DNA of 64,000 bases from Stigmatella ashevillena (lineage in GTDB: Bacteria > Myxococcota > Myxococcia > Myxococcales > Myxococcaceae). Shown here in pieces: positions 1 through 64,000 of the stretch. Location: the NCBI RefSeq assembly GCF_028368975.1, contig NZ_JAQNDM010000002.1, forward strand, positions 9,604,425-9,668,424, given 5' to 3'. A program made the translations under genes and the position numbers. The stretch's first letter is position 1, and each line of letters starts with the position of its first letter. Under the pieces are notes generated by a model. That model was given only the letters and a program-made list of their open reading frames with translations, was not told the DNA's origin and did not search any database.

Positions 1-83
1 CCGAGCGCCAGCGCTCCCACCACGATGAGCACCGCGCGACGGCGAAGCAGTGCGAGAACTCGGGAGGATGGGACTTGCTGCAT
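1..83 (-). CDS. N-terminus of a divergent gene, cut by the window edge
   Basis: On the minus strand an ATG at 83 is preceded by a good ribosome-binding site (AGGGGAG, about 3 bases upstream). It opens a frame that reaches the window edge without a stop. The 27 complete codons give a typical export signal: a short polar start, a basic patch (LLRRRAV) and a hydrophobic run (VLIVVGALALG). This suggests an exported or membrane-anchored protein. The start lies only 25 bp from the start of the PilZ gene on the other strand, so the two promoters would have to overlap. The function cannot be seen. It may be a chance open frame because so little of it lies inside the window. Confidence 0.45.
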   Translation of the reverse strand, partial: MQQVPSSRVLALLRRRAVLIVVGALAL

Positions 84-108
84 GGGCTCCCCTATACTCC
101 GCGCCAGC

Positions 109-497
109 ATGCCCGAACAGAAGACCGGTCCAGAGCACCGCCAGCACACGCGCGCGCCCATTGAATTGAAAGTCGATTACAAGAAGCTCAACTCCTTCTT
201 CGCCGACTACACGAAGAACATCTCCAAGGGTGGCACGTTCATCAAGACGAAGAAGCCGTTGCCCATCGGCACGCGCTTCCTCTTCAAGTTGACGGTCCCC
301 CAGCGCGAGGCGCCCTTCGAGCTGTTGGGCGAGGTGGTCTGGTCCAAGGGGGATGGGGATGAGCCCGGCATGGGCATCCGGTTCATCTACAGCAATGATG
401 CCCAGCGCACGGAGTTCGAGGCGGTCGTCGAGAAGCTGATGGCGGACAGCTTGGGAACGGACCTGACCGAAAAGCTCCTCAAGAAGCCCCTGCACTC

Positions 498-501
<4 letters not shown>
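109..501 (+). CDS. PilZ domain protein (TIGR02266-like)
   Basis: This is a single PilZ domain of 130 residues. The family binds cyclic di-GMP and passes the signal to motility or envelope targets. Both binding elements are visible: RxxxR as RQHTR (residues 11-15) and N-x-S-x-x-G as NISKGG (37-42). The C-terminal GMGIRFI strand is typical of the myxobacterial TIGR02266-type subgroup. The frame is open from 25, but the ATG at 109 starts directly before the domain and is preceded by a TATACT box at 93-98. The stop overlaps the start of the next gene (ATGA), so the two are probably translationally coupled. The c-di-GMP ligand is inferred from the motif. Confidence 0.85.
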
Positions 502-1040
<539 letters not shown>

Positions 1041-1073
1041 GCCACCCATGCCCGGGTCATCCGTAGGGGGACC

Positions 1074-2090
1074 ATGAAGACCGCCGCACTTCCCGAGACC
1101 ATGCGCGCCCTGTGCCTCATGGACTATCAGGGGGGACTCGGGTCCCTGCGACTCATGGAGCGCCCCTTGCCGAAGCCTTCGGCCGGGCAGCTCTTGGTGC
1201 GTGTCGCGGCAGCGCCCATTCACCCCGCGGACAGGATGTTCCTGCAAGGCCGGTATGGGGTGAAGAAGCCCCTGCCGGTGGTGCCCGGGTTCGAGGGCAG
1301 TGGCACCGTGGTGGCCGCGGGGAGCCTGTCAGGGCGGCTGTTGGTGGGACGCAGGGTGGGGGTATCGGTTTCCGCGGAGTCCGACGGAACGTGGGCGGAG
1401 TATGTGGTGGTGCCCCTGGCCCAGTGCCTGCCGTTGTTGCCGCGCATGAGTGACGAGCAGGGGGCCAGCCTCTTCGTCAACCCCTTCTCGGCCTGGGCGT
1501 TGATGGAGAGGGCGCGCAAGGGCAAGCACCCGGCGCTGGTGCAGAGCGCCGCGGCGAGTGCCCTGGGGCGCATGCTGCTGAAGCAGGCCCTCAAGGAGAA
1601 GCTTCCCCTGGTGAACATCGTCCGCCGGGCGGCGCAGGAGGAGTTGCTGCGGGGGCTGGGGGCCGAGCACGTGGTGAACAGCAGCGAGCCGGAGTTCGAG
1701 GAGCGCTTGCGGCTCCTCTGCCATGAGCTGGGGGTGACGCTGGGCTTCGACGCGGTGGCGGGCTCGATGACGGGACACATCCTTCAAGCGCTGCCAGAGG
1801 GAGGGACGGTGGTCGTCTACGGTGAGCTCTCGGGCGAGGAGTGCCGCATTCCCGCGGGTGAGCTGATCTTCCGAAGGAAGAAGGTGGAAGGCTTCTGGCT
1901 GTCAACGTGGCTCAGCCACGGCATCGGCAGGTCCCAGCTCCGGGCACTGGTGGATATTCCGTTGAGGGGGGGCAAGGACTTCGAGACTCCCGTTCGCGCG
2001 GGCTTTCCCCTCGAGTCGGCGGAGGAAGCGTTGCGCCTGGCTGCGTCGGACATGACCGAGGGCAAGGTGTTCTTCACCCCGAACCGCTGA
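1074..2090 (+). CDS. zinc-independent MDR family reductase (quinone/enoyl reductase-like)
   Basis: This is a medium-chain dehydrogenase/reductase of 338 residues. It has the N-terminal GroES-like domain (AAPIHPADRMFLQGRYG and VPGFEGSGTVV) and a C-terminal Rossmann domain that would bind NADPH. The structural and catalytic zinc ligands of alcohol dehydrogenases are absent, so it belongs to the quinone oxidoreductase / 2-enoyl thioester reductase branch. The stretch LVNIVRRAAQ after the cofactor helix resembles the NVVR segment of trans-2-enoyl-CoA reductases, but the substrate cannot be told. AGGGGG lies just upstream of the ATG. The gene follows the DUF192 gene by 33 bp and converges on ybaK. 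Confidence 0.8.
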   Translation: MKTAALPETMRALCLMDYQGGLGSLRLMERPLPKPSAGQLLVRVAAAPIHPADRMFLQGRYGVKKPLPVVPGFEGSGTVVAAGSLSGRLLVGRRVGVSVSAESDGTWAEYVVVPLAQCLPLLPRMSDEQGASLFVNPFSAWALMERARKGKHPALVQSAAASALGRMLLKQALKEKLPLVNIVRRAAQEELLRGLGAEHVVNSSEPEFEERLRLLCHELGVTLGFDAVAGSMTGHILQALPEGGTVVVYGELSGEECRIPAGELIFRRKKVEGFWLSTWLSHGIGRSQLRALVDIPLRGGKDFETPVRAGFPLESAEEALRLAASDMTEGKVFFTPNR

Positions 2091-2103
2091 GCCGGGAGGG
2101 TCT

Positions 2104-2580
2104 TCAGCCCTTCGGGCGGGAAATGGGGCCGACCTTGCACTTCGTTACCCCCTGGTAGGCCGTCGGCGTCAGGAGGAGCTGGGTTCCCCGCACCCCCGCG
2201 GACACGGAGATGACGTCGAACAGATCGATCGTCTCGTCCGCGAAGACGGGGTACTCCTTCTTGCCGCCAATGGCCGTGACACCGCCCCGGATGTAACCCG
2301 TCAGCGGCTGAAGCTCCTTCAGCGGGACGGTGTCCACCTTCCGGTCTCCGCTCAACCTGGCCAGCGCCTTCAGGTCCAGCTCCGCGTCGCCCGGGACCAC
2401 CGCCAGGAGGACGCCCGTCCGGTCGCCGCGGGCCACCAGCGTCTTGAAGACCTGCTCCGCGGGCAGCCCCACCTTGGCGGCCACCGTCTCGGCGGACAGA
2501 TCCTCGGGATCAACCTCGTACTCGCGGAGCTCGTAAGCGACGCCGAGGGTATCCAGCAGGCGGGCGGCGTTCGTCTTCAT
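2104..2580 (-). CDS. ybaK: Cys-tRNA(Pro)/Cys-tRNA(Cys) deacylase, YbaK/EbsC type
   Basis: This 158-residue protein is a complete single YbaK/ProX-like editing domain. YbaK hydrolyses cysteine from mischarged tRNA(Pro) in trans. The start MKTNAARLLDTLGVAYELREY, the central VFKTLVARGD strand, the glycine-rich TGYIRGGVTAIGGKK segment and the late VSVSAGVRGTQLLL strand are all typical. The frame stays open upstream to 2700, but that extension overlaps purK and has no family counterpart, so I start at the ATG at 2580. It lies 4 bp after purK and is probably co-transcribed with purE-purK. Confidence 0.9.
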   Translation of the reverse strand: MKTNAARLLDTLGVAYELREYEVDPEDLSAETVAAKVGLPAEQVFKTLVARGDRTGVLLAVVPGDAELDLKALARLSGDRKVDTVPLKELQPLTGYIRGGVTAIGGKKEYPVFADETIDLFDVISVSAGVRGTQLLLTPTAYQGVTKCKVGPISRPKG

Positions 2581-2584
2581 GGCC

Positions 2585-3721
2585 TTACATTCCCAGGGCC
2601 TGGGCAGCGGCCTGGACCCGGGCCAGCGCCTCTTCGGGCGTGTTTCCCACGGCGGACAGGTGCCCCATCTTCCGCCCCTTGCGGGCCTCGCGCTTGCCAT
2701 ACAGGTGCAGGCGGACCCCTGGCATGGCCAGCACCTGCTCGAAGCGGGGGCCTCCCTCGCGCAGCCACAAGTCTCCCAGCAGATTCACGATGGCCGCTGG
2801 ACGCACCACCTCGACCGAGCCGAGGGGCAGGTTGCACACCGCGCGCACGGCCTGCTCGAACTGGCTGGTGAGGCAGGCCACCTCCGTGGCGTGGAAGCTG
2901 TTGTGCGGGCGGGGGGCCAGCTCATTCACCAGCAGCGTGCCATCCTTCAATAGGAACAGCTCCACCACCAGCAGGCCTTCGACCTGAAGCGCGTGGGCCA
3001 TGGAACGGGCGATGTCCGCGGCCTGCGCGGCCACGGCAGGGGCCACTGGACCGGGCAGCAGCGACCAGGCCAGGATGCGATCCTCGTGGTGGTTGAACGC
3101 GGGCGGATACACCGACGTCTCTCCCCGAGGGCTGCGCGCCACCAACACGGACAGCTCGGCCTCCAGGTCGAGCGTGGCTTCCACCACCACGGCGCGCTCT
3201 CCCAACTCGCGCCATGCCTGGGGCGCTTCCGTGGTGGACTTCACCACCACCTGCCCCCGGCCGTCGTAGCCCCCCTCGCAGGACTTCACGAAGCAGCGTC
3301 CTCCCAGGGCGGTCACCTCCGTGGCCAGGTCCTCCGCACGGTTCACCTCGCGCCAGGGGCCCAAGGGAAAGCCATGCTTCGCCAGCCAGGCCTTCTGCCG
3401 CCCACGGTGCTGGACGATCTCCAGCACCTCGGCGGAGGGGCGCACGGGGGCGTGTTCGGCCGCCGCCCTCAGGGACGACAAAGGGATCTTCTCGATCTCC
3501 AGCGTCACCACCTCGCACGCCCGGGCCAGTTGGGCCGCGGCCCTCGCGTCGCCGAAGTCGGCCGTGTAGCACTGGTCCACCACCCAGCGGGCAGGGCAGG
3601 CGGGATCTGGATCGAGCGCCTGCACCTGGAACCCGAGCGTGCGGGCCGACAGCGCCATCATCCGGCCCAGCTGTCCACCCCCCAGAATGCCGAGGGTGCC
3701 TCCCGGAAGGACGGTCCTCAT
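2585..3721 (-). CDS. purK: N5-carboxyaminoimidazole ribonucleotide synthase
   Basis: PurK uses ATP and bicarbonate to carboxylate AIR to N5-CAIR in purine biosynthesis. The 378-residue protein opens with the pre-ATP-grasp glycine loop GILGGGQLGRMM and keeps the ATP-grasp core: RCFVKSCEGGYDGRGQ for the ATP lid, and FLLKDGTLLVNELAPRPHNS, whose conserved Glu and Asn bind metal. The length is normal for the family. Its start overlaps the stop of purE by four bases, so substrate hand-over partners are made from one message. Confidence 0.95.
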   Translation of the reverse strand: MRTVLPGGTLGILGGGQLGRMMALSARTLGFQVQALDPDPACPARWVVDQCYTADFGDARAAAQLARACEVVTLEIEKIPLSSLRAAAEHAPVRPSAEVLEIVQHRGRQKAWLAKHGFPLGPWREVNRAEDLATEVTALGGRCFVKSCEGGYDGRGQVVVKSTTEAPQAWRELGERAVVVEATLDLEAELSVLVARSPRGETSVYPPAFNHHEDRILAWSLLPGPVAPAVAAQAADIARSMAHALQVEGLLVVELFLLKDGTLLVNELAPRPHNSFHATEVACLTSQFEQAVRAVCNLPLGSVEVVRPAAIVNLLGDLWLREGGPRFEQVLAMPGVRLHLYGKREARKGRKMGHLSAVGNTPEEALARVQAAAQALGM

Positions 3722-4215
3722 GACAGCTCCCGTTCCCGGAGAACCTCGTCGGTGCGTGCCTTGCGCCAGCCGGCCAGCCGCGCGCGCAGTTCCGGGCGCT
3801 GGAGGGCCAGGATGGAGGCGGCGTGGAGCGCGGCGTTGGCCGCACCGGGTTTGCCGATGGCCTGCGTGCCCACTGGGACGCCCTTGGGCATCTGGACGAT
3901 GGACAGCAGCGCGTCGAAACCGTTGAGCACCGTGGTGGGCATGGGCACCCCGAGCACGGGCAGCAGCGTCTTGCTGGCCACCATGCCCGGCAGGTGGGCC
4001 GCGCCTCCCGCTGCCGCGATGATGACCGACAGCCCCCGGGCCTCCGCCGTGGAGGCATATTCGATCATCCAGTCCGGCGTGCGGTGGGCGGAAACGATGC
4101 GCACCTCGTGGGGGATTTCCAACTCGGTGAGGATGTCGATGGCAGGGCGCAGGAACTCGAGATCGCTCTTGCCTCCCATGATGACTCCCACCCAGGGGGT
4201 GTCCGAACTCGCCAT
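3718..4215 (-). CDS. purE: N5-CAIR mutase, class I PurE
   Basis: PurE moves the carboxylate of N5-CAIR to give CAIR. The 165-residue protein contains the class I signature: MGGKSDLE near the N-terminus, the catalytic VSAHRTPDWM stretch, IIAAAGGAAHLPGM, and the VPVGTQAIGKPGAANAAL loop near the C-terminus. It is first in the purE-purK-ybaK operon, and a neighbouring purK is what class I (rather than animal-type class II) PurE requires. The 160 bp upstream on this strand hold a strong GC hairpin (see 4337-4361), probably the end of the preceding gene. Confidence 0.95.
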   Translation of the reverse strand: MASSDTPWVGVIMGGKSDLEFLRPAIDILTELEIPHEVRIVSAHRTPDWMIEYASTAEARGLSVIIAAAGGAAHLPGMVASKTLLPVLGVPMPTTVLNGFDALLSIVQMPKGVPVGTQAIGKPGAANAALHAASILALQRPELRARLAGWRKARTDEVLRERELS

Positions 4216-4336
4216 TCTGTCTCGCGCCTCCGGTGCGCTCGCCCGCCGGGGGGCGGGAGAATGGGGAGATAGGGCGGCGTGATTCCGCCGGTCAACCGAG
4301 AAGCGCGTGTTCTGGGGGGGGAGGGAGGCTCCGTTC

Positions 4337-4361
4337 GCCCCCCTCCGTGCTGGCGGGGGGC
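4337..4361 (-). terminator. GC-only hairpin between the VWA gene and purE
   Basis: A perfect 7-bp inverted repeat (GCCCCCC and GGGGGGC) encloses an 11-base loop, 15 bp past the stop of the VWA gene and about 120 bp before purE on the same strand. No U-run follows, so it is not a classic intrinsic terminator. It could be a factor-assisted terminator, an RNA 3'-end stabiliser or an attenuator. Confidence 0.35.
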
Positions 4362-4375
4362 TTGGGGGCCCTTCC

Positions 4376-5806
4376 TCAGTACGTGGAGCCCATGCGCCCG
4401 AAGCTCTTGAGCGCCTGGGTCTTCGACCGCTTGACCGCCGTGTTCACGTCGTCCGCGCTGGAGGCTTTCTCGTACTCGACGATGGCCGCATCCTGGTCGG
4501 CCATGTCGGCGGCCACCGCCGGGGCCCCCGCCACCGAGGCGGCCTCCTGGAACATCTGCTGGTTCATCTGGATGAGCTTCTTGGCTTCGTCCCGGCGCCC
4601 CATCTTGAGGGCCTCCGCGGCCTTCTGGAGGTTCTGCGCGCTGCGGGCCCGGGTCGCGTACACGGTGGCATCCTTGTCCTGACGCGCCAGCACCTCCTCA
4701 CGCTGATCCGTCACCATCGCGGACAGCCGGGAGGCGCTCTCCACGGTCTTGTCCTTCAGGAGGTCGGTGTACGCCAGCTTCAGCGCTGTCACGTCCACCG
4801 CCTGGCCCACGCGCGAGCCCGTCACCACCACCCGGGCCACCACGCGCTCCGTCTGTCCGGCGGAGAAGTCCGTCAGGGCCACGCGCACCGTGTTCCCGGC
4901 CGTATTGGCGCGGTACCCCAGCACCTCGCCCAGGGTGATGCCCTGGGGCAACTCGAAGGAGAGCTCCACGTTGCGCGCCACCTGGGTGGTGGCCTGCTGC
5001 AAGTCCTTCTGGAAGAGGGTGGCCAGCTTTCCTGCATCCTCCAGGAAGCCGTAGGAGCCTGCGCCGTACTCGGCGAAAGCCTGCATCAGGTCCTCGTTGA
5101 AGTCCGTTCCCACGCCGATGGAGCTCACCGTGATGCCCCGGGAGCGGATGTCCTTGACCACCTGCTTGAGGCTGCCTTCGTCCGTGCTGCCCTCGGTGGG
5201 CTGCCCGTCGCTGATGAGGATGAGGCGGTTGACCTGATAGTCCGAGCGCGCGGCCTCCACCTGGGCCTGGCCCGCCAGGAGGCCCGCGCTGATGTTGGTG
5301 CCTCCCTCGTCCCAGATGCCCTCGATGTACTGGACCATCCGCTTCCGGTTGTCGGGGGTGGCCTGCAACCCTGGCAGGCTCTTCACGTCCGAGCCGTAGT
5401 GGACGATGGCCAGCCGGTCCTCATCCTTGAGCAGCGTCACCAGGTGGCGCGCGGCCTGTTTGGCCTGCTCCAGCTTGTAGCCGCTCATGGAACCGGAACG
5501 GTCGATGATCAGGGCCAGGTTCACCGGGCTGCGCCGGGCGCCCGGGACTTCCTGCCCCGTGATGTCCACGGTGACGAAGACATCCGAGCTGCCCGGGGTG
5601 ATGTAGGGGTGGGACAACCGGCTCGTCATCGTCAGCGACCCTTGAGAGGTGCTGGCGGGCGGTGGAGGCGGAAGAGGGGGCGGCGGCTTGGACGGGGCGG
5701 GCGTGGCGATGTGGACCGGTGGGTGGGTCACATGCGGCAGGCCCAGCACCAGGGCAGTGAGCGCGAGACCCCCGGCCAAAGCCAACAGGGTGACGGTCTT
5801 GTTCAT
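4376..5806 (-). CDS. VWA domain protein with MIDAS site, exported
   Basis: This 476-residue protein has an N-terminal membrane segment or signal (residues 3-22) and a Pro-rich linker (40-50). A von Willebrand A domain begins near residue 94. The metal-ion-dependent adhesion site is intact: DRSGSMSG at 102-109, with later GGTN and LISDGQPTEG elements. An all-beta region follows, then a helical C-terminal segment rich in Ala and Lys. Bacterial VWA proteins of this plan bind protein ligands at the surface or in the periplasm, and the ligand here is unknown. AAGGAG lies 8 bases before the ATG. It sits next to the gliding genes, but I cannot show that it takes part in motility. Confidence 0.85.
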   Translation of the reverse strand: MNKTVTLLALAGGLALTALVLGLPHVTHPPVHIATPAPSKPPPPLPPPPPASTSQGSLTMTSRLSHPYITPGSSDVFVTVDITGQEVPGARRSPVNLALIIDRSGSMSGYKLEQAKQAARHLVTLLKDEDRLAIVHYGSDVKSLPGLQATPDNRKRMVQYIEGIWDEGGTNISAGLLAGQAQVEAARSDYQVNRLILISDGQPTEGSTDEGSLKQVVKDIRSRGITVSSIGVGTDFNEDLMQAFAEYGAGSYGFLEDAGKLATLFQKDLQQATTQVARNVELSFELPQGITLGEVLGYRANTAGNTVRVALTDFSAGQTERVVARVVVTGSRVGQAVDVTALKLAYTDLLKDKTVESASRLSAMVTDQREEVLARQDKDATVYATRARSAQNLQKAAEALKMGRRDEAKKLIQMNQQMFQEAASVAGAPAVAADMADQDAAIVEYEKASSADDVNTAVKRSKTQALKSFGRMGSTY

Positions 5807-5877
5807 GGCAGGGCTCCTTGGGACAGCAGCGGGCCCTGCTTCAGACGACTGAGGCGGAAAAAAGGTCTAAGGCTTCT

Positions 5878-6354
5878 TCAGGGAGCCAGCTCGACCGCGC
5901 AGAAGTAGGGGGAGTTGTTCTCTCCGAACGTCCGCCGGTAGGCCACGGGGTCTTCCTGCCGCAGCCGCTCCAAGGAGGCCTGATCCAGCAGCAGCGAGCG
6001 GCAAGTGAAGCGGTTGCGGATGTCCTCGGCCACGCTCGTGTCCGTCACCGAACACCCCGATTTGCCCGAGCCCTCCACGCAGTCCTGGCTGCAGTAGCCC
6101 TTGGCCTGAGCATCCGGGTTCGGATCCGCCGCGAAGTTCGCGTCCCGCACGCAAACAAGGTCCTCACAGTCCGTGACGCCGAAGGAGATGAAGTCCTGGC
6201 CGGGCTGGATTTCCCGCTCCTGGATGGCCACGGACTCGCCCGGGTTGTTGGGGTCCTGCTTGATCAGCAGGCACTCCTGGCCCAACTGGGTGGTGATTTC
6301 GCACGCGCTGGCGAGCAGGGCGGCACTCAAAAGGATGACCAGACGCGCAGACAT
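5878..6354 (-). CDS. cglC: Cys-rich lipoprotein, candidate gliding motility protein CglC
   Basis: This 158-residue lipoprotein has a signal peptide ending in LLASAC, followed by a region with about nine further cysteines (for example TDCEDLVCV and YCSQDCVEGSGKSGC), which suggests several disulphides in the periplasm or at the surface. It is divergent from gltA-gltB-gltC, the same arrangement I recall for the contact-dependent gliding lipoprotein CglC (AgmO) in Myxococcus. That identity rests on lipoprotein type, size and synteny, not on an alignment. I prefer the ATG at 6354 because GAGGTG lies about 10 bases upstream. An in-frame ATG at 6372 is the alternative. A T-run (5863-5868 on the plus strand as A6) follows the gene. 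Confidence 0.65.
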   Translation of the reverse strand: MSARLVILLSAALLASACEITTQLGQECLLIKQDPNNPGESVAIQEREIQPGQDFISFGVTDCEDLVCVRDANFAADPNPDAQAKGYCSQDCVEGSGKSGCSVTDTSVAEDIRNRFTCRSLLLDQASLERLRQEDPVAYRRTFGENNSPYFCAVELAP

Positions 6355-6512
6355 GATCGGTGTGCACCTCATTCATGAGGAAGGCGTGGGGGTGAACCCC
6401 GGACCGTAGCATAGCGGCTTGCGCTGCCAACCGTTCTCTGGTGGAAGTGGCGTAAACGGAATAGTTCAGGGAAGAGGAACAACTGAACCTGGGCGGGGTA
6501 TGCTCGGATTGG

Positions 6513-6541
6513 TTGTAGGGGTGGAAGTGGACGGATAGGAT
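6513..6541 (+). promoter_or_regulatory. possible sigma-70-type promoter for gltABC
   Basis: TTGTAG and TAGGAT are separated by 17 bp, about 75 bp before the gltA start, in the 259-bp region shared with the divergent lipoprotein gene. Both boxes are imperfect. A perfect TTGACA at 6552-6557 has no matching -10 box. This is a motif match only. Confidence 0.25.
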
Positions 6542-6613
6542 GCCCCTGCCGTTGACACTCCGACCGAACATTCGCGGGCGGCTGATCGCCCTTCCACCAC
6601 GGAGCCCCCGGAA

Positions 6614-7438
6614 GTGAATCGCCTTAAGGCCATCCTGCTCGCGCTGTGCTTCGGACCCGCGCTGGCGCTCGCCCAATCCCAAGAGGGGATGGGGCTCGAC
6701 CTCAGCGGCTCAGACGCCAATCAGCCCGAGGAGTCGCAGCCCGAAGAGACCCCCCTCGCCGCCGAACCCACACCCACCTCGGAAGCCCCCCCGGCTGCCG
6801 AGCCCCCTCCGGAGCCAGTGGTTGTCTCCACGGACGTGACCCAGGAGGACCGGGTCAAGAGCGTTCAGCGCAAGGTGTACCTGAAGAAAGGTCGCTTCGA
6901 GCTGACACCCCAGGTGAGCTTCTCCATCAATGATCCGTACTACTCGAAGCTGGGCGCTTCGCTGCGCGGGGCGTACTACTTCGCGGACACGCTGGCGCTG
7001 GCCGCCCGTGGCTCGGTGATGCAGGTGATTCCCTCGGACGATGTGCGCACCGCCAAGCGCAGCTTCCAGGCCGCCATCTACAACTCGGTTCCGAACTGGG
7101 CGGTCATGGGAGACGTGGAGTGGAGTCCCTTGTATGGCAAGGTGGCCTTCCTCAACTCCATCCTCCACTTCGACGGCTATCTCCTGGGCGGCTTGGGTGT
7201 GGTGCAGACCGAGACGTCCTCGCTGCCGGGCCGCGGTCTCAACTTCGCCACCGACTTGGGAATCGGCCTGCGCTTCGTGGCCAAGGACTTCCTCGCGGTG
7301 AACACTTCCTTGATCAACACCTCGTACGTGGATCAGCCCCTGGGCACCAGCAAGGGGGCGCTGCAGAACGTCATGACGATCAATGCGGGCATCTCGCTGT
7401 TCTTCCCCCTGCAGTCCACTGGCCGGGAGGGCGAGTGA
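6614..7438 (+). CDS. gltA: gliding motility outer-membrane protein GltA
   Basis: This 274-residue exported protein starts with a signal peptide ending around ALALAQS, followed by a Glu/Pro-rich disordered stretch (residues 24-70). The last two thirds alternate hydrophobic and polar residues like an outer-membrane beta-barrel and end with an aromatic strand (ISLFFPL). It is clearly paralogous to the next gene: both carry LKKGRFEL followed by an SKLGASL / SKYILGASL strand. In Myxococcus, GltA and GltB are outer-membrane parts of the Agl-Glt gliding machine. The start is GTG, with GGAG about 9 bases upstream. The stop overlaps the gltB start by one base. Identity comes from family features plus the three-gene order. 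Confidence 0.75.
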   Translation: MNRLKAILLALCFGPALALAQSQEGMGLDLSGSDANQPEESQPEETPLAAEPTPTSEAPPAAEPPPEPVVVSTDVTQEDRVKSVQRKVYLKKGRFELTPQVSFSINDPYYSKLGASLRGAYYFADTLALAARGSVMQVIPSDDVRTAKRSFQAAIYNSVPNWAVMGDVEWSPLYGKVAFLNSILHFDGYLLGGLGVVQTETSSLPGRGLNFATDLGIGLRFVAKDFLAVNTSLINTSYVDQPLGTSKGALQNVMTINAGISLFFPLQSTGREGE

Positions 7439-8256
7439 TGCGCGCGCTCTCTTTGGTGTGGGTCCTCTGCTGGGCTCCGGTGGCCGCCCTGGCCCAGACG
7501 GCGCCTCCTGCTGCTGCCTCGGAGCCTGCCCCCGCAGCGGCCTCCTCCTCGTCGGAGGCCGAAGCAGGAGACGTGTCCGAGGTGGACAAGGATGATCTGG
7601 GGCCGTTGCGCGAGCGCATTCGGCCTGTGTCTGGCCACCTCTTCCTCAAGAAGGGCCGCTTCGAACTCAGCCCTTCGGCCACCATCACCTTCCGGGATGC
7701 TTTCTTCTCCAAGTACATCCTGGGAGCGTCGCTGACCTATCACCCCCTGGAGACGCTCGGCGTGGGGCTGCGCGCGGGCTACGCCTTGGCGGCGGTGTCC
7801 GGTTCGGCGCAGATCTGCACCTTCACCCAGGTCGAGGGGGGCGTCACCCGGGGCTGCCGTTCGCCGACCTTCGAGCAGTTGGATGGTGAGGCGCCTGGCC
7901 TGCTCACCCTGATGGCGGGGGTGGACCTGCAGTGGGCGCCCATCTACGGGAAGATCTCCCTGTTGGCCGAGAAGTTCCTCCACTTCGATATGTACGGCAT
8001 CGCCGGGGCTTCGGCGGTTCAGTACAAGGGGCGGCGCGCCAACGCTGGCGAGGCCGGTCAGTCCTTCACGACGGTGGGCGGAAACGTGGGCATTGGCTTC
8101 CGCTTCTTCATCAACCGGTACATGACGGTGCGCACCGAGGTCCGCGACCTCATCTACGTGGAGAAGGCGGTGCTTCCCGCCAACACGTTGCGCAACCAGC
8201 TGATGTTCGAGCTGGGCTTCTCCTTCTTCTTCCCCACTGCCCTTCCCGAGTCATGA
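7438..8256 (+). CDS. gltB: gliding motility outer-membrane protein GltB
   Basis: This 272-residue protein has a signal peptide (cleavage near AALAQT), an Ala/Ser/Glu-rich linker, and a predicted beta-barrel from about residue 65 onwards that ends in FELGFSFFFP. It shares the FLKKGRFELSP block with GltA, so the pair arose by duplication. It differs by a longer middle region with two cysteines (QICTFTQVEGGVTRGC), which could form a disulphide in an external loop. It starts one base inside the gltA stop and ends inside the gltC start (ATGA), so the three genes are made together. The Agl-Glt role is assigned by homology and gene order. Confidence 0.75.
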   Translation: MRALSLVWVLCWAPVAALAQTAPPAAASEPAPAAASSSSEAEAGDVSEVDKDDLGPLRERIRPVSGHLFLKKGRFELSPSATITFRDAFFSKYILGASLTYHPLETLGVGLRAGYALAAVSGSAQICTFTQVEGGVTRGCRSPTFEQLDGEAPGLLTLMAGVDLQWAPIYGKISLLAEKFLHFDMYGIAGASAVQYKGRRANAGEAGQSFTTVGGNVGIGFRFFINRYMTVRTEVRDLIYVEKAVLPANTLRNQLMFELGFSFFFPTALPES

Positions 8257-10289
8257 TGCGTCCCTCCCGACTCCTCCGTTTCGCCCTTCTCGGGCTCGCG
8301 CTCGTGTGGGCCACTCCCGCCCCTGCTCAGAGCTTCGAGGGCCTCGACGTGCCCGGCGCCTCGAAGAAGAAGCGCGGCAAGGTGGCCTCCAGCAAGAAGA
8401 AGAAGAAGCCGTCGCGTGGCAAGAAGGCCACCGAGCCCGAGGCAGCCCCGGAAGCCGAGTCCGCGCCCGCGGGTGAAGAGTCTCCGGCGGCGCCCGCGGA
8501 GGAGGCTTCCCCTTCGTCCGAGGCGCCCACACCTTCGCCCGGCATTGCACCGGATCCCGTGTCCACCCCCGCGCCCGCGGCGGCTCAGCCGACGGAAGGC
8601 CTGGGGTTGGATCTCACCGGCAGCTCGTCCAAGGGCACGGCGCCCACCATGTCGTTCGATGCGGTGGACGTGTCTGGAAAGACCGCGGACCGGCAGCGCC
8701 TGGACGTGGCCGTCTCGCTCTTCAAGAACGACGAGTACGAGCAGGCCTCCATGTCGGCCTACGAGGTCCTCCAGGATCCGAAGATGTCGGGCCTCCACAC
8801 CGAGGCGCGCTATGTGGTGGCCAAGGCCCTGTACCGCATGGGGCTGTACCACTCGGCGCTCGGCGAGTTCTCGAAGATCCTCTCGCTGGGGCCCCAGACG
8901 AAGTTCTTCAAGACCAGCCTGGAGTGGCTCTTCTTCATCAGCCGCAAGACGAAGAACGAGACGGTGGTGCTCGATGAGATCGCCCGTTACGCCAACTACG
9001 AGTTCCCCGAGAAGTTCCGCAGTGAGTTCCGCTACCTGCTGGCGCGCTACCACTTCGTCCGTGGCCGGGCGCTCGATCAGGTGGGGCAGACGGCCGAGGC
9101 CGACAAGAGCTTCGAAGAGGTGAAGCGGCTGGCCCTGACGGTTCCGCGCACCGACGCGTTCTATCCGCGCGTGAAGTTCCTGCAGGGCATCGCGCTCTTC
9201 CGGTTCGGCACCAAGCAAAAGAGCGCGGACGGGCGGCGGGGCGACACCAACATGATCCAGTCCATCGAGGCGATGAAGGAAGTCGTTCGCCTCACGCGTC
9301 CCAACGCCGCCAAGAGCGGCGAGGAAGCGAAGCTGGACCAGTCCCTGCGCGAGCTGGCGTTCATGCAGCTGGCCCGCACCCACTACGGCATGCAGCAGAA
9401 CCGCTACGCCATCTTCTATTTCAACAAGATCGAGCGTGGCACCACGCAGTGGTTGGAGTCGATGTTCGAGTCCAGCTGGGCCAACTACCGCGTGGGCCAG
9501 TACGAGCAGGCGCTGGGCAACCTCATCACCTTGTCCTCGCCCTTCTTCCGGGAGGAGTACTTCCCGGAGGCGCTCATCCTCAAGGCGGTCATCTATTACG
9601 AGAACTGCCGCTACCGCGAGTCCACCCTCATCCTCCAGGACTTCGAGCGCACCTACCTGCCGGTGCACGACCAGCTGGATCTGCTGGTGAAGAAGAACAT
9701 GGACGCCAGCGAGTACTACAGCGTGCTCTCCGAGGTTCAGAAGAAGAACAAGGAAGGGCTGGAGAAGAACGGCACGGACATCATCCTCGAGCGCATCCTC
9801 CGGTTGGCCCTCACGGATCAGGATCTGAAGAAGACCAACGACTCCATCCTCGAGCTGGAAGGGGAGATGGACCTCTTTGGCGAGAAGAAGGACACCTTCA
9901 AGTACTCCGAGCTGTCCAAGGCCCTGCTGGAGGGGCTCAAGGAGCAGCGCACCTCGCTCATCTCGCGCGCGGGCATGATGGCCAAGGGCAAGCTGGAGAC
10001 GGAGCTGATGGCGCTCAAGCAGCTCCTGGCCAACGGCCTGCGCATCAAGTTCGAGACGACGACGAAGGAGAAGGAGTTCCTGGAGGAGCAGCTCAAGGCG
10101 GGTGGGCGCACGGCCATCGTCAAGAAGTACCGGTACTCGGTGGCGGTGCCGGACGATCAGCTCTACTGGCCGTACGAGGGCGAGTACTGGCGTGACGAGC
10201 TGGGCACCTACCAGTACACGATGACCAAGGGCTGCATCGAGCGGGATACGGCCAACCGCGACGTCCAGGCGTCGAGCCAGCTGCGGTAA
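8253..10289 (+). CDS. gltC: gliding motility periplasmic TPR protein GltC
   Basis: This 678-residue exported protein has a signal peptide (to about ATPAPAQ), a Lys-rich stretch (residues 37-58, KKKRGK and KKKKKPSRGKK), a long Ala/Pro/Glu linker (to about 115) and then a helical repeat region with TPR-like units (for example YEQASMSAYEVL, YHSALGEFSKIL and YEQALGNLI). In Myxococcus, GltC is the periplasmic TPR component that joins GltA and GltB. The linker repeats a peptide also found in GltA (EGLGLDLTGS at 115-124). Two adjacent ATGs (8253 and 8256) could serve. The first overlaps the gltB stop as ATGA. No outer-membrane signal is seen. Confidence 0.75.
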   Translation: MMRPSRLLRFALLGLALVWATPAPAQSFEGLDVPGASKKKRGKVASSKKKKKPSRGKKATEPEAAPEAESAPAGEESPAAPAEEASPSSEAPTPSPGIAPDPVSTPAPAAAQPTEGLGLDLTGSSSKGTAPTMSFDAVDVSGKTADRQRLDVAVSLFKNDEYEQASMSAYEVLQDPKMSGLHTEARYVVAKALYRMGLYHSALGEFSKILSLGPQTKFFKTSLEWLFFISRKTKNETVVLDEIARYANYEFPEKFRSEFRYLLARYHFVRGRALDQVGQTAEADKSFEEVKRLALTVPRTDAFYPRVKFLQGIALFRFGTKQKSADGRRGDTNMIQSIEAMKEVVRLTRPNAAKSGEEAKLDQSLRELAFMQLARTHYGMQQNRYAIFYFNKIERGTTQWLESMFESSWANYRVGQYEQALGNLITLSSPFFREEYFPEALILKAVIYYENCRYRESTLILQDFERTYLPVHDQLDLLVKKNMDASEYYSVLSEVQKKNKEGLEKNGTDIILERILRLALTDQDLKKTNDSILELEGEMDLFGEKKDTFKYSELSKALLEGLKEQRTSLISRAGMMAKGKLETELMALKQLLANGLRIKFETTTKEKEFLEEQLKAGGRTAIVKKYRYSVAVPDDQLYWPYEGEYWRDELGTYQYTMTKGCIERDTANRDVQASSQLR

Positions 10290-10297
10290 GCGGGAGC

Positions 10298-11605
10298 ATG
10301 GAGGAGTCTGCCCGGCGCGCTTCGTTGCGCGTCGTCTTTGGCATCGTCGTGCTGGACCTGATCGGGTTTGGCATCCTCATCCCGCAGCTGGGCGTATACG
10401 GGGTGAAATTCGGAGCCTCGGCCTTCACGGCGGGGCTGCTGGTTTCCGTGTATTCGCTGATGCAGCTGGTGTTTGCCCCGGTGCTGGGACGGCTGTCGGA
10501 TCGGTACGGCCGCCGTCCCGTGCTGCTGGTGAGTCTGGCTGGCTCCCTGGCGGGCTACGTGCTCTTCGCCTTCGCGCACTCCCTGCCCCTGCTGTTCCTG
10601 GCGCGCGTCATCGATGGCATGAGCGGGGGCAACATCGCCACGGCCCAGGCGTACGTGGCGGACGTCACCCGTCCTGAAGAGCGCGCGCGGGGCATGGGGC
10701 TTATCGGGGCGGCGTTCGGCCTGGGCTTCGTGCTGGGCCCAGCCTTGGGCGGATTCCTGGGCGCCTGGGGGGGCAATTGGGCCATCGGCCTGTTCGCCGC
10801 GGGACTCTCCGCGCTCAACCTGGTGCTGACGTTCCTCTTCCTCCCAGAGTCCTTTCAGCGGGGGCGTTCCCCCGCGGCCCCGGTGCGCACGGTGCGCGGG
10901 GCGTTCGGCTCGCTGCGGCTGCCGGTGGTGGGCCGGTGCCTGGTCCTCATTCTTCTGTTCACCACCGCCTTCGCGCAGATGGAGGGCACCTTCTCGGTGT
11001 TCCTTCTCTCCCGCTTCCTCTCGTCGGGGCCCGTGCCGCTGGAGGGGGGGCTTTTCTTCCTCTCCGCGCATGCGGAACGGGAAGCACTGGCCCAGGCCAG
11101 CCTTCGCACGGGTTGGTTGTTCGCCGTCGTGGGGGTGCTGTCCGCCGCTTTGCAGGGGGGGCTCCTCCGGAAGCTCCTTCCGGATCGGCACCGCCTGGGA
11201 GGTGCGGCACCCCCGGTAGGGCGGGAGGCGGTATTGGTGGGGGTGGGATTCTCGGTAACGGCGCTCGGACTGGCCGTCTTACCGCTGGCGCCCACCTATG
11301 GCTGGCTCTTCCCGGTCATGGGGTTGCTGGCGGTGGGTTCTGCCTTCACCAACCCGTCCCTGTCCGCCGTGGTGTCCTTGCACGCTCCGGGGGAGCGGCT
11401 GGGCACTGTGTTGGGTACCTATCAAGCCTTCAGCTCCCTGGGGCGGATTCTCGGTCCAGCCCTGGGCGGATGGCTCTTCACTCGCTTCGGCCCGGCCATG
11501 CCGTATGGCACGGCGGCGGGGATGCTGGCGGCCGGCGCGGCCCTGGCCTTGGGATTGGGGGCCCGCATGCGAATGGCGGGCGCGGGCGCCGGGCAAAGCT
11601 CGTAA
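10298..11605 (+). CDS. MFS transporter, DHA1 (TetA-like) drug-efflux type
   Basis: This 435-residue protein has about twelve hydrophobic helices split by a central cytoplasmic loop. The MFS motif A between helices 2 and 3 is complete (GRLSDRYGRRP), motif B appears as ARVIDGMSGGN, and motif C in helix 5 as GFVLGPALGGFLG, which marks drug/proton antiporters. The central loop is enlarged (about residues 190-310, with SSGPVPLEGGLFFLS and a His/Arg-rich piece). The gene lies 8 bp after gltC and may be co-transcribed, although no motility link is evident. The substrate is unknown. Confidence 0.85.
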   Translation: MEESARRASLRVVFGIVVLDLIGFGILIPQLGVYGVKFGASAFTAGLLVSVYSLMQLVFAPVLGRLSDRYGRRPVLLVSLAGSLAGYVLFAFAHSLPLLFLARVIDGMSGGNIATAQAYVADVTRPEERARGMGLIGAAFGLGFVLGPALGGFLGAWGGNWAIGLFAAGLSALNLVLTFLFLPESFQRGRSPAAPVRTVRGAFGSLRLPVVGRCLVLILLFTTAFAQMEGTFSVFLLSRFLSSGPVPLEGGLFFLSAHAEREALAQASLRTGWLFAVVGVLSAALQGGLLRKLLPDRHRLGGAAPPVGREAVLVGVGFSVTALGLAVLPLAPTYGWLFPVMGLLAVGSAFTNPSLSAVVSLHAPGERLGTVLGTYQAFSSLGRILGPALGGWLFTRFGPAMPYGTAAGMLAAGAALALGLGARMRMAGAGAGQSS

Positions 11606-11614
11606 GATGGAGGC

Positions 11615-12658
11615 ATGGTGGGCACGTCGCAGGACATCAAGGAAATCACCATTGCCTTCGATGTGATGGGGAGCGACCACGGGCCGGAGGAAGTGGTGCG
11701 GGGCGCCGCCCAGCTCTCCCTGGAGGCCCCCCATATCCACGCGCTGCTGGTGGGGGACCGTGACGCCATCGACGGGGTGCTGGCGGAGACCAAGCACCGG
11801 GCCGAGCGCATCTCCGTGCAGCATGCGAGCGAATTCATCACCATGGAGGAGAAGCCGGGCGAGGCGCTGGCGCGCAAGAAGAACGCCTCGGTGCTGGTGG
11901 CCGCGCAGCTCGTGGCCGACGGCGAGGCGCATGCCTTGGTCTCCGCGGGAAACACGGGCGCCTGTGTGCTGGCGTGTGCTCGCTTCTTCCAGCTCATCCC
12001 CGGTGTGCGCCGGGCGGCCCTGGCGGCGGTGTACCCCACGCGGGGCACACGCGGGGAGAAGGAGGATCCGTTCTCCCTCATCCTGGATGTCGGGGCCACG
12101 GTGGAGGCCACGGCCGAGGATCTGGTCACCTTCGCGGTGATGGGCTCGGCGTACGCGCGCATCATCTCCCGGAACGAGCGCCCCAAGGTCGCGCTGCTCT
12201 CCAATGGGGTGGAGCCGCAGAAGGGGCCGCCGCGGGTGGTGGAAGCGCACGCGCGGTTGTCCACCATGCCGGGCGTGAACTTCGTGGGCAACGTGGAGGG
12301 GGTGGACATCCCCAAGGGCACCGTGGATGTCATCGTCACCGACGGCTTCATGGGCAACGTGTGCCTGAAGATGCTGGAGGGCGTGCACGACACGGTGGTG
12401 GAACTGGCCCAGTACGCCTACAAGGAAAAGCTGCGTTGGCGGGCGGGGCTGGCCATGCTCTCCAGCGGCATCCAGCGCATCAAGGACATCACGGATTGGG
12501 AGCAGTACGGCGGGGCGCCCGTGCTCGGGTTTGACCGCATCTTCATCAAGGCGCATGGCCGCTCGAAGGCGCGGGCCATCACCAACGCGGGGAAAGTGGC
12601 GGCCAAGGCCGTGGCTCACCAACTGGGCACCGCCATCCAGGAAGGCCTGCCCCGGTGA
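11615..12658 (+). CDS. plsX: phosphate acyltransferase PlsX
   Basis: PlsX converts acyl-ACP and phosphate to acyl-phosphate, the donor for glycerol-3-phosphate acylation in phospholipid synthesis. The 347-residue protein has the family blocks AFDVMGSDHGPEEVVRGA, ALVSAGNTGA, VALLSNGVEPQKGP and VTDGFMGNVCLKMLEG. The length is normal. It lies 9 bp after the MFS gene and overlaps the next gene by four bases (GTGA). The fabH partner often found next to plsX is not here. Confidence 0.93.
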   Translation: MVGTSQDIKEITIAFDVMGSDHGPEEVVRGAAQLSLEAPHIHALLVGDRDAIDGVLAETKHRAERISVQHASEFITMEEKPGEALARKKNASVLVAAQLVADGEAHALVSAGNTGACVLACARFFQLIPGVRRAALAAVYPTRGTRGEKEDPFSLILDVGATVEATAEDLVTFAVMGSAYARIISRNERPKVALLSNGVEPQKGPPRVVEAHARLSTMPGVNFVGNVEGVDIPKGTVDVIVTDGFMGNVCLKMLEGVHDTVVELAQYAYKEKLRWRAGLAMLSSGIQRIKDITDWEQYGGAPVLGFDRIFIKAHGRSKARAITNAGKVAAKAVAHQLGTAIQEGLPR

Positions 12659-13689
12659 GCCTGCCGGACCGCATCGATCCCCCGCCGCCGAAGCGCATCT
12701 ACCGGTGGGATCTCGACAAGACGTACCTGCGCACGGACTTCGACTCGTTCAGGGACTTGGTGCGCACCGCGATGCAGAAGGCCCACCAGAAGGTGGCCGT
12801 CCCGGGAGCCTCCGCGCTCATCAAGGAGCTGGCGGACAAGGGGGACTCGCGGCTGTGCATCGTCTCCGGCAGCCCCACGCAGATGCGGGCGGTGCTGGAG
12901 GAGAAGCTCAAGCTGGACGGGGTGAAGTGGGACGAGTTCGTCCTCAAGGACAATGTGGGCAACCTGCTGCGCGGGCGCTTCCGGGCGCTGCGAGGGCAGG
13001 TGGGCTACAAGCTGCCCGCCATCCTGGAGAGCCGTGCCAGCGCGCCCGTCGAGGCCGAAGAGGTGCTCTTCGGGGATGACGCGGAGGCCGATGCGTTCAT
13101 CTACTCGCTCTATGCGGATCTGATCGCGGGGCGGGTGGACGAGCGCGTCCTCAATCAGGTGATGGAGGCCGGGTCGGTCTACCCCAATGATGCCGAGCGT
13201 GTGCGTCAGGCGTGGAAGAAGATCCCCGTGGCCGACCCCGTGCGCCGCATCTTCATCCACCTGGACCGGCTGACGCCGCCGGCGCACTTCGCGCCCTATG
13301 GACCGCGGGTGGTGCCCATCTTCAATTACTTCCAGGCGGCGCTGGTGCTGCTGGCGGATGGGCACCTGACGGCCCCCCAGGTCATCAAGATCGCCGTGGA
13401 GATGGTGCAGACGGCGGGGCACAACATCATCACCCTGTCCAACTCGTTTCAGGATCTGCTGCGCCGGGGACTGCCCCTTCAGCACGCGGCAGCCGCGTTG
13501 TCGCAGGCGATGGAGGGCCCCAACGGGCTGTTGCAGGCGATGCGGCCGGTGCCGGACATCATCGCGGCCTTCACCAAGCGGCTGGCCGCGCTCGGGACGG
13601 CGCCTCCTCCTCCCCGGGTGCAGGCGGTGGACTACCTCGCGCTGGTGTCCCACGCGTTGCCACGCACCCACAAAGAGCGGAAGAAGTAA
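12655..13689 (+). CDS. HAD-like protein resembling App1/DUF2183 phosphatidate phosphatase
   Basis: This 344-residue protein with a GTG start overlaps plsX. It shows the HAD phosphatase order: motif I WDLDKTYLRT (Asp19, Asp21), motif II CIVSGSP (near 83), a conserved Lys in LRGQVGYKLPAIL (near 119), and motif IV FGDDAEADAF (near 142). The motif I sequence is close to the DxDDTIKxT of DUF2183 (yeast App1) phosphatidate phosphatases. The C-terminal 170 residues are helical and unfamiliar. A lipid phosphatase translated together with plsX would fit phospholipid turnover, but that is inferred from motif and neighbour. No signal peptide or membrane segment is seen. Confidence 0.65.
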   Translation: MSLPDRIDPPPPKRIYRWDLDKTYLRTDFDSFRDLVRTAMQKAHQKVAVPGASALIKELADKGDSRLCIVSGSPTQMRAVLEEKLKLDGVKWDEFVLKDNVGNLLRGRFRALRGQVGYKLPAILESRASAPVEAEEVLFGDDAEADAFIYSLYADLIAGRVDERVLNQVMEAGSVYPNDAERVRQAWKKIPVADPVRRIFIHLDRLTPPAHFAPYGPRVVPIFNYFQAALVLLADGHLTAPQVIKIAVEMVQTAGHNIITLSNSFQDLLRRGLPLQHAAAALSQAMEGPNGLLQAMRPVPDIIAAFTKRLAALGTAPPPPRVQAVDYLALVSHALPRTHKERKK

Positions 13690-13698
13690 GGGCGCCGC

Positions 13699-15123
13699 TC
13701 ACCGCGCGAAGGTGTAGACGAGCAGGTTCGTGGCCCTGTCGACGGGCACCGGCCCCTGAGGCTCTCTCAGCGGGCGGCCCCGGGCATCGAGCACGCCCAG
13801 GATGTTGTAATTTCCCACGTCCAGGTTGAGCAGGGCCTCCACCTTCATCTTCCGCTGAGACAGCAATTCCTGGAGTTTCACCGCGGGCTCATCCAGCCGG
13901 ACGTTCTGGGTGATGTCGAACACCACATGGTGTGCGGCCCCCGTGCTCCTGTCACTCACCAGGGCCAGCAGCCTCCGCTCGCGGAGCTGGTGCTTCACCT
14001 TGTCGGGATCGATCAGCAGCTCGTCACCGTACAGCAGCAACTGCGTCTGGAAGAGGGTCGCTCGGCGCGTGCGGCACCACTCCAGCAGACGGGAGTAAGC
14101 GATGAGGCTGGCAAAGGGGTTGCCGATCTCCTGGGTGCTCCGGGGACCCATGGGCAGTTGGATTTGATCTCGCTTGAGGTTGATGACCCGGATGCCTCCG
14201 TTCTCCTCCACGATGACCAGCCCATGCCGGTCTGGCATCAACACGGCATTGACGATGGTTCCGCGATCGACGGTCAGCCCCTCGGGCTGGCGCTGCGCAT
14301 TCGTGAAACCGCCGGTCATGAACAGGGCCACATGGCGCGAGCCCGCCATCTGACGAAAGGTCGAGGCGACATTGCCCGCGGCCAGATAGTGCGCTCTGAG
14401 CTGGGGGCGCGGCATCCAGATCGCGCTGCCCAGGCTGTCTCCTCCTCGGGCAGAGAGGGTGAAGACCGAGACGTCCGCGGGGAGTGCCACCTTGGGTCTT
14501 GGCAGCAGCATCCATCGCGCGTTCTGAACCCGCGGCGCTTCGAAATACTCCACGAAGAACTCCGGACCCAGAGAGTCTTCGAGCCCATCGGCGACCGTGC
14601 TCAACAGCTCCGCCACCTTCTGCCATGCCCGCTTGCCGAGGTATTTCCAGTTGCCCTTGCGGATGTTGGCGGCGGCCTTGTTTTCGCCCTTCACGGCGAC
14701 ATGGACGCGCTGCGCAGCGAGCCGTTTGATGAGCTCCTCATGACGGGCGTGATCGCCCAGCTTCTCCAGCTTCTGGCCCACCCTCCCGAGGATGAAGTAG
14801 CCGATGGTTTGATATACCGCCCCCCGGTCTTGAAGCCGTGCGCCGTAGGCCAGGAAGTCCTCGCCCAACTGGACGGTCCGCGACAGCCGTGCCTCCAGGA
14901 GAGGTTCCTGTTGCTGGAAGTGGCGCTCGACGAGTTGGTAGAGCAGCTCCTCTCCGCATCGCCCTCGCTTGTCGTACTCTTCCCGGAGCTTCTGGAGGGC
15001 GCCCAGGTCGTCGAGCCCGCGGCCCTGCACCTGGGCGGCGAAGCCGGGTTGTTGGAGGCACTCCTCTTTGCCCTGCGCCAGCACGGCGGCCGGAATCAGC
15101 ACCCAGAGCAGCAGGACCCTCAT
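13699..15123 (-). CDS. exported protein with a divergent phosphodiester-glycosidase-like domain
   Basis: This 474-residue protein has a signal peptide (LLLWVLIPAAVLAQ), a helical N-terminal half with charged residues, and a C-terminal half (from about 200) with the sequence order of NAGPA/DUF2233 phosphodiester glycosidases. It shows VALFMTGGFTNAQRQPEGL (the NGG-F-p-G block), FQTQLLLYGDELLID, LLALVSDRS and a late ALLNLDVGNYN where the family has LDGGgS. The glycines and asparagines of the active site are altered, so activity is doubtful. It overlaps the stop-distal end of 15120-15956 by four bases. That neighbour is a clearer member of the same family, so the two probably act together on an envelope glycan. 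Confidence 0.6.
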   Translation of the reverse strand: MRVLLLWVLIPAAVLAQGKEECLQQPGFAAQVQGRGLDDLGALQKLREEYDKRGRCGEELLYQLVERHFQQQEPLLEARLSRTVQLGEDFLAYGARLQDRGAVYQTIGYFILGRVGQKLEKLGDHARHEELIKRLAAQRVHVAVKGENKAAANIRKGNWKYLGKRAWQKVAELLSTVADGLEDSLGPEFFVEYFEAPRVQNARWMLLPRPKVALPADVSVFTLSARGGDSLGSAIWMPRPQLRAHYLAAGNVASTFRQMAGSRHVALFMTGGFTNAQRQPEGLTVDRGTIVNAVLMPDRHGLVIVEENGGIRVINLKRDQIQLPMGPRSTQEIGNPFASLIAYSRLLEWCRTRRATLFQTQLLLYGDELLIDPDKVKHQLRERRLLALVSDRSTGAAHHVVFDITQNVRLDEPAVKLQELLSQRKMKVEALLNLDVGNYNILGVLDARGRPLREPQGPVPVDRATNLLVYTFAR

Positions 15124-15956
15124 TTCACGGGCTCGCTGATGGCGATCATGGCGCCAAAGTCGCCATCGAGCTCATCGCGGCCGAGCGCTGGCAGGTACAT
15201 GCGCGACACCACCCCATCCAGGTACAGGGCGTCCTGGCAGCCAAACTGATCGCGGAAGAAACTCGCGAATTCGTGAAGGTTCACCTCTTGGTTCGCGATG
15301 GCGAAGACAACCTTGTTCGGGGGGATGATCCCCACGCCGCTGCGGCGAGGCGAGAGGTTCCGGGAGCCTTCACGGAAAGCGGGATGCACTTTGCCGTGCA
15401 GCAGCAGGGCAGGTCCCGATTGGGTGGCGTACAGCACCTTGGCGGGAGGGTGGGCTTCATAGGCCCCGCTCTCCAGAATGCCTGCTCCCGTCTCCGTGAC
15501 GAAGAAGACGGCGTTGGGCTTGAGGAAGAAGTTGCCGGTGTCCTCTTGGGTATTGAGGCCCACGAGCTCGCGGCCCTCTTCCACATACAGCCCCACAGGC
15601 CTCCGCGCTGGGGTGAACATCCCTGCGTTGGTGGCGAACACGAGGCGTTTTCCCCTGCCTTGGAGCCAGCCGCGCAGGTTGCCCAGGCTGCTGAACGAAG
15701 TTCCATCCGGCTGCTGGAAGAAGAAGTGCAGCTTGGACTGGGTGAGGTCGGCCTCGTACGTGTCGTAGGTATGCCCTTGATAGGCCAGGCGGCGTGCCGC
15801 CGGCCGGACAGCGGGGGCCTGGACAGAGCGAGGCGCCATCGGTGGGGAGGGCGCGGCGAGCAGGTGCGTGGCCCCCATGCCCAGCCCCGAGCCCAGCAGC
15901 AGCGTGAGCATGTACTTCACAGGGAGCTTCCATCCCGATGCTCCACGCCGACTCAT
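15120..15956 (-). CDS. phosphodiester glycosidase family protein (NAGPA/DUF2233)
   Basis: This 278-residue protein has an N-terminal signal anchor (KYMLTLLLGSGLGMGATHLL), then a DUF2233/NAGPA-type domain. Visible blocks are LVFATNAGMFTPARRPVGLYVEEG, NFFLKPNAVFFV, YATQSGPALLLHGKVH, RRSGVGIIPPNKVVFAIAN and CQDALYLDGVVSRMYLP. Relatives cleave N-acetylglucosamine from phosphodiester-linked glycans, including wall and exopolysaccharide substrates in bacteria. The substrate here is unknown. The start overlaps the preceding gene by four bases (ATGA), and the stop overlaps the next gene the same way, making a three-gene unit. Confidence 0.8.
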   Translation of the reverse strand: MSRRGASGWKLPVKYMLTLLLGSGLGMGATHLLAAPSPPMAPRSVQAPAVRPAARRLAYQGHTYDTYEADLTQSKLHFFFQQPDGTSFSSLGNLRGWLQGRGKRLVFATNAGMFTPARRPVGLYVEEGRELVGLNTQEDTGNFFLKPNAVFFVTETGAGILESGAYEAHPPAKVLYATQSGPALLLHGKVHPAFREGSRNLSPRRSGVGIIPPNKVVFAIANQEVNLHEFASFFRDQFGCQDALYLDGVVSRMYLPALGRDELDGDFGAMIAISEPVK

Positions 15957-16639
15957 GGGCTGATGCCTTGGGGGCTCTCGGACGGGACGGAAAAGGGCCC
16001 TGGGGGGGCCGCGAAGGTGGGGGCTTTCGGGGTGCCCAGCCGGAGCAATACGGCCAGGGACAGCCCCGAGAGGGCTCCGCCCAGGGCCCATCCCAGCAGG
16101 GGCTCCCAGCGCTGTCCTGCGGCGGCGGTGAGGAGCATGGCAAGGCTCCAGGTGAGCGTGCGTGCCGGAACCCAGAGCAACCCGATGCCGAGGGTTCGCA
16201 GCTTTCCGGCGCGTTGCCAGAGCGTTGAGGTGAATTGCAGGGCCGCCACGAGCAGCCCGTACAGGAGGATCCCCTGGCCTGGGTCGAGCTGTTGCCACTG
16301 CCAGAGGATGACCGCCGCTACCGCCCCGGTGGTTCCGCGCTTCACCCAGCGCAGCCGTTGTCCCCGGGGAAGGGCCATTGCTTGGAGGGTCTCCGCGGCG
16401 CAGGTGAGCGCTCCCTTCTGGAGGGGCAGCAGCCATGCGGCGGGAATCTGACCCAAGGGAGGGGAGAGACCGGCCAGTTTGAGCTGGGTCCCCAGCAGCC
16501 CATAGCCGCACGTCCAGCCCACGGCACTCGCCACCATCAAAGGCCCGTAGCCGCGTGCCAGCCCCGCCGCGAGGGTGGCCGCCTTCTTCAGCCTCGCGCG
16601 CGGCGAAGGCGGCTCGGGAACACGGGTGAAGTCCATCAT
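15953..16639 (-). CDS. multi-pass membrane protein of unknown function
   Basis: This 228-residue, Ala/Leu/Gly-rich protein has about five hydrophobic segments (for example YGPLMVASAVGWTCGYGLLG, TTGAVAAVILWQWQQL, GILLYGLLVAALQFT, and two more towards the C-terminus), with short basic loops between them. I recognise no family. It is the first gene of the unit with the two phosphodiester-glycosidase-type proteins, overlapping the second by four bases, so it may serve the same envelope process. I chose the paired ATGs at 16639/16636, because residues upstream look unlike coding sequence. No strong Shine-Dalgarno sequence was seen, so the start is uncertain. Confidence 0.65.
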   Translation of the reverse strand: MMDFTRVPEPPSPRARLKKAATLAAGLARGYGPLMVASAVGWTCGYGLLGTQLKLAGLSPPLGQIPAAWLLPLQKGALTCAAETLQAMALPRGQRLRWVKRGTTGAVAAVILWQWQQLDPGQGILLYGLLVAALQFTSTLWQRAGKLRTLGIGLLWVPARTLTWSLAMLLTAAAGQRWEPLLGWALGGALSGLSLAVLLRLGTPKAPTFAAPPGPFSVPSESPQGISP

Positions 16640-16779
16640 GCGGCGCTCTGCAGGCACGCTCCGGAAAGGGCGCCGCGGAGGATAACACTTCGCCGCCATG
16701 CCCATCGTCGAGATGCCGCCAGGGCACCGCACACCGGCGCGGGTGCGGTGCCCCTGTATTCCGTGCGCGGCTCAGCCGG

Positions 16780-19700
16780 TCAGCGAGAGGTGTCCCGGCG
16801 GCCCCGCGGTTGGCGGCGGAGGCGGATCAGCCCCAGTGCCATGGCCACCAGGGGAAGAATGCCTCCCAGCGCGTTCTCGCCCGCGGTGCATCCCCCATAT
16901 CGCTCCTCGCGAGGCTCGGGGTGGGAGCGGCCCCTGTCGACCCTGAAATGGGCCTTGGCCGAGGAGGGGCCCACGGCTCCAGCGGCGTCCTTGGCGTACG
17001 CCGTCCAAAAGTACCTCTCCGCCCGGTTCAGGGCGGAGGGGAGGGTGAACGAGGTCTGTCCATGGTCGCCCTCGGTGAGCCCATGGCCTGTGGCCACCAG
17101 CGTTCCATCGGTCCGCCGCACCTCGAAGAAATAGGTGAGCGCGTCCCCTTCGGGGTCCACGGCATTCTGGATCCGGAGGGTGGGCGGTCGGCGGGCGGAG
17201 AGGATGGCATCGGACGGGTTGAGCGCAACAGGCGCGGAGGGAGCGTCATTGCGCGTGTTGACCCTGAAGGAATTGAGAGACCATTCGCTCGCGGAGAATC
17301 CGTCCAAGGCTCGGGTTCGCCAGAAGTATCGCGTGTCCTCCATCAAGGCAGGGGTCTGCCACCGCACTTTGCCGTCGGGATCCGCCGCCAGCGTGGCGGA
17401 CGTTGTGCGGCTCGGGGAGCTGAAGGTGGCGCTGGTGTCCAGCTCGAAGACATAGGAGAGCGCGTCCCCATCGGGATCCCGCGCGGCATGCGCCACGAGT
17501 GTCGGGGTGGACAAGGAGACATGGCCGTCCGTGGACGGCTCGGCGAGCACGGGAAGCCCCGGCTCACGATTGGAAGGCCGGCCGAGGTAGGTGGAGAAGG
17601 AAGACACGTCACTGTAGGCCGTGGCCCCGTGCGGGTCCGCCGCGGTGACGCGCCAGTAATACGTGGTGAAGGGCACGAGGGTCGTGGTCACGGTCCAGGC
17701 CGTGCTTCCGTGAGGGCCTCCCGCGGTGGTACCAGAGGTGAGCACCGTCTGGGTCATCGCCTTGTCCGTGGCCAGCTCGAACACATAGCTGAGCGCCCCA
17801 TCATCTGCATCGAGCGCATTGTCGGTGACGAGCGTGGGCCTGTCCGTGGACACCTGGGTTCCAGCCAACGGGTGCGCGGTGCGGGGTGCTTCCGGAGCAT
17901 CGTTGAGGGGATTGAAGGTGATGTATTGCACCTCGCTCCATGAGCCGTGGAGTGCGTCATCCGTGGCGCGCACTCGCCATGCGTAAGCGTGATTGTCCTG
18001 GAGGTCCTCCAGCGTTTCGCTCTCCGTCCCATCCGTCAGTGTGGCGGAGGTGGCCGCTCCTGGGACCTGGTCCACCGTGACATCGCGGATCGGCCGCGTG
18101 AGCAACCGGTCCGAGAAGAGCTGGAACTGGTAGCGCACCGTGGAGAGGTTGCCGACATCCTTCACGTTCTGGGTGGTGAGCACGAGCTGAGGGGCGTTCA
18201 CCTGTTCGCCGGACAAGGGGGATCCGGCCACCGCGGCCTCGGGAATGCGGGGGCCGCCGGTCTCGGAGAGGAACTCGGTGAGGTTGCTGACCCCATCGCC
18301 GTCTCGGTCCTCGTCCGCGTCATGGCGCGTAGGGTCCAGGCCGTGCTCCACCTCCCAGCTGTCCGCCATCCCATCGCCATCGGCGTCCTTCCACCAGACG
18401 GTCAGGGTGATGGGCTGCGAATCCGAGGCACCGTCGTCATCGGTGACGGTGACGGTGACGATGTGGGTACGCCCCTCGCCACTGCTCTGTTGGAAGTGGG
18501 GCGTCCACAGCAGCAGGCCATCTTCCGTCACGTTCAAGCCCGCAGGGGCGTTGCTGACGCTGAAGGCCAAGGTGTCCGCGCCGGGATCCGTGGCGGTCAG
18601 GCGCAGCGCGAGCAGGCGGCCCTCCATGGCATCCGTGCGGGGCGGGAGCGTGAGCGCCGGGGGCACGTTGTCGATGGTGACGGGGACGGTCAGGTCGGTG
18701 AAGCTGTCTTCATCCATCACGCGCACGAGGGTGGTGAAGGTGTTGCCCCCGGCAGGGTTGTCGCGGAAGGCGTGCAGGGCATAGGGCGCGGTGGTCAGGG
18801 CGTCGAACGTTCCATCGCCTTCGAAATCCCAGAGGAATGCCTGGAGGGGATCGGCGTTGGCCTCCTGTGCTCCGCTGCGTGCCGAGAGATCAAAGGTCAT
18901 CGTGGAGGGTTCCTTGCCGCGGCCTGTCAGCAGCCGCGCCGTCAGCCCCTTGGCTTCTGGGTTCACCTCGGCGATGTCCAGCGTGAGGGTCTGCACGTCG
19001 GAGACGCTGCCGTCAGCATCCACCACCCGCAGGGCGTACTGGAACTGGCCCGAGTCCGCGGCAATGCCAGACAGGGTGATGTCTCCATCGGTGATCCGGG
19101 ATTCCTCCGCATCCACGGTGAAGGTGGTGCCGTCATAGTCATGGTCCCACTGGACCTTCCAGGGCTTGGCGTTGTCCCCCGGGTTGCTGAAGGAGGAGAG
19201 GAAGTGGAAGGTGCTGCCCTCCTTCAGGGATGTGTCTCCCCGAATGGCGCTCAGGGCGGGAGACAGATCCTCGACGGTGACGTCCAACACCTGGATGTTG
19301 CTCTGAACCCCATCCTTGTCGGTGACCCGGGCGGCGACGGTGAAGGTGCCATCCTGCGGGAAGGTGTGTTCGAGGGTGACGCGGCCTGCCCGGGTGGCCA
19401 GAGAGGTCCGGTCCGCTGAGAACGTGAGGCCATCATGGTTGAAGTCCCATTCCACCTTCCAAGGCGCATCCAACCCCGGGTCGGTGAAGGAGACGCTCAG
19501 GGCGGTGGGCTTGTTCTCCTGGGGCGCGCTGGCGGCGGTGAGCGCGCCCAGCACGGGGGCCACATCGGCCACGGTGAGAGGGAACTTCTCCACGGTGGAG
19601 CGGGTCCCAGTGGCGTCCGTGACGCGCACCGCGACGAGGACCGTTCCACTCGCGAGCACGGGAGCCGATGCGGAGACGGCCCCCTGCTGGGTGACTTCCT

Positions 19701-22185
19701 GGGTGGCGTCGGGGGTGAACCAGCCGGGGAAGTCCGTGTCGAACTGGACCGTCCAGGGACCGCCCGTGGCACCGTCCGCATCGCTGAAGGTGGTGGTGAC
19801 GGTGACTGTGTCTCCCTCGGTGAGGGTGGCCGGAGAAGCCTCGAGCGGTTGCACCACCGGCTCGGTGCTGGGCGTCTGGATGCGCCACAGGAGCGAGGTA
19901 TTGTCCTTCAACGTGGGCGCGTCGCTGCTGTGTTGGACAGCCGCCATGTCGGCGGTCTGGACGCCCACGGTGGCGCTGGCGCCGTTGTCCAGGGTGCTGT
20001 CATTGACGAGGACATCCCTGTAATTGAAGAGGACGTCTGAGCTGTCTTCGAAAAAGACCACCTGGAAGTTCAGCGTGTCGGCGGGAGTCGCCGCACGGGT
20101 GTCGCGGTGGTGGATGTTGCGCCACTCCACCACGAGCTCACGGTGGGGAGCTGTTCCCAGCACTCCCCAATGCACGTTGTTCTCGGCGGCCGGGCCTGGG
20201 TAGAGGTCATCCCAGAACGGCGCTACGAGCGTGGCGTGGGGCGCCGCCGGTAACGTGCTGTTGTGGAAGCCGATGTTGTCGCTGGTGAACGACAGGGCAC
20301 CGTTCATGCTGATGTTCAGCAAGGTCTGGCCGGGGCCCTGCGCGAACGGAATGGGGAAGGGTGAGGTGAGCGGGGTGACGGTATCGTCTCCCTGCGCCAG
20401 GGAGGTGCCGGTGAAGCTGCGCCACTCCGCGGGGATGTCTTTCCGAACGTAGCTCAGGACGGTGTGGACGGTCAGGGGCTCACTCTCGGGAAGGGAGAGG
20501 GTATAGGTGCCCGCGGCGCCCGGCTCGAAGTAGCCGGTGTACATGCCGTCACCCGCCACCTCGTCCCCATGCTGGCCATTGTCCTGTAACAGGAACGTCT
20601 CATTGCCGGGCGTCACCGTGACGGTCAGCGCCCCCGCAGGGGCGTCGCAGCGGATGTGATAGGCGACAATCTGGAGCGGCTCCTGGACGCCCACGGAGGC
20701 GGTGGGCAGGAGGGGGCGCACCCGGCCAGAGAAGACCTGGTTGTTGCACGTGAGTGAGCCCTTGCCCGCGCTGTCCGAAGCGCGCAGGCGGCTGCCCGTC
20801 AGGGTTTTTCCCTGGGCGGCGGTGGAGCTCACCGCCCCCGCGAGCACCAGGTTCTTGATCTGCCGCCAATCGCGGCCCGGATCCTGCGCCTTGAGCAACC
20901 CAATCACGCCAGACACGTGCGGGGCGGCCATCGAGGTGCCATCGAAGGAGTCATACTTTCCACCCGGCACGCTGCTGAGGATGCCGACACCCGGGGCCGC
21001 GAGGTGCACCGTGCGCTGGCCATAGTTGGAGAAGCTGGCCAGTGTGTCGCTGCGATCGTGCGCGGCCACGGAGATGATGTTGGAGAGGAAGTAGCTGCCT
21101 GGATAGGAGGCGAGGGTGTCGTTGTCGGTGTTGTTGTTGCCCGCCGCGGCCACGAAGAGGATGCCATCGTCACGTTGCTGGATGACGGCGTCTTGGAGTT
21201 CCTGGGAGAAGGAGCCTCCGCCCCACGAGTTGTTGGTGGCGATGACGTTGACCGGGTGGAGTGCCCGCGTCTTCATCTGGTGGATGTATTCCAGGCACGT
21301 CACGGCATCTGCCAGGGTGCCGCTGCCACCGGAGTCCAGGAACTTGCAGGCCATCAGCTGGGCGGACCAGTTCACCCCCACCACGCCTGTGCTGTTGTTG
21401 CCACGGCCGGCGATGGTCCCCGCGCAGTGCGTGCCGTGCTCGTTGTCGTCCATCGGATCGCCGCTGCGGGTGATCGCATTGATGCCGTGAATGTCGTCGA
21501 TGTAGCCGTTGCCATCATCGTCCACGTGATTGCCCGGAATTTCCCCCGGGTTGGTCCACAGGTTGTCCTTGAGCTCGGGATGGGTGTAGTCGATGCCGGT
21601 GTCGATCACCGCCACGACGCCGGAGGGGCCACTGCCTTGGGTCAGCTCCCAGGCCTCGGGGGCGTTGATGTCGACGTCCGCCGTGCCCCCCGACTGGCCG
21701 GTGTTGTGCAGTCCCCACAGCTCGCCGAAGCGGGCGTCGTTCGGCAGCGCGCTGATGCGATAGACGAAGTTGGGTTCTGCGTGCTCGATGCTGGGGTCCT
21801 TCAGATAGGAGGCCAGGGCGTCCTTCAGGGACGCTTCGGGCACCGAGACCAACTGCAACCCGGGGTGTGAGCGGTAGGTGTGCAGCACCTGGGCGCCGCG
21901 CAGCGCGTGGGCTTCCGTCGCCGTGAGGTGTCCGGCGCCCTTCTTGAAGCGCACCAGCAACTGGCCCGCGACGTACTCGGAGCCGTTCGAACCTTGGAGG
22001 ACCCGTGCCCCGGAAGCGAGGGGACGCGCGTGGGAGGCCCCGCGGCGCGCAGGGGGCGCGGACGCTCCGGGTGCCTCCTTGTTCGTGCAACCCTGAATCG
22101 CCAGGAGTGATCCGAGGATCAGGGCGGCCAGCGCCCTCTTCCCGGGCACGGCTTGTGGCGCCCCCGGCTTCATCCAACCCGTCAT
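16780..22185 (-). CDS. giant subtilisin-like (S8) protease with PKD and FnIII-type repeats and MYXO-CTERM tail
   Basis: This 1801-residue protein has, in order, a lipoprotein-type signal (LLAIQGC, Cys33), an S8 propeptide (about 75-150, with QLLVRFKKGAG) and a peptidase domain. The catalytic triad is complete: Asp near 195 (VVAVIDTGID), His near 250 (NEHGTHCAGT) and Ser near 418 (DGTSMAAPHVSG), with oxyanion Asn in ATNNSWGGG. A beta-rich domain with VAPFWDDLYPG follows, then several PKD-like repeats (about 800-1200), a calcium-binding DADGDGMADSWE...DEDRDGDGVSN segment, and four FnIII-like repeats marked by Y-x-F-E-L. The end (GGCTAGENALGG, a membrane helix, RLRRQPRGRR) is a MYXO-CTERM sorting signal. 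The family degrades protein outside the cell. ATG 22185 is chosen over a TTG at 22191; 22173 is possible. Confidence 0.9.
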   Translation of the reverse strand: MTGWMKPGAPQAVPGKRALAALILGSLLAIQGCTNKEAPGASAPPARRGASHARPLASGARVLQGSNGSEYVAGQLLVRFKKGAGHLTATEAHALRGAQVLHTYRSHPGLQLVSVPEASLKDALASYLKDPSIEHAEPNFVYRISALPNDARFGELWGLHNTGQSGGTADVDINAPEAWELTQGSGPSGVVAVIDTGIDYTHPELKDNLWTNPGEIPGNHVDDDGNGYIDDIHGINAITRSGDPMDDNEHGTHCAGTIAGRGNNSTGVVGVNWSAQLMACKFLDSGGSGTLADAVTCLEYIHQMKTRALHPVNVIATNNSWGGGSFSQELQDAVIQQRDDGILFVAAAGNNNTDNDTLASYPGSYFLSNIISVAAHDRSDTLASFSNYGQRTVHLAAPGVGILSSVPGGKYDSFDGTSMAAPHVSGVIGLLKAQDPGRDWRQIKNLVLAGAVSSTAAQGKTLTGSRLRASDSAGKGSLTCNNQVFSGRVRPLLPTASVGVQEPLQIVAYHIRCDAPAGALTVTVTPGNETFLLQDNGQHGDEVAGDGMYTGYFEPGAAGTYTLSLPESEPLTVHTVLSYVRKDIPAEWRSFTGTSLAQGDDTVTPLTSPFPIPFAQGPGQTLLNISMNGALSFTSDNIGFHNSTLPAAPHATLVAPFWDDLYPGPAAENNVHWGVLGTAPHRELVVEWRNIHHRDTRAATPADTLNFQVVFFEDSSDVLFNYRDVLVNDSTLDNGASATVGVQTADMAAVQHSSDAPTLKDNTSLLWRIQTPSTEPVVQPLEASPATLTEGDTVTVTTTFSDADGATGGPWTVQFDTDFPGWFTPDATQEVTQQGAVSASAPVLASGTVLVAVRVTDATGTRSTVEKFPLTVADVAPVLGALTAASAPQENKPTALSVSFTDPGLDAPWKVEWDFNHDGLTFSADRTSLATRAGRVTLEHTFPQDGTFTVAARVTDKDGVQSNIQVLDVTVEDLSPALSAIRGDTSLKEGSTFHFLSSFSNPGDNAKPWKVQWDHDYDGTTFTVDAEESRITDGDITLSGIAADSGQFQYALRVVDADGSVSDVQTLTLDIAEVNPEAKGLTARLLTGRGKEPSTMTFDLSARSGAQEANADPLQAFLWDFEGDGTFDALTTAPYALHAFRDNPAGGNTFTTLVRVMDEDSFTDLTVPVTIDNVPPALTLPPRTDAMEGRLLALRLTATDPGADTLAFSVSNAPAGLNVTEDGLLLWTPHFQQSSGEGRTHIVTVTVTDDDGASDSQPITLTVWWKDADGDGMADSWEVEHGLDPTRHDADEDRDGDGVSNLTEFLSETGGPRIPEAAVAGSPLSGEQVNAPQLVLTTQNVKDVGNLSTVRYQFQLFSDRLLTRPIRDVTVDQVPGAATSATLTDGTESETLEDLQDNHAYAWRVRATDDALHGSWSEVQYITFNPLNDAPEAPRTAHPLAGTQVSTDRPTLVTDNALDADDGALSYVFELATDKAMTQTVLTSGTTAGGPHGSTAWTVTTTLVPFTTYYWRVTAADPHGATAYSDVSSFSTYLGRPSNREPGLPVLAEPSTDGHVSLSTPTLVAHAARDPDGDALSYVFELDTSATFSSPSRTTSATLAADPDGKVRWQTPALMEDTRYFWRTRALDGFSASEWSLNSFRVNTRNDAPSAPVALNPSDAILSARRPPTLRIQNAVDPEGDALTYFFEVRRTDGTLVATGHGLTEGDHGQTSFTLPSALNRAERYFWTAYAKDAAGAVGPSSAKAHFRVDRGRSHPEPREERYGGCTAGENALGGILPLVAMALGLIRLRRQPRGRRDTSR

Positions 22186-22558
22186 GAGCAATGCCTGCTT
22201 TCTCTTGAACGATGAGTTCGGACGTGCGTGTTCTGTCGGTGGCGGGTCCCCAGCCCGAACGGATTACGGCTTCGGTAATCCGGGTGTCATTGGGGGCAGA
22301 GAAGGCAGGCCATTCAAGAGCCCAGGGTTTTTCCAGGACAGCGGGGTTCCTTCCTGAACAGGGGGGGAGGGGCGGGGACGGCCCCGCCGCTCACTTCCGT
22401 GAAGCGCAATGGTCCGTCTGGGTGGGGACTTGGGAGGGGGGGAGGCGAGGCTGCTTCACTCCCCGGCGAGCAGCCGAGGCCTTTTCACCCCCCCCCTCCA
22501 GGTGCGGATGCGGTATAGACGGCTGCCCCGAAAGCTCCAATGCTGGGGCAGCAACGCG
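22186..22558 (+). other. 373-bp gene-free leader region with inverted repeat and G-rich tracts
   Basis: The space between the divergent protease and pcnB starts has no convincing gene. The 116-codon open frame across it has no ribosome-binding site and odd composition. It contains a perfect 8-bp inverted repeat (22260-22282), two G-tract clusters able to form G-quadruplexes (22361-22377 and 22420-22442), a run of nine C (22488-22496) and a TATAGA box at 22514-22519 that could be the -10 of pcnB. Confidence 0.6.
22260..22282. repeat. perfect inverted repeat in the protease/pcnB intergenic region
   Basis: CGGATTAC and GTAATCCG form a perfect 8-bp palindromic arm pair around a 7-base spacer (GGCTTCG), 75 bp upstream of the protease start. 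It could be a dimer operator or an RNA hairpin in the protease leader. No U-run is present, so it is unlikely to be an intrinsic terminator. Confidence 0.55.
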
Positions 22559-24256
22559 ATGACGCGAGATTCGACAGAAACACCGCCCGCCGATGGACCG
22601 CTCCTGCCTGCGCCCGATGACGCGCGCGAGGCCACCTCTCCCGAGGTGCTGACGGTCTTCGAGCCCGCGACCGAGGCCCCCCCCATGTCTGAAGCAGCGC
22701 TGCAGGCGGATTCCCTGGATCTGCCCCTGCCCACCGAGCCCGTCGAACCCCGGGCCGAGTCCCTTGAGCCCCCTCCCGAGGCGCTGGCCGCGGAGATCGC
22801 CAGCCCCGAACCAGAGCTCGTGGCCCCCACCACCACGCCCACCGGCGAGCCCCCCGCGATCGATCCCTCGAAGCTCGATCCGGATGCCCTCAAGGTGGTC
22901 CTCCGGCTGCACCAGCACGGCCACCAGGCCTACCTGGTGGGCGGGTGCGTGAGAGATCTGCTCCTGGGGCGCAGGCCCAAGGACTTCGATGTGGCCACCA
23001 GTGCCCACCCGGGCGAGGTGCGCGCCACCTTCCGCAATTGCCGCCTCATCGGGCGCCGGTTCCGGCTGGCCCACGTGTACTTCAAGGGGGGGAAGATCAT
23101 CGAGGTCTCCACCTTCCGCGCCAACCCCTTGGAGATGGAGCCCACCGAGGAGGAGGGGGCCGAGAACGGCAACGGCAATGGGGATGATCTGCTCATCACC
23201 CATGACAACGTTTTTGGCACCGCGGAGCAGGATGCCCGTCGCCGCGATTTCACCATCAACGGCCTCTTCTATGACGTCACCGAAGGCCGGGTGATCGACT
23301 ACGTGCGCGGCCGGAGGGATCTCGACGAGCGGTACATCCGCACCATCGGCGATCCGGAGATCCGCATGCGCGAGGATCCGGTGCGCATCCTCCGGGCCGT
23401 GCGCTTCGCGAGCAAGCTGGACCTGGACATCGAGTCGCGGACCTACGCGGCCATGGAAGGGGCGGTGGAGGATCTGCCCCGCTGCGCCCCGGCCCGGCTG
23501 CTGGAGGAGACCTTCCGCCTCATCCGGGGCGGGGTGGCGGCCCCCAGCCTCAAGCTGCTCTCCGCGCTGGATGCGCTGAAAATCCTGCTGCCACCCGTGG
23601 ATGCGTATCTGAAGCGGAGCCGTGAGAGCGAGCGGACCTTCTACGCCTTCGCCGAGGCGCTGGACCGGCGGGTGGCGACCGGTGAGCCGCTCGACGATGC
23701 CATTCTCCTGGCCACGTTGCTGGTGCCCATCAGCCGGGCCGCGCCGCCGCCCGAGGAGGCGGAGGACGCTCAGCCCTCGGTCGCCCAATCCATCGAGGAT
23801 CTGCTCGCGGGGTTCGTGCAGAGCGCTCGGCTGCCGCGCCGGATCGCCGAGCGGTGCCGTCTGCTGCTGCTGGCCCAGCGCACCCTCTCGGGAGAGCGGC
23901 GCCGTCGCGGCGCGGCCTTCCGGCGGCATCCGCTCTTTGGCGAGGCGCTCACGGTCTTCGAGCTTTCCGTCGAGGCCACCGGAGAGTTCCGTGAGGCCCT
24001 GGGCGCGTGGAAGAGCGGCGAGGTGCCGCCTGCGCGCGCCGAGGCACCTGCTGCGGAAGAAAAGGCGGGACGCAAACGCCGCCGCCGCCGCCGCAGGGGA
24101 GGGCGCAAGACGGGGCGCTCCGAGGCTGGGAGCACCGAAGCTGGAAGCGCCGAGGTCTCGGAGGAGTCGCCCGAAGGCGTCGAGGCCGAGGAGCTCGAAT
24201 CCGAGGACTCGGAGGGCGATGCCGAGGAGCCGGAGTCCAGCGACTCCGAACCTTGA
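22559..24256 (+). CDS. pcnB: polynucleotide adenylyltransferase PcnB (class II poly(A) polymerase/CCA-family)
   Basis: This is a 565-residue nucleotidyltransferase of the class II CCA/poly(A) polymerase family. An acidic, Pro/Glu-rich N-terminal extension (about 1-105) precedes the catalytic head: YLVGGCVRDLLLGRRPKDFD, with the metal-binding Asp pair in DFDVAT, then RRRDFTINGLFYD and REDPVRILRAVRFASKLD. The C-terminus carries a basic patch (KAGRKRRRRRRRGGRK) and a Glu/Ser-rich acidic tail. Arginine-rich tails are seen in bacterial poly(A) polymerases, which favours PcnB over a tRNA CCA enzyme, but this was not tested. The open frame reaches 22409. The ATG at 22559 fits a -10-like TATAGA 40 bp upstream. 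A hairpin terminator follows the stop. Confidence 0.85.
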   Translation: MTRDSTETPPADGPLLPAPDDAREATSPEVLTVFEPATEAPPMSEAALQADSLDLPLPTEPVEPRAESLEPPPEALAAEIASPEPELVAPTTTPTGEPPAIDPSKLDPDALKVVLRLHQHGHQAYLVGGCVRDLLLGRRPKDFDVATSAHPGEVRATFRNCRLIGRRFRLAHVYFKGGKIIEVSTFRANPLEMEPTEEEGAENGNGNGDDLLITHDNVFGTAEQDARRRDFTINGLFYDVTEGRVIDYVRGRRDLDERYIRTIGDPEIRMREDPVRILRAVRFASKLDLDIESRTYAAMEGAVEDLPRCAPARLLEETFRLIRGGVAAPSLKLLSALDALKILLPPVDAYLKRSRESERTFYAFAEALDRRVATGEPLDDAILLATLLVPISRAAPPPEEAEDAQPSVAQSIEDLLAGFVQSARLPRRIAERCRLLLLAQRTLSGERRRRGAAFRRHPLFGEALTVFELSVEATGEFREALGAWKSGEVPPARAEAPAAEEKAGRKRRRRRRRGGRKTGRSEAGSTEAGSAEVSEESPEGVEAEELESEDSEGDAEEPESSDSEP

Positions 24257-24260
24257 GCCC

Positions 24261-24282
24261 CGGCTGTCGATGACAGCCGTTT
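24261..24282 (+). terminator. intrinsic terminator after pcnB
   Basis: A perfect 8-bp stem (CGGCTGTC / GACAGCCG) with a 3-base loop starts 4 bp after the pcnB stop and is followed by TTTC. It sits exactly between the convergent ends of pcnB and the lanthipeptide-like gene. Only the plus strand has a T-run, so it serves pcnB best. Confidence 0.65.
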
Positions 24283-24539
24283 CAAATCACCTCATCCCGG
24301 ATGATGGGGCAGGCAATGATGCCGCAGGTGGGGCGAATGGGGCCGATGCAGCCCGTCGATGGGCGGATATCTCCGCTCGTAATGATTTGTCCGCCCGTGA
24401 TGCCGAGCAGCTCGTCTTCACTGAGTTCGGACAGCGGTTGGCCAGAGGGGCTCTCTGGGAGGGCCCCTCGCTCTTCGGTGGAAAGGCTTGCGCGAAAGGC
24501 GGGGTCTTTCCAGGCGCGGATGATGTTCTTCGGGTTCAT
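24282..24539 (-). CDS. lanthipeptide-like precursor peptide (mersacidin/lichenicidin-type leader)
   Basis: This 85-residue peptide is missed easily because it is short. The leader (1-50) begins MNPKNIIRAWKDPAFRASLS, the I-x-x-W-K-D-P-x-x-R pattern of mersacidin/lichenicidin-family type 2 lantibiotics. It has the LPESPSG and SELSEDELLGITGG ending, a double-glycine site at 49-50. The 35-residue core has three cysteines and five Ser/Thr, including S-T-G-C (61-64) and T-C (71-72), which would suit lanthionine rings. GGAGAG lies 7 bases before the ATG. No LanM, LanB/C or dehydratase gene lies in the window, so modification would need enzymes elsewhere. The nearby C39-peptidase exporter (24968-27196) could cut at the double glycine. 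Precursor identity is by motif only. Confidence 0.8.
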   Translation of the reverse strand: MNPKNIIRAWKDPAFRASLSTEERGALPESPSGQPLSELSEDELLGITGGQIITSGDIRPSTGCIGPIRPTCGIIACPIIRDEVI

Positions 24540-24752
24540 GGTGGTCTCTCCGTGAGGAACCTCGGTCCGCGGTAGGCGGCGGGGCCTCATGGAAAGAGAG
24601 TGTTTCGAAGCAAAACCGTGACATGTCTGTTTTTGCGAGCAGGCTGCCTTGTCCTCCAGCCAAGACGCTCGGGCCCATGCCATCCTTTGTCACAAGCGCA
24701 AGCCCCGCGTCCTCTGTCTGAGTGCCCACCCAGGGCATTCGGAGGAGTCGCC

Positions 24753-24911
24753 ATGAGCAACAAGACGGAAGTACAGAAGACGTTGGTGCATCAGGGGATC
24801 GAACTCGATGAGAGCCAGTTGATCACCGTCGTCGGTGGTGCGGCGCAGAAGCCCAAGCACCAAGTCACCGTGAAGCCGGATGGCACGATTGTCATCGTCG
24901 TCTACCGGTGA
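24753..24911 (+). CDS. small double-glycine leader peptide
   Basis: This is a 52-residue peptide with a strong ribosome-binding site (GGAGGAG, 5 bases before ATG). Its N-terminal part ends in ELDESQLITVVGG (double glycine at 28-29), the cleavage pattern recognised by C39-peptidase ABC exporters. The following 23 residues (AAQKPKHQVTVKPDGTIVIV and so on) are basic and beta-prone, without cysteine, so lanthionine formation is not expected. It is divergent from the lanthipeptide-like gene and converges on the exporter. It could be an unmodified bacteriocin, a signal peptide-pheromone or a RiPP of another class. I recognise no family for the core. Confidence 0.7.
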   Translation: MSNKTEVQKTLVHQGIELDESQLITVVGGAAQKPKHQVTVKPDGTIVIVVYR

Positions 24912-24918
24912 TGGACCC

Positions 24919-24952
24919 ACGGCGGTGGGCGGCCAGGGCTGCTCGCCGCCGT
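24919..24952. terminator. hairpin between the small peptide gene and the exporter
   Basis: ACGGCGG and CCGCCGT pair around a 20-base loop that can itself pair partly. The hairpin lies 8 bp after the small peptide stop and 15 bp before the end of the convergent exporter gene. No clear T-run follows on either strand, so it is probably a bidirectional but weak terminator. Confidence 0.4.
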
Positions 24953-24967
24953 TCCTCTGAGAGGGGA

Positions 24968-27196
24968 TTACTCCAGCCGTCCCGTCTTGCGCACCTGGGC
25001 GTTCACCAGCCGCGAGTAGACCCCTCCGCGTGCGAGCAGCTCTTCGTGCGAGCCGGATTCCACCAGGTGGCCCTCGTCCATCACCAGGATGAGATCTGCC
25101 TCCACCACGGTGCTCAACCGGTGGGCGATCACGATGCGGGTGCAGCTCAAACCCGCAAGGGACTGCTGCACCTTGCGCTCGGTGATGGCGTCCAAGGCAC
25201 TGGTGGCCTCGTCGAGCAGGAGCACGGCGGGCTTCTGCATCAGCGCCCGTGCCAGGGCCAGCCGTTGCCGCTGGCCACCGGACAGGGACGCCCCCTGATC
25301 CACCAACGGCGTGTCGTAGCCCATGGGCATCGCCAGGATGTCTTCATGGAGCTGGGCCAGTTGTGCGGCCTCGGTGATGGACTCGAGCGGCGTGTTCGGA
25401 TCCGCGAGCGCGATGTTGGCACGCAGCGTGGAACTGAAGAAGGCGGGCTCCTGGGGCACCACACCGAGCTGGTTGCGCACCGAATGTAAATCCAGCTCGG
25501 TGAGATCCTGCGCGTCGAAGAGCACGCGCCCGGTGGAAGGCAGGTACAGGCCGAGCAGCAGGCGGGCCAGGGTGGACTTTCCCGCGCCCGAGCGTCCGAC
25601 GATGGCCACGAATTGTCCGGGCGCGATGCGCACCGACACGTCCTGGACCACCAGCGGCGCCAGCGGGGAGTAGCGGAACGCGACGTTGTCCAACTCAATG
25701 CCGCCGCGCAGCTTGATGGGGCGTCCCATCTGGTCTGGGGCGCGTTCGGGAGGGGTGTCCAGCACATCGTCGATGCGCTCGATGTAGCTGCGCAGGAGCT
25801 GGAGCTGGGTGCCGGTGGTGACCAGGTTGGCGAGCGGCACGAGCAGTGCGCCGGCCAGGGCGTTCAGGCCCATCATGGTGCCCAGGGTCATCTTCCCTGC
25901 CAGGACTTGCAGTGCGCCGAAGGTGAGCAGGATGAGGGGCGAGGCCATGCGCAAGGTGCCCGTCAGCGCATCCACCCACGCTGCGAGCTGGCCCCGCTTC
26001 AGTGAAACGTTGAGCACGTTGACGAGGAGCTCTGAAAAGCGCTGCACCGCCTGGTGTTCCACGCCGAAGGCCTTGAGCGTCTGGATGCCGGTGAGCATTT
26101 CGATTTGATAGCTCTGGCTCTTGGCCTCCACCTCCAGGTTCTCGGACAGCAACGCGCGCTGCCGGTGGGTGGAGAGCAGGAGGATGAGGATTTGCAGCAG
26201 GCTGAGCCCCAGGACGAGCAGCGCCATGAGGGGGCTCACCGCCACCAGGAGCACCAGGTAGAGGACCACGAGCACGCCATCCAGCACGCCGGAGATGGCG
26301 CTGGAGGAGAGAATCTCTCGCACGGTGGAGTTGCTGTTGAGCCGGGCCAGGAGGTCGCCCGCGGCGCGGACCTGGAAGAAAGAGTAGGAGAGGCTGACGA
26401 GGTGCTCCAGGAAGCTGAGCGTCATGCTGGAGTCCATGCGCGTGCGCAACTCCAGCAGCAGGTGGCCTCGGATGAGGGACGTCAGAAGCTGGAAGCCGGC
26501 CAGCGACAAGAGCCCCAGCCCCACCACGAGCAGCAGGTGCTGATCCCCCCGGGGCACCACGCGGTCGATGATGAGGCCGGTGAGCGCGGGCACCGCCAGT
26601 GCGAAGAGCTGGAGCACCAGGGAGACGGTGAGGATGCGGCCCAGCGAGTGGGACTGCTGAATGACCTGGAGGGCATAGCGGGAGGCGTTGCGGGGCTGGG
26701 CCTTGCGCGTCTCGAAGTGCTCGCCTGGCTCCAGCAGCAGGGCCACGCCGGTGAAGGATTGGCGAAAGCGCTCCATGGGCACGCGGCGTCGGCCGTGCCC
26801 AGGGTCCACGACATGAACGCAGTCCCGGCCGAGCCGCTCGAAGACGACGAAGTGTGAGAATTGCCAGTGGAGGATGGTGCCGGTGGGCAGGTAGCGCAGC
26901 GCCTCCGGATCGATGGAGACGCCCCGTCCCCTCAGTCCGAAAGCCCGGGCCGCCCGGAGAATGTCCAGTGCCGAGACGCCATCCCGCGCGGCCCCCATGG
27001 TCTGGCGGACCTGCTCCAGCCGTGTGGGGCGGCCGTGGAAGCCCATCGCCATCGCCAGGCAGGCGGCGCCGCACTCGGTCTCCGAGAGCTGGTGGACGAT
27101 GGGGATGCGGCGCCCGCGAGAGCGGGCCTGGAGGTTCTGCAGGGCGGGAAAGCGGTGGGTGAGGGGCGAGGGCTGGGGGGATTCATCGGTCTTCAT
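24968..27196 (-). CDS. peptidase-containing ABC exporter (C39 peptidase-TMD-NBD)
   Basis: This 742-residue protein would cut double-glycine leaders and export the core peptide. The N-terminal C39 domain has the oxyanion Gln and catalytic Cys in VHQLSETECGAACLAM, His in LHWQFSHFVVFE and Asp in HVVDPGHG. Next comes a six-helix membrane domain (about 180-460) and an ATPase with Walker A GRSGAGKST, signature LSGGQRQRLALARAL, Walker B LLLDEATSALD and switch His in IAHRLST. Its start overlaps the HlyD gene stop by 14 bases, and the operon order is adaptor, adaptor, exporter. The two double-glycine peptides 57 bp or more beyond its end are the obvious candidate substrates. No TolC-like channel is present. 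Confidence 0.93.
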   Translation of the reverse strand: MKTDESPQPSPLTHRFPALQNLQARSRGRRIPIVHQLSETECGAACLAMAMGFHGRPTRLEQVRQTMGAARDGVSALDILRAARAFGLRGRGVSIDPEALRYLPTGTILHWQFSHFVVFERLGRDCVHVVDPGHGRRRVPMERFRQSFTGVALLLEPGEHFETRKAQPRNASRYALQVIQQSHSLGRILTVSLVLQLFALAVPALTGLIIDRVVPRGDQHLLLVVGLGLLSLAGFQLLTSLIRGHLLLELRTRMDSSMTLSFLEHLVSLSYSFFQVRAAGDLLARLNSNSTVREILSSSAISGVLDGVLVVLYLVLLVAVSPLMALLVLGLSLLQILILLLSTHRQRALLSENLEVEAKSQSYQIEMLTGIQTLKAFGVEHQAVQRFSELLVNVLNVSLKRGQLAAWVDALTGTLRMASPLILLTFGALQVLAGKMTLGTMMGLNALAGALLVPLANLVTTGTQLQLLRSYIERIDDVLDTPPERAPDQMGRPIKLRGGIELDNVAFRYSPLAPLVVQDVSVRIAPGQFVAIVGRSGAGKSTLARLLLGLYLPSTGRVLFDAQDLTELDLHSVRNQLGVVPQEPAFFSSTLRANIALADPNTPLESITEAAQLAQLHEDILAMPMGYDTPLVDQGASLSGGQRQRLALARALMQKPAVLLLDEATSALDAITERKVQQSLAGLSCTRIVIAHRLSTVVEADLILVMDEGHLVESGSHEELLARGGVYSRLVNAQVRKTGRLE

Positions 27197-28133
27197 ATCC
27201 CAGGGCTCCCTTCAAGCCGGGCACGAGGGTCACGAGGATGCGCTCGGAGCGAACGCGGGCATCGGCGCGTGCTTGCATGCCATCGAAGAAGTTGAAGGCG
27301 CGCCGCTTGCTGAGGAACGTGGGAGAGCCGATGCGCGCCCGCACCATCACCAGCGGCCCCGAGAGCGTGAGGGCATCCGCGACGTCCGCGCCCAGGAACC
27401 GGCGTGCCTCATTGGGACCGATGATCTGGTCTCCCACCGATTCGATGCGCAGCTCATGGTACTCGTGGGGAAAGCCGTTGAACTCGACGCGCAGCGAACG
27501 GCCCGGCTCGAGCATGGGCCGGTAGCCCCCTGGCAGCAGGGCCAGCAGCGTCACGTGCACGTCATCCCCGATCAGGGTGACGACGCTCGCGCCGGGGGAG
27601 ATGTATTGGCCTGGGCGGACGCGCAGGGAGCCCACCACCCCGGCATGGGGGGCGCGCAGGGTGCGATCCTGTTGCCGCGCCTGCGCCAGCTCTCGCTCGG
27701 CGCGCAGCGAGGTGAGGGTTTGCCGGGCTGACTCGTCCGTGGGCTCTCGCAGCACCCGGAGGAGCTGAAGCTCGAACTCCCGTTGGATGCGGTCCAGCGA
27801 GGCGGTCTCTCCCTGGGCGAGGAAGGTCACCAGCGCCTGGCCTGCCTCCACGCGTTGGCCCGCCTTCACCTTCACGGAGGCGACAAGGCCCGGGGTGTCC
27901 ACGGACAGGTTGCTCCGTCCTTCGACCTCCACCACTGCGGGGCCGGAGGCGTACTCGGGCAGGGTGCCCAGCGCGGAGTAGCTGAGCGTGAAGAGCAGCA
28001 GGGCGAGCAGGACCCAGTAGGTCCATCCCGTCCACCGCGGAGAGATGCGCAGCAGATCGCCCTCTTGGCGGGCTCCCTCATGGTGGCGCAGGGCCTCTTC
28101 GCGAAAGATGCGGGGCCGGTTTCCAGGGCTCAC
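27183..28133 (-). CDS. HlyD-type membrane-fusion adaptor for the peptide exporter
   Basis: This 316-residue protein has one membrane helix near residues 37-55 (WVLLALLLFTLSYSALG). A lipoyl/barrel half (VEVEGRSNLSVDTPGLVASV, VKAGQRVEAGQALV) follows, then a short coiled-coil, and the returning lipoyl half (LRAPHAGVVGSLRVRPGQYI). HlyD adaptors link an inner-membrane exporter to an outer-membrane channel. It is translationally coupled to the ABC exporter and to the upstream adaptor gene. The coiled-coil is short compared with HlyD itself, as in adaptors of bacteriocin exporters. Confidence 0.88.
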   Translation of the reverse strand: MSPGNRPRIFREEALRHHEGARQEGDLLRISPRWTGWTYWVLLALLLFTLSYSALGTLPEYASGPAVVEVEGRSNLSVDTPGLVASVKVKAGQRVEAGQALVTFLAQGETASLDRIQREFELQLLRVLREPTDESARQTLTSLRAERELAQARQQDRTLRAPHAGVVGSLRVRPGQYISPGASVVTLIGDDVHVTLLALLPGGYRPMLEPGRSLRVEFNGFPHEYHELRIESVGDQIIGPNEARRFLGADVADALTLSGPLVMVRARIGSPTFLSKRRAFNFFDGMQARADARVRSERILVTLVPGLKGALGYEDR

Positions 28134-29092
28134 GGCGCGGCCCCCAGGGGCGGGGCGGCCTGGGCCTTGACATGTCCCAGCGGCGGCTGGGGTTCAGCAC
28201 GAACGTGCACCACCTGGCCTGTGGAGATGTCTCCGGAGGGGGGCAGATCGAAGGCCGCGATGGCGAAGACGAGGCGGGCGGCAGTGTCCACTTCGGGGGC
28301 GATGCTCTCCACGGTGCCGGTGAGCGAATCGCCTCGCTGAACCACCCACAGCTGGACCGGCGAGCCCTCGTGAAGCTGGCGGGCCGCGCCTTCCGGCAAG
28401 GCAAAGCGAACCTTCCAGCCGCCACGTCCAAGCAGCCGGAGAACCGGTTGCCCCGCCGCCACGCGCGAGCCCGAGCCGATGAGGCGCGCGGCAATGACGC
28501 CCTCGAAGGGGGCGGTCAGCGTGGCTTCCTGGAGGTTCTGCTCCAGCTCAGCCACCTGGGCACGCCGCTCGCGGGACTGCGCCTGTGCGGACTCCAGGCG
28601 GGCCAGGGCGGTGCTCTCCCGGTAGCGGAGGCCGTCCAACTCCTCTTGGGAGTAGACGCCCAGCGCCAGCGAGCGCGGGGTGTTGTAGCGCTTCCTCTTG
28701 TCGCGGGCCTCGGCCAGCGCGAGCGAGGCAGCTTGAACCTCGGCCTGGGCTGCCTGGAGCGTGGCGCGCGCCGCGCTGAGGGTCTGCTGCAAGGAGCGGG
28801 TGTCGAGCCGCGCCAGCACCTGCCCTTTCTGGACGGTGTCGCCCACCTCGACATCCACTGCTTGAAGCTGGGATTCGAAGCGGGGGCTCAGATCGGCGGA
28901 GTCCTGGGGGATGATGACCCCCAGAAAGGGACCCGAAGCCCCCGCCAGGGAAGCGCCGTCGTCCACCACCAGGGCGGGCGGCGTGTCTCCCTGACGAGGG
29001 ACTTGCTCAGAGAGCACAGGCCTCGGGCTGGCCCATGCTCCCATGCCCACGAGGCTTAGCCCGAGGGCCACCGTCCTTGCCCACCCGCTCAT
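28130..29092 (-). CDS. second membrane-fusion protein (RND/HlyD-type adaptor)
   Basis: This 320-residue protein has a signal peptide (LGLSLVGMGAWASP) and the classic order of a periplasmic adaptor: lipoyl half (VDVEVGDTVQKGQVLARLDT), a long alpha-hairpin (Ala/Glu/Arg-rich, about 95-190), second lipoyl half (LTAPFEGVIAARLIGSGSRV) and a beta-barrel. It overlaps the HlyD gene by four bases. Two adaptors for one ABC exporter is unusual. One may pair with a channel encoded elsewhere, or the two may form a mixed ring. Confidence 0.85.
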   Translation of the reverse strand: MSGWARTVALGLSLVGMGAWASPRPVLSEQVPRQGDTPPALVVDDGASLAGASGPFLGVIIPQDSADLSPRFESQLQAVDVEVGDTVQKGQVLARLDTRSLQQTLSAARATLQAAQAEVQAASLALAEARDKRKRYNTPRSLALGVYSQEELDGLRYRESTALARLESAQAQSRERRAQVAELEQNLQEATLTAPFEGVIAARLIGSGSRVAAGQPVLRLLGRGGWKVRFALPEGAARQLHEGSPVQLWVVQRGDSLTGTVESIAPEVDTAARLVFAIAAFDLPPSGDISTGQVVHVRAEPQPPLGHVKAQAAPPLGAAP

Positions 29093-29191
29093 CCAGCAGC
29101 TCCCTGAAAGGATCCATCCGGGAAGAGGGGGCCCGGGGGTGTTGTGACGCCCCGGGGAGGTGCTCGCTGGGCGAGGAGGTTCGGGTGGGGG

Positions 29192-30010
29192 TCAGCCCGC
29201 CTTGGCGACGTTCCAGCCCGTTTGGACGGGAGGGATGTATCCCACGGTGGTCAGAGACGTCTGGGCGGCGCGGGTCATGCCGTTCATTACCGCGCCGGCA
29301 TTCCGGGGCGCACACCACACTTGCACCGCGAGCACGGGGCCCTGCACGGTGAACTCCGCGATCTCGATGGAGAGGGGCGGCTGCGGGAGCACCTCGGGGA
29401 TGGTGGCCACCTCGGCTTCTAGCAAGCCCTTGAACGCGGGGAGATCAATCCCATGGACCAGGGGGATCTTGAGGCTGATCTGCCGCTGGGTATGGTGGGT
29501 GTAGTTGGTGATGTTGTCACCCAGCAGTTTGCTGTTGCCGACGACGATGCGCAGGTTGTCGGGCGTGTCGATGGCGGTGACGAACAGGCCAATCTCTTGC
29601 ACGAGGCCCGTCACTCCACCCGCGTTGATCTCCTCTCCCACCCGGAAGGGCCGCAGCACGAGCAGGAAGACGCCCGCGGCGAAGTTGGAGAGCAATCCCG
29701 CCCAGGCCGAACCGATGGCGATGCCCGCCGCGGCCAGCAGGGCGGCGAACGAGGTTGTCTCGATGCCGATCAACCCCAGCAGAGACAGCAGCAAGAGGAT
29801 GGTGAGGGCGCTGGTGAACAGGGACTCGATGTAGCGGATCAGCGTCGCATCGACCTTGCGCCGCTGCATCGTGAGGTTCAACACGCGCTGGAAGCCGCCG
29901 ATGACGGTGCGGCCGATGAACCAGAGGGCGAGTGCCCCGCACAGCTTGAGCAGGAAAGGGACTGCCTCCGCGACCGCGAGCGTCTGGAGTTGAGACAGGA
30001 GAGCTTCCAA
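29192..30010 (-). CDS. small mechanosensitive channel, MscS family
   Basis: This 272-residue protein has three N-terminal hydrophobic helices. The pore helix is visible in LLAAAGIAIGSAWAGLLSN followed by FAAGVFLLVLRPFRVGEEI, the Ala/Gly-packed TM3 and start of the beta domain typical of MscS. These channels release solutes on hypo-osmotic shock. The frame is open to an ATG at 30061, but a TTG at 30010 has AAGAAGG eight bases upstream and gives a normal N-terminus (MEALLSQLQTLAV), so I prefer it. It ends about 100 bp before the exporter operon on the same strand. Confidence 0.88.
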   Translation of the reverse strand: MEALLSQLQTLAVAEAVPFLLKLCGALALWFIGRTVIGGFQRVLNLTMQRRKVDATLIRYIESLFTSALTILLLLSLLGLIGIETTSFAALLAAAGIAIGSAWAGLLSNFAAGVFLLVLRPFRVGEEINAGGVTGLVQEIGLFVTAIDTPDNLRIVVGNSKLLGDNITNYTHHTQRQISLKIPLVHGIDLPAFKGLLEAEVATIPEVLPQPPLSIEIAEFTVQGPVLAVQVWCAPRNAGAVMNGMTRAAQTSLTTVGYIPPVQTGWNVAKAG

Positions 30011-30131
30011 GATGAGAACCTTCTTTGTGCTGTCTGGCGGGAACGGTGGCCAGACTGCCATCTACCCTAGCAAGCCTGATGGTGGGGAATAAGTCCGGCC
30101 CCGGGCAGCCGCCGCCCCGGCGGTGGCGCAC

Positions 30132-31322
30132 TCAGTGCCGACTGCCGGGGTTTCCGTCTTCTTCCTCGGAATCCTGTCCTGCGATGTCCGCCGTGGTGAT
30201 GGCCTTGGCACCGAAGCGCTCGGTGATGCGGTCCATCACGGCATTCAACTTCGCGCTGCGCGGCGGGGGCGCGGAGAAGAGCCCCAGTTGTTGAGGCGCT
30301 TGCGTGTCGAGTGACTGCACCGACACCCCCGTGAGCCGGATGGGGCGCTCTGCGTGTGAGCGCTCCAGGAGTTCCAGGGCAGCGCGGTAAAGGGTCTGCC
30401 CATCGTCGGTGGGGGCGGGCAGGGTGGTGCGCCGGGTGATGAGGCTGAAGTCCGAGAACTTCACCTTGAGCTGGAGGACGCGCCCTTGGACGCCTGCCTT
30501 GCGCAGGCGTCGGCCCACGCGCAGGGCTTGCGCATGCACGTGCGGGCGCAGCAAGTCCACCCCCGTCAGGTCTTCCTCGAAGGTGTCTTCGGCGCCCACG
30601 CTCTTGGCGGCACGGTCCGGCACCACCTCCCGGGGATCATTGCCCTGGGCCAGCTCCCAGAGGTGACGCCCCTGGCTGCCCAGGCGGGACTCCATCCACT
30701 CCACGTCGTGGGCCGCCACGTCGCCAATGGTCTTCAGCCCTGCCCGCGTCAGTTCCTCTTCGGTCTTCGGGCCCACCCCCCAGAGGCGCGACAGGGGCAG
30801 GCCTGCCAGGAAGGCCACCGTCTCATGGGGCTTCACCTCGCGCTGCCCGTTGGGCTTGGCGAGATCCGAGGCGATCTTCGCCACGAACTTCACCCCCGCG
30901 ATGCCCGCGGAGGCAGGGAGGTTCAACTCGGCGGCAATCTCCTTGCGGATGCGGCGGGCGATGTCCGAGGGCGCGCCGAACAGCCCCACGGAGGAGGTGA
31001 CATCCAGGAAGGCCTCATCCAGGGAGAGCGGCTCGATGAGCGGGGTGTAGCGCTCGAAGATGGCGAAGACCTGCTCGCTGGCCTCGGCGTAGGCGGCGAA
31101 GCGGGGGCGGACGACCACGGCGTGGGGGGCGAGCTTCACGGCGCGTGCCATGGGCATCGCACTGCGGACGCCAAAGGGGCGCACTTCGTATGAAGCGGCG
31201 ACGACCACCCCGCGCTGGGGGTGCCCGCCGACAATCAGCGGTTTGCCCCTCAGGGATGGGTTGTCCCGCTGCTCCACGGACGCATAGAAGGCATCCATAT
31301 CGACGTGGATGATGGCGCGCAT
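30132..31322 (-). CDS. dinB: DNA polymerase IV (Y family)
   Basis: This is a 396-residue translesion polymerase. The catalytic palm has the metal ligands in IIHVDMDAFYASVEQRD and SLDEAFLDVT, the finger motif YEVRPFGVRSAMPM, and the helix-hairpin-helix GLPLSRLWGVGPKTEEELT. The little-finger domain follows. A clamp-binding peptide is visible near the C-terminus (QQLGLFS). The length is about 40 residues above the E. coli protein because of a Glu/Asp-rich end. SOS-type regulation is not visible upstream. Confidence 0.93.
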   Translation of the reverse strand: MRAIIHVDMDAFYASVEQRDNPSLRGKPLIVGGHPQRGVVVAASYEVRPFGVRSAMPMARAVKLAPHAVVVRPRFAAYAEASEQVFAIFERYTPLIEPLSLDEAFLDVTSSVGLFGAPSDIARRIRKEIAAELNLPASAGIAGVKFVAKIASDLAKPNGQREVKPHETVAFLAGLPLSRLWGVGPKTEEELTRAGLKTIGDVAAHDVEWMESRLGSQGRHLWELAQGNDPREVVPDRAAKSVGAEDTFEEDLTGVDLLRPHVHAQALRVGRRLRKAGVQGRVLQLKVKFSDFSLITRRTTLPAPTDDGQTLYRAALELLERSHAERPIRLTGVSVQSLDTQAPQQLGLFSAPPPRSAKLNAVMDRITERFGAKAITTADIAGQDSEEEDGNPGSRH

Positions 31323-31399
31323 GCGGTCAGCACTGTAGCGGACCCTCCTGACGGAGCGTGGGAATGAAGGCCCTCACCGAAAGATGATGGGCGAGTGAG

Positions 31400-32038
31400 T
31401 CACGGCTGTCCGCAGACGCTCACCTGATAGAAAAAGCCAGGCCCGGCGTCGTTGGACAGCCCCACGCCGCCTCCCTTGAACGCGGGGTCCGTGTATGCGA
31501 GTGCAAGGGCTCCCTGGGTGCTGTCCAGCAGGTGGGCGGTAAAGGTCGAGCCCTGGATGTCCAATCGAAGGGTGTAGTCCCGCCCAGGCTGCGGGGTGAA
31601 GTCCGCGTAGGCCGCCTGGGTGATCTCGGTCTGGCCCTGGGCGATCTTCTCGAAGCGCAATTCTCCACCGGGATAGCCGGGGAAGAAGTGGACCCGGTAG
31701 AAGTTGCGCGCGTCCTGGATGCCGAAGGCGAAGCCGACCGCATTCCATCCATAGACATGGTCGGAGCGAGGCTCGGTCCCCATCTGTGCTTCCAGAACGC
31801 AGTCCTTCACGGACACGCCGTCCTTTTGAAGCACATGGGCCGGGGCCTCGTAGAAGCCCTCCAGGCTGAGCGGGTCCTCATCTCGCTGAGAGATGACGCC
31901 CTCGGAGAGGGCCCAATGGCCATCCATGGCGGACCAACCCGGAACCTGGGCTCCTGCCGAGAAGGGAAGCGCCAGCGCACCCAACCCTGCCAGGGCCAGA
32001 GCCCTGGGCACCCCGGAAATCTGTTGTCGGAAAGCCAT
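31400..32038 (-). CDS. secreted protein with concanavalin-like (LamG/DUF1080-type) fold
   Basis: This 212-residue exported protein has a signal peptide (to about PFSAGAQ) and a beta-sandwich pattern: GWSAMDGHWALSEGVISQ, YGWNAVGFAFGIQDARNFYR, PGRDYTLRLDIQGSTFTAHL and GGGVGLSNDAGPGFFYQVSV. That order of strands is typical of concanavalin A-like lectin/glucanase folds. No catalytic residues can be assigned, so binding to a polysaccharide is as likely as hydrolysis. The ATG at 32038 is preferred because GAGGAAG lies about 9 bases upstream. A GTG at 32047 is too close to that site. It stands alone between dinB and the acyl-CoA ligase gene. Confidence 0.7.
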   Translation of the reverse strand: MAFRQQISGVPRALALAGLGALALPFSAGAQVPGWSAMDGHWALSEGVISQRDEDPLSLEGFYEAPAHVLQKDGVSVKDCVLEAQMGTEPRSDHVYGWNAVGFAFGIQDARNFYRVHFFPGYPGGELRFEKIAQGQTEITQAAYADFTPQPGRDYTLRLDIQGSTFTAHLLDSTQGALALAYTDPAFKGGGVGLSNDAGPGFFYQVSVCGQP

Positions 32039-32243
32039 GGGGCTCACTTCCTCGGGACGAGCCGTGCGGAACGCGCGGCGTCATCCCCATAGAGCCGCTC
32101 CCCCCTGAATGTGACGGCGCCCGGCGCCATGGACGGCGGGCGCTTGGATGGTTGGGACCCGATGGATGCGGAGCCTTGGGACACCTGGACGCTGGGGCGC
32201 TACCATCCGGGGGTTTACACCTTCGAACGGCGAGGCGACGCGC

Positions 32244-33923
32244 ATGGACAAGTTCTGGCTCAAGCACTACCCCCCTGGGGTTCCTGCGGAAATCGATGAC
32301 CGTCAGTATCCGTCGGTGCCCCATCTGCTGGAGGAGTCCTTCGGCAAGTTCGCCGAGCGCCCCGCCTTCAAGTGCATGGGCCGCTCCATCACCTACCGAG
32401 AGCTCGATGAGATGTCGCGCCAGGTGGGGGCGTGGTTGCAAGCCCGGGGACTCCCGCGCGGTGCTGCCGTCGCCATCATGATGCCCAATGTGCTGCAGTA
32501 TCCGGTGTGTATGGCCGCGATCCTCCGGGCGGGCTACGTGGTGGTGAACATCAACCCGCTCTACACGCCCCGCGAGTTGGAGCACCAACTCAAGGACAGC
32601 GGGGCCGAGGCCCTGTTCATCTTGGAGAACTTCGCCGTCACCCTTCAGCAGGTGCTGGAGCGCACGTCCGTCAAGCACGTGGTGATTGCCTCGATGGGCG
32701 ACTTGCTGGGCCTCGTGAAGGGCACCCTCGTCAATGCCGTGGTGCGAAAGGTCAAGAAGCTGGTGCCCGCCTTCCACCTGCCGGACGCCGTGCCGTTCAA
32801 GCGGGTGCTGGAGGAGGGGAAGACCCTGACGCTCGCGCCTGCGCAGACCTCGCGGGATGATGTGGCCTTCCTTCAATACACCGGAGGCACCACGGGGGTG
32901 GTCAAAGGCGCCACGCTGCTGCACCGCAACGTGATTGCCAATCTGTTGCAGGTCCATGCCTGGGTCCAGCCGACCTTGCAGCGCAAACAGATTGAACAGG
33001 TCAACATCGTCTGCGCGCTGCCGCTGTATCACATCTTCGCGCTCACCATCTGTGGGCTGATGGGCATCCGCATGGGGGCGATGAACATCCTCATTCCGAA
33101 CCCGCGCGACATTCCGGACTTCATCAAGACGTTGTCCCAGCAGCCGTTTCACATCCTGCCGGCGGTCAACACCCTCTACAACGCGTTGCTCAACCATCCC
33201 GGCTTCCGCCATCTCGACTTCTCCCATCTGATGATCGCCAACGGAGGAGGCATGGCCGTGCAGAAGGTGGTCGCCGAGAAGTGGTTGGCCATGACCCGGG
33301 TGCCCCTCATCGAGGGGTACGGTCTGTCAGAGACTTCGCCCGTGGCCACCAGCAATCTGTGTGATGCCACCGAGTACTCGGGGACCATCGGTCTTCCCGT
33401 GCCGTCTACCGAGATCGCCATTCGCGATGACGACGGCCAGGATGTGCCGCTGGGCCAACCCGGAGAGATCTGCATCCGGGGGCCGCAGGTGATGGCGGGT
33501 TACTGGAAGCGCCCGGACGAGACTGCCCAGGTCATGATGCCCGACGGCTTTTTCAAGTCCGGTGACGTCGGCGTCATGGACGAGCGCGGGCACGTCCGCA
33601 TCGTGGATCGCAAGAAGGACATGGTCCTGGTGTCGGGCTTCAACGTCTATCCCAATGAAGTCGAGGGCGTGGCCGCCATGCACCCGGGGGTGCTGGAGGT
33701 CGCCGCCGTGGGCGTTCCGGACGCGCACTCCGGTGAGGCCGTCAAGCTCTTCGTGGTGAAGAAGGATCCCTCGCTCACCGAGGCCCAGTTGCTCGAGTTC
33801 TGCCGTGGGCAGCTCACCGGCTACAAGCGGCCCAAGTCCGTCGAGTTCCGCACGGAGTTGCCCAAGAGCAACGTGGGCAAGATCCTGCGCCGCGAGCTAC
33901 GAGGGCCGCCCGCCGTCGGATGA
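32244..33923 (+). CDS. long-chain fatty acid-CoA ligase (AMP-forming)
   Basis: This 559-residue ANL-family enzyme activates a carboxylic acid with ATP, then transfers it to CoA. It has the P-loop FLQYTGGTTGVVKGATL, the aromatic A5 stretch LIEGYGLSETSP, A7 FKSGDVGVMDERGHVRIVDRKKDM and the Lys of A10 in [15 protein letters not shown]. The size and sequence fit FadD-type long-chain ligases. The ATG at 32244 is chosen because upstream codons are atypical. Its end overlaps the convergent RluA gene by 27 bases. Chain-length preference is not determined. Confidence 0.9.
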   Translation: MDKFWLKHYPPGVPAEIDDRQYPSVPHLLEESFGKFAERPAFKCMGRSITYRELDEMSRQVGAWLQARGLPRGAAVAIMMPNVLQYPVCMAAILRAGYVVVNINPLYTPRELEHQLKDSGAEALFILENFAVTLQQVLERTSVKHVVIASMGDLLGLVKGTLVNAVVRKVKKLVPAFHLPDAVPFKRVLEEGKTLTLAPAQTSRDDVAFLQYTGGTTGVVKGATLLHRNVIANLLQVHAWVQPTLQRKQIEQVNIVCALPLYHIFALTICGLMGIRMGAMNILIPNPRDIPDFIKTLSQQPFHILPAVNTLYNALLNHPGFRHLDFSHLMIANGGGMAVQKVVAEKWLAMTRVPLIEGYGLSETSPVATSNLCDATEYSGTIGLPVPSTEIAIRDDDGQDVPLGQPGEICIRGPQVMAGYWKRPDETAQVMMPDGFFKSGDVGVMDERGHVRIVDRKKDMVLVSGFNVYPNEVEGVAAMHPGVLEVAAVGVPDAHSGEAVKLFVVKKDPSLTEAQLLEFCRGQLTGYKRPKSVEFRTELPKSNVGKILRRELRGPPAVG

Positions 33924-34844
33924 GAGGCCGTGCTTGCGGAGCACCTCGGCGAGCTCCTGGGGCAAGGGGCTCTCCACCTGGATTTTCTGGCCTGACTCCG
34001 GGTGCGTGAACCCCAGCGCCCGGGCGTGCAGGAAGAAGCGCGAGAGGCCCGACTCCTCGCGTCCGCCATAGAGCGAATCCCCCACGAGTGGGGCGCCAAT
34101 GCCGGCCAGGTGCGCGCGCACCTGGTGCAGCACGCCGGTGAGGATGCGCACCTCCACGAGGCTGAAGTCGCCCGAGCGCGCCTGGACCTGGAACAGCGAG
34201 TGGGCCTCGCGTGCCCCCTCCTCGCCTGGAAGCGCGGGCTCCACCCGGTCCGGATGCCGGGGGTGGTGGCGCAGCGGGATTTCGATCTCTCCCTCGTCCG
34301 CCAGCGGCCCGGTGACCAGGGCCACGTAGTGCTTGTCCACCTCGCGCCCGCCGAAGGCCGTGCGCATGCGCTGCCACGCTTCGCGCGTTCGCGCCGCGAG
34401 CAGCACGCCGGAGGTCTCGATGTCCAGCCGGTGGCAGAGCCCTCCTTCCCGCGAGTCTTCCGAGGCCTGGGCGCACTCGGGGTAGCGGGCGACGAGCGCA
34501 TTGGCCACCGTCCCCGTCTCCCCGGCTCTCAGCGGATGGGAAGGGCGGCCCGCGGGCTTGTCCACCACCACCAGCGCCGCGTCCTCGTGCAGCACCACCA
34601 GGGGGAAGTCCGTGTCGGGCACCGCCTCACGGGTTTCTTCCTCCCACTTCACGAGGATGTGCTGTCCGGCCGAGACCAGCAGTCCTTTCTTCGCGGGGCG
34701 GCCATCCACCCGCACCGCGCCCTCCTCGAAGAGGCGCTTGAGCTTCGCGCGCGACAGGCCGAGGGCCTCGCCGACAAAGAGATCGATCCGCTGGCCCGCC
34801 TTCGTGGGCTCCACGGTGAGGGTGTGTGTCTTGTCAGGGTTCAC
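33897..34844 (-). CDS. RluA-family 23S rRNA pseudouridine synthase
   Basis: This 315-residue protein has an N-terminal S4 RNA-binding domain ([20 protein letters not shown]) and a pseudouridine synthase domain with catalytic Asp in [14 protein letters not shown]. The [20 protein letters not shown] segment is typical. The architecture resembles RluC/RluD. The exact uridine target cannot be read. It overlaps the kinase gene by four bases (ATGA), an unexpected pairing. Confidence 0.9.
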
Positions 34845-35974
34845 TCGGCAAGTGCCTCGTAGACTTCCTCGGCCGTCTGGTAGCGGTCGTCCAGTTCCTT
34901 GCGCAGGAGCCGGTGGGCCACGCGCGCCAACTGGGGGTCGCCCTTCAGGTTGATGGCCAGGACCGGCGCGGGTTCCACCTCGAGCACCTGTTGCCAGAGC
35001 TGGCTGGGGGTCTTCGCATCGAAGGGGGGGCGGCCGCTGAGCAGTTCGTAGAGGATGACGCCCAGGCTGTAGAGGTCCGCGCGCGCATCCAGGGGCTCGC
35101 CGAGGATCTGCTCCGGAGACATGTACCGGAAGGTGCCCACGAAGCGTCCATCTCCCGTGAGGCCCGCGTCATCCGCCAGGAACTTGGCGAGCCCGAAGTC
35201 CATCAGCCGCACCTGCCGGTCCTCGTCCACCATGATGTTGGAGGGCTTGAGGTCGCGGTGCACCAGCCCATGGCCGTGGATGTACGCCAGCGCCTCGCAG
35301 ACCTGGAGCATCGCGTCCTTGAGCCGGCCCATGCGCTCGGGCCGGTTGAGTTCGTCCGTGCGCGCCTCCTGGATGCGGCGCTCCACGAGCTGGACCCTCG
35401 GGTCTGCCATCGCGGAGGACGCCCGGGTCTCGTCCGAGCCATCCGTGTCCGGCTCGTCCGCGGCCTCCGCCAGCGCCCGGACCGATTCGGCGCCCCCGTG
35501 GAGGCTCATGTCCTCGCTCGGCTCCTCCTCGCTGAAGGCCGCCAGGTTGAACGGGGACTCATCGTCCTGCGAGTCCTCCGCATCTCCCCAGGACTCGGAG
35601 TCATCGTCCGAGGGGAGGGCGCGCGAGCGCGGCAGGGAGAACGAGCCCGAGGGCGAGTGGAGATCGCTGCCGCGCAGGTCCAGGTAGTGGCGGAGGGTGA
35701 GCCCCTCGATGAGTTCCATGACGAGGTAGGGATAGCCCTGAAAGACGCCCACGTCGAACACCTTCACGACATTGGGGTGGGCCAGCTCCGCGAGCGTCTC
35801 GTACTCACGCGCCAGTCGGCGGGCTGCCCGGGCATCCAGCGCGGGGGCCGCCGACAGCAGCTTGAGGGCCACGGTATCGTTGGTGCGGCGGTCCAGGGCC
35901 CGGTACACGGTCCCCACCCCTCCGCTGCCAAGCGTGTCCATGACTCGGTAGGGACCAATCAGCTTGGGAGGCAT
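34841..35974 (-). CDS. Ser/Thr protein kinase with a long acidic insert
   Basis: This is a 377-residue Hanks-type kinase without membrane segment or sensor domain. It has glycine loop [11 protein letters not shown] (16-26), Lys38 in VALK, the hinge MELIEG (86-91), catalytic HRDLKPSN (239-246), DFGLAK (259-264) and SPEQI. Between the hinge and the alpha-E helix lies an insert of about 110 residues (102-212), rich in Ser, Asp and Glu, that looks disordered. Myxobacteria use many such kinases, and the substrate is unknown. The frame is open upstream to 36106, but the ATG at 35974 starts right before the domain. Its end overlaps rluA by four bases. Confidence 0.88.
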
Positions 35975-36181
35975 GAGCGGAGGGGATCCTACGGAGCAGG
36001 TTGCTCCAGGGTCAAACAAGCAGGGAGTGAAGCGCAGGCGCCCGTCTCCTGCCGGAGCGAGTGGGGCCGGCGGGGAGTGATTTTCCACCCCTGGCCAGGC
36101 AGCCAATCAGGGTTTTGGGGTGAGCGTTGGTTCACACGCCCGTGGACGGCGCCCGGCGGGGACTCTAAGGTGCGTCGATTC

Positions 36182-36970
36182 ATGGAACGCCCCTTGGTCG
36201 CCAGCGCGCTCGAACACCAGGTCAAGGCCCGGCCCGTGCCCCGCCACGTGGGCATCATCATGGACGGCAATGGCCGGTGGGCGGAGGTTCGCGGCCTGCC
36301 CCGGTTGGAGGGGCACCGGGAGGGCTCCTCCAGCGTGCGGGAGGTGACGCGCACCGCGCGCCGGGTGGGCATCTCCGCGCTGACGCTCTACGCCTTCTCC
36401 TCCCAGAACTGGGCCCGTCCCGCCGAGGAGGTGGCCGGGCTCATGGAGCTGCTGCGCGAGTTTCTCGAGAGCGAGTACTCGGAGATCCTCGACAATGGCA
36501 TCCGCCTCAACGCCATTGGCGAGGTGGACAAGATGCCCCGCTACGTGAGGGAGCCGCTGGAGCGGTTGCGCAGGGACTCGGCGCAGAACCAGGGCATGGT
36601 CCTCACGCTGGCGCTCTCCTATGGAGGCCGGGAGGAGATCCTCCACGCCATGCAGCAGGTGGCCCGGGCGGTGGCCAGCGGTGAGCTGTCGCCGGAGCGG
36701 CTGGGCGAGAAGGAGTTGGAGTCCCACCTGTGGACGCAGGGGTTGCCGCCGCTGGATCTGGTGGTGCGCACCAGTGGGGAGTTCCGCGTCTCCAACTTCC
36801 TGCTCTGGCAGATGGCGTACGCGGAGCTGTGCTTCGCGGACGTGCTGTGGCCGGACTTCCGCTCCGAGGCGTTCTTGCGCTGCCTGGCTCAGTACCAGCA
36901 GCGCGAGCGGCGTTACGGACTGACGTCCGCGCAGATTCAACGTGAGGACACTCAGCGGGCCAAGGCGTGA
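36182..36970 (+). CDS. uppS: undecaprenyl diphosphate synthase (cis-prenyltransferase)
   Basis: This enzyme makes the C55 lipid carrier for peptidoglycan and O-antigen. The 262-residue protein has the family signatures VGIIMDGNGRWAE, EGHREG, LTLYAFSSQNWARP, LALSYGGREEIL and LDLVVRTSGEFRVSNFLLWQ (the last with Ser-Gly-Glu and Arg of the diphosphate site). AAGGTG lies 9 bases before the ATG. It is first of a plus-strand run uppS-cdsA-rseP-rlpA-tsaB, and its stop overlaps the cdsA start (GTGA). It is divergent from the kinase gene with 207 bp between them. Confidence 0.95.
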   Translation: MERPLVASALEHQVKARPVPRHVGIIMDGNGRWAEVRGLPRLEGHREGSSSVREVTRTARRVGISALTLYAFSSQNWARPAEEVAGLMELLREFLESEYSEILDNGIRLNAIGEVDKMPRYVREPLERLRRDSAQNQGMVLTLALSYGGREEILHAMQQVARAVASGELSPERLGEKELESHLWTQGLPPLDLVVRTSGEFRVSNFLLWQMAYAELCFADVLWPDFRSEAFLRCLAQYQQRERRYGLTSAQIQREDTQRAKA

Positions 36971-37791
36971 ACGAGAAGAACAAGAACCTCCTCATCCGGA
37001 TCGCTTCCGCGGTGGTGTTGCTGCCCTGCGTTCTCTTCCTGTTGTGGAAGGGAGGCGTCTACAGCGCCATTCTGCTGGGACTGACAGCCGCCGCCTGCGC
37101 CAGCGAGTACTACGCCATCACCCTCAAGGGGCTGTCGCCCGCTGCCTGGGTGGGCATCGTGCTGGCAGGCGCCGTCCCATTCCTGCCCCTGCGAGGGGCG
37201 GAGACCGCGGGCCAGCTCGCCTACTGGGTGACGGCGGGCTTCTTCTTCTTTGCGTGGACGTACCACCTCATCCGAGGGCCGCTGCCCGAGGCGCCCACGC
37301 GCTCGGCCCACCTCATCACCGGCTTTCTCTACGCGGCGGTGGGGCTCATGGCCCTGTCGGCGCTCCGGATGCGCCCGGATGGCATGGCCTGGGTCATCTG
37401 TGCGCTGGTCATCACCTGGGCCAATGACACGGTGGCCTACTTCGCGGGCCGCTTCCTGGGCCGCCACAAGCTGTACGTGGAAGTAAGCCCGAACAAGACG
37501 TGGGAGGGCTTTTTTGGAGGGCTGGTGGGCTCGGTGGGCGGCATGTTCATCGCCCGGGCGGGGTTCTTCCCGGAGTTCACGGTGGCCGACTGCGTGTTCA
37601 CGGGGATCGCCGGTGGCATCTTGGGCCCCCTGGGGGACCTGTGCGAGTCCATGCTCAAGCGGGCCTATGGGGTGAAGGACTCGGGCAAGCTCATCCCGGG
37701 GCACGGGGGCATCCTGGATCGCATCGATGCGCTTCTGTTCAATGCCCCCCTGGTGTTCATCTATGTGCAGTTCATCCGCCATCTGCTCTGA
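36967..37791 (+). CDS. cdsA: phosphatidate cytidylyltransferase
   Basis: CdsA makes CDP-diacylglycerol from phosphatidic acid and CTP in the inner membrane. The 274-residue protein has about seven hydrophobic helices and ends with the family signature, visible as VSPNKTWEGFFGG, GGILGPLGDLCESMLKR and YGVKDSGKLIPGHGGILDRIDALLF. The GTG start overlaps uppS. The usual neighbour dxr between cdsA and rseP is missing. Only 77 bp separate cdsA from rseP. Confidence 0.95.
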   Translation: MNEKNKNLLIRIASAVVLLPCVLFLLWKGGVYSAILLGLTAAACASEYYAITLKGLSPAAWVGIVLAGAVPFLPLRGAETAGQLAYWVTAGFFFFAWTYHLIRGPLPEAPTRSAHLITGFLYAAVGLMALSALRMRPDGMAWVICALVITWANDTVAYFAGRFLGRHKLYVEVSPNKTWEGFFGGLVGSVGGMFIARAGFFPEFTVADCVFTGIAGGILGPLGDLCESMLKRAYGVKDSGKLIPGHGGILDRIDALLFNAPLVFIYVQFIRHLL

Positions 37792-37868
37792 GGGCGGGCC
37801 TGTGCGCCGCCGTGCAGTGTAACCGGATGTGCGTTGTCCTGGAGGGGGCGCGCGATTAGTGTTGGCCC

Positions 37869-39482
37869 ATGTTTCAGAACATCGGGCTCTTCGCGCTGCT
37901 CCTCGGTGTGCTCGTCACCGTGCATGAGCTGGGTCACTTCCTCGTGGCGAAGGCCTGCGGGGTGAAGGTGCTCAAGTTCTCCCTGGGTTTCGGTCCCAAG
38001 CTGCTGGGGTTCGTCAAGGGAGAGACGGAGTACCAGCTCGCGCTGCTGCCCCTGGGCGGCTACGTGAAGATGGCCGGTGACATTCCGGGCGAGGAGCTGG
38101 CCCCCGAGGAGGCCCACCGGGGCTTCCTGGCTCAGCCGCCGTGGAAGCGCATGCTCATCGTGCTGGCAGGCCCGGTGTTCAACCTGGTCTTCCCCATCCT
38201 CATCTACTTCTTCGTCTTCTGGGGGGCCCACGAGGTCACCTCCACGCGGGTGGGCAATGTGCTGCCCGAGTCGCCGGCGGCCGCGGCGGGGCTGCGCCCC
38301 GGAGATCGGGTGCTCGCGGTGGAGGGGGACAAGGTCCGCACCTACCAGGAGATGGCGGATGCCTTCGTGGGCCGTTTCGAGCGGCCCATCCCCTTGACCA
38401 TCGAGCGGGACGGCAAGCAGCAGATCGTCGAGGTGACGCCGCTCAAGAAGGTGGAGTACTCGCCCATCGAGACCATCGAGCGGGGCGTCATGGGGGTGGA
38501 GTCGAGCTCCCGGGTGCCCATCCTGGGCGTTCCCCCGGATTCGGCGGCGGCGCGGGCCGGGCTGCGCACGTTCGACCGGGTCCTGGCCATCAACGGCACG
38601 CTCGTGCCGGATCAGGCGGCCCTCTACGACGCCCTGGCGAAGCACTCGGGTTCCCTGGAACTGACGGTGCAACGCGCGCGGCCCGTGGAGGCCGGTGCGG
38701 TGGTGGCCCATGTGCCCGAGGTGATGACGGTCCAGTTGGAGAAGCAGCCCGGCGAGGGCCTGGCGGCCCTGGGCGCGGAGTCATCGGAGTTCTATGTGTC
38801 CTCCGTGTTGCCTGGGAGCCCCGCGGCGAAGGCGGGAATCCAGTGGGGAGACCGTCTCGTCAGCCTCAACGGCGAGCCCATCCGATCCTTCAACATGTTC
38901 CAGGTCCAGATCAGCGGGCTGGGGGAGAAGCCTTTCGGGCTGACGTGGCGGAGCGCGGAGGGCCCGCGCACTGAGCAGATCGCCCGGGCCCCCGTTCAGG
39001 TGAAGGAAGAGTTTGGCCAGGTGAGCACCGGCCCTGTTCTCGGCGTGCAGTCCTGGGACTTCTCCTCCCCGGCGGAGCGGATCCAGCTGAACTTGGAGTG
39101 GCACGAGGCGCTCACGCAATCGGCGCGCATCGTGCCGACCATCATCAAACAGACGGTGAAGGCCATCGCCGGGCTCTTCGACAACTCGGTGCCGCTCAGC
39201 TCCATTGGCGGTCCGATCATGATGTACCAGATGGCGGCCAAGAGCTCCGAGCTGGGCTGGGACTACTTCCTCCAGCTCATGGCGGCCATCTCCATCAACC
39301 TGGGCGTGGTGAACCTGCTGCCCATCCCCATCCTGGATGGCTTCCACCTGGTGGCCGCGGGCTGGGAGAGCATCCGTCGGCGCCCCATTCCGGTGCGCGT
39401 GCGCGAGGTGGCGAATGTGGTGGGGCTGGCCATGCTGGTCGCCTTGATGCTGGTGGCGTTCTTCAACGACATCACCCGGTAA
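37869..39482 (+). CDS. rseP: RseP-type site-2 zinc protease with three PDZ domains
   Basis: This 537-residue inner-membrane metalloprotease would cut transmembrane helices of regulators such as anti-sigma factors. The zinc motif HELGH is at 19-23 and the third ligand Asp lies in NLLPIPILDGFHLV near the C-terminus. Three PDZ-like units are visible between: VLPESPAAAAGLRPGDRVLAV, VPPDSAAARAGLRTFDRVLAI and VLPGSPAAKAGIQWGDRLVSL. The E. coli enzyme has two PDZ domains and about 450 residues, so this protein is longer. It sits in the envelope-biogenesis run with cdsA and uppS, as usual. Confidence 0.93.
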   Translation: MFQNIGLFALLLGVLVTVHELGHFLVAKACGVKVLKFSLGFGPKLLGFVKGETEYQLALLPLGGYVKMAGDIPGEELAPEEAHRGFLAQPPWKRMLIVLAGPVFNLVFPILIYFFVFWGAHEVTSTRVGNVLPESPAAAAGLRPGDRVLAVEGDKVRTYQEMADAFVGRFERPIPLTIERDGKQQIVEVTPLKKVEYSPIETIERGVMGVESSSRVPILGVPPDSAAARAGLRTFDRVLAINGTLVPDQAALYDALAKHSGSLELTVQRARPVEAGAVVAHVPEVMTVQLEKQPGEGLAALGAESSEFYVSSVLPGSPAAKAGIQWGDRLVSLNGEPIRSFNMFQVQISGLGEKPFGLTWRSAEGPRTEQIARAPVQVKEEFGQVSTGPVLGVQSWDFSSPAERIQLNLEWHEALTQSARIVPTIIKQTVKAIAGLFDNSVPLSSIGGPIMMYQMAAKSSELGWDYFLQLMAAISINLGVVNLLPIPILDGFHLVAAGWESIRRRPIPVRVREVANVVGLAMLVALMLVAFFNDITR

Positions 39483-39494
39483 GGGGGCGTGCGC

Positions 39495-39953
39495 ATGGGG
39501 CGGGGCTTGCTTCTGCTGGGACTGGGGCTGGGGTTGATGACGGGGTGTGCTTCGCGCTCTGCCCGGACCACGCCTGAGCCCCGGGATGCCGCCTCTGGCA
39601 AGGATTCGGGCACGTACCTGGGGGAGGGCTTGGCCTCGTTCTACGGCCCGGGGCTGCATGGCCGGAAGACGGCGAGCGGGGAGCGCTTCGATCAAGAGGC
39701 CCTGACCGCGGCGCACCGGACGGCCCGCTTCGGCACCTGCATGCGGGTGGTGAACATGGAGAATGGGCGCTCGGTGAAGGTGCGCGTCAACGACCGGGGC
39801 CCCTTCAAGCAGGGACGCATCATCGATGTCTCCCAGGGGGCTGCCCGCAAGCTGGGCATGCTGGAGAAGGGGCTGGCGCGGGTGCGGCTGTACCGCTGCG
39901 CCGAGGGGGCCGTGTCCGTCTTTTCCGTGCCGATCGAGCCGCTCCCAGGATAG
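39495..39953 (+). CDS. rlpA: RlpA-like lipoprotein (double-psi beta-barrel)
   Basis: This 152-residue lipoprotein (signal ending LGLMTGC) has one double-psi beta-barrel domain: GLASFYGPGLHGRKTASGE, LTAAHRTARFGTCMRVVN, VKVRVNDRGPF, GRIIDVSQGAARKLGM. RlpA proteins are septal lytic transglycosylases acting on denuded peptidoglycan. The SPOR domain of the E. coli protein is absent. I use the ATG at 39495, since AAGGGGG is 7 bases upstream. A GTG at 39489 is too close to it. Confidence 0.9.
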   Translation: MGRGLLLLGLGLGLMTGCASRSARTTPEPRDAASGKDSGTYLGEGLASFYGPGLHGRKTASGERFDQEALTAAHRTARFGTCMRVVNMENGRSVKVRVNDRGPFKQGRIIDVSQGAARKLGMLEKGLARVRLYRCAEGAVSVFSVPIEPLPG

Positions 39954-39962
39954 AGGAGGGCC

Positions 39963-40697
39963 GTGTTCCTCTCTCTGGAGACCTCCACGCTGACGCTGTC
40001 CCTCGCGCTCGTGGAGCGGGTGGACGAGGACGTGCGCGTGCTCGAGCACGTGGTGGTGGGGCCGCCCCAGAAGCAGAGCGAGGCGCTGCCCGGCCTCATT
40101 GGAGAGCTGCTGGCGCGGCACGGGGTGAAGCTGGCGGAGCTGGAGGGCTTGGCCGTGGGGCTGGGCCCCGGCTCTTTCACCGGCCTGCGCATCGGGCTGG
40201 CCTCGGTCAAGGCGCTGGCCTATGCGGCGCGTCTCAAGGTGGCCGGGGCCTCCTCCCTGGCGGCCGTGGCGCTGGAGGGGCCCGAAGGGCCGCCGCTGTT
40301 CTGTCTCGCGGTGGCGCGCAAGGACGACCTGTACCTTGGGGCCTACCGGCGGCAGGGCAGGCAGGTGGAGGCGCTGGAGCCGGAGACGGCCATGTCCCCC
40401 GAGGAGGTGGCCGCGCGGATGGCCGCCGAGCCTGGGGCGCTCGCGCTGGGACCCGCGCTCACCGATTACCGCGCCGCGCTGGAGGCCGCGGGGGTGGCCC
40501 CCTCGAGGCTCCTGTCCGGGCCTGCGTTTCCCTCCGCGGTGGAGCTGGCGCGGCTCATCCGCTTCCCCGAGCAGCAATCGCTGGAGGCCCTCTTCGCGCT
40601 GGAGCCGCACTACGTCCGTGCCTCCGAGCCCGAGCGCAACCCGAAGTTCCCTCCGCTGCCCGGCCCGGCGCCCAGCGCCCGGCTCAAGGAGGACTGA
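39963..40697 (+). CDS. tsaB: tRNA threonylcarbamoyladenosine biosynthesis protein TsaB
   Basis: TsaB is the non-catalytic partner of TsaD that is needed for t6A formation at position 37 of ANN-decoding tRNAs. The 244-residue ASKHA-fold protein has MFLSLETSTLTLSLAL at the start, LEGLAVGLGPGSFTGLRIGL and VKALAYAARLKVAGASSLAA in the first half. The C-terminus is more variable, as in the family. The start is GTG with GAGGAGG 5 bases upstream, just past the rlpA stop. Confidence 0.9.
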   Translation: MFLSLETSTLTLSLALVERVDEDVRVLEHVVVGPPQKQSEALPGLIGELLARHGVKLAELEGLAVGLGPGSFTGLRIGLASVKALAYAARLKVAGASSLAAVALEGPEGPPLFCLAVARKDDLYLGAYRRQGRQVEALEPETAMSPEEVAARMAAEPGALALGPALTDYRAALEAAGVAPSRLLSGPAFPSAVELARLIRFPEQQSLEALFALEPHYVRASEPERNPKFPPLPGPAPSARLKED

Positions 40698-40762
40698 GCG
40701 GATTGAGCCCCGGGGGGCACCGGCCGCTTCCGGGACAGGTTTTGGTGATAAGGGGACGCGCC

Positions 40763-41791
40763 ATGAATGAGAACGTGAAGATCGCCGTGGTGGGGGCCAC
40801 GGGTGCCGTGGGCCGTGAGGTGCTGTCCGCGCTGTTCGACGCGGGCATTGACTCCGAGCGGATCACCGCGCTGGCGTCCGAGCGCTCCGACGCGGTGGAA
40901 CTGGAGTACGGCGAGGACACGCTGGAGGTGGAGAAGACCACGCCGGAGTCGTTCCGGGGGATGGGGCTGGTGCTGCTGGCCACGCCGGCGAGCGCGTCCC
41001 GCACCCTGGGGCCCACGGCGCAGGCCGCGGGGGCGTGGGTGGTGGACGCCAGCTCCGCGTTCCGCGCGGATGGTTCCGTGCCGTTGGTGCTCCCGGCCTT
41101 CAACCCGGAGCTGCTGGGGGCTGGCTTCAAGGGGAAGATGGTCTGCGTCCCGTCCGCGGTGACGAGCGCCCTGGTGTCCCTCCTGGCGCCGCTGCACAAG
41201 GCCTTCGGCGTCGTCAGGGCTCAGGTGACGGCGATGATGGGGGCCTCGTCCGCCGGGGTGACGGGGGTCGGAGAGCTGGAGCGGCAGACGGCGGGGTTGC
41301 TCTCGGGCCGGGAGCTGGAGGCACACGCCTTTCCCCACCGCATTGGCTTCAACCTGATCCCCCAGGTGGGGGACTTCCTGGCCCAGTCCCCCTGGACGGA
41401 AGAAGAGGCGGGATGGACGCTGGAGGCGGCCCGGTTGTTTGGCGTCCGGGGGGATACCCCCGTCATCGCCGGTACGGCGGTCCAGGTCCCCACCTTCTAT
41501 GGCCATGGCCTCAGCGTGCACGTGCAACTCAAGGCGGCCGTCCCGGTGGAGCAGGCCCGGACGGTGCTCAAGGCCTCCCCGGCCCTCAAGGTGCTGGATG
41601 CGCCCGCTGAGAAGGTCTACCCGATGCCCATGCTCGTCGCCGCGGACCCGACGGTGCTCGTGGGCCGGTTGCGTCCCTTTCCCCAGGCGCCCGAATGGCT
41701 CACCCTCTTCGCGGCCATCGACAACGCGGGCCGAGGCGCCGCGCTCAACCTCGTGGAAGCGGGTGTGCGGCTGCTCCAGCGGCCCGCCTGA
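40763..41791 (+). CDS. Usg-1-like homologue of aspartate-semialdehyde dehydrogenase, catalytic Cys missing
   Basis: This 342-residue protein has the aspartate-semialdehyde dehydrogenase fold (KIAVVGATGAVGREVLSAL). In true Asd the catalytic block reads P-N-C-S/T-T; here residues 130-134 are PSAVT, with Ala at the Cys position. The substrate-binding Arg block R-V-P is Q-V-P (VQVPTFYGHG). FNLIPQVGDFL and the end (AIDNAGRGAALNLVEAGVRLL) also fit E. coli Usg-1, a catalytically silent paralogue. So it should not be counted as the lysine/threonine pathway enzyme. Its role is unknown. AAGGGG lies upstream of the ATG. Confidence 0.8.
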   Translation: MNENVKIAVVGATGAVGREVLSALFDAGIDSERITALASERSDAVELEYGEDTLEVEKTTPESFRGMGLVLLATPASASRTLGPTAQAAGAWVVDASSAFRADGSVPLVLPAFNPELLGAGFKGKMVCVPSAVTSALVSLLAPLHKAFGVVRAQVTAMMGASSAGVTGVGELERQTAGLLSGRELEAHAFPHRIGFNLIPQVGDFLAQSPWTEEEAGWTLEAARLFGVRGDTPVIAGTAVQVPTFYGHGLSVHVQLKAAVPVEQARTVLKASPALKVLDAPAEKVYPMPMLVAADPTVLVGRLRPFPQAPEWLTLFAAIDNAGRGAALNLVEAGVRLLQRPA

Positions 41792-41917
41792 CAATTTGGC
41801 ACAGCCCCCTGGCACGCCTTGCCCATTTGGCGCGTTTCCAGAGGGCTCCTCCCCGGGAATGGAGGGGTTCCTGCCTCATTCCCGGTGGCCTCTCACTTGC
41901 TAGGTTCGCTTTCGCCC

Positions 41918-42805
41918 ATGCGCCTTCCGCTCATCGTCCTCACCACGCTCTGCGCGTCCACTGCCCTGGGGCAGACCGTTGCCAGCATCACGCTGACGCT
42001 CCCCAACAACGAGACCTCCATTCGCGTCGGCCGGGAGCCTTGCGACCGGACCCAGAGCGCCACCTACACCTATACCTCGACGACCACGGTCGTCTGCTCG
42101 GACCTGAGGATCTGGCTGGTTCAGGGATCTTCCTGCTCGGACGAGCCGACCGGCACCTACAAGATGGTGAAGCAGATCTCCCAAGGCGACGTAGTGAACC
42201 AGCCCACGGGGTCGATCAGCTTCACGGTGAGCCAGTTGCCGGGCTTCACCGGGAGCGTGTCGTGCCCCGCGGCCGACCGGGAGGATACCTACCGGCTGTG
42301 TGCGTCCATCAAGCTGCCGGGCGGCTCGTTCGGGAGTGAGTGCGGCTCCGGCTCCTTCCAGCGGGATGATGTGGAGGTTGTCTACGACGCGAAGCCCCCG
42401 GTGGCGCCCACCTTGTCGCAGGTGATTGCGCTGGACAGTGCGCTCTCCGTCATCGTGACGTCGCCGGACGACGCCGAGTTCGTCAGGGTCTCCGTCACCC
42501 GGGAAGGCAAGGAGATCAAGAACGTCCAGAAGGCCGCCGAGCAGACGGCGATCCGCGTGGAGGGACTGGAGAACGGCGTGACGTACCAGGTGTCCGCCCG
42601 CGCCGTGGATGAGGCCTCCAACGAGAGTGTGTCTTCCGAAGTGAAGAATGGCACGCCCGTGCCCACCCGCGGCTTCCTCGACAGGTACGACGAGGCCGGG
42701 GGGCAGGAGATGGGAGGCTGTGGCGCGGCGGGTGGAGGCGTGGTGGGCAGTCTGGTGCTGGCCGTGCTGGGGTTCTGGCTGTCCTCAAGGAGAAATCGGT
42801 CATGA
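41918..42805 (+). CDS. MXAN_2561-type exported protein with MYXO-CTERM anchor
   Basis: This 295-residue protein has a signal peptide (LTTLCASTALGQ), an N-terminal beta-rich domain with six cysteines (for example PCDRTQ, VCSDLR, SSCSD), a fibronectin III-type domain (about 165-245, VEGLENGVTYQVSARAVDEASN), and a C-terminal MYXO-CTERM signal: GGCGAAGGG, a hydrophobic helix and SSRRNRS. This tail is thought to be sorted by a myxosortase and the protein lipid-anchored at the surface. I recall the name MXAN_2561-family for this plan, and the next gene fits MXAN_2562. It overlaps that gene by four bases. Confidence 0.8.
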   Translation: MRLPLIVLTTLCASTALGQTVASITLTLPNNETSIRVGREPCDRTQSATYTYTSTTTVVCSDLRIWLVQGSSCSDEPTGTYKMVKQISQGDVVNQPTGSISFTVSQLPGFTGSVSCPAADREDTYRLCASIKLPGGSFGSECGSGSFQRDDVEVVYDAKPPVAPTLSQVIALDSALSVIVTSPDDAEFVRVSVTREGKEIKNVQKAAEQTAIRVEGLENGVTYQVSARAVDEASNESVSSEVKNGTPVPTRGFLDRYDEAGGQEMGGCGAAGGGVVGSLVLAVLGFWLSSRRNRS

Positions 42806-43527
42806 GTCGAGCAGTTGCCCTCGGCGTCGCTGCGTTCCTCGGCGCGTTGCCGAGCCTGGCGCTGGAGGTCTCCAACGCGCCGAGCAGGCCCATTCAGTCA
42901 CCGCGCACGGGCGCGGTGGAAGTGAAGTTGGGGGGCTACAAGCCCCGCATCGATACCGAGGAGGATCTGAAGGACACGCCTTACGCGGACACGTTTGGCG
43001 ACTCGTCCATGCTGCTGGTCGAGCTGGAGATTCAGCGCTACTTCTACCAGGGCATTGGCTCTGCGGGCCTGTCGGTCTCGGCCGGCTACGCGGAGAAGTA
43101 TGGGGATGCCGTCACCCTGGAAGGAGAGGTGTCCCCAGAGAAGACATCGCTCAAGGTGGTGCCGCTCCGGCTGAATGCGCTCTACAAGTTCGACTACGCG
43201 GCGTTCCGCTGGCACGTTCCGCTGGTGCCCTATGCGAAGGCAGGGCTCATCTATACGCCGTGGTGGACCTCCAAGGGCGCCAACACCCAGGAGGTGAACG
43301 GCCGCAAGGGCAAGGGCGGGCGTTGGGGCTACGGCCTCACCGCAGGTGTCTCCTTCCTGATGGATGTGCTGGAGCCCCGCCTGGCGCGTGACTTCGACTC
43401 GGACCTCGGCATCAACCACACCTACCTCTTCGCCGAGTACACGTACGCGGAAGTGAACAACTTCGGTAGCAACGGGTTGGTTCTGTCCAGCCGGCACTGG
43501 ATGTTCGGGTTGTCGCTGGATTACTAG
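42802..43527 (+). CDS. MXAN_2562-type outer-membrane beta-barrel protein
   Basis: This 241-residue protein has a signal peptide (VAAFLGALPSLALE) and alternating polar/hydrophobic strands with aromatic girdle residues (QRYFYQGIGSAGLSVSAGYA, YLFAEYTYAEVNNFG), ending in a terminal strand with aromatic last residue (MFGLSLDY), the usual outer-membrane barrel signal. The name MXAN_2562 family is from memory of the Myxococcus orthologue group. It overlaps the MYXO-CTERM protein gene, so an outer-membrane partnership is plausible. Confidence 0.78.
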   Translation: MSRAVALGVAAFLGALPSLALEVSNAPSRPIQSPRTGAVEVKLGGYKPRIDTEEDLKDTPYADTFGDSSMLLVELEIQRYFYQGIGSAGLSVSAGYAEKYGDAVTLEGEVSPEKTSLKVVPLRLNALYKFDYAAFRWHVPLVPYAKAGLIYTPWWTSKGANTQEVNGRKGKGGRWGYGLTAGVSFLMDVLEPRLARDFDSDLGINHTYLFAEYTYAEVNNFGSNGLVLSSRHWMFGLSLDY

Positions 43528-43537
43528 ACCGTCTTCT

Positions 43538-45322
43538 ATGCGGTCTCCTCCACGCGCGGTCTCGTCCCTCCTGTCTGTCTGGTGTGTGGCTGCCCTGGGG
43601 CTGAGTGCCTCCGGCTGCCACCGTTCGGTGAAGCCGGAGCTGGGGCTGGACCGCACGGTGGAGGCGGGGGTGCCGGTGGACTTTGGCTCACCGCGCGAGG
43701 ATGCGACCCCCGTCACCTGGGACTTTGGAGACCAGAGCTCCGAGGTGACGCAGGCCCGTATCTCCCATGCCTTCGCGAAGGCGGGGACGTACACGGTGCG
43801 GGCGCGGGAGGGCACGCGGGAGGTGGGCCGCGTGCAGCTCACCGCCGTTCCGCGGCCGGTGCTCCGGGCCATTCCCGCCGAGGCCCGGGTGGCCCTCTGG
43901 CTGCCCCAACTGCGCGGCACGGTGGAGCCCTTGTTGGCCTTCTACGAGCAGCTCGTGGGGCCCGAGCTCGCGAGGCGTCAGCTGGGCGATGCCCCCTTTC
44001 TTCCCCTGCTGGTGCGCAGCGCGCGGGGGGACTCCCAGCGGGTGGATCCTGAGGAGGGCTTCGGGCTCTTCCGGCTGCCTTCCTTCGAGGGCACGGTGGC
44101 GCTGCTGGGCGTGACGGATGGGCCGGCGGCCCTGGATGCGGTGCTCAAGGAGTTCGAGGCGGGCGGCACCCAGGTGCGGCGGCAGGAGGATGGCAGCGCG
44201 TCCGTCCAGCGAGGGCTGGGGGCCCCCATCACGCTGTTTCTCGATCGCGGCTATCTGTATCTGGCCATCCCTCAGGTGGAGACGGTGGAGCCAGGGCAGG
44301 CCGTGAGGGCGCAGGCGAGCGTCTCCCCGGACGCGGAGGCGCTGCGCGGGCTCATCGCGGGCTTTACCGGCCCCGGGCTCTCCGAGGTGCCGCTCCTGGA
44401 GCAGCTGCGCGGCAAGGTGGCCGAGGGCAATGCCTATGTCTTCACCTCCTTGGTCGAGGAAGGGCCGGGTTTCCCGGGCGCGTTGGTCTCGCTGAGGGTG
44501 CGGGAGGGGCTCGCGGAGCTGGATGGCTTCATGGCCTCCGAGAAGCCTTTGATGGAGGGCAAGCAAGGGCCTGTTCCTGCCTTGTTGGGCAATGCGCCCT
44601 CGGGCCCCGTGGCCGCGGCCATGGTGTCCGTGCCCCCGGAGCTGCTGGCCACCTGGATCTTCGGCGCGCCCGGCTCGCCGCGGCGCGTGGGGGTGGCAGA
44701 GGCCTGGAAGCAGGAGGGCATCGACGCCGAGGCGCTCACCCAGGCGATGCGGGGCGATGTGAGCTTGCTGGCGTACTTCGATGCGCCGGCCTTCTACCGG
44801 AACTTCCTGGCGAACAAGCGGCCCGAGCCGCGAGGGGCGCTGCTGCTGGAGGCGGGACTCACGCGCGCGGAGCCCGTGGTGGCGGTGCTGACGAAGGTGT
44901 TCGAGCAGGGCACCTGGAACGTGGAGACGGTGAAAGAGCCCGGCATGACACGCTTCCGGATGCGCTGGATGGACCAGCCCCTGCTGCTCTCGGTGACGTC
45001 GGACCGGCTGTGGCTCCAGGCGGGTGAACCCCTGGAGGCGCGGCCCAAGAAGAACGTGGGAGGGCTGCTGCAAGAGCGCTTCGGGTCCAGCGCCTTTGGG
45101 CCCGGGCACCTGTCGCTGATGGTGGATCTGGGCCAGCTGCGCGCCGATCTCGCGGCTCCCCGGGAGGTGCCCGGGGTGCCGCAGGTGCAGCTCGGCGCGG
45201 CGAAGGCGCTCGGTGGCGCCTTCCTGGAGCAGCTCACCCCGTTCGAGCATGCCTTCATGGACTTCTCCCCGGAAGAGGGGGGCGCCCGGTTGCGAGGCCG
45301 GGTGGTGCTGCGCACGCGATAA
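43538..45322 (+). CDS. PKD-domain lipoprotein of unknown function
   Basis: This 594-residue lipoprotein (signal ending LSASGC, Cys27) has one PKD-like domain at about 36-105 (PVTWDFGDQSSEVTQ, FAKAGTYTVRA). A long region of about 480 residues follows with an alternating pattern of short beta strands and helices (for example GTVALLGVTDGPAALDAVLK, LFLDRGYLYLAIP, DVSLLAYFDAPAFYRNF). I recognise no family in it. Repeated FDAPAFYRN and DRLWLQAGE strands suggest internal duplication. It follows the outer-membrane barrel gene by 10 bp and precedes the MoaD-MoaE fusion by 5 bp, so it may share a transcript. Confidence 0.7.
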   Translation: MRSPPRAVSSLLSVWCVAALGLSASGCHRSVKPELGLDRTVEAGVPVDFGSPREDATPVTWDFGDQSSEVTQARISHAFAKAGTYTVRAREGTREVGRVQLTAVPRPVLRAIPAEARVALWLPQLRGTVEPLLAFYEQLVGPELARRQLGDAPFLPLLVRSARGDSQRVDPEEGFGLFRLPSFEGTVALLGVTDGPAALDAVLKEFEAGGTQVRRQEDGSASVQRGLGAPITLFLDRGYLYLAIPQVETVEPGQAVRAQASVSPDAEALRGLIAGFTGPGLSEVPLLEQLRGKVAEGNAYVFTSLVEEGPGFPGALVSLRVREGLAELDGFMASEKPLMEGKQGPVPALLGNAPSGPVAAAMVSVPPELLATWIFGAPGSPRRVGVAEAWKQEGIDAEALTQAMRGDVSLLAYFDAPAFYRNFLANKRPEPRGALLLEAGLTRAEPVVAVLTKVFEQGTWNVETVKEPGMTRFRMRWMDQPLLLSVTSDRLWLQAGEPLEARPKKNVGGLLQERFGSSAFGPGHLSLMVDLGQLRADLAAPREVPGVPQVQLGAAKALGGAFLEQLTPFEHAFMDFSPEEGGARLRGRVVLRTR

Positions 45323-45327
45323 CAAAC

Positions 45328-45990
45328 ATGGGCACCCTCACCGTTCTTTATTTCGCCGCGGCCCGTGAGCGCGCCGGTCTGCCCCGCGAAGTGCTGGAGG
45401 TGGCTGAAGGGGCGCAGGTCAAGGAGGTGCTGCGCCTGCTGGTGGAGCGCCATCCCGCGCTCGGGCCCCTGTTGCCGCACCTGCGGGTCGCGGTGGACCA
45501 GGAGTTCGTCCAGGAGGACGCCGTGGTCCCGGCGGGCGCGGAGCTCGCGCTCATTCCGCCCGTGGCGGGAGGCTCAGGGCTGTTCGCGGTGGTGGACCGG
45601 GCGCTGCGGTTGGAGGAGGTGGTGGCGGCCGTGTCGGGCGAGGCCTACGGCGGGCTGGTGACGTTCTCGGGCTCGGTGCGCAACCAGACGCGCGGCCGGC
45701 GCGTGCTGCGGCTCGAGTACGAGGCCTATCCTCCCATGGCCGAGAAGCGGCTGGCGGCCATCGGCGCGGAGGCCGCGGAGCGCTTTGGCGGCACGCGGCT
45801 GGCCATCATGCACCGCGTGGGGACGCTGGAGCCCGGAGAGCTGGCGGTGGTCATTGCCGCCGCGGCCCCGCACCGGAAGGAGGCGTTCCTGGCCTGTGAG
45901 CACGCCATCGAGCGGCTCAAGCAGGATGTGCCCATCTGGAAGAAGGAGTTCTTCGAGGATGGAGAGATCTGGGTGGGACTGGGGCCCTGA
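45328..45990 (+). CDS. molybdopterin synthase MoaD-MoaE fusion
   Basis: This 220-residue protein fuses both subunits of molybdopterin synthase, which adds dithiolene sulfur to precursor Z in molybdenum cofactor synthesis. The N-terminal ubiquitin-like MoaD part (1-82) ends LIPPVAGG. The MoaE part follows directly from Ser83, with catalytic HRKEAFLACEHAIERLKQ and VPIWKKEFF. MoaD must have a free C-terminal Gly-Gly to carry its thiocarboxylate, so the chain should be cut after Gly82. M. tuberculosis MoaX, a similar fusion, is known to be cleaved there. No other Mo-cofactor gene is near. Confidence 0.9.
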   Translation: MGTLTVLYFAAARERAGLPREVLEVAEGAQVKEVLRLLVERHPALGPLLPHLRVAVDQEFVQEDAVVPAGAELALIPPVAGGSGLFAVVDRALRLEEVVAAVSGEAYGGLVTFSGSVRNQTRGRRVLRLEYEAYPPMAEKRLAAIGAEAAERFGGTRLAIMHRVGTLEPGELAVVIAAAAPHRKEAFLACEHAIERLKQDVPIWKKEFFEDGEIWVGLGP

Positions 45991-46007
45991 GCGGGGCGCT
46001 CACCGGG

Positions 46008-46658
46008 CTATTGGACGCTGAAGCTCGCGGGGACCTTGAGCTGCGTGCCGCCATCGCTGGGGGGCGGCGGGTCGGTGATGGGACGCAGGGGCGTATCGAC
46101 TCCCAGGCTCTTGCGCCGCTCGGCTTCCTTTTCCCGCGCTGCGGCGAGGACCCTCGCGTTGCTCTCCGCGATGCGCTCGGGGGTCCGTCCCGCGATGAGG
46201 AGGCCCAGCGGCGCGCTCAAGAACAAGAGGATGACCACGGCCAGCCACCCCATGTCCCGGAGCCGGAGCCCTGGCACCCGTTCCTTGGCGACCGAGTGCT
46301 GGAGGTAGAGGTGGAGCTCTCCCTTGGTGAGTCTCAGCGTGGAGCCCTCGAGGAGCTCCACGCTGATGCGGTCCTGCTGCCGCGCGAGCTGGGACTCGGG
46401 GACGGACTGGAAGCCTTCGCCGGGGAGGCTGCGCTCCAGCGTCACGCCCGGGGGAATGAAGATCCGGTAGCCGTGCTGGGTGCGCTCGGCCAGCAGGAAC
46501 GGCTCCTCGGGAAGGGTGAATCCATAGAGCTGCAGCGGCGCCTTCTGGTCCTGGGCGGCATGAACCTGCGGCTGGCCCGGACCGAAGCTCCAGGCTTCCG
46601 AGAGGGAGGTGCCCCAGTAGAGTTCACAGAAGAGGCCAGCGCTCGCGGTGGGTTTCAT
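46008..46658 (-). CDS. single-pass membrane protein with FHA-like N-terminal part
   Basis: This 216-residue protein has a beta-rich soluble part (about 1-125: LFCELYWGTSLSEAWSFGP, LYGFTLPEEPFLLAER, HGYRIFIPPGVTLERS, STLRLTKGELHLYLQ) that has the strand spacing of FHA-like modules, then one membrane helix (138-157) and a charged C-terminus ending in Pro-rich PPPPSDGG. No signal peptide is seen, so topology is N-in if FHA-like. I cannot name a family. It lies 22 bp after the M50 protease gene and may form part of its operon. Confidence 0.6.
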   Translation of the reverse strand: MKPTASAGLFCELYWGTSLSEAWSFGPGQPQVHAAQDQKAPLQLYGFTLPEEPFLLAERTQHGYRIFIPPGVTLERSLPGEGFQSVPESQLARQQDRISVELLEGSTLRLTKGELHLYLQHSVAKERVPGLRLRDMGWLAVVILLFLSAPLGLLIAGRTPERIAESNARVLAAAREKEAERRKSLGVDTPLRPITDPPPPSDGGTQLKVPASFSVQ

Positions 46659-46680
46659 GGGCCGCCAGAGGATAGAGCGT

Positions 46681-47925
46681 TCACCCCGTGTTCGCAGCGC
46701 CTCCGTCCACCGGAAGCGGCCCACCGTCTGGTTTTGTGCCTGGCACGGCTGCTGTCCCAGCGTCCGGGGCGGGAGGTGCCGGGGCAGGCGGCGCCGCAAG
46801 CCCCCCATCCCCGGCAAGCTCCCGCCTGGTTGCCTCCCCAGCATCCGGAGAGGGCGGTGGCAGGGGGAGGGCCCCGGAGACGGGGGGGGGTGTCTGCGGC
46901 GAGGGGAGGGCGCGGCGGACCTCGGCCACCGCCACGGCCAGGATGGCTCCGGTGATGGCCAGGAAGCCGAGGGTATGGGTCAGCGTCTCCACGCGCGGCG
47001 AGACCGGCTTGCCCCGGATCGACTCGATGGCGAGGAACACGAGGCGCCCTCCATCCAGGCCCGGAACCGGCAGCAGGTGCACCCACGCGAGCGCCACCGA
47101 GAGGGTTACCAGCACGCGCAGGAACGAGTCCCAGCCACTCGAGGCCGCGTCCGAGGATTGCCGCATCACGGTCACGGAGCTCGTGGGCTCCTCCAGCGGA
47201 TCGGGCCCGCGCACCATGCGCAGCAGGAGGTTGACGCCCTCGATGGCCACCCGCCGGGTGTGCAGCAGGGCCTGTGCGAGGGCCTCTCGGCTTCCGTGCT
47301 CGCGGAAGACATATTGCTGGCTCACCCCGATGCGGCCCACCCCCCGTTCATCGGCCCGGGGGTGCACCTGCACCACCCGCGTGTCCTCCTCGCGTGCCAC
47401 GACGAGAGTGCGCTCCTGCCCCGGGCTGCGGGCGATGATCGCCACGAAGTCCGACCAGCTCTTCGTGGGTTGTCCGTCCACGCTGAGAATGCGGTCCCCG
47501 GGGAGCAGCTGGGCGCGGGCGGCCTCCGAGCCGGGCACCACGGTGCCCACCGTGAGCGGCACCACCACGTGCGTCCCCGAGGTGTAGAGCGCGAAGAGGA
47601 TGCCCAGGGCGAGCAGGTAGTTGGCCAACGAGCCGGCCAGGGTGACGAGCACCCGCCTCCAGGGGCGTTGGGCGCTGTAGCTCTTCGCGTCGGCCTCCAG
47701 CCCCATCGCATGGGGGTTCATCCCATGGACGGTGGCCGACGCCCCCAGGGGGATGGCGGCGATGACGTACTCGGTACCGAAGAGCTGGAAGGACAGCAGG
47801 GGGGGACCAAAGCCCAGCGAGAAGCGCGGCACCCGCAGGCCGAGCAGCCTCGCGGCCACGAGGTGTCCCATTTCATGCACGGCCAGCAGCAGGCCGAAGG
47901 CGAGGAGAGCGAGGAGGGCGTACAT
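46681..47925 (-). CDS. second site-2 zinc metalloprotease (M50), one PDZ domain
   Basis: This 414-residue membrane protease has HEMGH at 17-21, then RVPRFSLGFGPPLLSF and RPWRRVLVTLAGSLANYLLAL (helices), a PDZ-like domain (VVPGSEAARAQLLPGDRILSV) and the third zinc-ligand block LLPVPGLDGGRLVFLA. It is clearly related to the RseP at 37869-39482 but shorter, with one PDZ. After the last helix comes a 90-residue Pro/Ala/Asp-rich tail (APPAPAPPAPDAGT) with no known fold. It follows the Nudix gene by 12 bp. The substrate is unknown. Confidence 0.88.
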   Translation of the reverse strand: MYALLALLAFGLLLAVHEMGHLVAARLLGLRVPRFSLGFGPPLLSFQLFGTEYVIAAIPLGASATVHGMNPHAMGLEADAKSYSAQRPWRRVLVTLAGSLANYLLALGILFALYTSGTHVVVPLTVGTVVPGSEAARAQLLPGDRILSVDGQPTKSWSDFVAIIARSPGQERTLVVAREEDTRVVQVHPRADERGVGRIGVSQQYVFREHGSREALAQALLHTRRVAIEGVNLLLRMVRGPDPLEEPTSSVTVMRQSSDAASSGWDSFLRVLVTLSVALAWVHLLPVPGLDGGRLVFLAIESIRGKPVSPRVETLTHTLGFLAITGAILAVAVAEVRRALPSPQTPPPVSGALPLPPPSPDAGEATRRELAGDGGLAAPPAPAPPAPDAGTAAVPGTKPDGGPLPVDGGAANTG

Positions 47926-47937
47926 CTGCGCGGTGCG

Positions 47938-48366
47938 TCAGAGCTTCCGGCGCTGGCCGGTCCGCTTGTAGGCCAGGTAGTCCGCGAGGATGGTGCCGTG
48001 ATCAAAGCAGAGTTCCGGCGGCAAGGCGTCGAGGGGGAAGGCCCGGGCCTCGGCGGCGTCATCCGCGCCTTGGGGCTCGCCCTGGGCCCGGCCGATGTAG
48101 ACGGTGGAGAGGGTGTGCTTGCGGGGATCCCGCTTCGGATCCGAGTAGGTGAAGAACTGCTCGATGAGCTCCACCGAGAGGCCCGTTTCCTCCTGGGCCT
48201 CGCGCACGGCGGCCGTGTGCAGGGGCTCGCCCTCGTCCACGAAGCCGCCAGGCAACGCCCAGCCCACGGGCGGGTTGGCGCGGCGGATGAGGACGATGCG
48301 CTCTCCTGTCAGCTCGATGATGCAGTCCACGGTGGGGGTCGGGTTCTTGAACTGGGTCTCGGCCAT
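47938..48366 (-). CDS. Nudix hydrolase, ADP-ribose pyrophosphatase type
   Basis: This 142-residue protein has the Nudix box [20 protein letters not shown] (then TGL) with all metal-binding Glu residues, preceded by [17 protein letters not shown]. The family hydrolyses nucleoside diphosphates linked to another moiety. The sequence is closest to ADP-ribose pyrophosphatases or dNTP sanitising enzymes. The start at 48366 drops an upstream, poorly conserved 13-residue extension. It heads the unit with the M50 protease and membrane protein. Confidence 0.88.
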
Positions 48367-48434
48367 GAGAGGGGAGTCTAACCCGGCCGTGCTCTGGCAC
48401 TGCACTCTGGCGCTCCATTGGTTATGGTGGGCGC

Positions 48435-48908
48435 GTGTCTACCCACCGCGTCCTCCTGCCTGCCTTGCTGGCCACCCTGGGCTGCAACACCTTCATCCAG
48501 AACCCGGGCCTCTACGAGCTGGAGCCCGTCGAGGTGCTGCGCGACGACTGCAGCCTGCTGTCGCCGGGCATGGATTTCTGGGATGGCTCCCTGCTCATCT
48601 CCGGGCAGGTGGTCCGCATGGTGGACTTCGAACTGCTGAACATGCAGCTCATCGGCCGTTTTCTGGCCGGCGGGGAGACGTTCACGGTGGATGGCAGCGT
48701 GGCCAATGCCAAGGTCATCGTCAACGGACAGGAATGCCTGCTGGACCAGGTGAGCGTCCACATTGATGCCGCCACCGTCTGCGAGAGCGAATTCAAGGGA
48801 ACCCTGCGCGTGCGCTATGAGGCGCGCCGGCCGGACAGCTGTGTCTGCGAGCTGTGGGCCAAGTTCAACGCGGTGCAGGATTCGTTGACCTGCGCTGCGA
48901 ATCCTTGA
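48435..48908 (+). CDS. small lipoprotein of unknown function
   Basis: This 157-residue protein begins with GTG and a signal ending in LLATLGC (Cys17, lipobox). The mature part contains seven more cysteines and beta-prone strands ([37 protein letters not shown]). I recognise no family. It is divergent from the Nudix gene, with 68 bp between starts, and stands 59 bp before acs. Confidence 0.65.
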
Positions 48909-48967
48909 GCACGCCGCGCAGGCGACTTACAGAATAGGACTCTGTCCGTCGCGCTTGGAGGAAGCCC

Positions 48968-50929
48968 ATGGCCGAACCGCAGCGTCCGCAGCAGGAAATC
49001 CAGTCGGTTCTCTCTGAAAACCGGATCTTCGCCCCTCCCGAGGAGTTCTCGCGGCGGGCCCACCTGCGAAGCATGGAGGACTACCGCCGTCTCCGGGATG
49101 AAGCGGCGAAGGATCCTCAGGCCTACTGGGGCGCCCGGGCCCGCGAGGAGTTGTACTGGAAGGAGCCATTCAAAACCGTACTGGATTGGAAGCCTCCCCA
49201 CGCACGCTGGTTCATCGAGGGCCGCACCAACCTGGCCTACAACTGTTTGGACCGGCACCTGCCCAAGCTGAAGGACAAGCCGGCCATCCTCTTCGAGGGG
49301 GAGCCCGGCGACCGGCGCAGCATCACCTACGGCGAGCTGGCCTTGCAGGTGAACCGGCTGGCCAACGGGCTGAAGTCCCTGGGGGTGCGCAAGGGGGACC
49401 GGGTGGGCATCTACCTGCCCATGGTGCCCGAGGCGGCGGTGGCGATGCTGGCCTGCGCGCGCATTGGCGCCGTGCACTCGGTGGTATTTGGCGGTTTCTC
49501 CGCGGAGGCGCTGCAAGATCGCATGAACGATGCGGGCGCCAAGGTGCTGCTCACGGCGGATGGCGGCTGGCGCAAGGGCGCGGTGGTGCCGCTGAAGAAG
49601 AACGTGGATGCGGCCCTTCCGAACATGCGCACCATCGAGAAGGTGGTGGTGGCGAAGCGGGCCGGGGATGCCGGCACGCTCGGTCCCAAGGACATCTCCT
49701 GGGAGGAACTGGTCAAGGGCCAGAGCGACACCTGCGAGCCGGAGTGGGTGGAGAGCGAGCACCCGCTGTTTGTCCTCTACACCTCGGGCTCCACCGGAAA
49801 GCCCAAGGGGGTGCTGCACTCGACGGGTGGCTATTCGGTCTACGCGTCGCTGACCACGCGGTGGGTGTTCGACCTCAAGGAGGACGACATCTACTGGTGC
49901 ACCGCGGACGTGGGCTGGGTGACGGGGCACAGTTACGTCGTCTATGGCCCGATGCTGAACGGCGTGACGACGGTCCTCTACGAGGGCGCGCCCACGCAGC
50001 CGGGGCCGGAGCGGTTCTGGGAAATCATCGCCCGCTACAAGATCTCCATCCTCTATACGGCGCCCACCGCCATCCGGGCCTTCATGCGGCTGGGCGATGA
50101 CATCCCTCGCAAGCATGATCTGACCTCGCTGCGGCTGTTGGGCTCGGTGGGTGAGCCCATCAACCCCGAGGCCTGGATGTGGTACCGCGACGTCATTGGC
50201 GGGGGCCGTTGTCCTGTGGTGGACACGTGGTGGCAGACGGAGACGGGGGGGATCATGATCTCGCCGTTGCCGGGTGCCACGCCCACCAAGCCGGGCTCGG
50301 CCACGTTCCCGCTGCCGGGCATCCACGCGGAGATCCTGGACCGGGAAGGCACGCCGGTGCCGCAGGGGCAGGGCGGCTTGTTGTTCGTCACCCAGCCTTG
50401 GCCGGCCATGCTGCGCACGGTGTACGGAGACCCGGACCGCTACGTGAAGACGTACTTCAGCGATCTGCCGGGCAAGTACTTCACCGGCGATGGGGCCCGG
50501 ACGGACGCGGACGGCTACATCTGGCTCATGGGCCGCGTGGACGACGTGGTGAACGTCGCGGGCCACCGTCTGGGAACGGCGGAAGTGGAGAGCGCGCTGG
50601 TGGCGCACCCCCGGGTCGCCGAGGCGGCCGTGGTGGGAAGGCCCGACGATCTGAAGGGCACGGCGCTGGTGGCCTTCATCACGCTCAAGAAGGGCACGGC
50701 GCCCTCGCCCGAGCTGAAGAAGGAACTGGCCTCCCACGTGGCGAAGGAGATCGGCGCCATCGCCCGGCCGGACGAGCTCCGGTTCGCCGAGGCCCTGCCG
50801 AAGACGCGCTCGGGGAAGATCATGCGTCGGCTCCTGCGTGATGTGGCCTCGGGCAAGCAGACCACCGGGGACACCACCACCCTGGAGGATCTCAACGTCC
50901 TGGCGACGCTGCGCCAGGACGACGAGTAG
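48968..50929 (+). CDS. acs: acetyl-coenzyme A synthetase
   Basis: This 653-residue enzyme makes acetyl-CoA from acetate, ATP and CoA. It has the P-loop [34 protein letters not shown], the acetate pocket Trp in [31 protein letters not shown] and the regulatory Lys in [15 protein letters not shown]. That Lys is acetylated in many bacteria. Length is typical. GGAGGAA precedes the ATG by 6 bases. Confidence 0.96.
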
Positions 50930-51010
50930 GCGCACGCGGGATTGGCCGCGGGCAGACCTTGGAGGTCTCGCCCGCGGTCCCGGCTGGGCCTCACTCGACA
51001 GGAAGAGGAA

Positions 51011-54000
51011 ATGACCAAGGACAAGCGTACCCAGGGCTCGCCTGAGGGCGGGACTTCTCCTGCCGAGGAGCGCGATTCGTCCGTAGCAGAGCGGGAACGC
51101 ATCGTGCGCGAGCGGCGGTCGTTCCTCGAGATGCTCCGGCAGAGTGAGCAGGAAAATCAGACACTGCGCCAGCAGGCCTCCGCGCTGGAGCGCGAGCGCG
51201 AGCATTTGTCGGATTTGTTGAAGCGGGCGGAGGGGGGGGCGCATCGTCCCGGCCAACGTCCTTTGCCGCGTGCCCGGGCGCTGGCAGGCCAGTTTCGCGA
51301 GAAACTCGTGAGCCGCTCCAAGACCTTGGCACGGCCCCTGATGGGCCCGCTCATGCGTGCCACACAAAAGGTCAGGGGGCCCCTGGAGGGGGCCTTGGAT
51401 TCGCCAACCCCTGATCAGCAGGTGGGCAGCAACCTCCATGTCGAGGGCTGGTGTACCTCCGCGACCACCGAGGTGGAGTCCGTGGAGGTATGGTTGGACG
51501 GCCACCGTCTGGGCCGGGCGCGGTTGGGTCTCCTGCGGCCGGACGTGCTCGCCGCCCGGCCGTGGGCCGCGAAGACGGCGCAGTGTGGCTTTGCCGCCAC
51601 GTTCTTCATCAATCCGAATCAGCTCCCCAATGGGAGATATACCCTTCGGATACGCATCCAGGATGACAGCGGACACAGCAAGGAACTGGCGCGCCCCATT
51701 GTGCTGGCGGTGGGCTCCGTGCAGCCTGCCACGTTTCACCCGGACTACTACCGCGCGTGGATTGCCCGCAACGAGCCAGACGCCCGGGAGCTTGCTGCCC
51801 AGCGGGAGGACCAGGCCGCTTTGGCGTACCGTCCTCGCATCAGCATTCTCACGCCTGTGTACAACACGCCTCCGGAGGTGCTCCGGGAGACGCTCCGTTC
51901 CGTGCAGGAGCAGACCTATCCAGACTGGGAACTGTGCCTCGTGGATGGCCATTCATCCTTGCCTCACGTGAGGGAGATCCTCCAGGATTTCGCTTCGCGG
52001 GACGGGCGCATCTCTGTCCGGCGGTTGGAGTTGAACCTCGGCGTCGCGGGTAACACCAACGAGGCATTGGCCATGGCCAGCGGCGAGTTCATCGCGTTGC
52101 TGGACCACGACGATACACTGGCCCCGTTTGCCCTGTACGAGGTCGTCAAACACCTCAACGCGGTGCCTGCCACGGACATGCTCTACAGCGATGAAGATCG
52201 CGTGAGCATGGACGGCACCCGCCACACGTTTTTCTTCAAGCCGGACTGGAGTCCGGATTTGTTGCAGAGCTTCATGTACACCGGCCACCTGACGGTCTAC
52301 CGCCGCAAGTTGGTGGAAGAACTGGGCGGTTTCCGGCCCGCGTACGATTTGTCTCAGGACTATGATCTGGCGCTCCGGGTGACCGAGCGCACCCAGGCCA
52401 TCGCGCACATCCCCAAGGTGCTGTACCACTGGCGGACATTGGAGGGCTCGGCCGCTGCGGGGGGAAAGCCCCACGCGCGCATCACCAACATCGGGGCTCT
52501 GGCGGATGCCATGCGCCGCCGCGGCTACGATGCCGAGGTGGTCATGGACCCCATGGCCAACCGCGTGAAATTCAAGGCACCGCCTGGCGCATCGGTGTCC
52601 ATCATCGTTCCGAGTGACAACCCGCGGCACATTCATGCCTGCGTCAGCGCGGTGCTGAAGACGACGCAATACCCTCACTACGAGGTGCTCGTTGTCACCC
52701 ACAGCAGGTTCATCCCGGAGGTGCAGGCCCGGTATGCCCATGAGCCCAAGGTGCGAACGGTCACCTACGATGAGCCCTTCAACTTCTCGCTGAAATGCAA
52801 CCGGGGGGTGGAGCAGGCCAAGGGTGGCTTCGTGTTGTTTCTCAATGACGATGCCCGCCCGTTGGACCCTGAATGGCTGGAGTGCATGCTGGGCTACTTC
52901 CAGCAGGAGGGGGTCGGGGCCGTGTCGCCCAAGCTGGTGTATGGCAATGACACCCTTCAGCATGCGGGGATGATCAGTGGCGTGCGCAATCTGGTAGGCA
53001 CTGCCTTCCATACGCTGCCCCGCGACACGCCGATGTATTTCAACATGGCGCAGAGCACCCGGACGGTTTCACTCCTCTCCGCCGCGTGTCTGCTCATGCG
53101 CAAGAAGGTGTTCGAGGACGTGGGTGGGTTTGACGCCGTGAACACGCCCATCATGCACTCCGACGTGGATCTCTGTTTCAAGATCCGTGAAGCGGGCCTT
53201 CGTCTGGTCTACACGCCGTTTACCACCCTGGAGCACGTGGGGCACGTGTCCTTGGGGGAGGAGGAGCGCAAGGGAAATGCCCTCCACTCGCTGAAGTCAG
53301 ACATCTACCTGCTCAAGCGCTGGAGTGCGCTTTGCGCAGAGGATCCCTACTTTCCGGACAACATGCGCGAGTTCTTGTACTTCGACTCGCCTGCTCCTTA
53401 CAAAATGCAGCCCGGAGCACGGTGCGAGCGGCAAGCCACGCGGTACGACATTCTGATGGCCTCGAATGATCTGTCGCAGTCCGGTGCGCCCCTTCTCCTC
53501 CAGGTGCTGGCGAGTTACCTGCAACAGGACGATTTCGTCACCGTGATTTCCCCCGTGGGGGGCAAGCTGCTCCAGCGCTATGCGGATCAGAAGATCCCCG
53601 TCATCGTGGATCCGTTGATCATGAGCGCTCCAGATTCGCTGGAGAAGTTCATCTCGGATTTCGATGTGGTGGTGGCCAATACCATCTTTCACTGGCCCCT
53701 GGTGCTCACTGCCAGGCGTCTGGGAAAGCCTGTCCTGTGGTACGTCCATGAGGCGGAGGCGGGGCTGAAGCAGGCCGCGTCCAATCCCAACGTGGCCCGT
53801 GCGCTGGCCGAGGCCGATCAGGTGCTCTTCCCCGGCCAGATGATCGTGGAGATGTACCGGCACTTCGCCAATGGGAACCACCGCGCGGTCCTGCATGGTT
53901 TGCCGGAGCGCAAAGCTGAGCGGAAGGCGCTGCCGCAGGCCACGGATCGCATTCGCGTGGTTCACATTGGCAGCATCGAGCCGCGCAAGGGCCAGGATGT

Positions 54001-54499
54001 CCTCATCAAGGCCATCAAGGCCCTGGGCCAGGAACAGCGCCACTTCGAGTTCTACTTCCTGGGGCGCATCCTGGAGCGTCCGTATTACCTCGAGCAGCTC
54101 GATGCCTCCGTGGACCTGGACAACGTGCATTGGCTGGGAGAAATCCCTGCCCATGAGGTGATCGACTACCTGGCGTCGGCCGATGTGCTCGCGTGCACGT
54201 CCCGTGACGAGTGTCTGCCCTTGGTGGTGGTGGATGCATTCGCGCAGCAGCGCGCGGTCCTCGCGACGTCGGTGGGAATGCTTCCGGAGGTCATCGAGAG
54301 CGGGCGCAACGGCTTGCTGGTGAAGAACGAGGACGCGGAAGGGGTGGCCCAGGCCTTGTTGAGGTTGAAGGACAAGGCCGTGCGCGAGCAGATCGCCCAG
54401 GCGGGCCGTGCCACCTATGAGAAGCGCCTGAGCTATGAGCGCTATGGCCGCGAGGTCAGCGAGTTGATTGACACCTTGCTCAGCGGTTCAAGTGGGTGA
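51011..54499 (+). CDS. three-module glycosyltransferase (GT2-GT2-GT4) with N-terminal coiled coil
   Basis: This 1162-residue enzyme begins with a coiled coil (about 25-72, Glu/Arg/Gln-rich heptads) and a beta domain (about 140-235). The first GT2 domain has RISILTPVYNTPPE and the metal motif LLDHDDTL (363-370). The second GT2 domain has SVSIIVPSDNPRH and FLFLNDDARP-type motif (VLFLNDDARPLD). The GT4 domain at the C-terminus has VVHIGSIEPRKGQDVLIKA and the E-x7-E block SRDECLPLVVVDAF. Such multi-domain enzymes build surface polysaccharides or O-antigens. The family of acceptor is unknown. There is no membrane helix, so it works in the cytoplasm or at the inner membrane face. Confidence 0.88.
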   Translation: MTKDKRTQGSPEGGTSPAEERDSSVAERERIVRERRSFLEMLRQSEQENQTLRQQASALEREREHLSDLLKRAEGGAHRPGQRPLPRARALAGQFREKLVSRSKTLARPLMGPLMRATQKVRGPLEGALDSPTPDQQVGSNLHVEGWCTSATTEVESVEVWLDGHRLGRARLGLLRPDVLAARPWAAKTAQCGFAATFFINPNQLPNGRYTLRIRIQDDSGHSKELARPIVLAVGSVQPATFHPDYYRAWIARNEPDARELAAQREDQAALAYRPRISILTPVYNTPPEVLRETLRSVQEQTYPDWELCLVDGHSSLPHVREILQDFASRDGRISVRRLELNLGVAGNTNEALAMASGEFIALLDHDDTLAPFALYEVVKHLNAVPATDMLYSDEDRVSMDGTRHTFFFKPDWSPDLLQSFMYTGHLTVYRRKLVEELGGFRPAYDLSQDYDLALRVTERTQAIAHIPKVLYHWRTLEGSAAAGGKPHARITNIGALADAMRRRGYDAEVVMDPMANRVKFKAPPGASVSIIVPSDNPRHIHACVSAVLKTTQYPHYEVLVVTHSRFIPEVQARYAHEPKVRTVTYDEPFNFSLKCNRGVEQAKGGFVLFLNDDARPLDPEWLECMLGYFQQEGVGAVSPKLVYGNDTLQHAGMISGVRNLVGTAFHTLPRDTPMYFNMAQSTRTVSLLSAACLLMRKKVFEDVGGFDAVNTPIMHSDVDLCFKIREAGLRLVYTPFTTLEHVGHVSLGEEERKGNALHSLKSDIYLLKRWSALCAEDPYFPDNMREFLYFDSPAPYKMQPGARCERQATRYDILMASNDLSQSGAPLLLQVLASYLQQDDFVTVISPVGGKLLQRYADQKIPVIVDPLIMSAPDSLEKFISDFDVVVANTIFHWPLVLTARRLGKPVLWYVHEAEAGLKQAASNPNVARALAEADQVLFPGQMIVEMYRHFANGNHRAVLHGLPERKAERKALPQATDRIRVVHIGSIEPRKGQDVLIKAIKALGQEQRHFEFYFLGRILERPYYLEQLDASVDLDNVHWLGEIPAHEVIDYLASADVLACTSRDECLPLVVVDAFAQQRAVLATSVGMLPEVIESGRNGLLVKNEDAEGVAQALLRLKDKAVREQIAQAGRATYEKRLSYERYGREVSELIDTLLSGSSG

Positions 54500-55109
54500 T
54501 GGCCTCGGCGAGCAGGGAAGCCACGCCCCGGCGGACCACGTGCACCACCTTGCGGTTCAAGGGGGGCGGCATCCCGGTGTAGTGCTCGCTGACCTTGTGG
54601 TGAAGCTCCGTGGCGCCCCAGACGAGCACCAGGTCCGCCCAGTCCAGATCATGCCGGGCCTTGTCCGCCGTGCGCCGCTCGGTGCCGTCCACCATGCGCA
54701 GCTCCAAGCGGGTGCCAAGCTGGTCCTCCAGCTCCTCCCTCACGGCCGGTGAGCCTCCCACCACCACCAGTCGGCGAATGCTCTTGCGGTGGCAGGCTTC
54801 CAGGAAGTCCACCACGGCGCGCCGGTTGTCCGAGCCTCCACACCGCTCACAGTGCGTGCGGGGCTCGACGGTCACCGGCTCCCGGCCGCTCGCATGGGCC
54901 ACCTGAAGGCACGCCGGCGCGCCACAGACCCGATAGAAGCGCTCGGCCAGCAGCGCCGTGGCGCGCTCCAGCTTCTGCTCGCTCATGCGAGCCTTCTTGG
55001 GGTTGATGATCTTCTCTTCCGCCAGGCATGCCCGGGCCCGCTCGCGCGAGGCCGGGAGGGTGAGTCCATGGCCGGCCAGCCACTCATCGATGTCCCGATC
55101 GGCACTCAC
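54480..55109 (-). CDS. DUF2325 domain protein with Cys-rich site
   Basis: This 209-residue protein has a GTG start that overlaps the rnhB stop (GTGA). Four cysteines (62, 67, 87 and 90, as CGAPACLQ and HCERCGG) could hold a metal. The C-terminal DUF2325 part (about 110-195) contains [20 protein letters not shown] and [22 protein letters not shown]2325 is a Rossmann-like domain of unknown function, sometimes near nucleases. The last 20 bases overlap the convergent glycosyltransferase gene. Confidence 0.8.
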
Positions 55110-55954
55110 GGGCGGGGGACCGGGGCAGGGGAGAAGAGTTCCGTTTGTGTGGGCAGCCCACCCAGGGCCTCTCGGACCGGCCCAAAGCTCCGGCGGTGAA
55201 TGGGCAGCACGCCCTTCTCCCGGAGGGCCTTCACGTGCTGGGGGGTGGGGTAGCCCTTGTGGACCGCCAGCCCATAGCCTGGATAGCGCGTGTCCAGCTC
55301 CCCCATCAGCCGGTCCCGCGACGTCTTCGCGAGGATGGAGGCCGCCGCGATGCTCATCGAGAGCGCATCCCCTCGAATGATGCCGCGCTGGGGGCATGGG
55401 CACTCGGGGATCTTGCGCGCGTCCACCAGGGCGTAGTCCGGTGTGAGACCCAGGCCCAGCACGGCCCGCCGCATGGCCAGGAGCCCCGCGTGGTAGATGT
55501 TGAGGCGGTCGATCTCCTCGACCTCCGCCATGCCGACCGCCCAGGCCACCGCATCCCGCTTGAGGGTGGTGGCCAGCTCCTCGCGCCGCTCCGCGTCCAG
55601 AATCTTCTTCGAGTCGTCCAGCCCCTTGAGGCGGTAGTTCCGGGGCAGAATGGCCGCGGCGGCGACCACCGGGCCCGCCAAGGGCGCCATTCCCGCTTCG
55701 TCCACGCCCGCCACGCGCTCCAGGCCCTGCTCCCACAACTCCATCTCGAAGCGCAGCAGATGGCGCAGCCGCTGGCCCTCGGCGCGGTTCTTCTCCTGGC
55801 GGCTCCGGATGCGCTTGGCGAGCGTTCGAGCCCCTTGACGGCCGTCCGCCTCCAAGGCCTCCAGCAGCCCCGAAGGGACCGGTTGGGCTCGCACGAGATA
55901 GCGGTCGGTCAACTCGGCGAGGGGGGTCCGAAGGAGCTGTTCCACACTGGACAT
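55106..55954 (-). CDS. rnhB: ribonuclease HII with altered GRG motif and N-terminal extension
   Basis: This 282-residue protein removes RNA from RNA-DNA hybrids. Catalytic Asp85 and Glu86 lie in GVDEAG, Asp in ALVDARKIP, and the last acidic residue in [13 protein letters not shown]. The conserved G-R-G at 88-90 that reads the RNA-DNA junction is G-M-A here. There is also an unusual 78-residue N-terminal extension (helical, charged), and the protein is longer than the usual 200 or so residues. Its stop overlaps the DUF2325 gene. Confidence 0.88.
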
Positions 55955-56043
55955 AACCCTGGAAGGCTAGCGGTCTGTCCGTCTCAGAACAACCCGTCGA
56001 TGTGGGTTGACCGGTTCACGGCCTACCGTCCAGGTCACGGACC

Positions 56044-56427
56044 CTATGGGTTGAGCTGAAGCTGGACCGTTCCGGGCAGGGGGGTGCAGTGGCAACCATC
56101 ACACGTCCACTCCACCTCGGTGGCAGAAGAGACCTTGGGCCCGGCGATCGCGCTCAGGAGCGTCTTTCCGGGGGCCAGGGATTCATTCACCGCCCGGCTG
56201 GTGCCAGTCTCGTCCGTGACGCCGGTGATGCTCTGCTCCGTCTCCACGCTCGTCGCGGTCACCGTGGCGCCCTTGACGGGGACCCCTTCGGCGGTCACCA
56301 CCTGCACACTCAATGTGACGAGCCCCTCCGCGCACGTGTCGTCGCCTTGGTCCACGACAGGCCTGTTGTCACAGGCTGTCAGGCACAGGAGGCTCAAGAA
56401 CACTGGAAGGACCCGCAGCCGACTCAT
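56044..56427 (-). CDS. small lipoprotein with carboxypeptidase-regulatory-like domain
   Basis: This 127-residue lipoprotein has a signal (VFLSLLCLTAC, Cys19). The mature part has the CarboxypepD_reg-like pattern VQVVTAEGVPVKGATVTAT followed by VTDETGTSRAV, and a Cys pair near the end (CDGCHC). Such beta-sandwich domains often bind ligands or proteins. It lies 86 bp past the PIG-L gene on the same strand. It may be the tail gene of that operon or independent. No known role. Confidence 0.65.
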   Translation of the reverse strand: MSRLRVLPVFLSLLCLTACDNRPVVDQGDDTCAEGLVTLSVQVVTAEGVPVKGATVTATSVETEQSITGVTDETGTSRAVNESLAPGKTLLSAIAGPKVSSATEVEWTCDGCHCTPLPGTVQLQLNP

Positions 56428-56513
56428 GGCCCCCAAGGTGGTGTCGGATCTGTCCGGTGGCAATCCGGATCGTCCGGAAGTCACCGGAAGAAATCTCAAG
56501 TGGACGGATGGGC

Positions 56514-57296
56514 TCAGAGGAGCCCTCGCCATTCGGGCTCGAGCGTGCTTCCCGCGAGGAACACTTCCGCGTGGCCCGGCTGGCCATGCGCCTCCGCTTC
56601 CAGTTGGTGGAAGGACTCCAGAAGGGGGGCCACGGCCTCTTCCCCTCCGAACTGGAAGGGGAGCTGGCTGCGGTAGCACACACACCCGGCGACCTTGCGG
56701 GGCAGTTCGGCCGTCACGTTCACGGCCAGGGGCCGCAGGCCGTCGGGAAGGGACAGATCCGGCTTCGCACTGGGCTGCCGCACGGCGTAGGGGGTGTCGC
56801 GGTACCAGAGGACCTGGGACACCTGAACGTTCAGGGAGGGCAACACCCGGACCAACTGCACGTGATCCACGTGACTGCCCAGGGCTTGGGGGGCGAGCAC
56901 CAGGTCCGGGCGCACTTCGTCGATCAACAGGGAGAGCTTCTCCTCCAGCGTGGGGATGATGTCGTCGTCCCTGCGCGGTGGGGCGAAGAGGGCGCCTGGG
57001 CTGTGGTAGCCCCGGTGAGGGGCTTCCGGTAAGTCCATCCACACGAGCTGATCCACGCCCATCCATGCCGCGAAGGAGCGGTCCTCCGCCCGGCGCAGCG
57101 CCATGTAGTCCACGTCCGGACCCAGGCCCTTGTCTGTCTGACACGCCAGGGCGAAGCCCGTGGGATGGGCCACCGAGCGGGTGAACACGGTGGCCAGGAC
57201 GATCCTCCACCGCCGCGCCTTCAACCGGGCCAGCATCCCGCCGCAGGAGAAGGCGACGTCGTCCAGGTGGGGAGACAGGAAGAGGGCGGTCTTCAT
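56514..57296 (-). CDS. PIG-L family N-acetylglucosaminyl deacetylase-like protein
   Basis: This 260-residue protein has the LmbE/PIG-L zinc motif PHLDD (His10, Asp12, Asp13) and the third ligand in GSHVDH. PIG-L enzymes remove acetyl from N-acetylglucosamine in glycosylphosphatidylinositol, in mycothiol (MshB) and in antibiotic precursors. Here the next gene upstream encodes a GT4 glycosyltransferase and its start overlaps (57293-57296, ATGA), so deacetylation of its product is plausible. This is the last of seven coupled genes. The frame is open further upstream, but 57296 places the ATG right before the first strand. Confidence 0.85.
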   Translation of the reverse strand: MKTALFLSPHLDDVAFSCGGMLARLKARRWRIVLATVFTRSVAHPTGFALACQTDKGLGPDVDYMALRRAEDRSFAAWMGVDQLVWMDLPEAPHRGYHSPGALFAPPRRDDDIIPTLEEKLSLLIDEVRPDLVLAPQALGSHVDHVQLVRVLPSLNVQVSQVLWYRDTPYAVRQPSAKPDLSLPDGLRPLAVNVTAELPRKVAGCVCYRSQLPFQFGGEEAVAPLLESFHQLEAEAHGQPGHAEVFLAGSTLEPEWRGLL

Positions 57297-58579
57297 AGCA
57301 GGTGGGGCGCGCTCCGGAAGCGGCAGGAGAGGTCCGCCGTGGACTCGGTGGTGGCGGGGTCGTAGACATTCGTCCAGCGCGTGTCTGGCTGGGTGCCCAG
57401 GAGGTCCGCGTAGACCTGTTGGATCTGCCGGCCCACCGCTTGCCACGAGTACAGCGCTCGCGCCTCAGCCAGGGCGGTGCGGGCCAGGCGGCGCCGCAAG
57501 ACCGCATCGTCCAGCACGCGGGCGATGGCGTCGGCCAGCGCCCCTGCGTCCCGGGGGGGCACGAGCAGGCCGTTGCGCCCATCTTCCAGGCAGTCCAGCA
57601 CCCCCACCGCCTGGGTGGAGACGATGGGAAGCCCGGTCGCCATGGCCTCGAGGATGGTGTTGGAGAAGCCCTCCGCGTAGGTCGGCGAGACGAAGAGGTC
57701 CCCTTGCCGGTACAGCCCAGGCGCATCTTCGTACGCGGAGTACCCGGTGAGCTCCACGCTGCCCCGCAGGCCCTCGTTCGCCACCCGGGCCTTCACGGCG
57801 TCCACATCCGGACCAATGCCGGAGACGAGGAGCTTCAGCCGGCGCCCATCCCGCACCACCAGTTGCTTCACGGCGTCCAGCAGCTCCATCACGCCTTTCC
57901 GCGCATCCACGCGGCCGTGGTAGAGCAGGACGGGTGGATCCCTCAGCGCTCCGGGGGCCTGGCCCTCGCGAGGGTGGAAGCGGCGGGTGTCCGTGGCGCC
58001 GGGAACGAAGGTGAAGCGCTCCAGCGGGGTGCCGTGGTGGCCCTGGACTTCCTCGGCGAAGCTCCGGCTGCCGATCAGCAGCGCCCCGGAGTGGCCCAGC
58101 ACCGCCAGCATGGCCTGCTTGTGGGTGCCGCAGCAGGTGCCCACCCAGTGTCCGTCTCCTCCCTGGATTGACACGGCATTGGGCAGCCCCAGCCGTCGGC
58201 TCGCCTCCAGGGCCGCCAGGCCGCACGGGTAGCCGTACTGCGCGTGGATGAGATCAAAAGGGCGCTCGCGGTGTTCCCGCTCCACGGTGGCGACCATGTC
58301 CTCGACATCTTGCTCGAAGCTGGCCGGCAGGCCGTCGTTGATCCGTTGCTCGCCCTGGGACTCGCGTCCCAGCACCCGGGCGCCTGGAATGCCGGGGGGC
58401 GGTCCCCCGCCGTAGACCGAGGCCCCCGCGGCGTCGTTGCGGTACTGGCTGACCATCGTCACGTCGTGGCCGCACGCCACCAGCTCTTTCACCAGGTTGA
58501 GGGCATAGACGCTCATGCCCGAGATGGCCGGGAAGAAGCGCCGGGAGATGAAGCAGATGCGCAGGGCGTTCTGGCTCAT
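57293..58579 (-). CDS. GT4 family glycosyltransferase
   Basis: This 428-residue retaining glycosyltransferase has the GT-B fold: N-terminal RICFISRRFFPAISGMSVYAL, acceptor-side QYGYPCG and GDGHWVGTCCG, donor-side LYHGRVDARKGVMELLDAV and the nucleotide-sugar block YAEGFSNTILEAMATGLP. It is the general kind to which MshA (GlcNAc-inositol-phosphate synthase) belongs, but specificity cannot be read from sequence. It is coupled by ATGA overlaps to the TIM-barrel and PIG-L genes. Confidence 0.85.
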   Translation of the reverse strand: MSQNALRICFISRRFFPAISGMSVYALNLVKELVACGHDVTMVSQYRNDAAGASVYGGGPPPGIPGARVLGRESQGEQRINDGLPASFEQDVEDMVATVEREHRERPFDLIHAQYGYPCGLAALEASRRLGLPNAVSIQGGDGHWVGTCCGTHKQAMLAVLGHSGALLIGSRSFAEEVQGHHGTPLERFTFVPGATDTRRFHPREGQAPGALRDPPVLLYHGRVDARKGVMELLDAVKQLVVRDGRRLKLLVSGIGPDVDAVKARVANEGLRGSVELTGYSAYEDAPGLYRQGDLFVSPTYAEGFSNTILEAMATGLPIVSTQAVGVLDCLEDGRNGLLVPPRDAGALADAIARVLDDAVLRRRLARTALAEARALYSWQAVGRQIQQVYADLLGTQPDTRWTNVYDPATTESTADLSCRFRSAPHLL

Positions 58580-59445
58580 GCCGCCACCCCTGCGTCCGAG
58601 GGAAGCCGGGCCCGGAGCCATTCGAGCGCGGTGGGAATCATGGTGTGCGCCCGGTGCGCGTCCCGGGAGAGCTCGATGCAGACGAGCCGGTCGTAGCGCG
58701 CCTGGAGGAGTTCCCGGAGCACCGAGACGATGTCCATGTCCCCTTCGCCGAAGGGCAGGTGTTCGTGCACCCCTCGCTTCATGTCCTCCAGGGCCACCGT
58801 GCCGAGCACCGGGGCGAACTCACGCACGGCGTCCGCGGGGTCGCGCTCCTGGGTCACCATGAGGTGTCCGACGTCCAGGGCCAGCTTGAAGGGGGCCGCC
58901 CCCAGGAGCTTCACCTCTTCCTGGAGGTGGTGCCAGGCATCCACCGTCTCCACCAGCATGCCGGGCTCGGGCTCCATCGCGAGCACCACGCCCCTCGAGG
59001 CGGCATGGTCCGACAAGCGGGCCACGCCGTCCACCAGCCAGCGCCAGGCGTCCTTCAGCGCCACCTCGCCCCGCCGTGGCACGCCCGCCCAGAAGGAGAC
59101 CGCCTCGCCCCGGCAGGTGGCGCAGATGTCCACCGCCCGGCACAGGAAATCGAGCCTGTGCGCCCGGCCCGCCGCCTCGGGGCTGATCAGCGTGGGCTCA
59201 TGCTTGGCCCGTGGGTTGAGCAGGAAGCGCGCCCCTGTCTCCACCACCAGTCCGAGCCCGAGATGCTCCAGCAACCCCGCCAGCATCTCCGAGCGGCGGA
59301 TCAAGTTGGGCGCGAAGGGATCGAAGTGGTGGTGATCCAACGTGAGGGCAACGCCGTCGTAGCCACTGTCGGCGATGAGCCGCAGGGCGTCTCCGAGGCG
59401 ATGGTTGGCGGCTCCGTTGGTGTTGTACGCAAAGCGCAACGTCAT
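58576..59445 (-). CDS. sugar phosphate isomerase/epimerase-like TIM barrel
   Basis: This 289-residue xylose-isomerase-like TIM-barrel protein has the metal-site blocks: VLAMEPEPGML (Glu), LALDVGHLM (Asp, His), VALEDMKRG and LVCIELSRDAHRAH (Glu). Relatives include inosose dehydratase/isomerase IolE and IolI, and hydroxypyruvate isomerase. In an operon with inositol-phosphate synthase, a ketose or inosose substrate is reasonable, but this is inference. It overlaps both the YcaO gene and the GT4 gene by four bases. Confidence 0.82.
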   Translation of the reverse strand: MTLRFAYNTNGAANHRLGDALRLIADSGYDGVALTLDHHHFDPFAPNLIRRSEMLAGLLEHLGLGLVVETGARFLLNPRAKHEPTLISPEAAGRAHRLDFLCRAVDICATCRGEAVSFWAGVPRRGEVALKDAWRWLVDGVARLSDHAASRGVVLAMEPEPGMLVETVDAWHHLQEEVKLLGAAPFKLALDVGHLMVTQERDPADAVREFAPVLGTVALEDMKRGVHEHLPFGEGDMDIVSVLRELLQARYDRLVCIELSRDAHRAHTMIPTALEWLRARLPSDAGVAA

Positions 59446-60929
59446 GACCGGCCTCCTCCAAAACGGCGGGTGCGAAGCACTGTCTGCACGCTGTGACGCC
59501 CCGGTTCTCGGTAGAGCGCATAGAGCGAGCCCAGCCGTTGCTCGGCCAGCCGGACGTTGAACCAGGCCGGGCCCCCCAGCCGTTCCTCGGCCGCCGCCGT
59601 CAGCCGCACGGGCAGGGCGCCCTCGGGGGGAGCCCCCAGGCCGGCCAGGGGATCCTGGCGCGCCAGCAGGCGAGACAGGTTCCGTTCTCCGAGCCGGGAG
59701 TAGGTCATCGTCTCCACTTCGAGCCCTGGAACGAGGGTCTTCACCACGTGAATGGAGTGGTCCGCGGGGGACAGGTCGATGACCAGGATGTCGAAGCCGG
59801 TCAGCAGGAGCCCATCCACCACTTGGGCACAGCGCTCCGCGGGGGCCTCGGCGGCCTCCACCTGGGGCAGGTCCGCGAAGCGGACTGTGCTGCGGCACTG
59901 GAGGGTCGGCGCGATCAGCTCACGCAAGGTCCCCACGGGCATGCTGGCCCACTCGACCATGCCCTGGAGCGCCCGGGCTTCCTCCTGGCGGAGGTCCACC
60001 TGCGGCAGGAACCGCTCCAGATAACCCGGAGGGGCGACCCGGGCCACGGCCTCCAGGGGGCCATGCATGAAGGCCTTGCGCGCCCGCGAGCCGGCATATT
60101 CCAGCAGGGCCTTGCGCAGGGCTCGGTTCCGGTCCGGATCGGTGGCCTCCCCACAGGCGGTCATCATCAGCGGCTGATCACCGGGGGACGGATCGTTGCC
60201 CACCACGTACAGGTTGACGAGGCCGAACTGCGTGCTGGCCAGCTTGGCAATGATCTCGATGCCCGCGCGGCGGTAGCGCTCCAGCAACTCCTGAACATCG
60301 GGGGGAAGGTGGGCCCCTTCGAGATCCAGGACAACGCCTCGATCCATGGCCCGGAACTGCAAGCCGTTGCCGTCCCGCTGTTGCAGCTCCAGCAGGGCGT
60401 GGGCCAGGGCCTGAGGCTGGCTCAGGCCGGCTCCCTGGCCGTTGGTGATGGGCAGGATGAGCGGGGAGCGCCCGCGCAGCTGGCCCGGGTGGATGACGAC
60501 GAACTCCTCGGGCACCAGGACGGGCTCCCCGGTGGCCAACCGCTTCATCTCGAGCCAGGTCAGCGGCTGGTCCGGCTGGTAGGGGCTGCCCGCGGGCAGC
60601 CCCAGCGTCAGGGGATCCGCCACGCCCCGGAGGCCCCGGAGGCGGACCATCTCCTGATAGCTGCCGTGAAAGCGCGGCTGGACCGCCAGGGTCTTCTCGG
60701 CGAAGACCTCCTCGGCGAGCTCGCCGATGGCGCTGACCATCGCCTCCTCCTCGGTGGCCCCGTAGCCATGGGAGGTGATCCACGGTCCTTTCTCCATTCG
60801 CAGGCTGGAGGCCACCACGGGCACTCCGAGCCGGTCGATGCCGTCGTCCCGGAACAGCAGCAGCTCTCCGGCGGGCATGGCGCGCGCATACGCCTCCCGC
60901 GCCTCCGACAGGTCTGGCAACTCCTTCAT
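59442..60929 (-). CDS. YcaO family ATP-dependent enzyme
   Basis: This 495-residue protein has a YcaO-type domain. The ATP/Mg blocks are visible: AMVSAIGELAEEV (Glu70, Glu73-74), ALLELQQRD (Glu181, Gln184, Arg185, Asp186) and DPDRNRALRKALLEY (Glu277). YcaO proteins use ATP to activate amide carbonyls, making azolines, thioamides or amidines in RiPPs. A few act outside RiPPs. No precursor peptide or E1-like partner was seen here. The C-terminal 150 residues (after about 345) are unfamiliar. It is coupled by ATGA overlaps to the zinc-ribbon MBL protein before it and the TIM barrel after it. Confidence 0.85.
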   Translation of the reverse strand: MKELPDLSEAREAYARAMPAGELLLFRDDGIDRLGVPVVASSLRMEKGPWITSHGYGATEEEAMVSAIGELAEEVFAEKTLAVQPRFHGSYQEMVRLRGLRGVADPLTLGLPAGSPYQPDQPLTWLEMKRLATGEPVLVPEEFVVIHPGQLRGRSPLILPITNGQGAGLSQPQALAHALLELQQRDGNGLQFRAMDRGVVLDLEGAHLPPDVQELLERYRRAGIEIIAKLASTQFGLVNLYVVGNDPSPGDQPLMMTACGEATDPDRNRALRKALLEYAGSRARKAFMHGPLEAVARVAPPGYLERFLPQVDLRQEEARALQGMVEWASMPVGTLRELIAPTLQCRSTVRFADLPQVEAAEAPAERCAQVVDGLLLTGFDILVIDLSPADHSIHVVKTLVPGLEVETMTYSRLGERNLSRLLARQDPLAGLGAPPEGALPVRLTAAAEERLGGPAWFNVRLAEQRLGSLYALYREPGRHSVQTVLRTRRFGGGRS

Positions 60930-61759
60930 GACAGTTCCTCCATGGGCACGGGCTTCGTGTGGGGCATTCCCGCGAGCAGTCGGTCGAACAAGGCCAGCGC
61001 GTGTGCGCGGGTGACTCCCCGGGCGAACTCGAATGGGGTGAAGACGTTCTCGAACGGCAGCGCCTCGAATACCTGGCGGTAATGGCGCAGCTCCCCATGG
61101 CTCATGGGGATGGCGTAGTGAAAACCCTTGTGGCACGAGAGCCCCGTGGGCTTGCCTTGGGCGTTCAGCTCCACCTTGAGGGCATCTCCGCAGAAGAGCG
61201 AGCGCGTGTGCGCGTCGTACATCACGCACTGGCCTTCGTAGTGGCCACCCACGTGGTGCAGCGTCAACCCCGGCGCCACCTCGTGCACCCCGTCCATGGG
61301 CCAGCGCACCCGGAAGGCCTTGGTGTAGGGGAGCGCGTCGCGGTGGAGCACCAGCAGGGGATCGAACCGCTCCTGGAGCTGCCACAGCGCCCCGAACCCA
61401 TGGGGGTGCGAGGCGGACAGCACCCGGAGGCCCCCGAGCGAGGCCATGTGCTCCAGCGCCCCCCTCGAGTACCAAGGGGCCCCCTCGAAGGCGACGTTGC
61501 CGTCGGGCCGCCGGAGCAGCCAGCCCGTAGATCCCAGGCCGAAGGCCGGTGTGCAGTGAAAGCCCAGGATGTCTGGAAGTGCCTCGTACCAGGAGGTCGT
61601 GAGCATCTCGCTCACCTGAGAGGCGGAGCGGAAGTTCCAACCGTTCTCGGGCAGCGCGTTGCGCACGTCCATGCAGGTGGGACAGCCCGGTGGGTGCTCG
61701 TGCGAGAACCAGGGCTGCCACCAACCACAGTGGGAGCAGGCGTAGCGGATCAGCGGCAT
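60926..61759 (-). CDS. zinc-ribbon plus metallo-beta-lactamase-fold protein
   Basis: This 277-residue protein starts with a rubredoxin-like knuckle (CSHCGWW, 8 and 11; GCPTC, 26 and 29). The rest has the MBL fold order: GSTGWLLRRPDGNVAFEG, ASHPHGFGALW, HHVGGHYEGQ and FCGDALKV. The usual H-x-H-x-D-H is H-P-H-G-F-G (118-123), so the second metal site has lost its Asp and His. His173, Asp192 and His210 or 214 remain. It is thus perhaps a one-metal enzyme or a binding protein. It overlaps YcaO by four and the oxidoreductase by ten bases. Confidence 0.8.
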   Translation of the reverse strand: MPLIRYACSHCGWWQPWFSHEHPPGCPTCMDVRNALPENGWNFRSASQVSEMLTTSWYEALPDILGFHCTPAFGLGSTGWLLRRPDGNVAFEGAPWYSRGALEHMASLGGLRVLSASHPHGFGALWQLQERFDPLLVLHRDALPYTKAFRVRWPMDGVHEVAPGLTLHHVGGHYEGQCVMYDAHTRSLFCGDALKVELNAQGKPTGLSCHKGFHYAIPMSHGELRHYRQVFEALPFENVFTPFEFARGVTRAHALALFDRLLAGMPHTKPVPMEELS

Positions 61760-62775
61760 GACGTCTCGGCCGGGGACGGAGGGGTGGCTTGGGTCAGCAG
61801 GCGCAGCAGGCGGATGTCCCGGTCCGGGGAGAATGGCTGGGGACGGCCCTCCAGGACACAGGCCGAGAACGCCTGGATCTGGTGGAGGAACGGGCACCGA
61901 TCCTCGGAGGGGGAGAGGGGGACGGGGCGCTCCTCTCCGGTCACCGCGTCCGTCAGGGTCAGCGTGCCCCCGGGGGTCTGCCCCATGCTCTTGTAGGCCA
62001 GGGCGCGGGCCTTGGTGCCAATCAGCTCCAGGGTCCGCCGGGGGTAGGCGTCCGGGCAGTTGTAGCCCACCTGGAGGATCCCCAGGATGCCGCTGCGGAA
62101 CTGGCCGATGAGCACCGCGCCATCGTCCACCGGGTAGTCATGGACGCGCCGCTGCAACAGGGCGGTGAGCGAGGCCCACTCGTCCTGCAGCAGAACCTCC
62201 AGCAGATCGAGCCCGTGCGGGGCCAGATCGATCATCGCGCCGCCGCCAGCCTGGCGGGGGTCGACCCGCCAGTTGTGCGGCGCCCAGTCACGCGGGAGCC
62301 AGCACGCATAATGGATGCGCGCCTGGGTGATGGTGCCCAGGAGGCCCTCCTGCACGAGGGTGCGCAGCCGCCGGTGAATGCCATGGTGGCGCTGATCGAA
62401 GGCGGTGGCGTAGTGAACGCCTGCCCGCTGGCAGGCCTCCACCATGCGCGTGCCCTCCTCGGGCGTGATGGCCATGGGCTTCTCGCACAGCACGTGCTTG
62501 CCCGCGGCCGCGCACGCCTCCGTCATGGCGGGGTGCAGGTGGTTGGGCGTCGCGATGTAGACCGCATCCACGTGGGGATTGGCCAGGGCTTCGGCCAGCG
62601 CCGTGTACCGCAGCGCATCGTTGCCGGAGATGCGCATCAGCATCTCCGCATCCGAGTCGCACAGGGCCACCAGGCGCGCGTTGTCCGCGGCCTGGATTGC
62701 GGGCGCGACGTAGTCCCGGGCCACCCACCCACAGCCCACGATGGCCCAGCCGAGTCTGCGCGAGGGGGAGGACAT
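61750..62775 (-). CDS. Gfo/Idh/MocA family oxidoreductase
   Basis: This 341-residue NAD(P)-dependent sugar or inositol dehydrogenase-like protein has the Rossmann loop AIVGCGWVARDY and LCEKPMAIT (conserved Lys of the family in EKP), then the C-terminal substrate domain with GGGAMIDLAPHGLDLLEVLL (His and Asp of the catalytic pocket). Members oxidise sugars or inositols at a ring hydroxyl. Located three bases after the inositol-phosphate synthase gene, so an inositol-type substrate is a reasonable guess. Substrate not determined. Confidence 0.88.
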   Translation of the reverse strand: MSSPSRRLGWAIVGCGWVARDYVAPAIQAADNARLVALCDSDAEMLMRISGNDALRYTALAEALANPHVDAVYIATPNHLHPAMTEACAAAGKHVLCEKPMAITPEEGTRMVEACQRAGVHYATAFDQRHHGIHRRLRTLVQEGLLGTITQARIHYACWLPRDWAPHNWRVDPRQAGGGAMIDLAPHGLDLLEVLLQDEWASLTALLQRRVHDYPVDDGAVLIGQFRSGILGILQVGYNCPDAYPRRTLELIGTKARALAYKSMGQTPGGTLTLTDAVTGEERPVPLSPSEDRCPFLHQIQAFSACVLEGRPQPFSPDRDIRLLRLLTQATPPSPAETSCR

Positions 62776-62778
62776 GGT

Positions 62779-64000
62779 TCAGCCCCGGATGCGCTCTTTG
62801 CCGAGGACGGGCCGCACGCCTCCTTCGGACAGCCAACTCATGAGGCGGCGCTGCTGCTCCGCCATGGCGTGCTCCACCTTCCCCCCGTTCTGCGTCATGG
62901 GGGCCTTGAAGAAGCAGCCCAGCGCGTCGATGACACCGGCCTCGCCGCGGCGCTTGGCCAGGTCCAGCGTGCGCGCCAGCTCCACCACGAGCGGGGCCGC
63001 CAGGATGGAGTCCTTGCAGAGGAAGTTGAGCTTGAGCTGCATGGGCTGGCCCAGGAAGCCCACGACGTCGATGTTGTCCCAGGCCTCCTTGTTGTCTCCG
63101 CGGGGCCGGTAGTACTGGATCTGGACGATGTGGTCCTGGACCTTGTAGCCGAGGATGCTGTCCAGCGCGGCGCCCTTGGTGTCGATCTTGTTGGCCTTCG
63201 AGGCCGGATCATTGAGGGCTTCACCATCCCGGTTGCCCAGGATGTTGGTGGAGTACCACCCCTCGACGTGCAGCGCGCGGTCCCTCAAGGCCGGAGCGAT
63301 CACCGTCTTGAGCATCGTCTGGCCTGTCTTGCCGTCCTTGCCTGCCAGGGGCGAGCCGTTGCGCTGCGCCAACTGCAGCAACGCCGGGACGTCGGCGGAG
63401 ATGCTCGGCGTGAAGTTGGCGAACGGTGTTCCCTCGGAGATGGCCGCGTAGGCGTAGAGCATCGCCGGGCCGATGTCCGGATCATCCGCGTCGAGGGCCG
63501 CCTCGAAGGCCTCGGGCGTGAGGAACTTGGGCAGCGTCAGATCCACGGCGCGCTCGGTCGAGGCCAGGTTGATGACCACCACCCGGTTGACCCCCTGCTT
63601 CTGGCGGAAGCGCGCCAGATCCTCGCGGATGGCCTGCACCTGCTCGCGCAGGCTGTGTGCCTTCTTGTTGGAGGTGCCCACCACGTTCTTGCAGAAGCGC
63701 GTGTTGGACACGGCGCTCCAGGGCCGCATCTTGCTCAGCACGGGCGCCACGGCCTCGAGCTGGCTGTCGGTCAACACCGCGTGGTTGCGCGCGGCCTGCG
63801 CCAGATCATCCTCGAACAGATCCCAACCGCCAAAGGTCAGGGCCTCGTAGTCGATCAGGCCCAGGCCCCGTGCGGCCGCCAAGGGCAGACCCTTGGTGTC
63901 CACTCTGCCTCTGCGCAGGAGTTCCAGGCCCGCGACCGCCGTCGTTGCTACTGCTCCACCCAAGCCCACAATCGCAACACCCAAGCGCTCGTTATTCGCC
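62779..64000 (-). CDS. ino1: myo-inositol-1-phosphate synthase (5' end beyond the window)
   Basis: The enzyme turns glucose 6-phosphate into inositol 1-phosphate with NAD. The open frame runs off the window edge (the codons before the TTG at 63984 are still open), so the true start lies outside. Visible blocks are VAIVGLGGAVATTAVAGLEL, VINLASTERAVD, SEGTPFANFTPSISADVPAL, GSPLAGKDGKTGQTMLKTVI, WYSTNILGNRDGEAL and DSILGYKVQDHIVQI. They match the class well. It leads the coupled seven-gene operon that ends with PIG-L. Confidence 0.93.
   Translation of the reverse strand, partial: ANNERLGVAIVGLGGAVATTAVAGLELLRRGRVDTKGLPLAAARGLGLIDYEALTFGGWDLFEDDLAQAARNHAVLTDSQLEAVAPVLSKMRPWSAVSNTRFCKNVVGTSNKKAHSLREQVQAIREDLARFRQKQGVNRVVVINLASTERAVDLTLPKFLTPEAFEAALDADDPDIGPAMLYAYAAISEGTPFANFTPSISADVPALLQLAQRNGSPLAGKDGKTGQTMLKTVIAPALRDRALHVEGWYSTNILGNRDGEALNDPASKANKIDTKGAALDSILGYKVQDHIVQIQYYRPRGDNKEAWDNIDVVGFLGQPMQLKLNFLCKDSILAAPLVVELARTLDLAKRRGEAGVIDALGCFFKAPMTQNGGKVEHAMAEQQRRLMSWLSEGGVRPVLGKERIRG

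Follow-up and report, generated by a model that had tools for sequence, protein, structure and literature searches.

A conserved YcaO gene cassette of Stigmatella ashevillena that probably builds a molecule from inositol and an amino sugar

Why does a gene for a YcaO-family protein lie among genes for inositol and sugar enzymes in Stigmatella ashevillena? The window (the whole 64,000-nucleotide stretch of DNA that was analysed) holds a block of seven genes, all on the minus strand and head to tail, encoding an inositol-phosphate synthase (ino1), a Gfo/Idh oxidoreductase, a zinc-ribbon metallo-beta-lactamase-fold (MBL) protein, YcaO, a TIM barrel, a GT4 glycosyltransferase and a PIG-L deacetylase. 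An earlier, sequence-only reading held that six of the genes each overlap an adjacent one by 4-10 nt and that ino1, the seventh, lies 3 nt from gfo, and the coordinates agree: gfo and mbl overlap by 10 nt, mbl/ycaO, ycaO/tim, tim/gt4 and gt4/pigL by 4 nt each, and the spacing from ino1 to gfo is +3 nt. The start codon of ino1 occupies window positions 64000-64002, so the gene extends 2 bases beyond the window end, and a MATE-family transporter gene lies 215 nt ahead of ino1 in the same direction. The block is conserved across phyla, which bears out that its seven genes form one unit and rules out a chance neighbourhood: it is found again in 27 genomes outside the Myxococcota.

These 27 genomes belong to the Alphaproteobacteria, Actinobacteria, Rubrobacteria and Bacteroidota. 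In relatives the operon has nine genes: between ino1 and gfo lie two that the window operon lacks, coding for an HD-domain protein and a methyltransferase. The full order (ino1, HD, methyltransferase, Gfo/Idh, MBL, YcaO, TIM, GT4, PIG-L) is conserved in five lineages, and 22 of the 27 genomes carry all nine genes in this single common order. A second locus in the S. ashevillena genome contains HD, methyltransferase and another YcaO gene; the methyltransferase is missing from the operon of L111, L151 and many Corallococcus. Of the order's 145 genomes, 31 have YcaO and 25 have cassette-type ino1, with a fragment of it in one more; of the phylum's 195 genomes, 26 give strong MBL matches. All these ino1 and MBL genomes are among the 31 with YcaO. 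The co-occurrence that the sequence-only reading had proposed as a check is confirmed, cassette-type ino1 and strong MBL matches being found in the 145 genomes of the order only where YcaO is present. Pairwise distances among the nine proteins also correlate (r 0.45-0.92). One MBL relative (47%; G485) has no surrounding cassette, nor do six weak ones (E 5e-31 to 2e-36), two of which adjoin weak GT4 or PIG-L matches. That reading had named separation of ino1 or YcaO from the other genes as evidence against a shared pathway. Within the family, linkage stands, the exceptions being decayed copies and the second-locus YcaO; in other phyla, related YcaO genes do also occur apart from ino1, in sugar-import loci.

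We found no exporter common to all phyla, MATE matches recurring beside ino1 in Myxococcaceae loci only; in Skermanella and one sphingomonad the cassette has an MFS gene close by. Among the loci listed, the only flanking gene conserved over phyla is an NAD-dependent epimerase, in Geodermatophilaceae and one Bacteroidota genome. Modestobacter excelsi has an Aminotran_5 gene upstream of the cassette. No description of the gene set was found in the open-licence literature, in line with the earlier view that YcaO and MBL lie outside known pathways of this kind. Provisionally, the cassette is a sign that myxobacteria, Geodermatophilaceae, Rubrobacteria, Sphingomonadales and marine Bacteroidota make a metabolite not described before.

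Cassette ino1 (62779..64000; PF07994 and PF01658) is 48% identical to a second, distant ino1 of the same genome (5010805-5012025 of contig C2), and in seven of eight non-myxobacterial cassette genomes it is the sole ino1 at E 1e-20. The ino1 tree did not recover cassette ino1 as a clade separate from other ino1, and our claim for a cassette type is therefore limited to sequence distance and co-occurrence. In the Gfo/Idh/MocA-type oxidoreductase (61750..62775; PF01408 and PF22725), E98-K99-P100, D183 and H187 are invariant in nine aligned orthologues; its nearest solved relatives are 1,5-anhydrofructose reductase and glucose-fructose oxidoreductase. The xylose-isomerase-like TIM barrel, of the sugar isomerase/epimerase type (58576..59445), scores 122.6 bits against PF01261 (cut-off 31.1), is 50-66% identical to seven orthologues from other lineages, and has MJ1311, IolE and UlaE, and weakly IolI, as nearest solved relatives. 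The PIG-L/LmbE-type protein (56514..57296) belongs to PF02585 (62.5 bits, cut-off 28.2) and is a predicted deacetylase, with zinc-motif residues H10, D12, D13, H142, D144 and H145 invariant in six aligned sequences; nearest to it among solved structures are 6iiy (named only 'deacetylase') and the glycopeptide pseudoaglycone deacetylases.

The zinc-ribbon MBL protein (60926..61759) scores slightly below the Pfam cut-off (22.0 versus 22.7), with one orthologue above it (28.6), and its AlphaFold2 model (pLDDT 92.1) has the MBL fold, matching 2p97 with Z 20.1 and rmsd 2.5 over 195 aligned residues. Its residues C8, C11, C26, C29, H118, H120, H173 and D192 are invariant in 15 aligned sequences; HxHxDH is absent, its D and H being replaced to give H118-x-H120-G-(F/Y)-G in 15 aligned sequences. 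Residues 118-298 of the HD protein model (AlphaFold2, pLDDT 90.4) match the HD phosphohydrolases HDDC2, YfbR and OxsA (Z 13.6, 12.1 and 8.9), and the HDDC2 comparison (4dmb; rmsd 3.1, 169 aligned) indicates an HD fold, although the fold-comparison tool itself notes that a Z near 13 is borderline when the protein is helical. Foldseek returned nothing for this model at E ≤ 0.001 (best 0.27), the Pfam HD_3 score is below the cut-off (19.0 versus 22.5), and the H..HD..D metal motif is broken, its HD dyad aligning with HH in 14 of 14 members. Phosphatase activity of the HD protein is uncertain because of the Foldseek result, the borderline Z and the HH dyad. The HD protein was also considered as a MIOX-type oxygenase, but MIOX was absent among the fold-search matches listed, which are nucleotide phosphohydrolases and similar proteins, although this is no proof of absence.

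YcaO itself (59442..60929) is a member of its superfamily (PF02624, 184.7 bits, cut-off 25.7; TIGR00702, 82.9 versus 75.65) and is related to the solved MJ1094 YcaO. It belongs to a subfamily with LELxQRDGN where YcaO proteins of RiPP clusters have LExxERD; most ATP-site residues are kept, and in the ATP/Mg helix Glu is replaced throughout by Gln (Q184 in all 15 members aligned). The second locus aside, non-cassette relatives of the subfamily lie in carbohydrate-import loci of Sphingomonadales and Rubrobacteria that contain a polysaccharide deacetylase of CE4 type, which favours an amino-sugar substrate over a peptide. In a YcaO tree that leaves out L147 (a fragment of a disrupted gene) and lacks L152 in its Rubrobacteria set, the subfamily is separated from the outgroup with support 0.77 and the import-type proteins are not one clade; the grouping of the Rubrobacteria ones with the local cassettes has a support of 0.05, rising to 0.99 once L111 is included. 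YcaO has apparently been recruited twice into import loci.

The YcaO enzymes described in the available text of PMC13063428 modify peptides or proteins. With YcaO RiPP clusters (azoline, amidine, thioamide) the cassette shares a protein of the YcaO family that keeps most ATP-site residues, but it differs in the LELxQRDGN motif and in having sugar enzymes on all sides, and its YcaO scores 113.9 against a cut-off of 219.25 for the SagD-type cyclodehydratase model. A scan of 5304 short ORFs from 46 loci, in which eight queries gave BLAST warnings and which a fast-diverging or distantly encoded peptide could escape, found none that recurs in the flanks: three flank ORFs match one in another lineage, and the most recurrent joins just two lineages. 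A precursor-encoding RiPP cluster is therefore less likely. Protein-thioamidating YcaO enzymes (E. coli uL16, methanogen McrA) likewise have no adjacent precursor gene, as far as the same text goes (PMC13063428); the cassette YcaO differs in sitting within a set of sugar enzymes, and scores 104.1 versus 365 bits for the McrA-type TIGR03266.

We conclude that the product of the cassette is probably a molecule assembled from inositol plus an amino sugar with the help of YcaO. It is somewhat likely that the window carries most of a dedicated pathway to one small molecule whose building blocks are inositol and an N-acetyl amino sugar; we infer the steps of this pathway as follows. Ino1 would supply inositol phosphate, from which the HD phosphohydrolase-like protein may take off the phosphate; the Gfo/Idh protein and TIM barrel would oxidize and isomerize a ring carbon; GT4 would transfer an N-acetylhexosamine from a UDP-sugar; PIG-L would remove the acetyl group, and the methyltransferase would methylate. 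YcaO, with ATP, would activate an amide on the amino-sugar scaffold for attack by an amine, hydroxyl or sulfide, giving an amidine, azoline or thioamide, with MBL acting as a hydrolase or as a metal-dependent partner. The adjoining MATE transporter may export the product in Myxococcaceae, and in other bacteria the import-locus YcaO may work on this compound, or on a related one with an amino sugar, after its uptake. Our more specific proposal is tentative, and we place it a little short of even: this YcaO subfamily would work in carbohydrate chemistry, ATP activation of an inositol-linked amino-sugar amide yielding the first known YcaO-made amidine, azoline or thioamide glycoside. The cassette would make the compound in several phyla, whereas in Sphingomonadales and Rubrobacteria the YcaO would have been recruited into import loci for its use or breakdown. 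Against the small-molecule pathway as a whole count the import-type loci, which could mean another YcaO role, the peptide and protein substrates of described YcaO enzymes (available text of PMC13063428), the lack of two usual HxHxDH ligands in MBL, and the HH dyad of the HD protein.

The GT4 protein (57293..58579) belongs to the GT4 families (best match 124.9, cut-off 27), with E303, E311, R223 and K228 invariant in nine aligned sequences. Its gene ends in codons for a conserved tail, CRFRSAPHLL plus stop (57293..57325, minus strand). Following a linker of variable sequence, this tail mostly reads CRFRxxPHLL, with Cys at -10 and a terminal HLL in all 42 of the GT4 proteins read from cassettes, CRFR in 39 and PHLL in 39; across 30 sequences the last 12 columns have a conservation of 0.84, against a mean of 0.74. 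YcaO might instead modify one of the pathway's own proteins or peptides, with this tail as the likeliest target, a gene-encoded substrate or carrier much like the C-terminal core in borosins. We regard this as unlikely. The conserved tail argues for it, as do the known YcaO substrates, which are peptides or proteins in the available text of PMC13063428; the invariance is, however, also to be expected of a tail that folds onto the active site or binds a partner protein, and no match to cassette-type GT4 was found in five import-type loci of the same YcaO subfamily.

Still less probable is a low-molecular-weight thiol or thiol-like redox buffer, a mycothiol analogue in which YcaO and MBL take the place of the cysteine ligase step. 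Mycothiol synthesis (MshA, MshA2, MshB, MshC, MshD), as laid out in a figure legend of PMC9736012, shares with the cassette the core of Ino1, GT4 and PIG-L, that is, an inositol phosphate, a glycosyltransferase and a PIG-L-type deacetylase, together with a phosphatase-like step; the cassette differs in its extra HD, methyltransferase, Gfo/Idh, TIM, MBL and YcaO proteins. GT4 scores 82.9 against the cut-off of 462.5 for the MshA equivalog TIGR03449; its match to MshA spans profile positions 155-391 only, and MshA is not nearer to it than BshA or Tll1590 is. The cassette ino1 scores 39 versus 638 for the mycothiol INO1 equivalog TIGR03450. MshC above its curated cut-off is missing in S. ashevillena and, overall, in 10 of 12 cassette genomes; it is present in the other two (G196 and G197), which have the cassette besides, and in 1 of 14 control genomes. 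The curated cut-offs and the absence of MshC in those ten genomes rule out membership of the mycothiol pathway. Of the earlier comparison with mycothiol, the fit of ino1, GT4 and PIG-L to a glucosaminyl-inositol scaffold stands, whereas mycothiol itself serves as an analogy only. Decayed cassettes in four relatives (L044, L055, L056, L057) also argue against a thiol, since they suggest that the product is dispensable.

Bacillithiol (BshA, BshB, BshC) likewise involves GT4 and a PIG-L deacetylase, and the cassette PIG-L weakly matches the BshB1 model, but membership is ruled out by scores below the cut-offs (BshA, 72.8 versus 273.7; BshB1, 27.1 versus 182.5); the dedicated ino1 indicates inositol rather than malate. 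Kasugamycin has an amino sugar linked to inositol and carries a glycine imine group, but the available text of PMC8869731 describes a cluster with an aminotransferase, a PLP dehydratase and a glycine oxidase, in which a deacetylase has not been found, and does not mention YcaO. No PLP aminotransferase or other PLP enzyme is among the Pfam matches of the nine cassette genes, which sets them apart from clusters for aminated-cyclitol antibiotics. Least probable of all is an inositol glycolipid of the cell envelope, whether GPI-like or of another kind: GT4 and PIG-L also work on an inositol compound in glucosaminyl-phosphatidylinositol synthesis, but the Pfam matches of the nine genes include no phosphatidyltransferase, acyltransferase or other lipid enzyme, and GT4 scores 56.4 versus 480 for the N-acetylglucosaminyl phosphatidylglycerol synthase model.

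The proposed pathway from inositol and an amino sugar is provisionally a new category, on the basis of the below-cut-off scores for known systems and the literature search. A YcaO subfamily fixed among amino-sugar enzymes in several phyla would make non-peptide substrates testable with nine defined genes, and the invariant GT4 tail provides a second, separate test. Antibiotic, protective and signalling roles are all conceivable for the metabolite. If activation of an amino-sugar amide is true, the YcaO family would extend from peptides and proteins to small molecules.

The seven-gene operon described in the sequence-only reading was recovered in coordinates, spacing and Pfam families. On the minus strand lie ino1 (inositol-phosphate synthase, 62779-64002, two of its bases outside the window), gfo (Gfo/Idh, 61750-62775), mbl (an MBL protein, 60926-61759), ycaO (59442-60929), tim (a TIM barrel, 58576-59445), gt4 (glycosyltransferase GT4, 57293-58579) and pigL (PIG-L, 56514-57296), all assigned by Pfam except mbl, which falls just below the cut-off. 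Successive spacings, starting from ino1, are +3, -10, -4, -4, -4 and -4 nt. A MATE transporter gene stands 215 nt upstream of ino1 in the same orientation, and the genome is 10.95 Mb.

The expected co-occurrence of YcaO with MBL and ino1 also held. YcaO was found in 31 of 145 genomes of the order (E 1e-20), always of the window's family. Strong MBL matches (at least 75% identity; 195 genomes of the phylum) occurred in 26 genomes and cassette-type ino1 (at least 76%) in 25 of the 145, plus a fragment in G068, all within those 31; for MBL, five more genomes show nothing beyond weak relatives or remnants, and the YcaO genomes lacking a strong MBL match are G062, G073, G074, G075 and G097. Another ino1 type (∼40-49%; two fragments 54-55%) occurs widely, which brings the genomes with any ino1 to 101 of 145. 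Among 20 regions compared, intact ones keep gene order. Genes are absent or fragmentary in the G073, G074, G075 and G097 regions, and cassette decay has therefore occurred; decayed copies (L044/L068, L055, L056, L057, L076) belong to Pyxidicoccus fallax, to G073-G075 of one genus and to Corallococcus llansteffanensis.

The window operon lacks an HD protein and a methyltransferase, which complete a nine-gene cassette. Most compared relatives outside the genus have a ∼310-residue protein between ino1 and gfo, and some also a ∼340-410-residue methyltransferase there. The methyltransferase (L052, L053, L038) has a conserved, LLDLPERW-like C-terminal end. In the window's own genome, an additional YcaO with 71% identity to that of the window lies beside the HD protein and methyltransferase genes on contig C2 at ∼606.6-610.2 kb (L038 8608-12243), and a congener (G078, L045) has this second locus arranged alike. 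A second YcaO of ∼70% is also present in G077 and G079, and G064, G068, G072 and G076 carry two or three tandem copies inside the operon (tandem genes were seen at L051, L054, L069 and L070), possibly reflecting division of labour or heterodimers.

Scanning genome contigs with the YcaO alignment gave 27 loci. All nine genes were present in Skermanella aerolata, Modestobacter excelsi, a Geodermatophilaceae bacterium, Parvularcula maris, Neolewinella maritima, a Lewinella, a Saprospiraceae MAG and a Leeuwenhoekiella MAG, with five on a cut contig of Modestobacter altitudinis. The MBL alignment (E 1e-30) matched 6 of 289 genomes in the class of Skermanella, 3 of 345 in the phylum of Lewinella and 6 of 296 in the class of Modestobacter, centre genomes included; these added the cassette in four actinobacterial genomes and one Bacteroidota genome, the other matches being without it. 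The YcaO alignment (E 1e-60) picked out 8 of 276 genomes in the order of Sphingomonas jatrophae (seven with the cassette) and 9 of 39 in the class of a Rubrobacteraceae MAG (six with it). Within each large group sampled the cassette is rare, and samples were small. Outside Myxococcota it occurs in 27 genomes, 22 of which hold nine genes in a single order, two with interrupted genes (ycaO in L147; gfo and pigL in L149). In the other five, YcaO and TIM are swapped (L112, L113), the methyltransferase is absent (L111 and L151, the latter also cut) or the contig ends (L080). Between lineages, mean identity ranges by gene from 34 to 64%, with ino1, TIM and GT4 at the top; the pairwise distances of the cassette genes are correlated with one another (r 0.45-0.92). 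Seven of eight non-myxobacterial cassette genomes have no further ino1 at E 1e-20. Six Sphingomonadales cassettes (L141-L146) share a 254-273-residue gene upstream of ino1, two of which, when scanned, were Crp/Fnr-type regulators; DNA-repair genes (Fpg-type glycosylase, Ku) adjoin the cassette in a Rubrobacteria genome (L153 5467-6273) and a sphingomonad genome (L144 13653-14504).

Conserved cores were found in Gfo, closest to sugar dehydrogenases, in TIM, closest to MJ1311/IolE/UlaE/IolI-like barrels, and in PIG-L, closest to 6iiy and glycopeptide pseudoaglycone deacetylases; GT4 retains E303, E311, R223 and K228. Residues 118-298 of the Skermanella HD protein model resemble the phosphohydrolases HDDC2, YfbR and OxsA (Z 13.6, 12.1 and 8.9), with HH where the HD dyad is expected; Foldseek alone returned zero matches to this model at E 0.001. 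The MBL protein joins a zinc ribbon to an MBL fold (2p97, Z 20.1, rmsd 2.5, 195 aligned) and has HxHG(F/Y)G throughout in place of HxHxDH. A distant second family (∼25-32%) of similar MBL proteins lies outside the cassette (G077:C32:91331, G076:C1:8932912, G097:C90:6882, L116-L121). YcaO retains E70, E73, E181 and E277, but Gln replaces the second Glu of the canonical LExxERD helix, giving LELxQRDGN. All 15 aligned members have this Gln, as do 51 of 54 sequences read; the exceptions come from a decayed locus (L057), a fragment of a broken gene (L147) and an incorrect reading frame (L148). ERD is found in the solved structures MJ1094, 6ci7 and LynD. The window's genome has four further YcaO genes (L001, L002, L003, L006); three have ERD and the pattern did not match the fourth.

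The core idea is common to the cassette and mycothiol (steps as given in PMC9736012), yet cassette GT4 and ino1 fall below curated cut-offs and MshC is missing from 10 of 12 cassette genomes. Kasugamycin, an inositol-amino-sugar compound with an imine, is made by other enzymes (PMC8869731). No description of the cassette gene set was found in the open-licence literature searched. The protein families and their conservation are observed; step order, substrates and product are inferred. Ino1 would supply inositol phosphate, the HD protein would dephosphorylate it, GT4 would add N-acetylhexosamine and PIG-L would deacetylate the product; Gfo/Idh and TIM could oxidize or isomerize the ring, followed by methylation, and YcaO, aided by MBL, might activate an amide.

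Known YcaO proteins have peptides or proteins as substrates. The rival to an amino-sugar substrate is that YcaO acts on a protein or peptide of the pathway, likeliest the invariant C-terminal tail of GT4. In all 42 cassette GT4 proteins read, this tail follows a variable linker, terminates in HLL and has a Cys at position -10 (CRFR and PHLL each in 39), a count omitting the unrelated second GT4 of L093 and the GT4 of further Myxococcaceae loci; across 30 sequences, conservation is 0.84 in the last 12 columns versus 0.74 for the whole protein. The tail may serve active-site closure, partner docking or as a YcaO target. PMC13063428 describes many YcaO homologues outside RiPP clusters, without precursors, and proposes structured proteins as additional substrates, which favours a protein or peptide target over the amino sugar.

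The strongest evidence on the role of YcaO comes from carbohydrate-import loci that carry the same subfamily. That of S. jatrophae comprises a solute-binding protein, two permeases, polysaccharide deacetylase, TonB receptor, MalK-type ATPase and YcaO; a Sphingomonadaceae MAG has YcaO and a DeoR-like gene, with PfkB kinase, SIS protein, MalK-type ATPase and GatZ on the opposite strand and a deacetylase and permease piece farther off; Rubrobacteraceae and G1425 loci hold an aldo/keto reductase, solute-binding protein, two permeases, YcaO and polysaccharide deacetylase. The deacetylase is present in all five import-type loci examined, ∼9 kb distant in L086; L086 and L132 are cut by contig ends, where the full transporter is not visible. 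The MBL alignment, which does match in the class and phylum samples, gave no match in three import-locus genomes at E 1e-5. In the YcaO tree, import-type sequences do not form one clade: those of Sphingomonadales group with Sphingomonadales cassettes (support 1.0) and those of Rubrobacteria with Rubrobacteria cassettes and L111 (0.99; 0.05 without L111). These groupings suggest two recruitments of YcaO from one locus type, cassette or import, to the other, in either direction. Such recruitment, along with the deacetylase that accompanies YcaO in either setting, suggests that the enzyme acts on an N-acetyl amino-sugar compound. Import-type loci (L092, L085, L148, L132; L082, L086) are possible consumers of the cassette product.

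On balance we lean towards an inositol-amino-sugar compound on which YcaO itself acts. That the cassette genes form one pathway is, in our judgement, nearly certain. The cassette represents a genuine, ancient pathway of wide distribution, and the window's seven genes make up its larger part.
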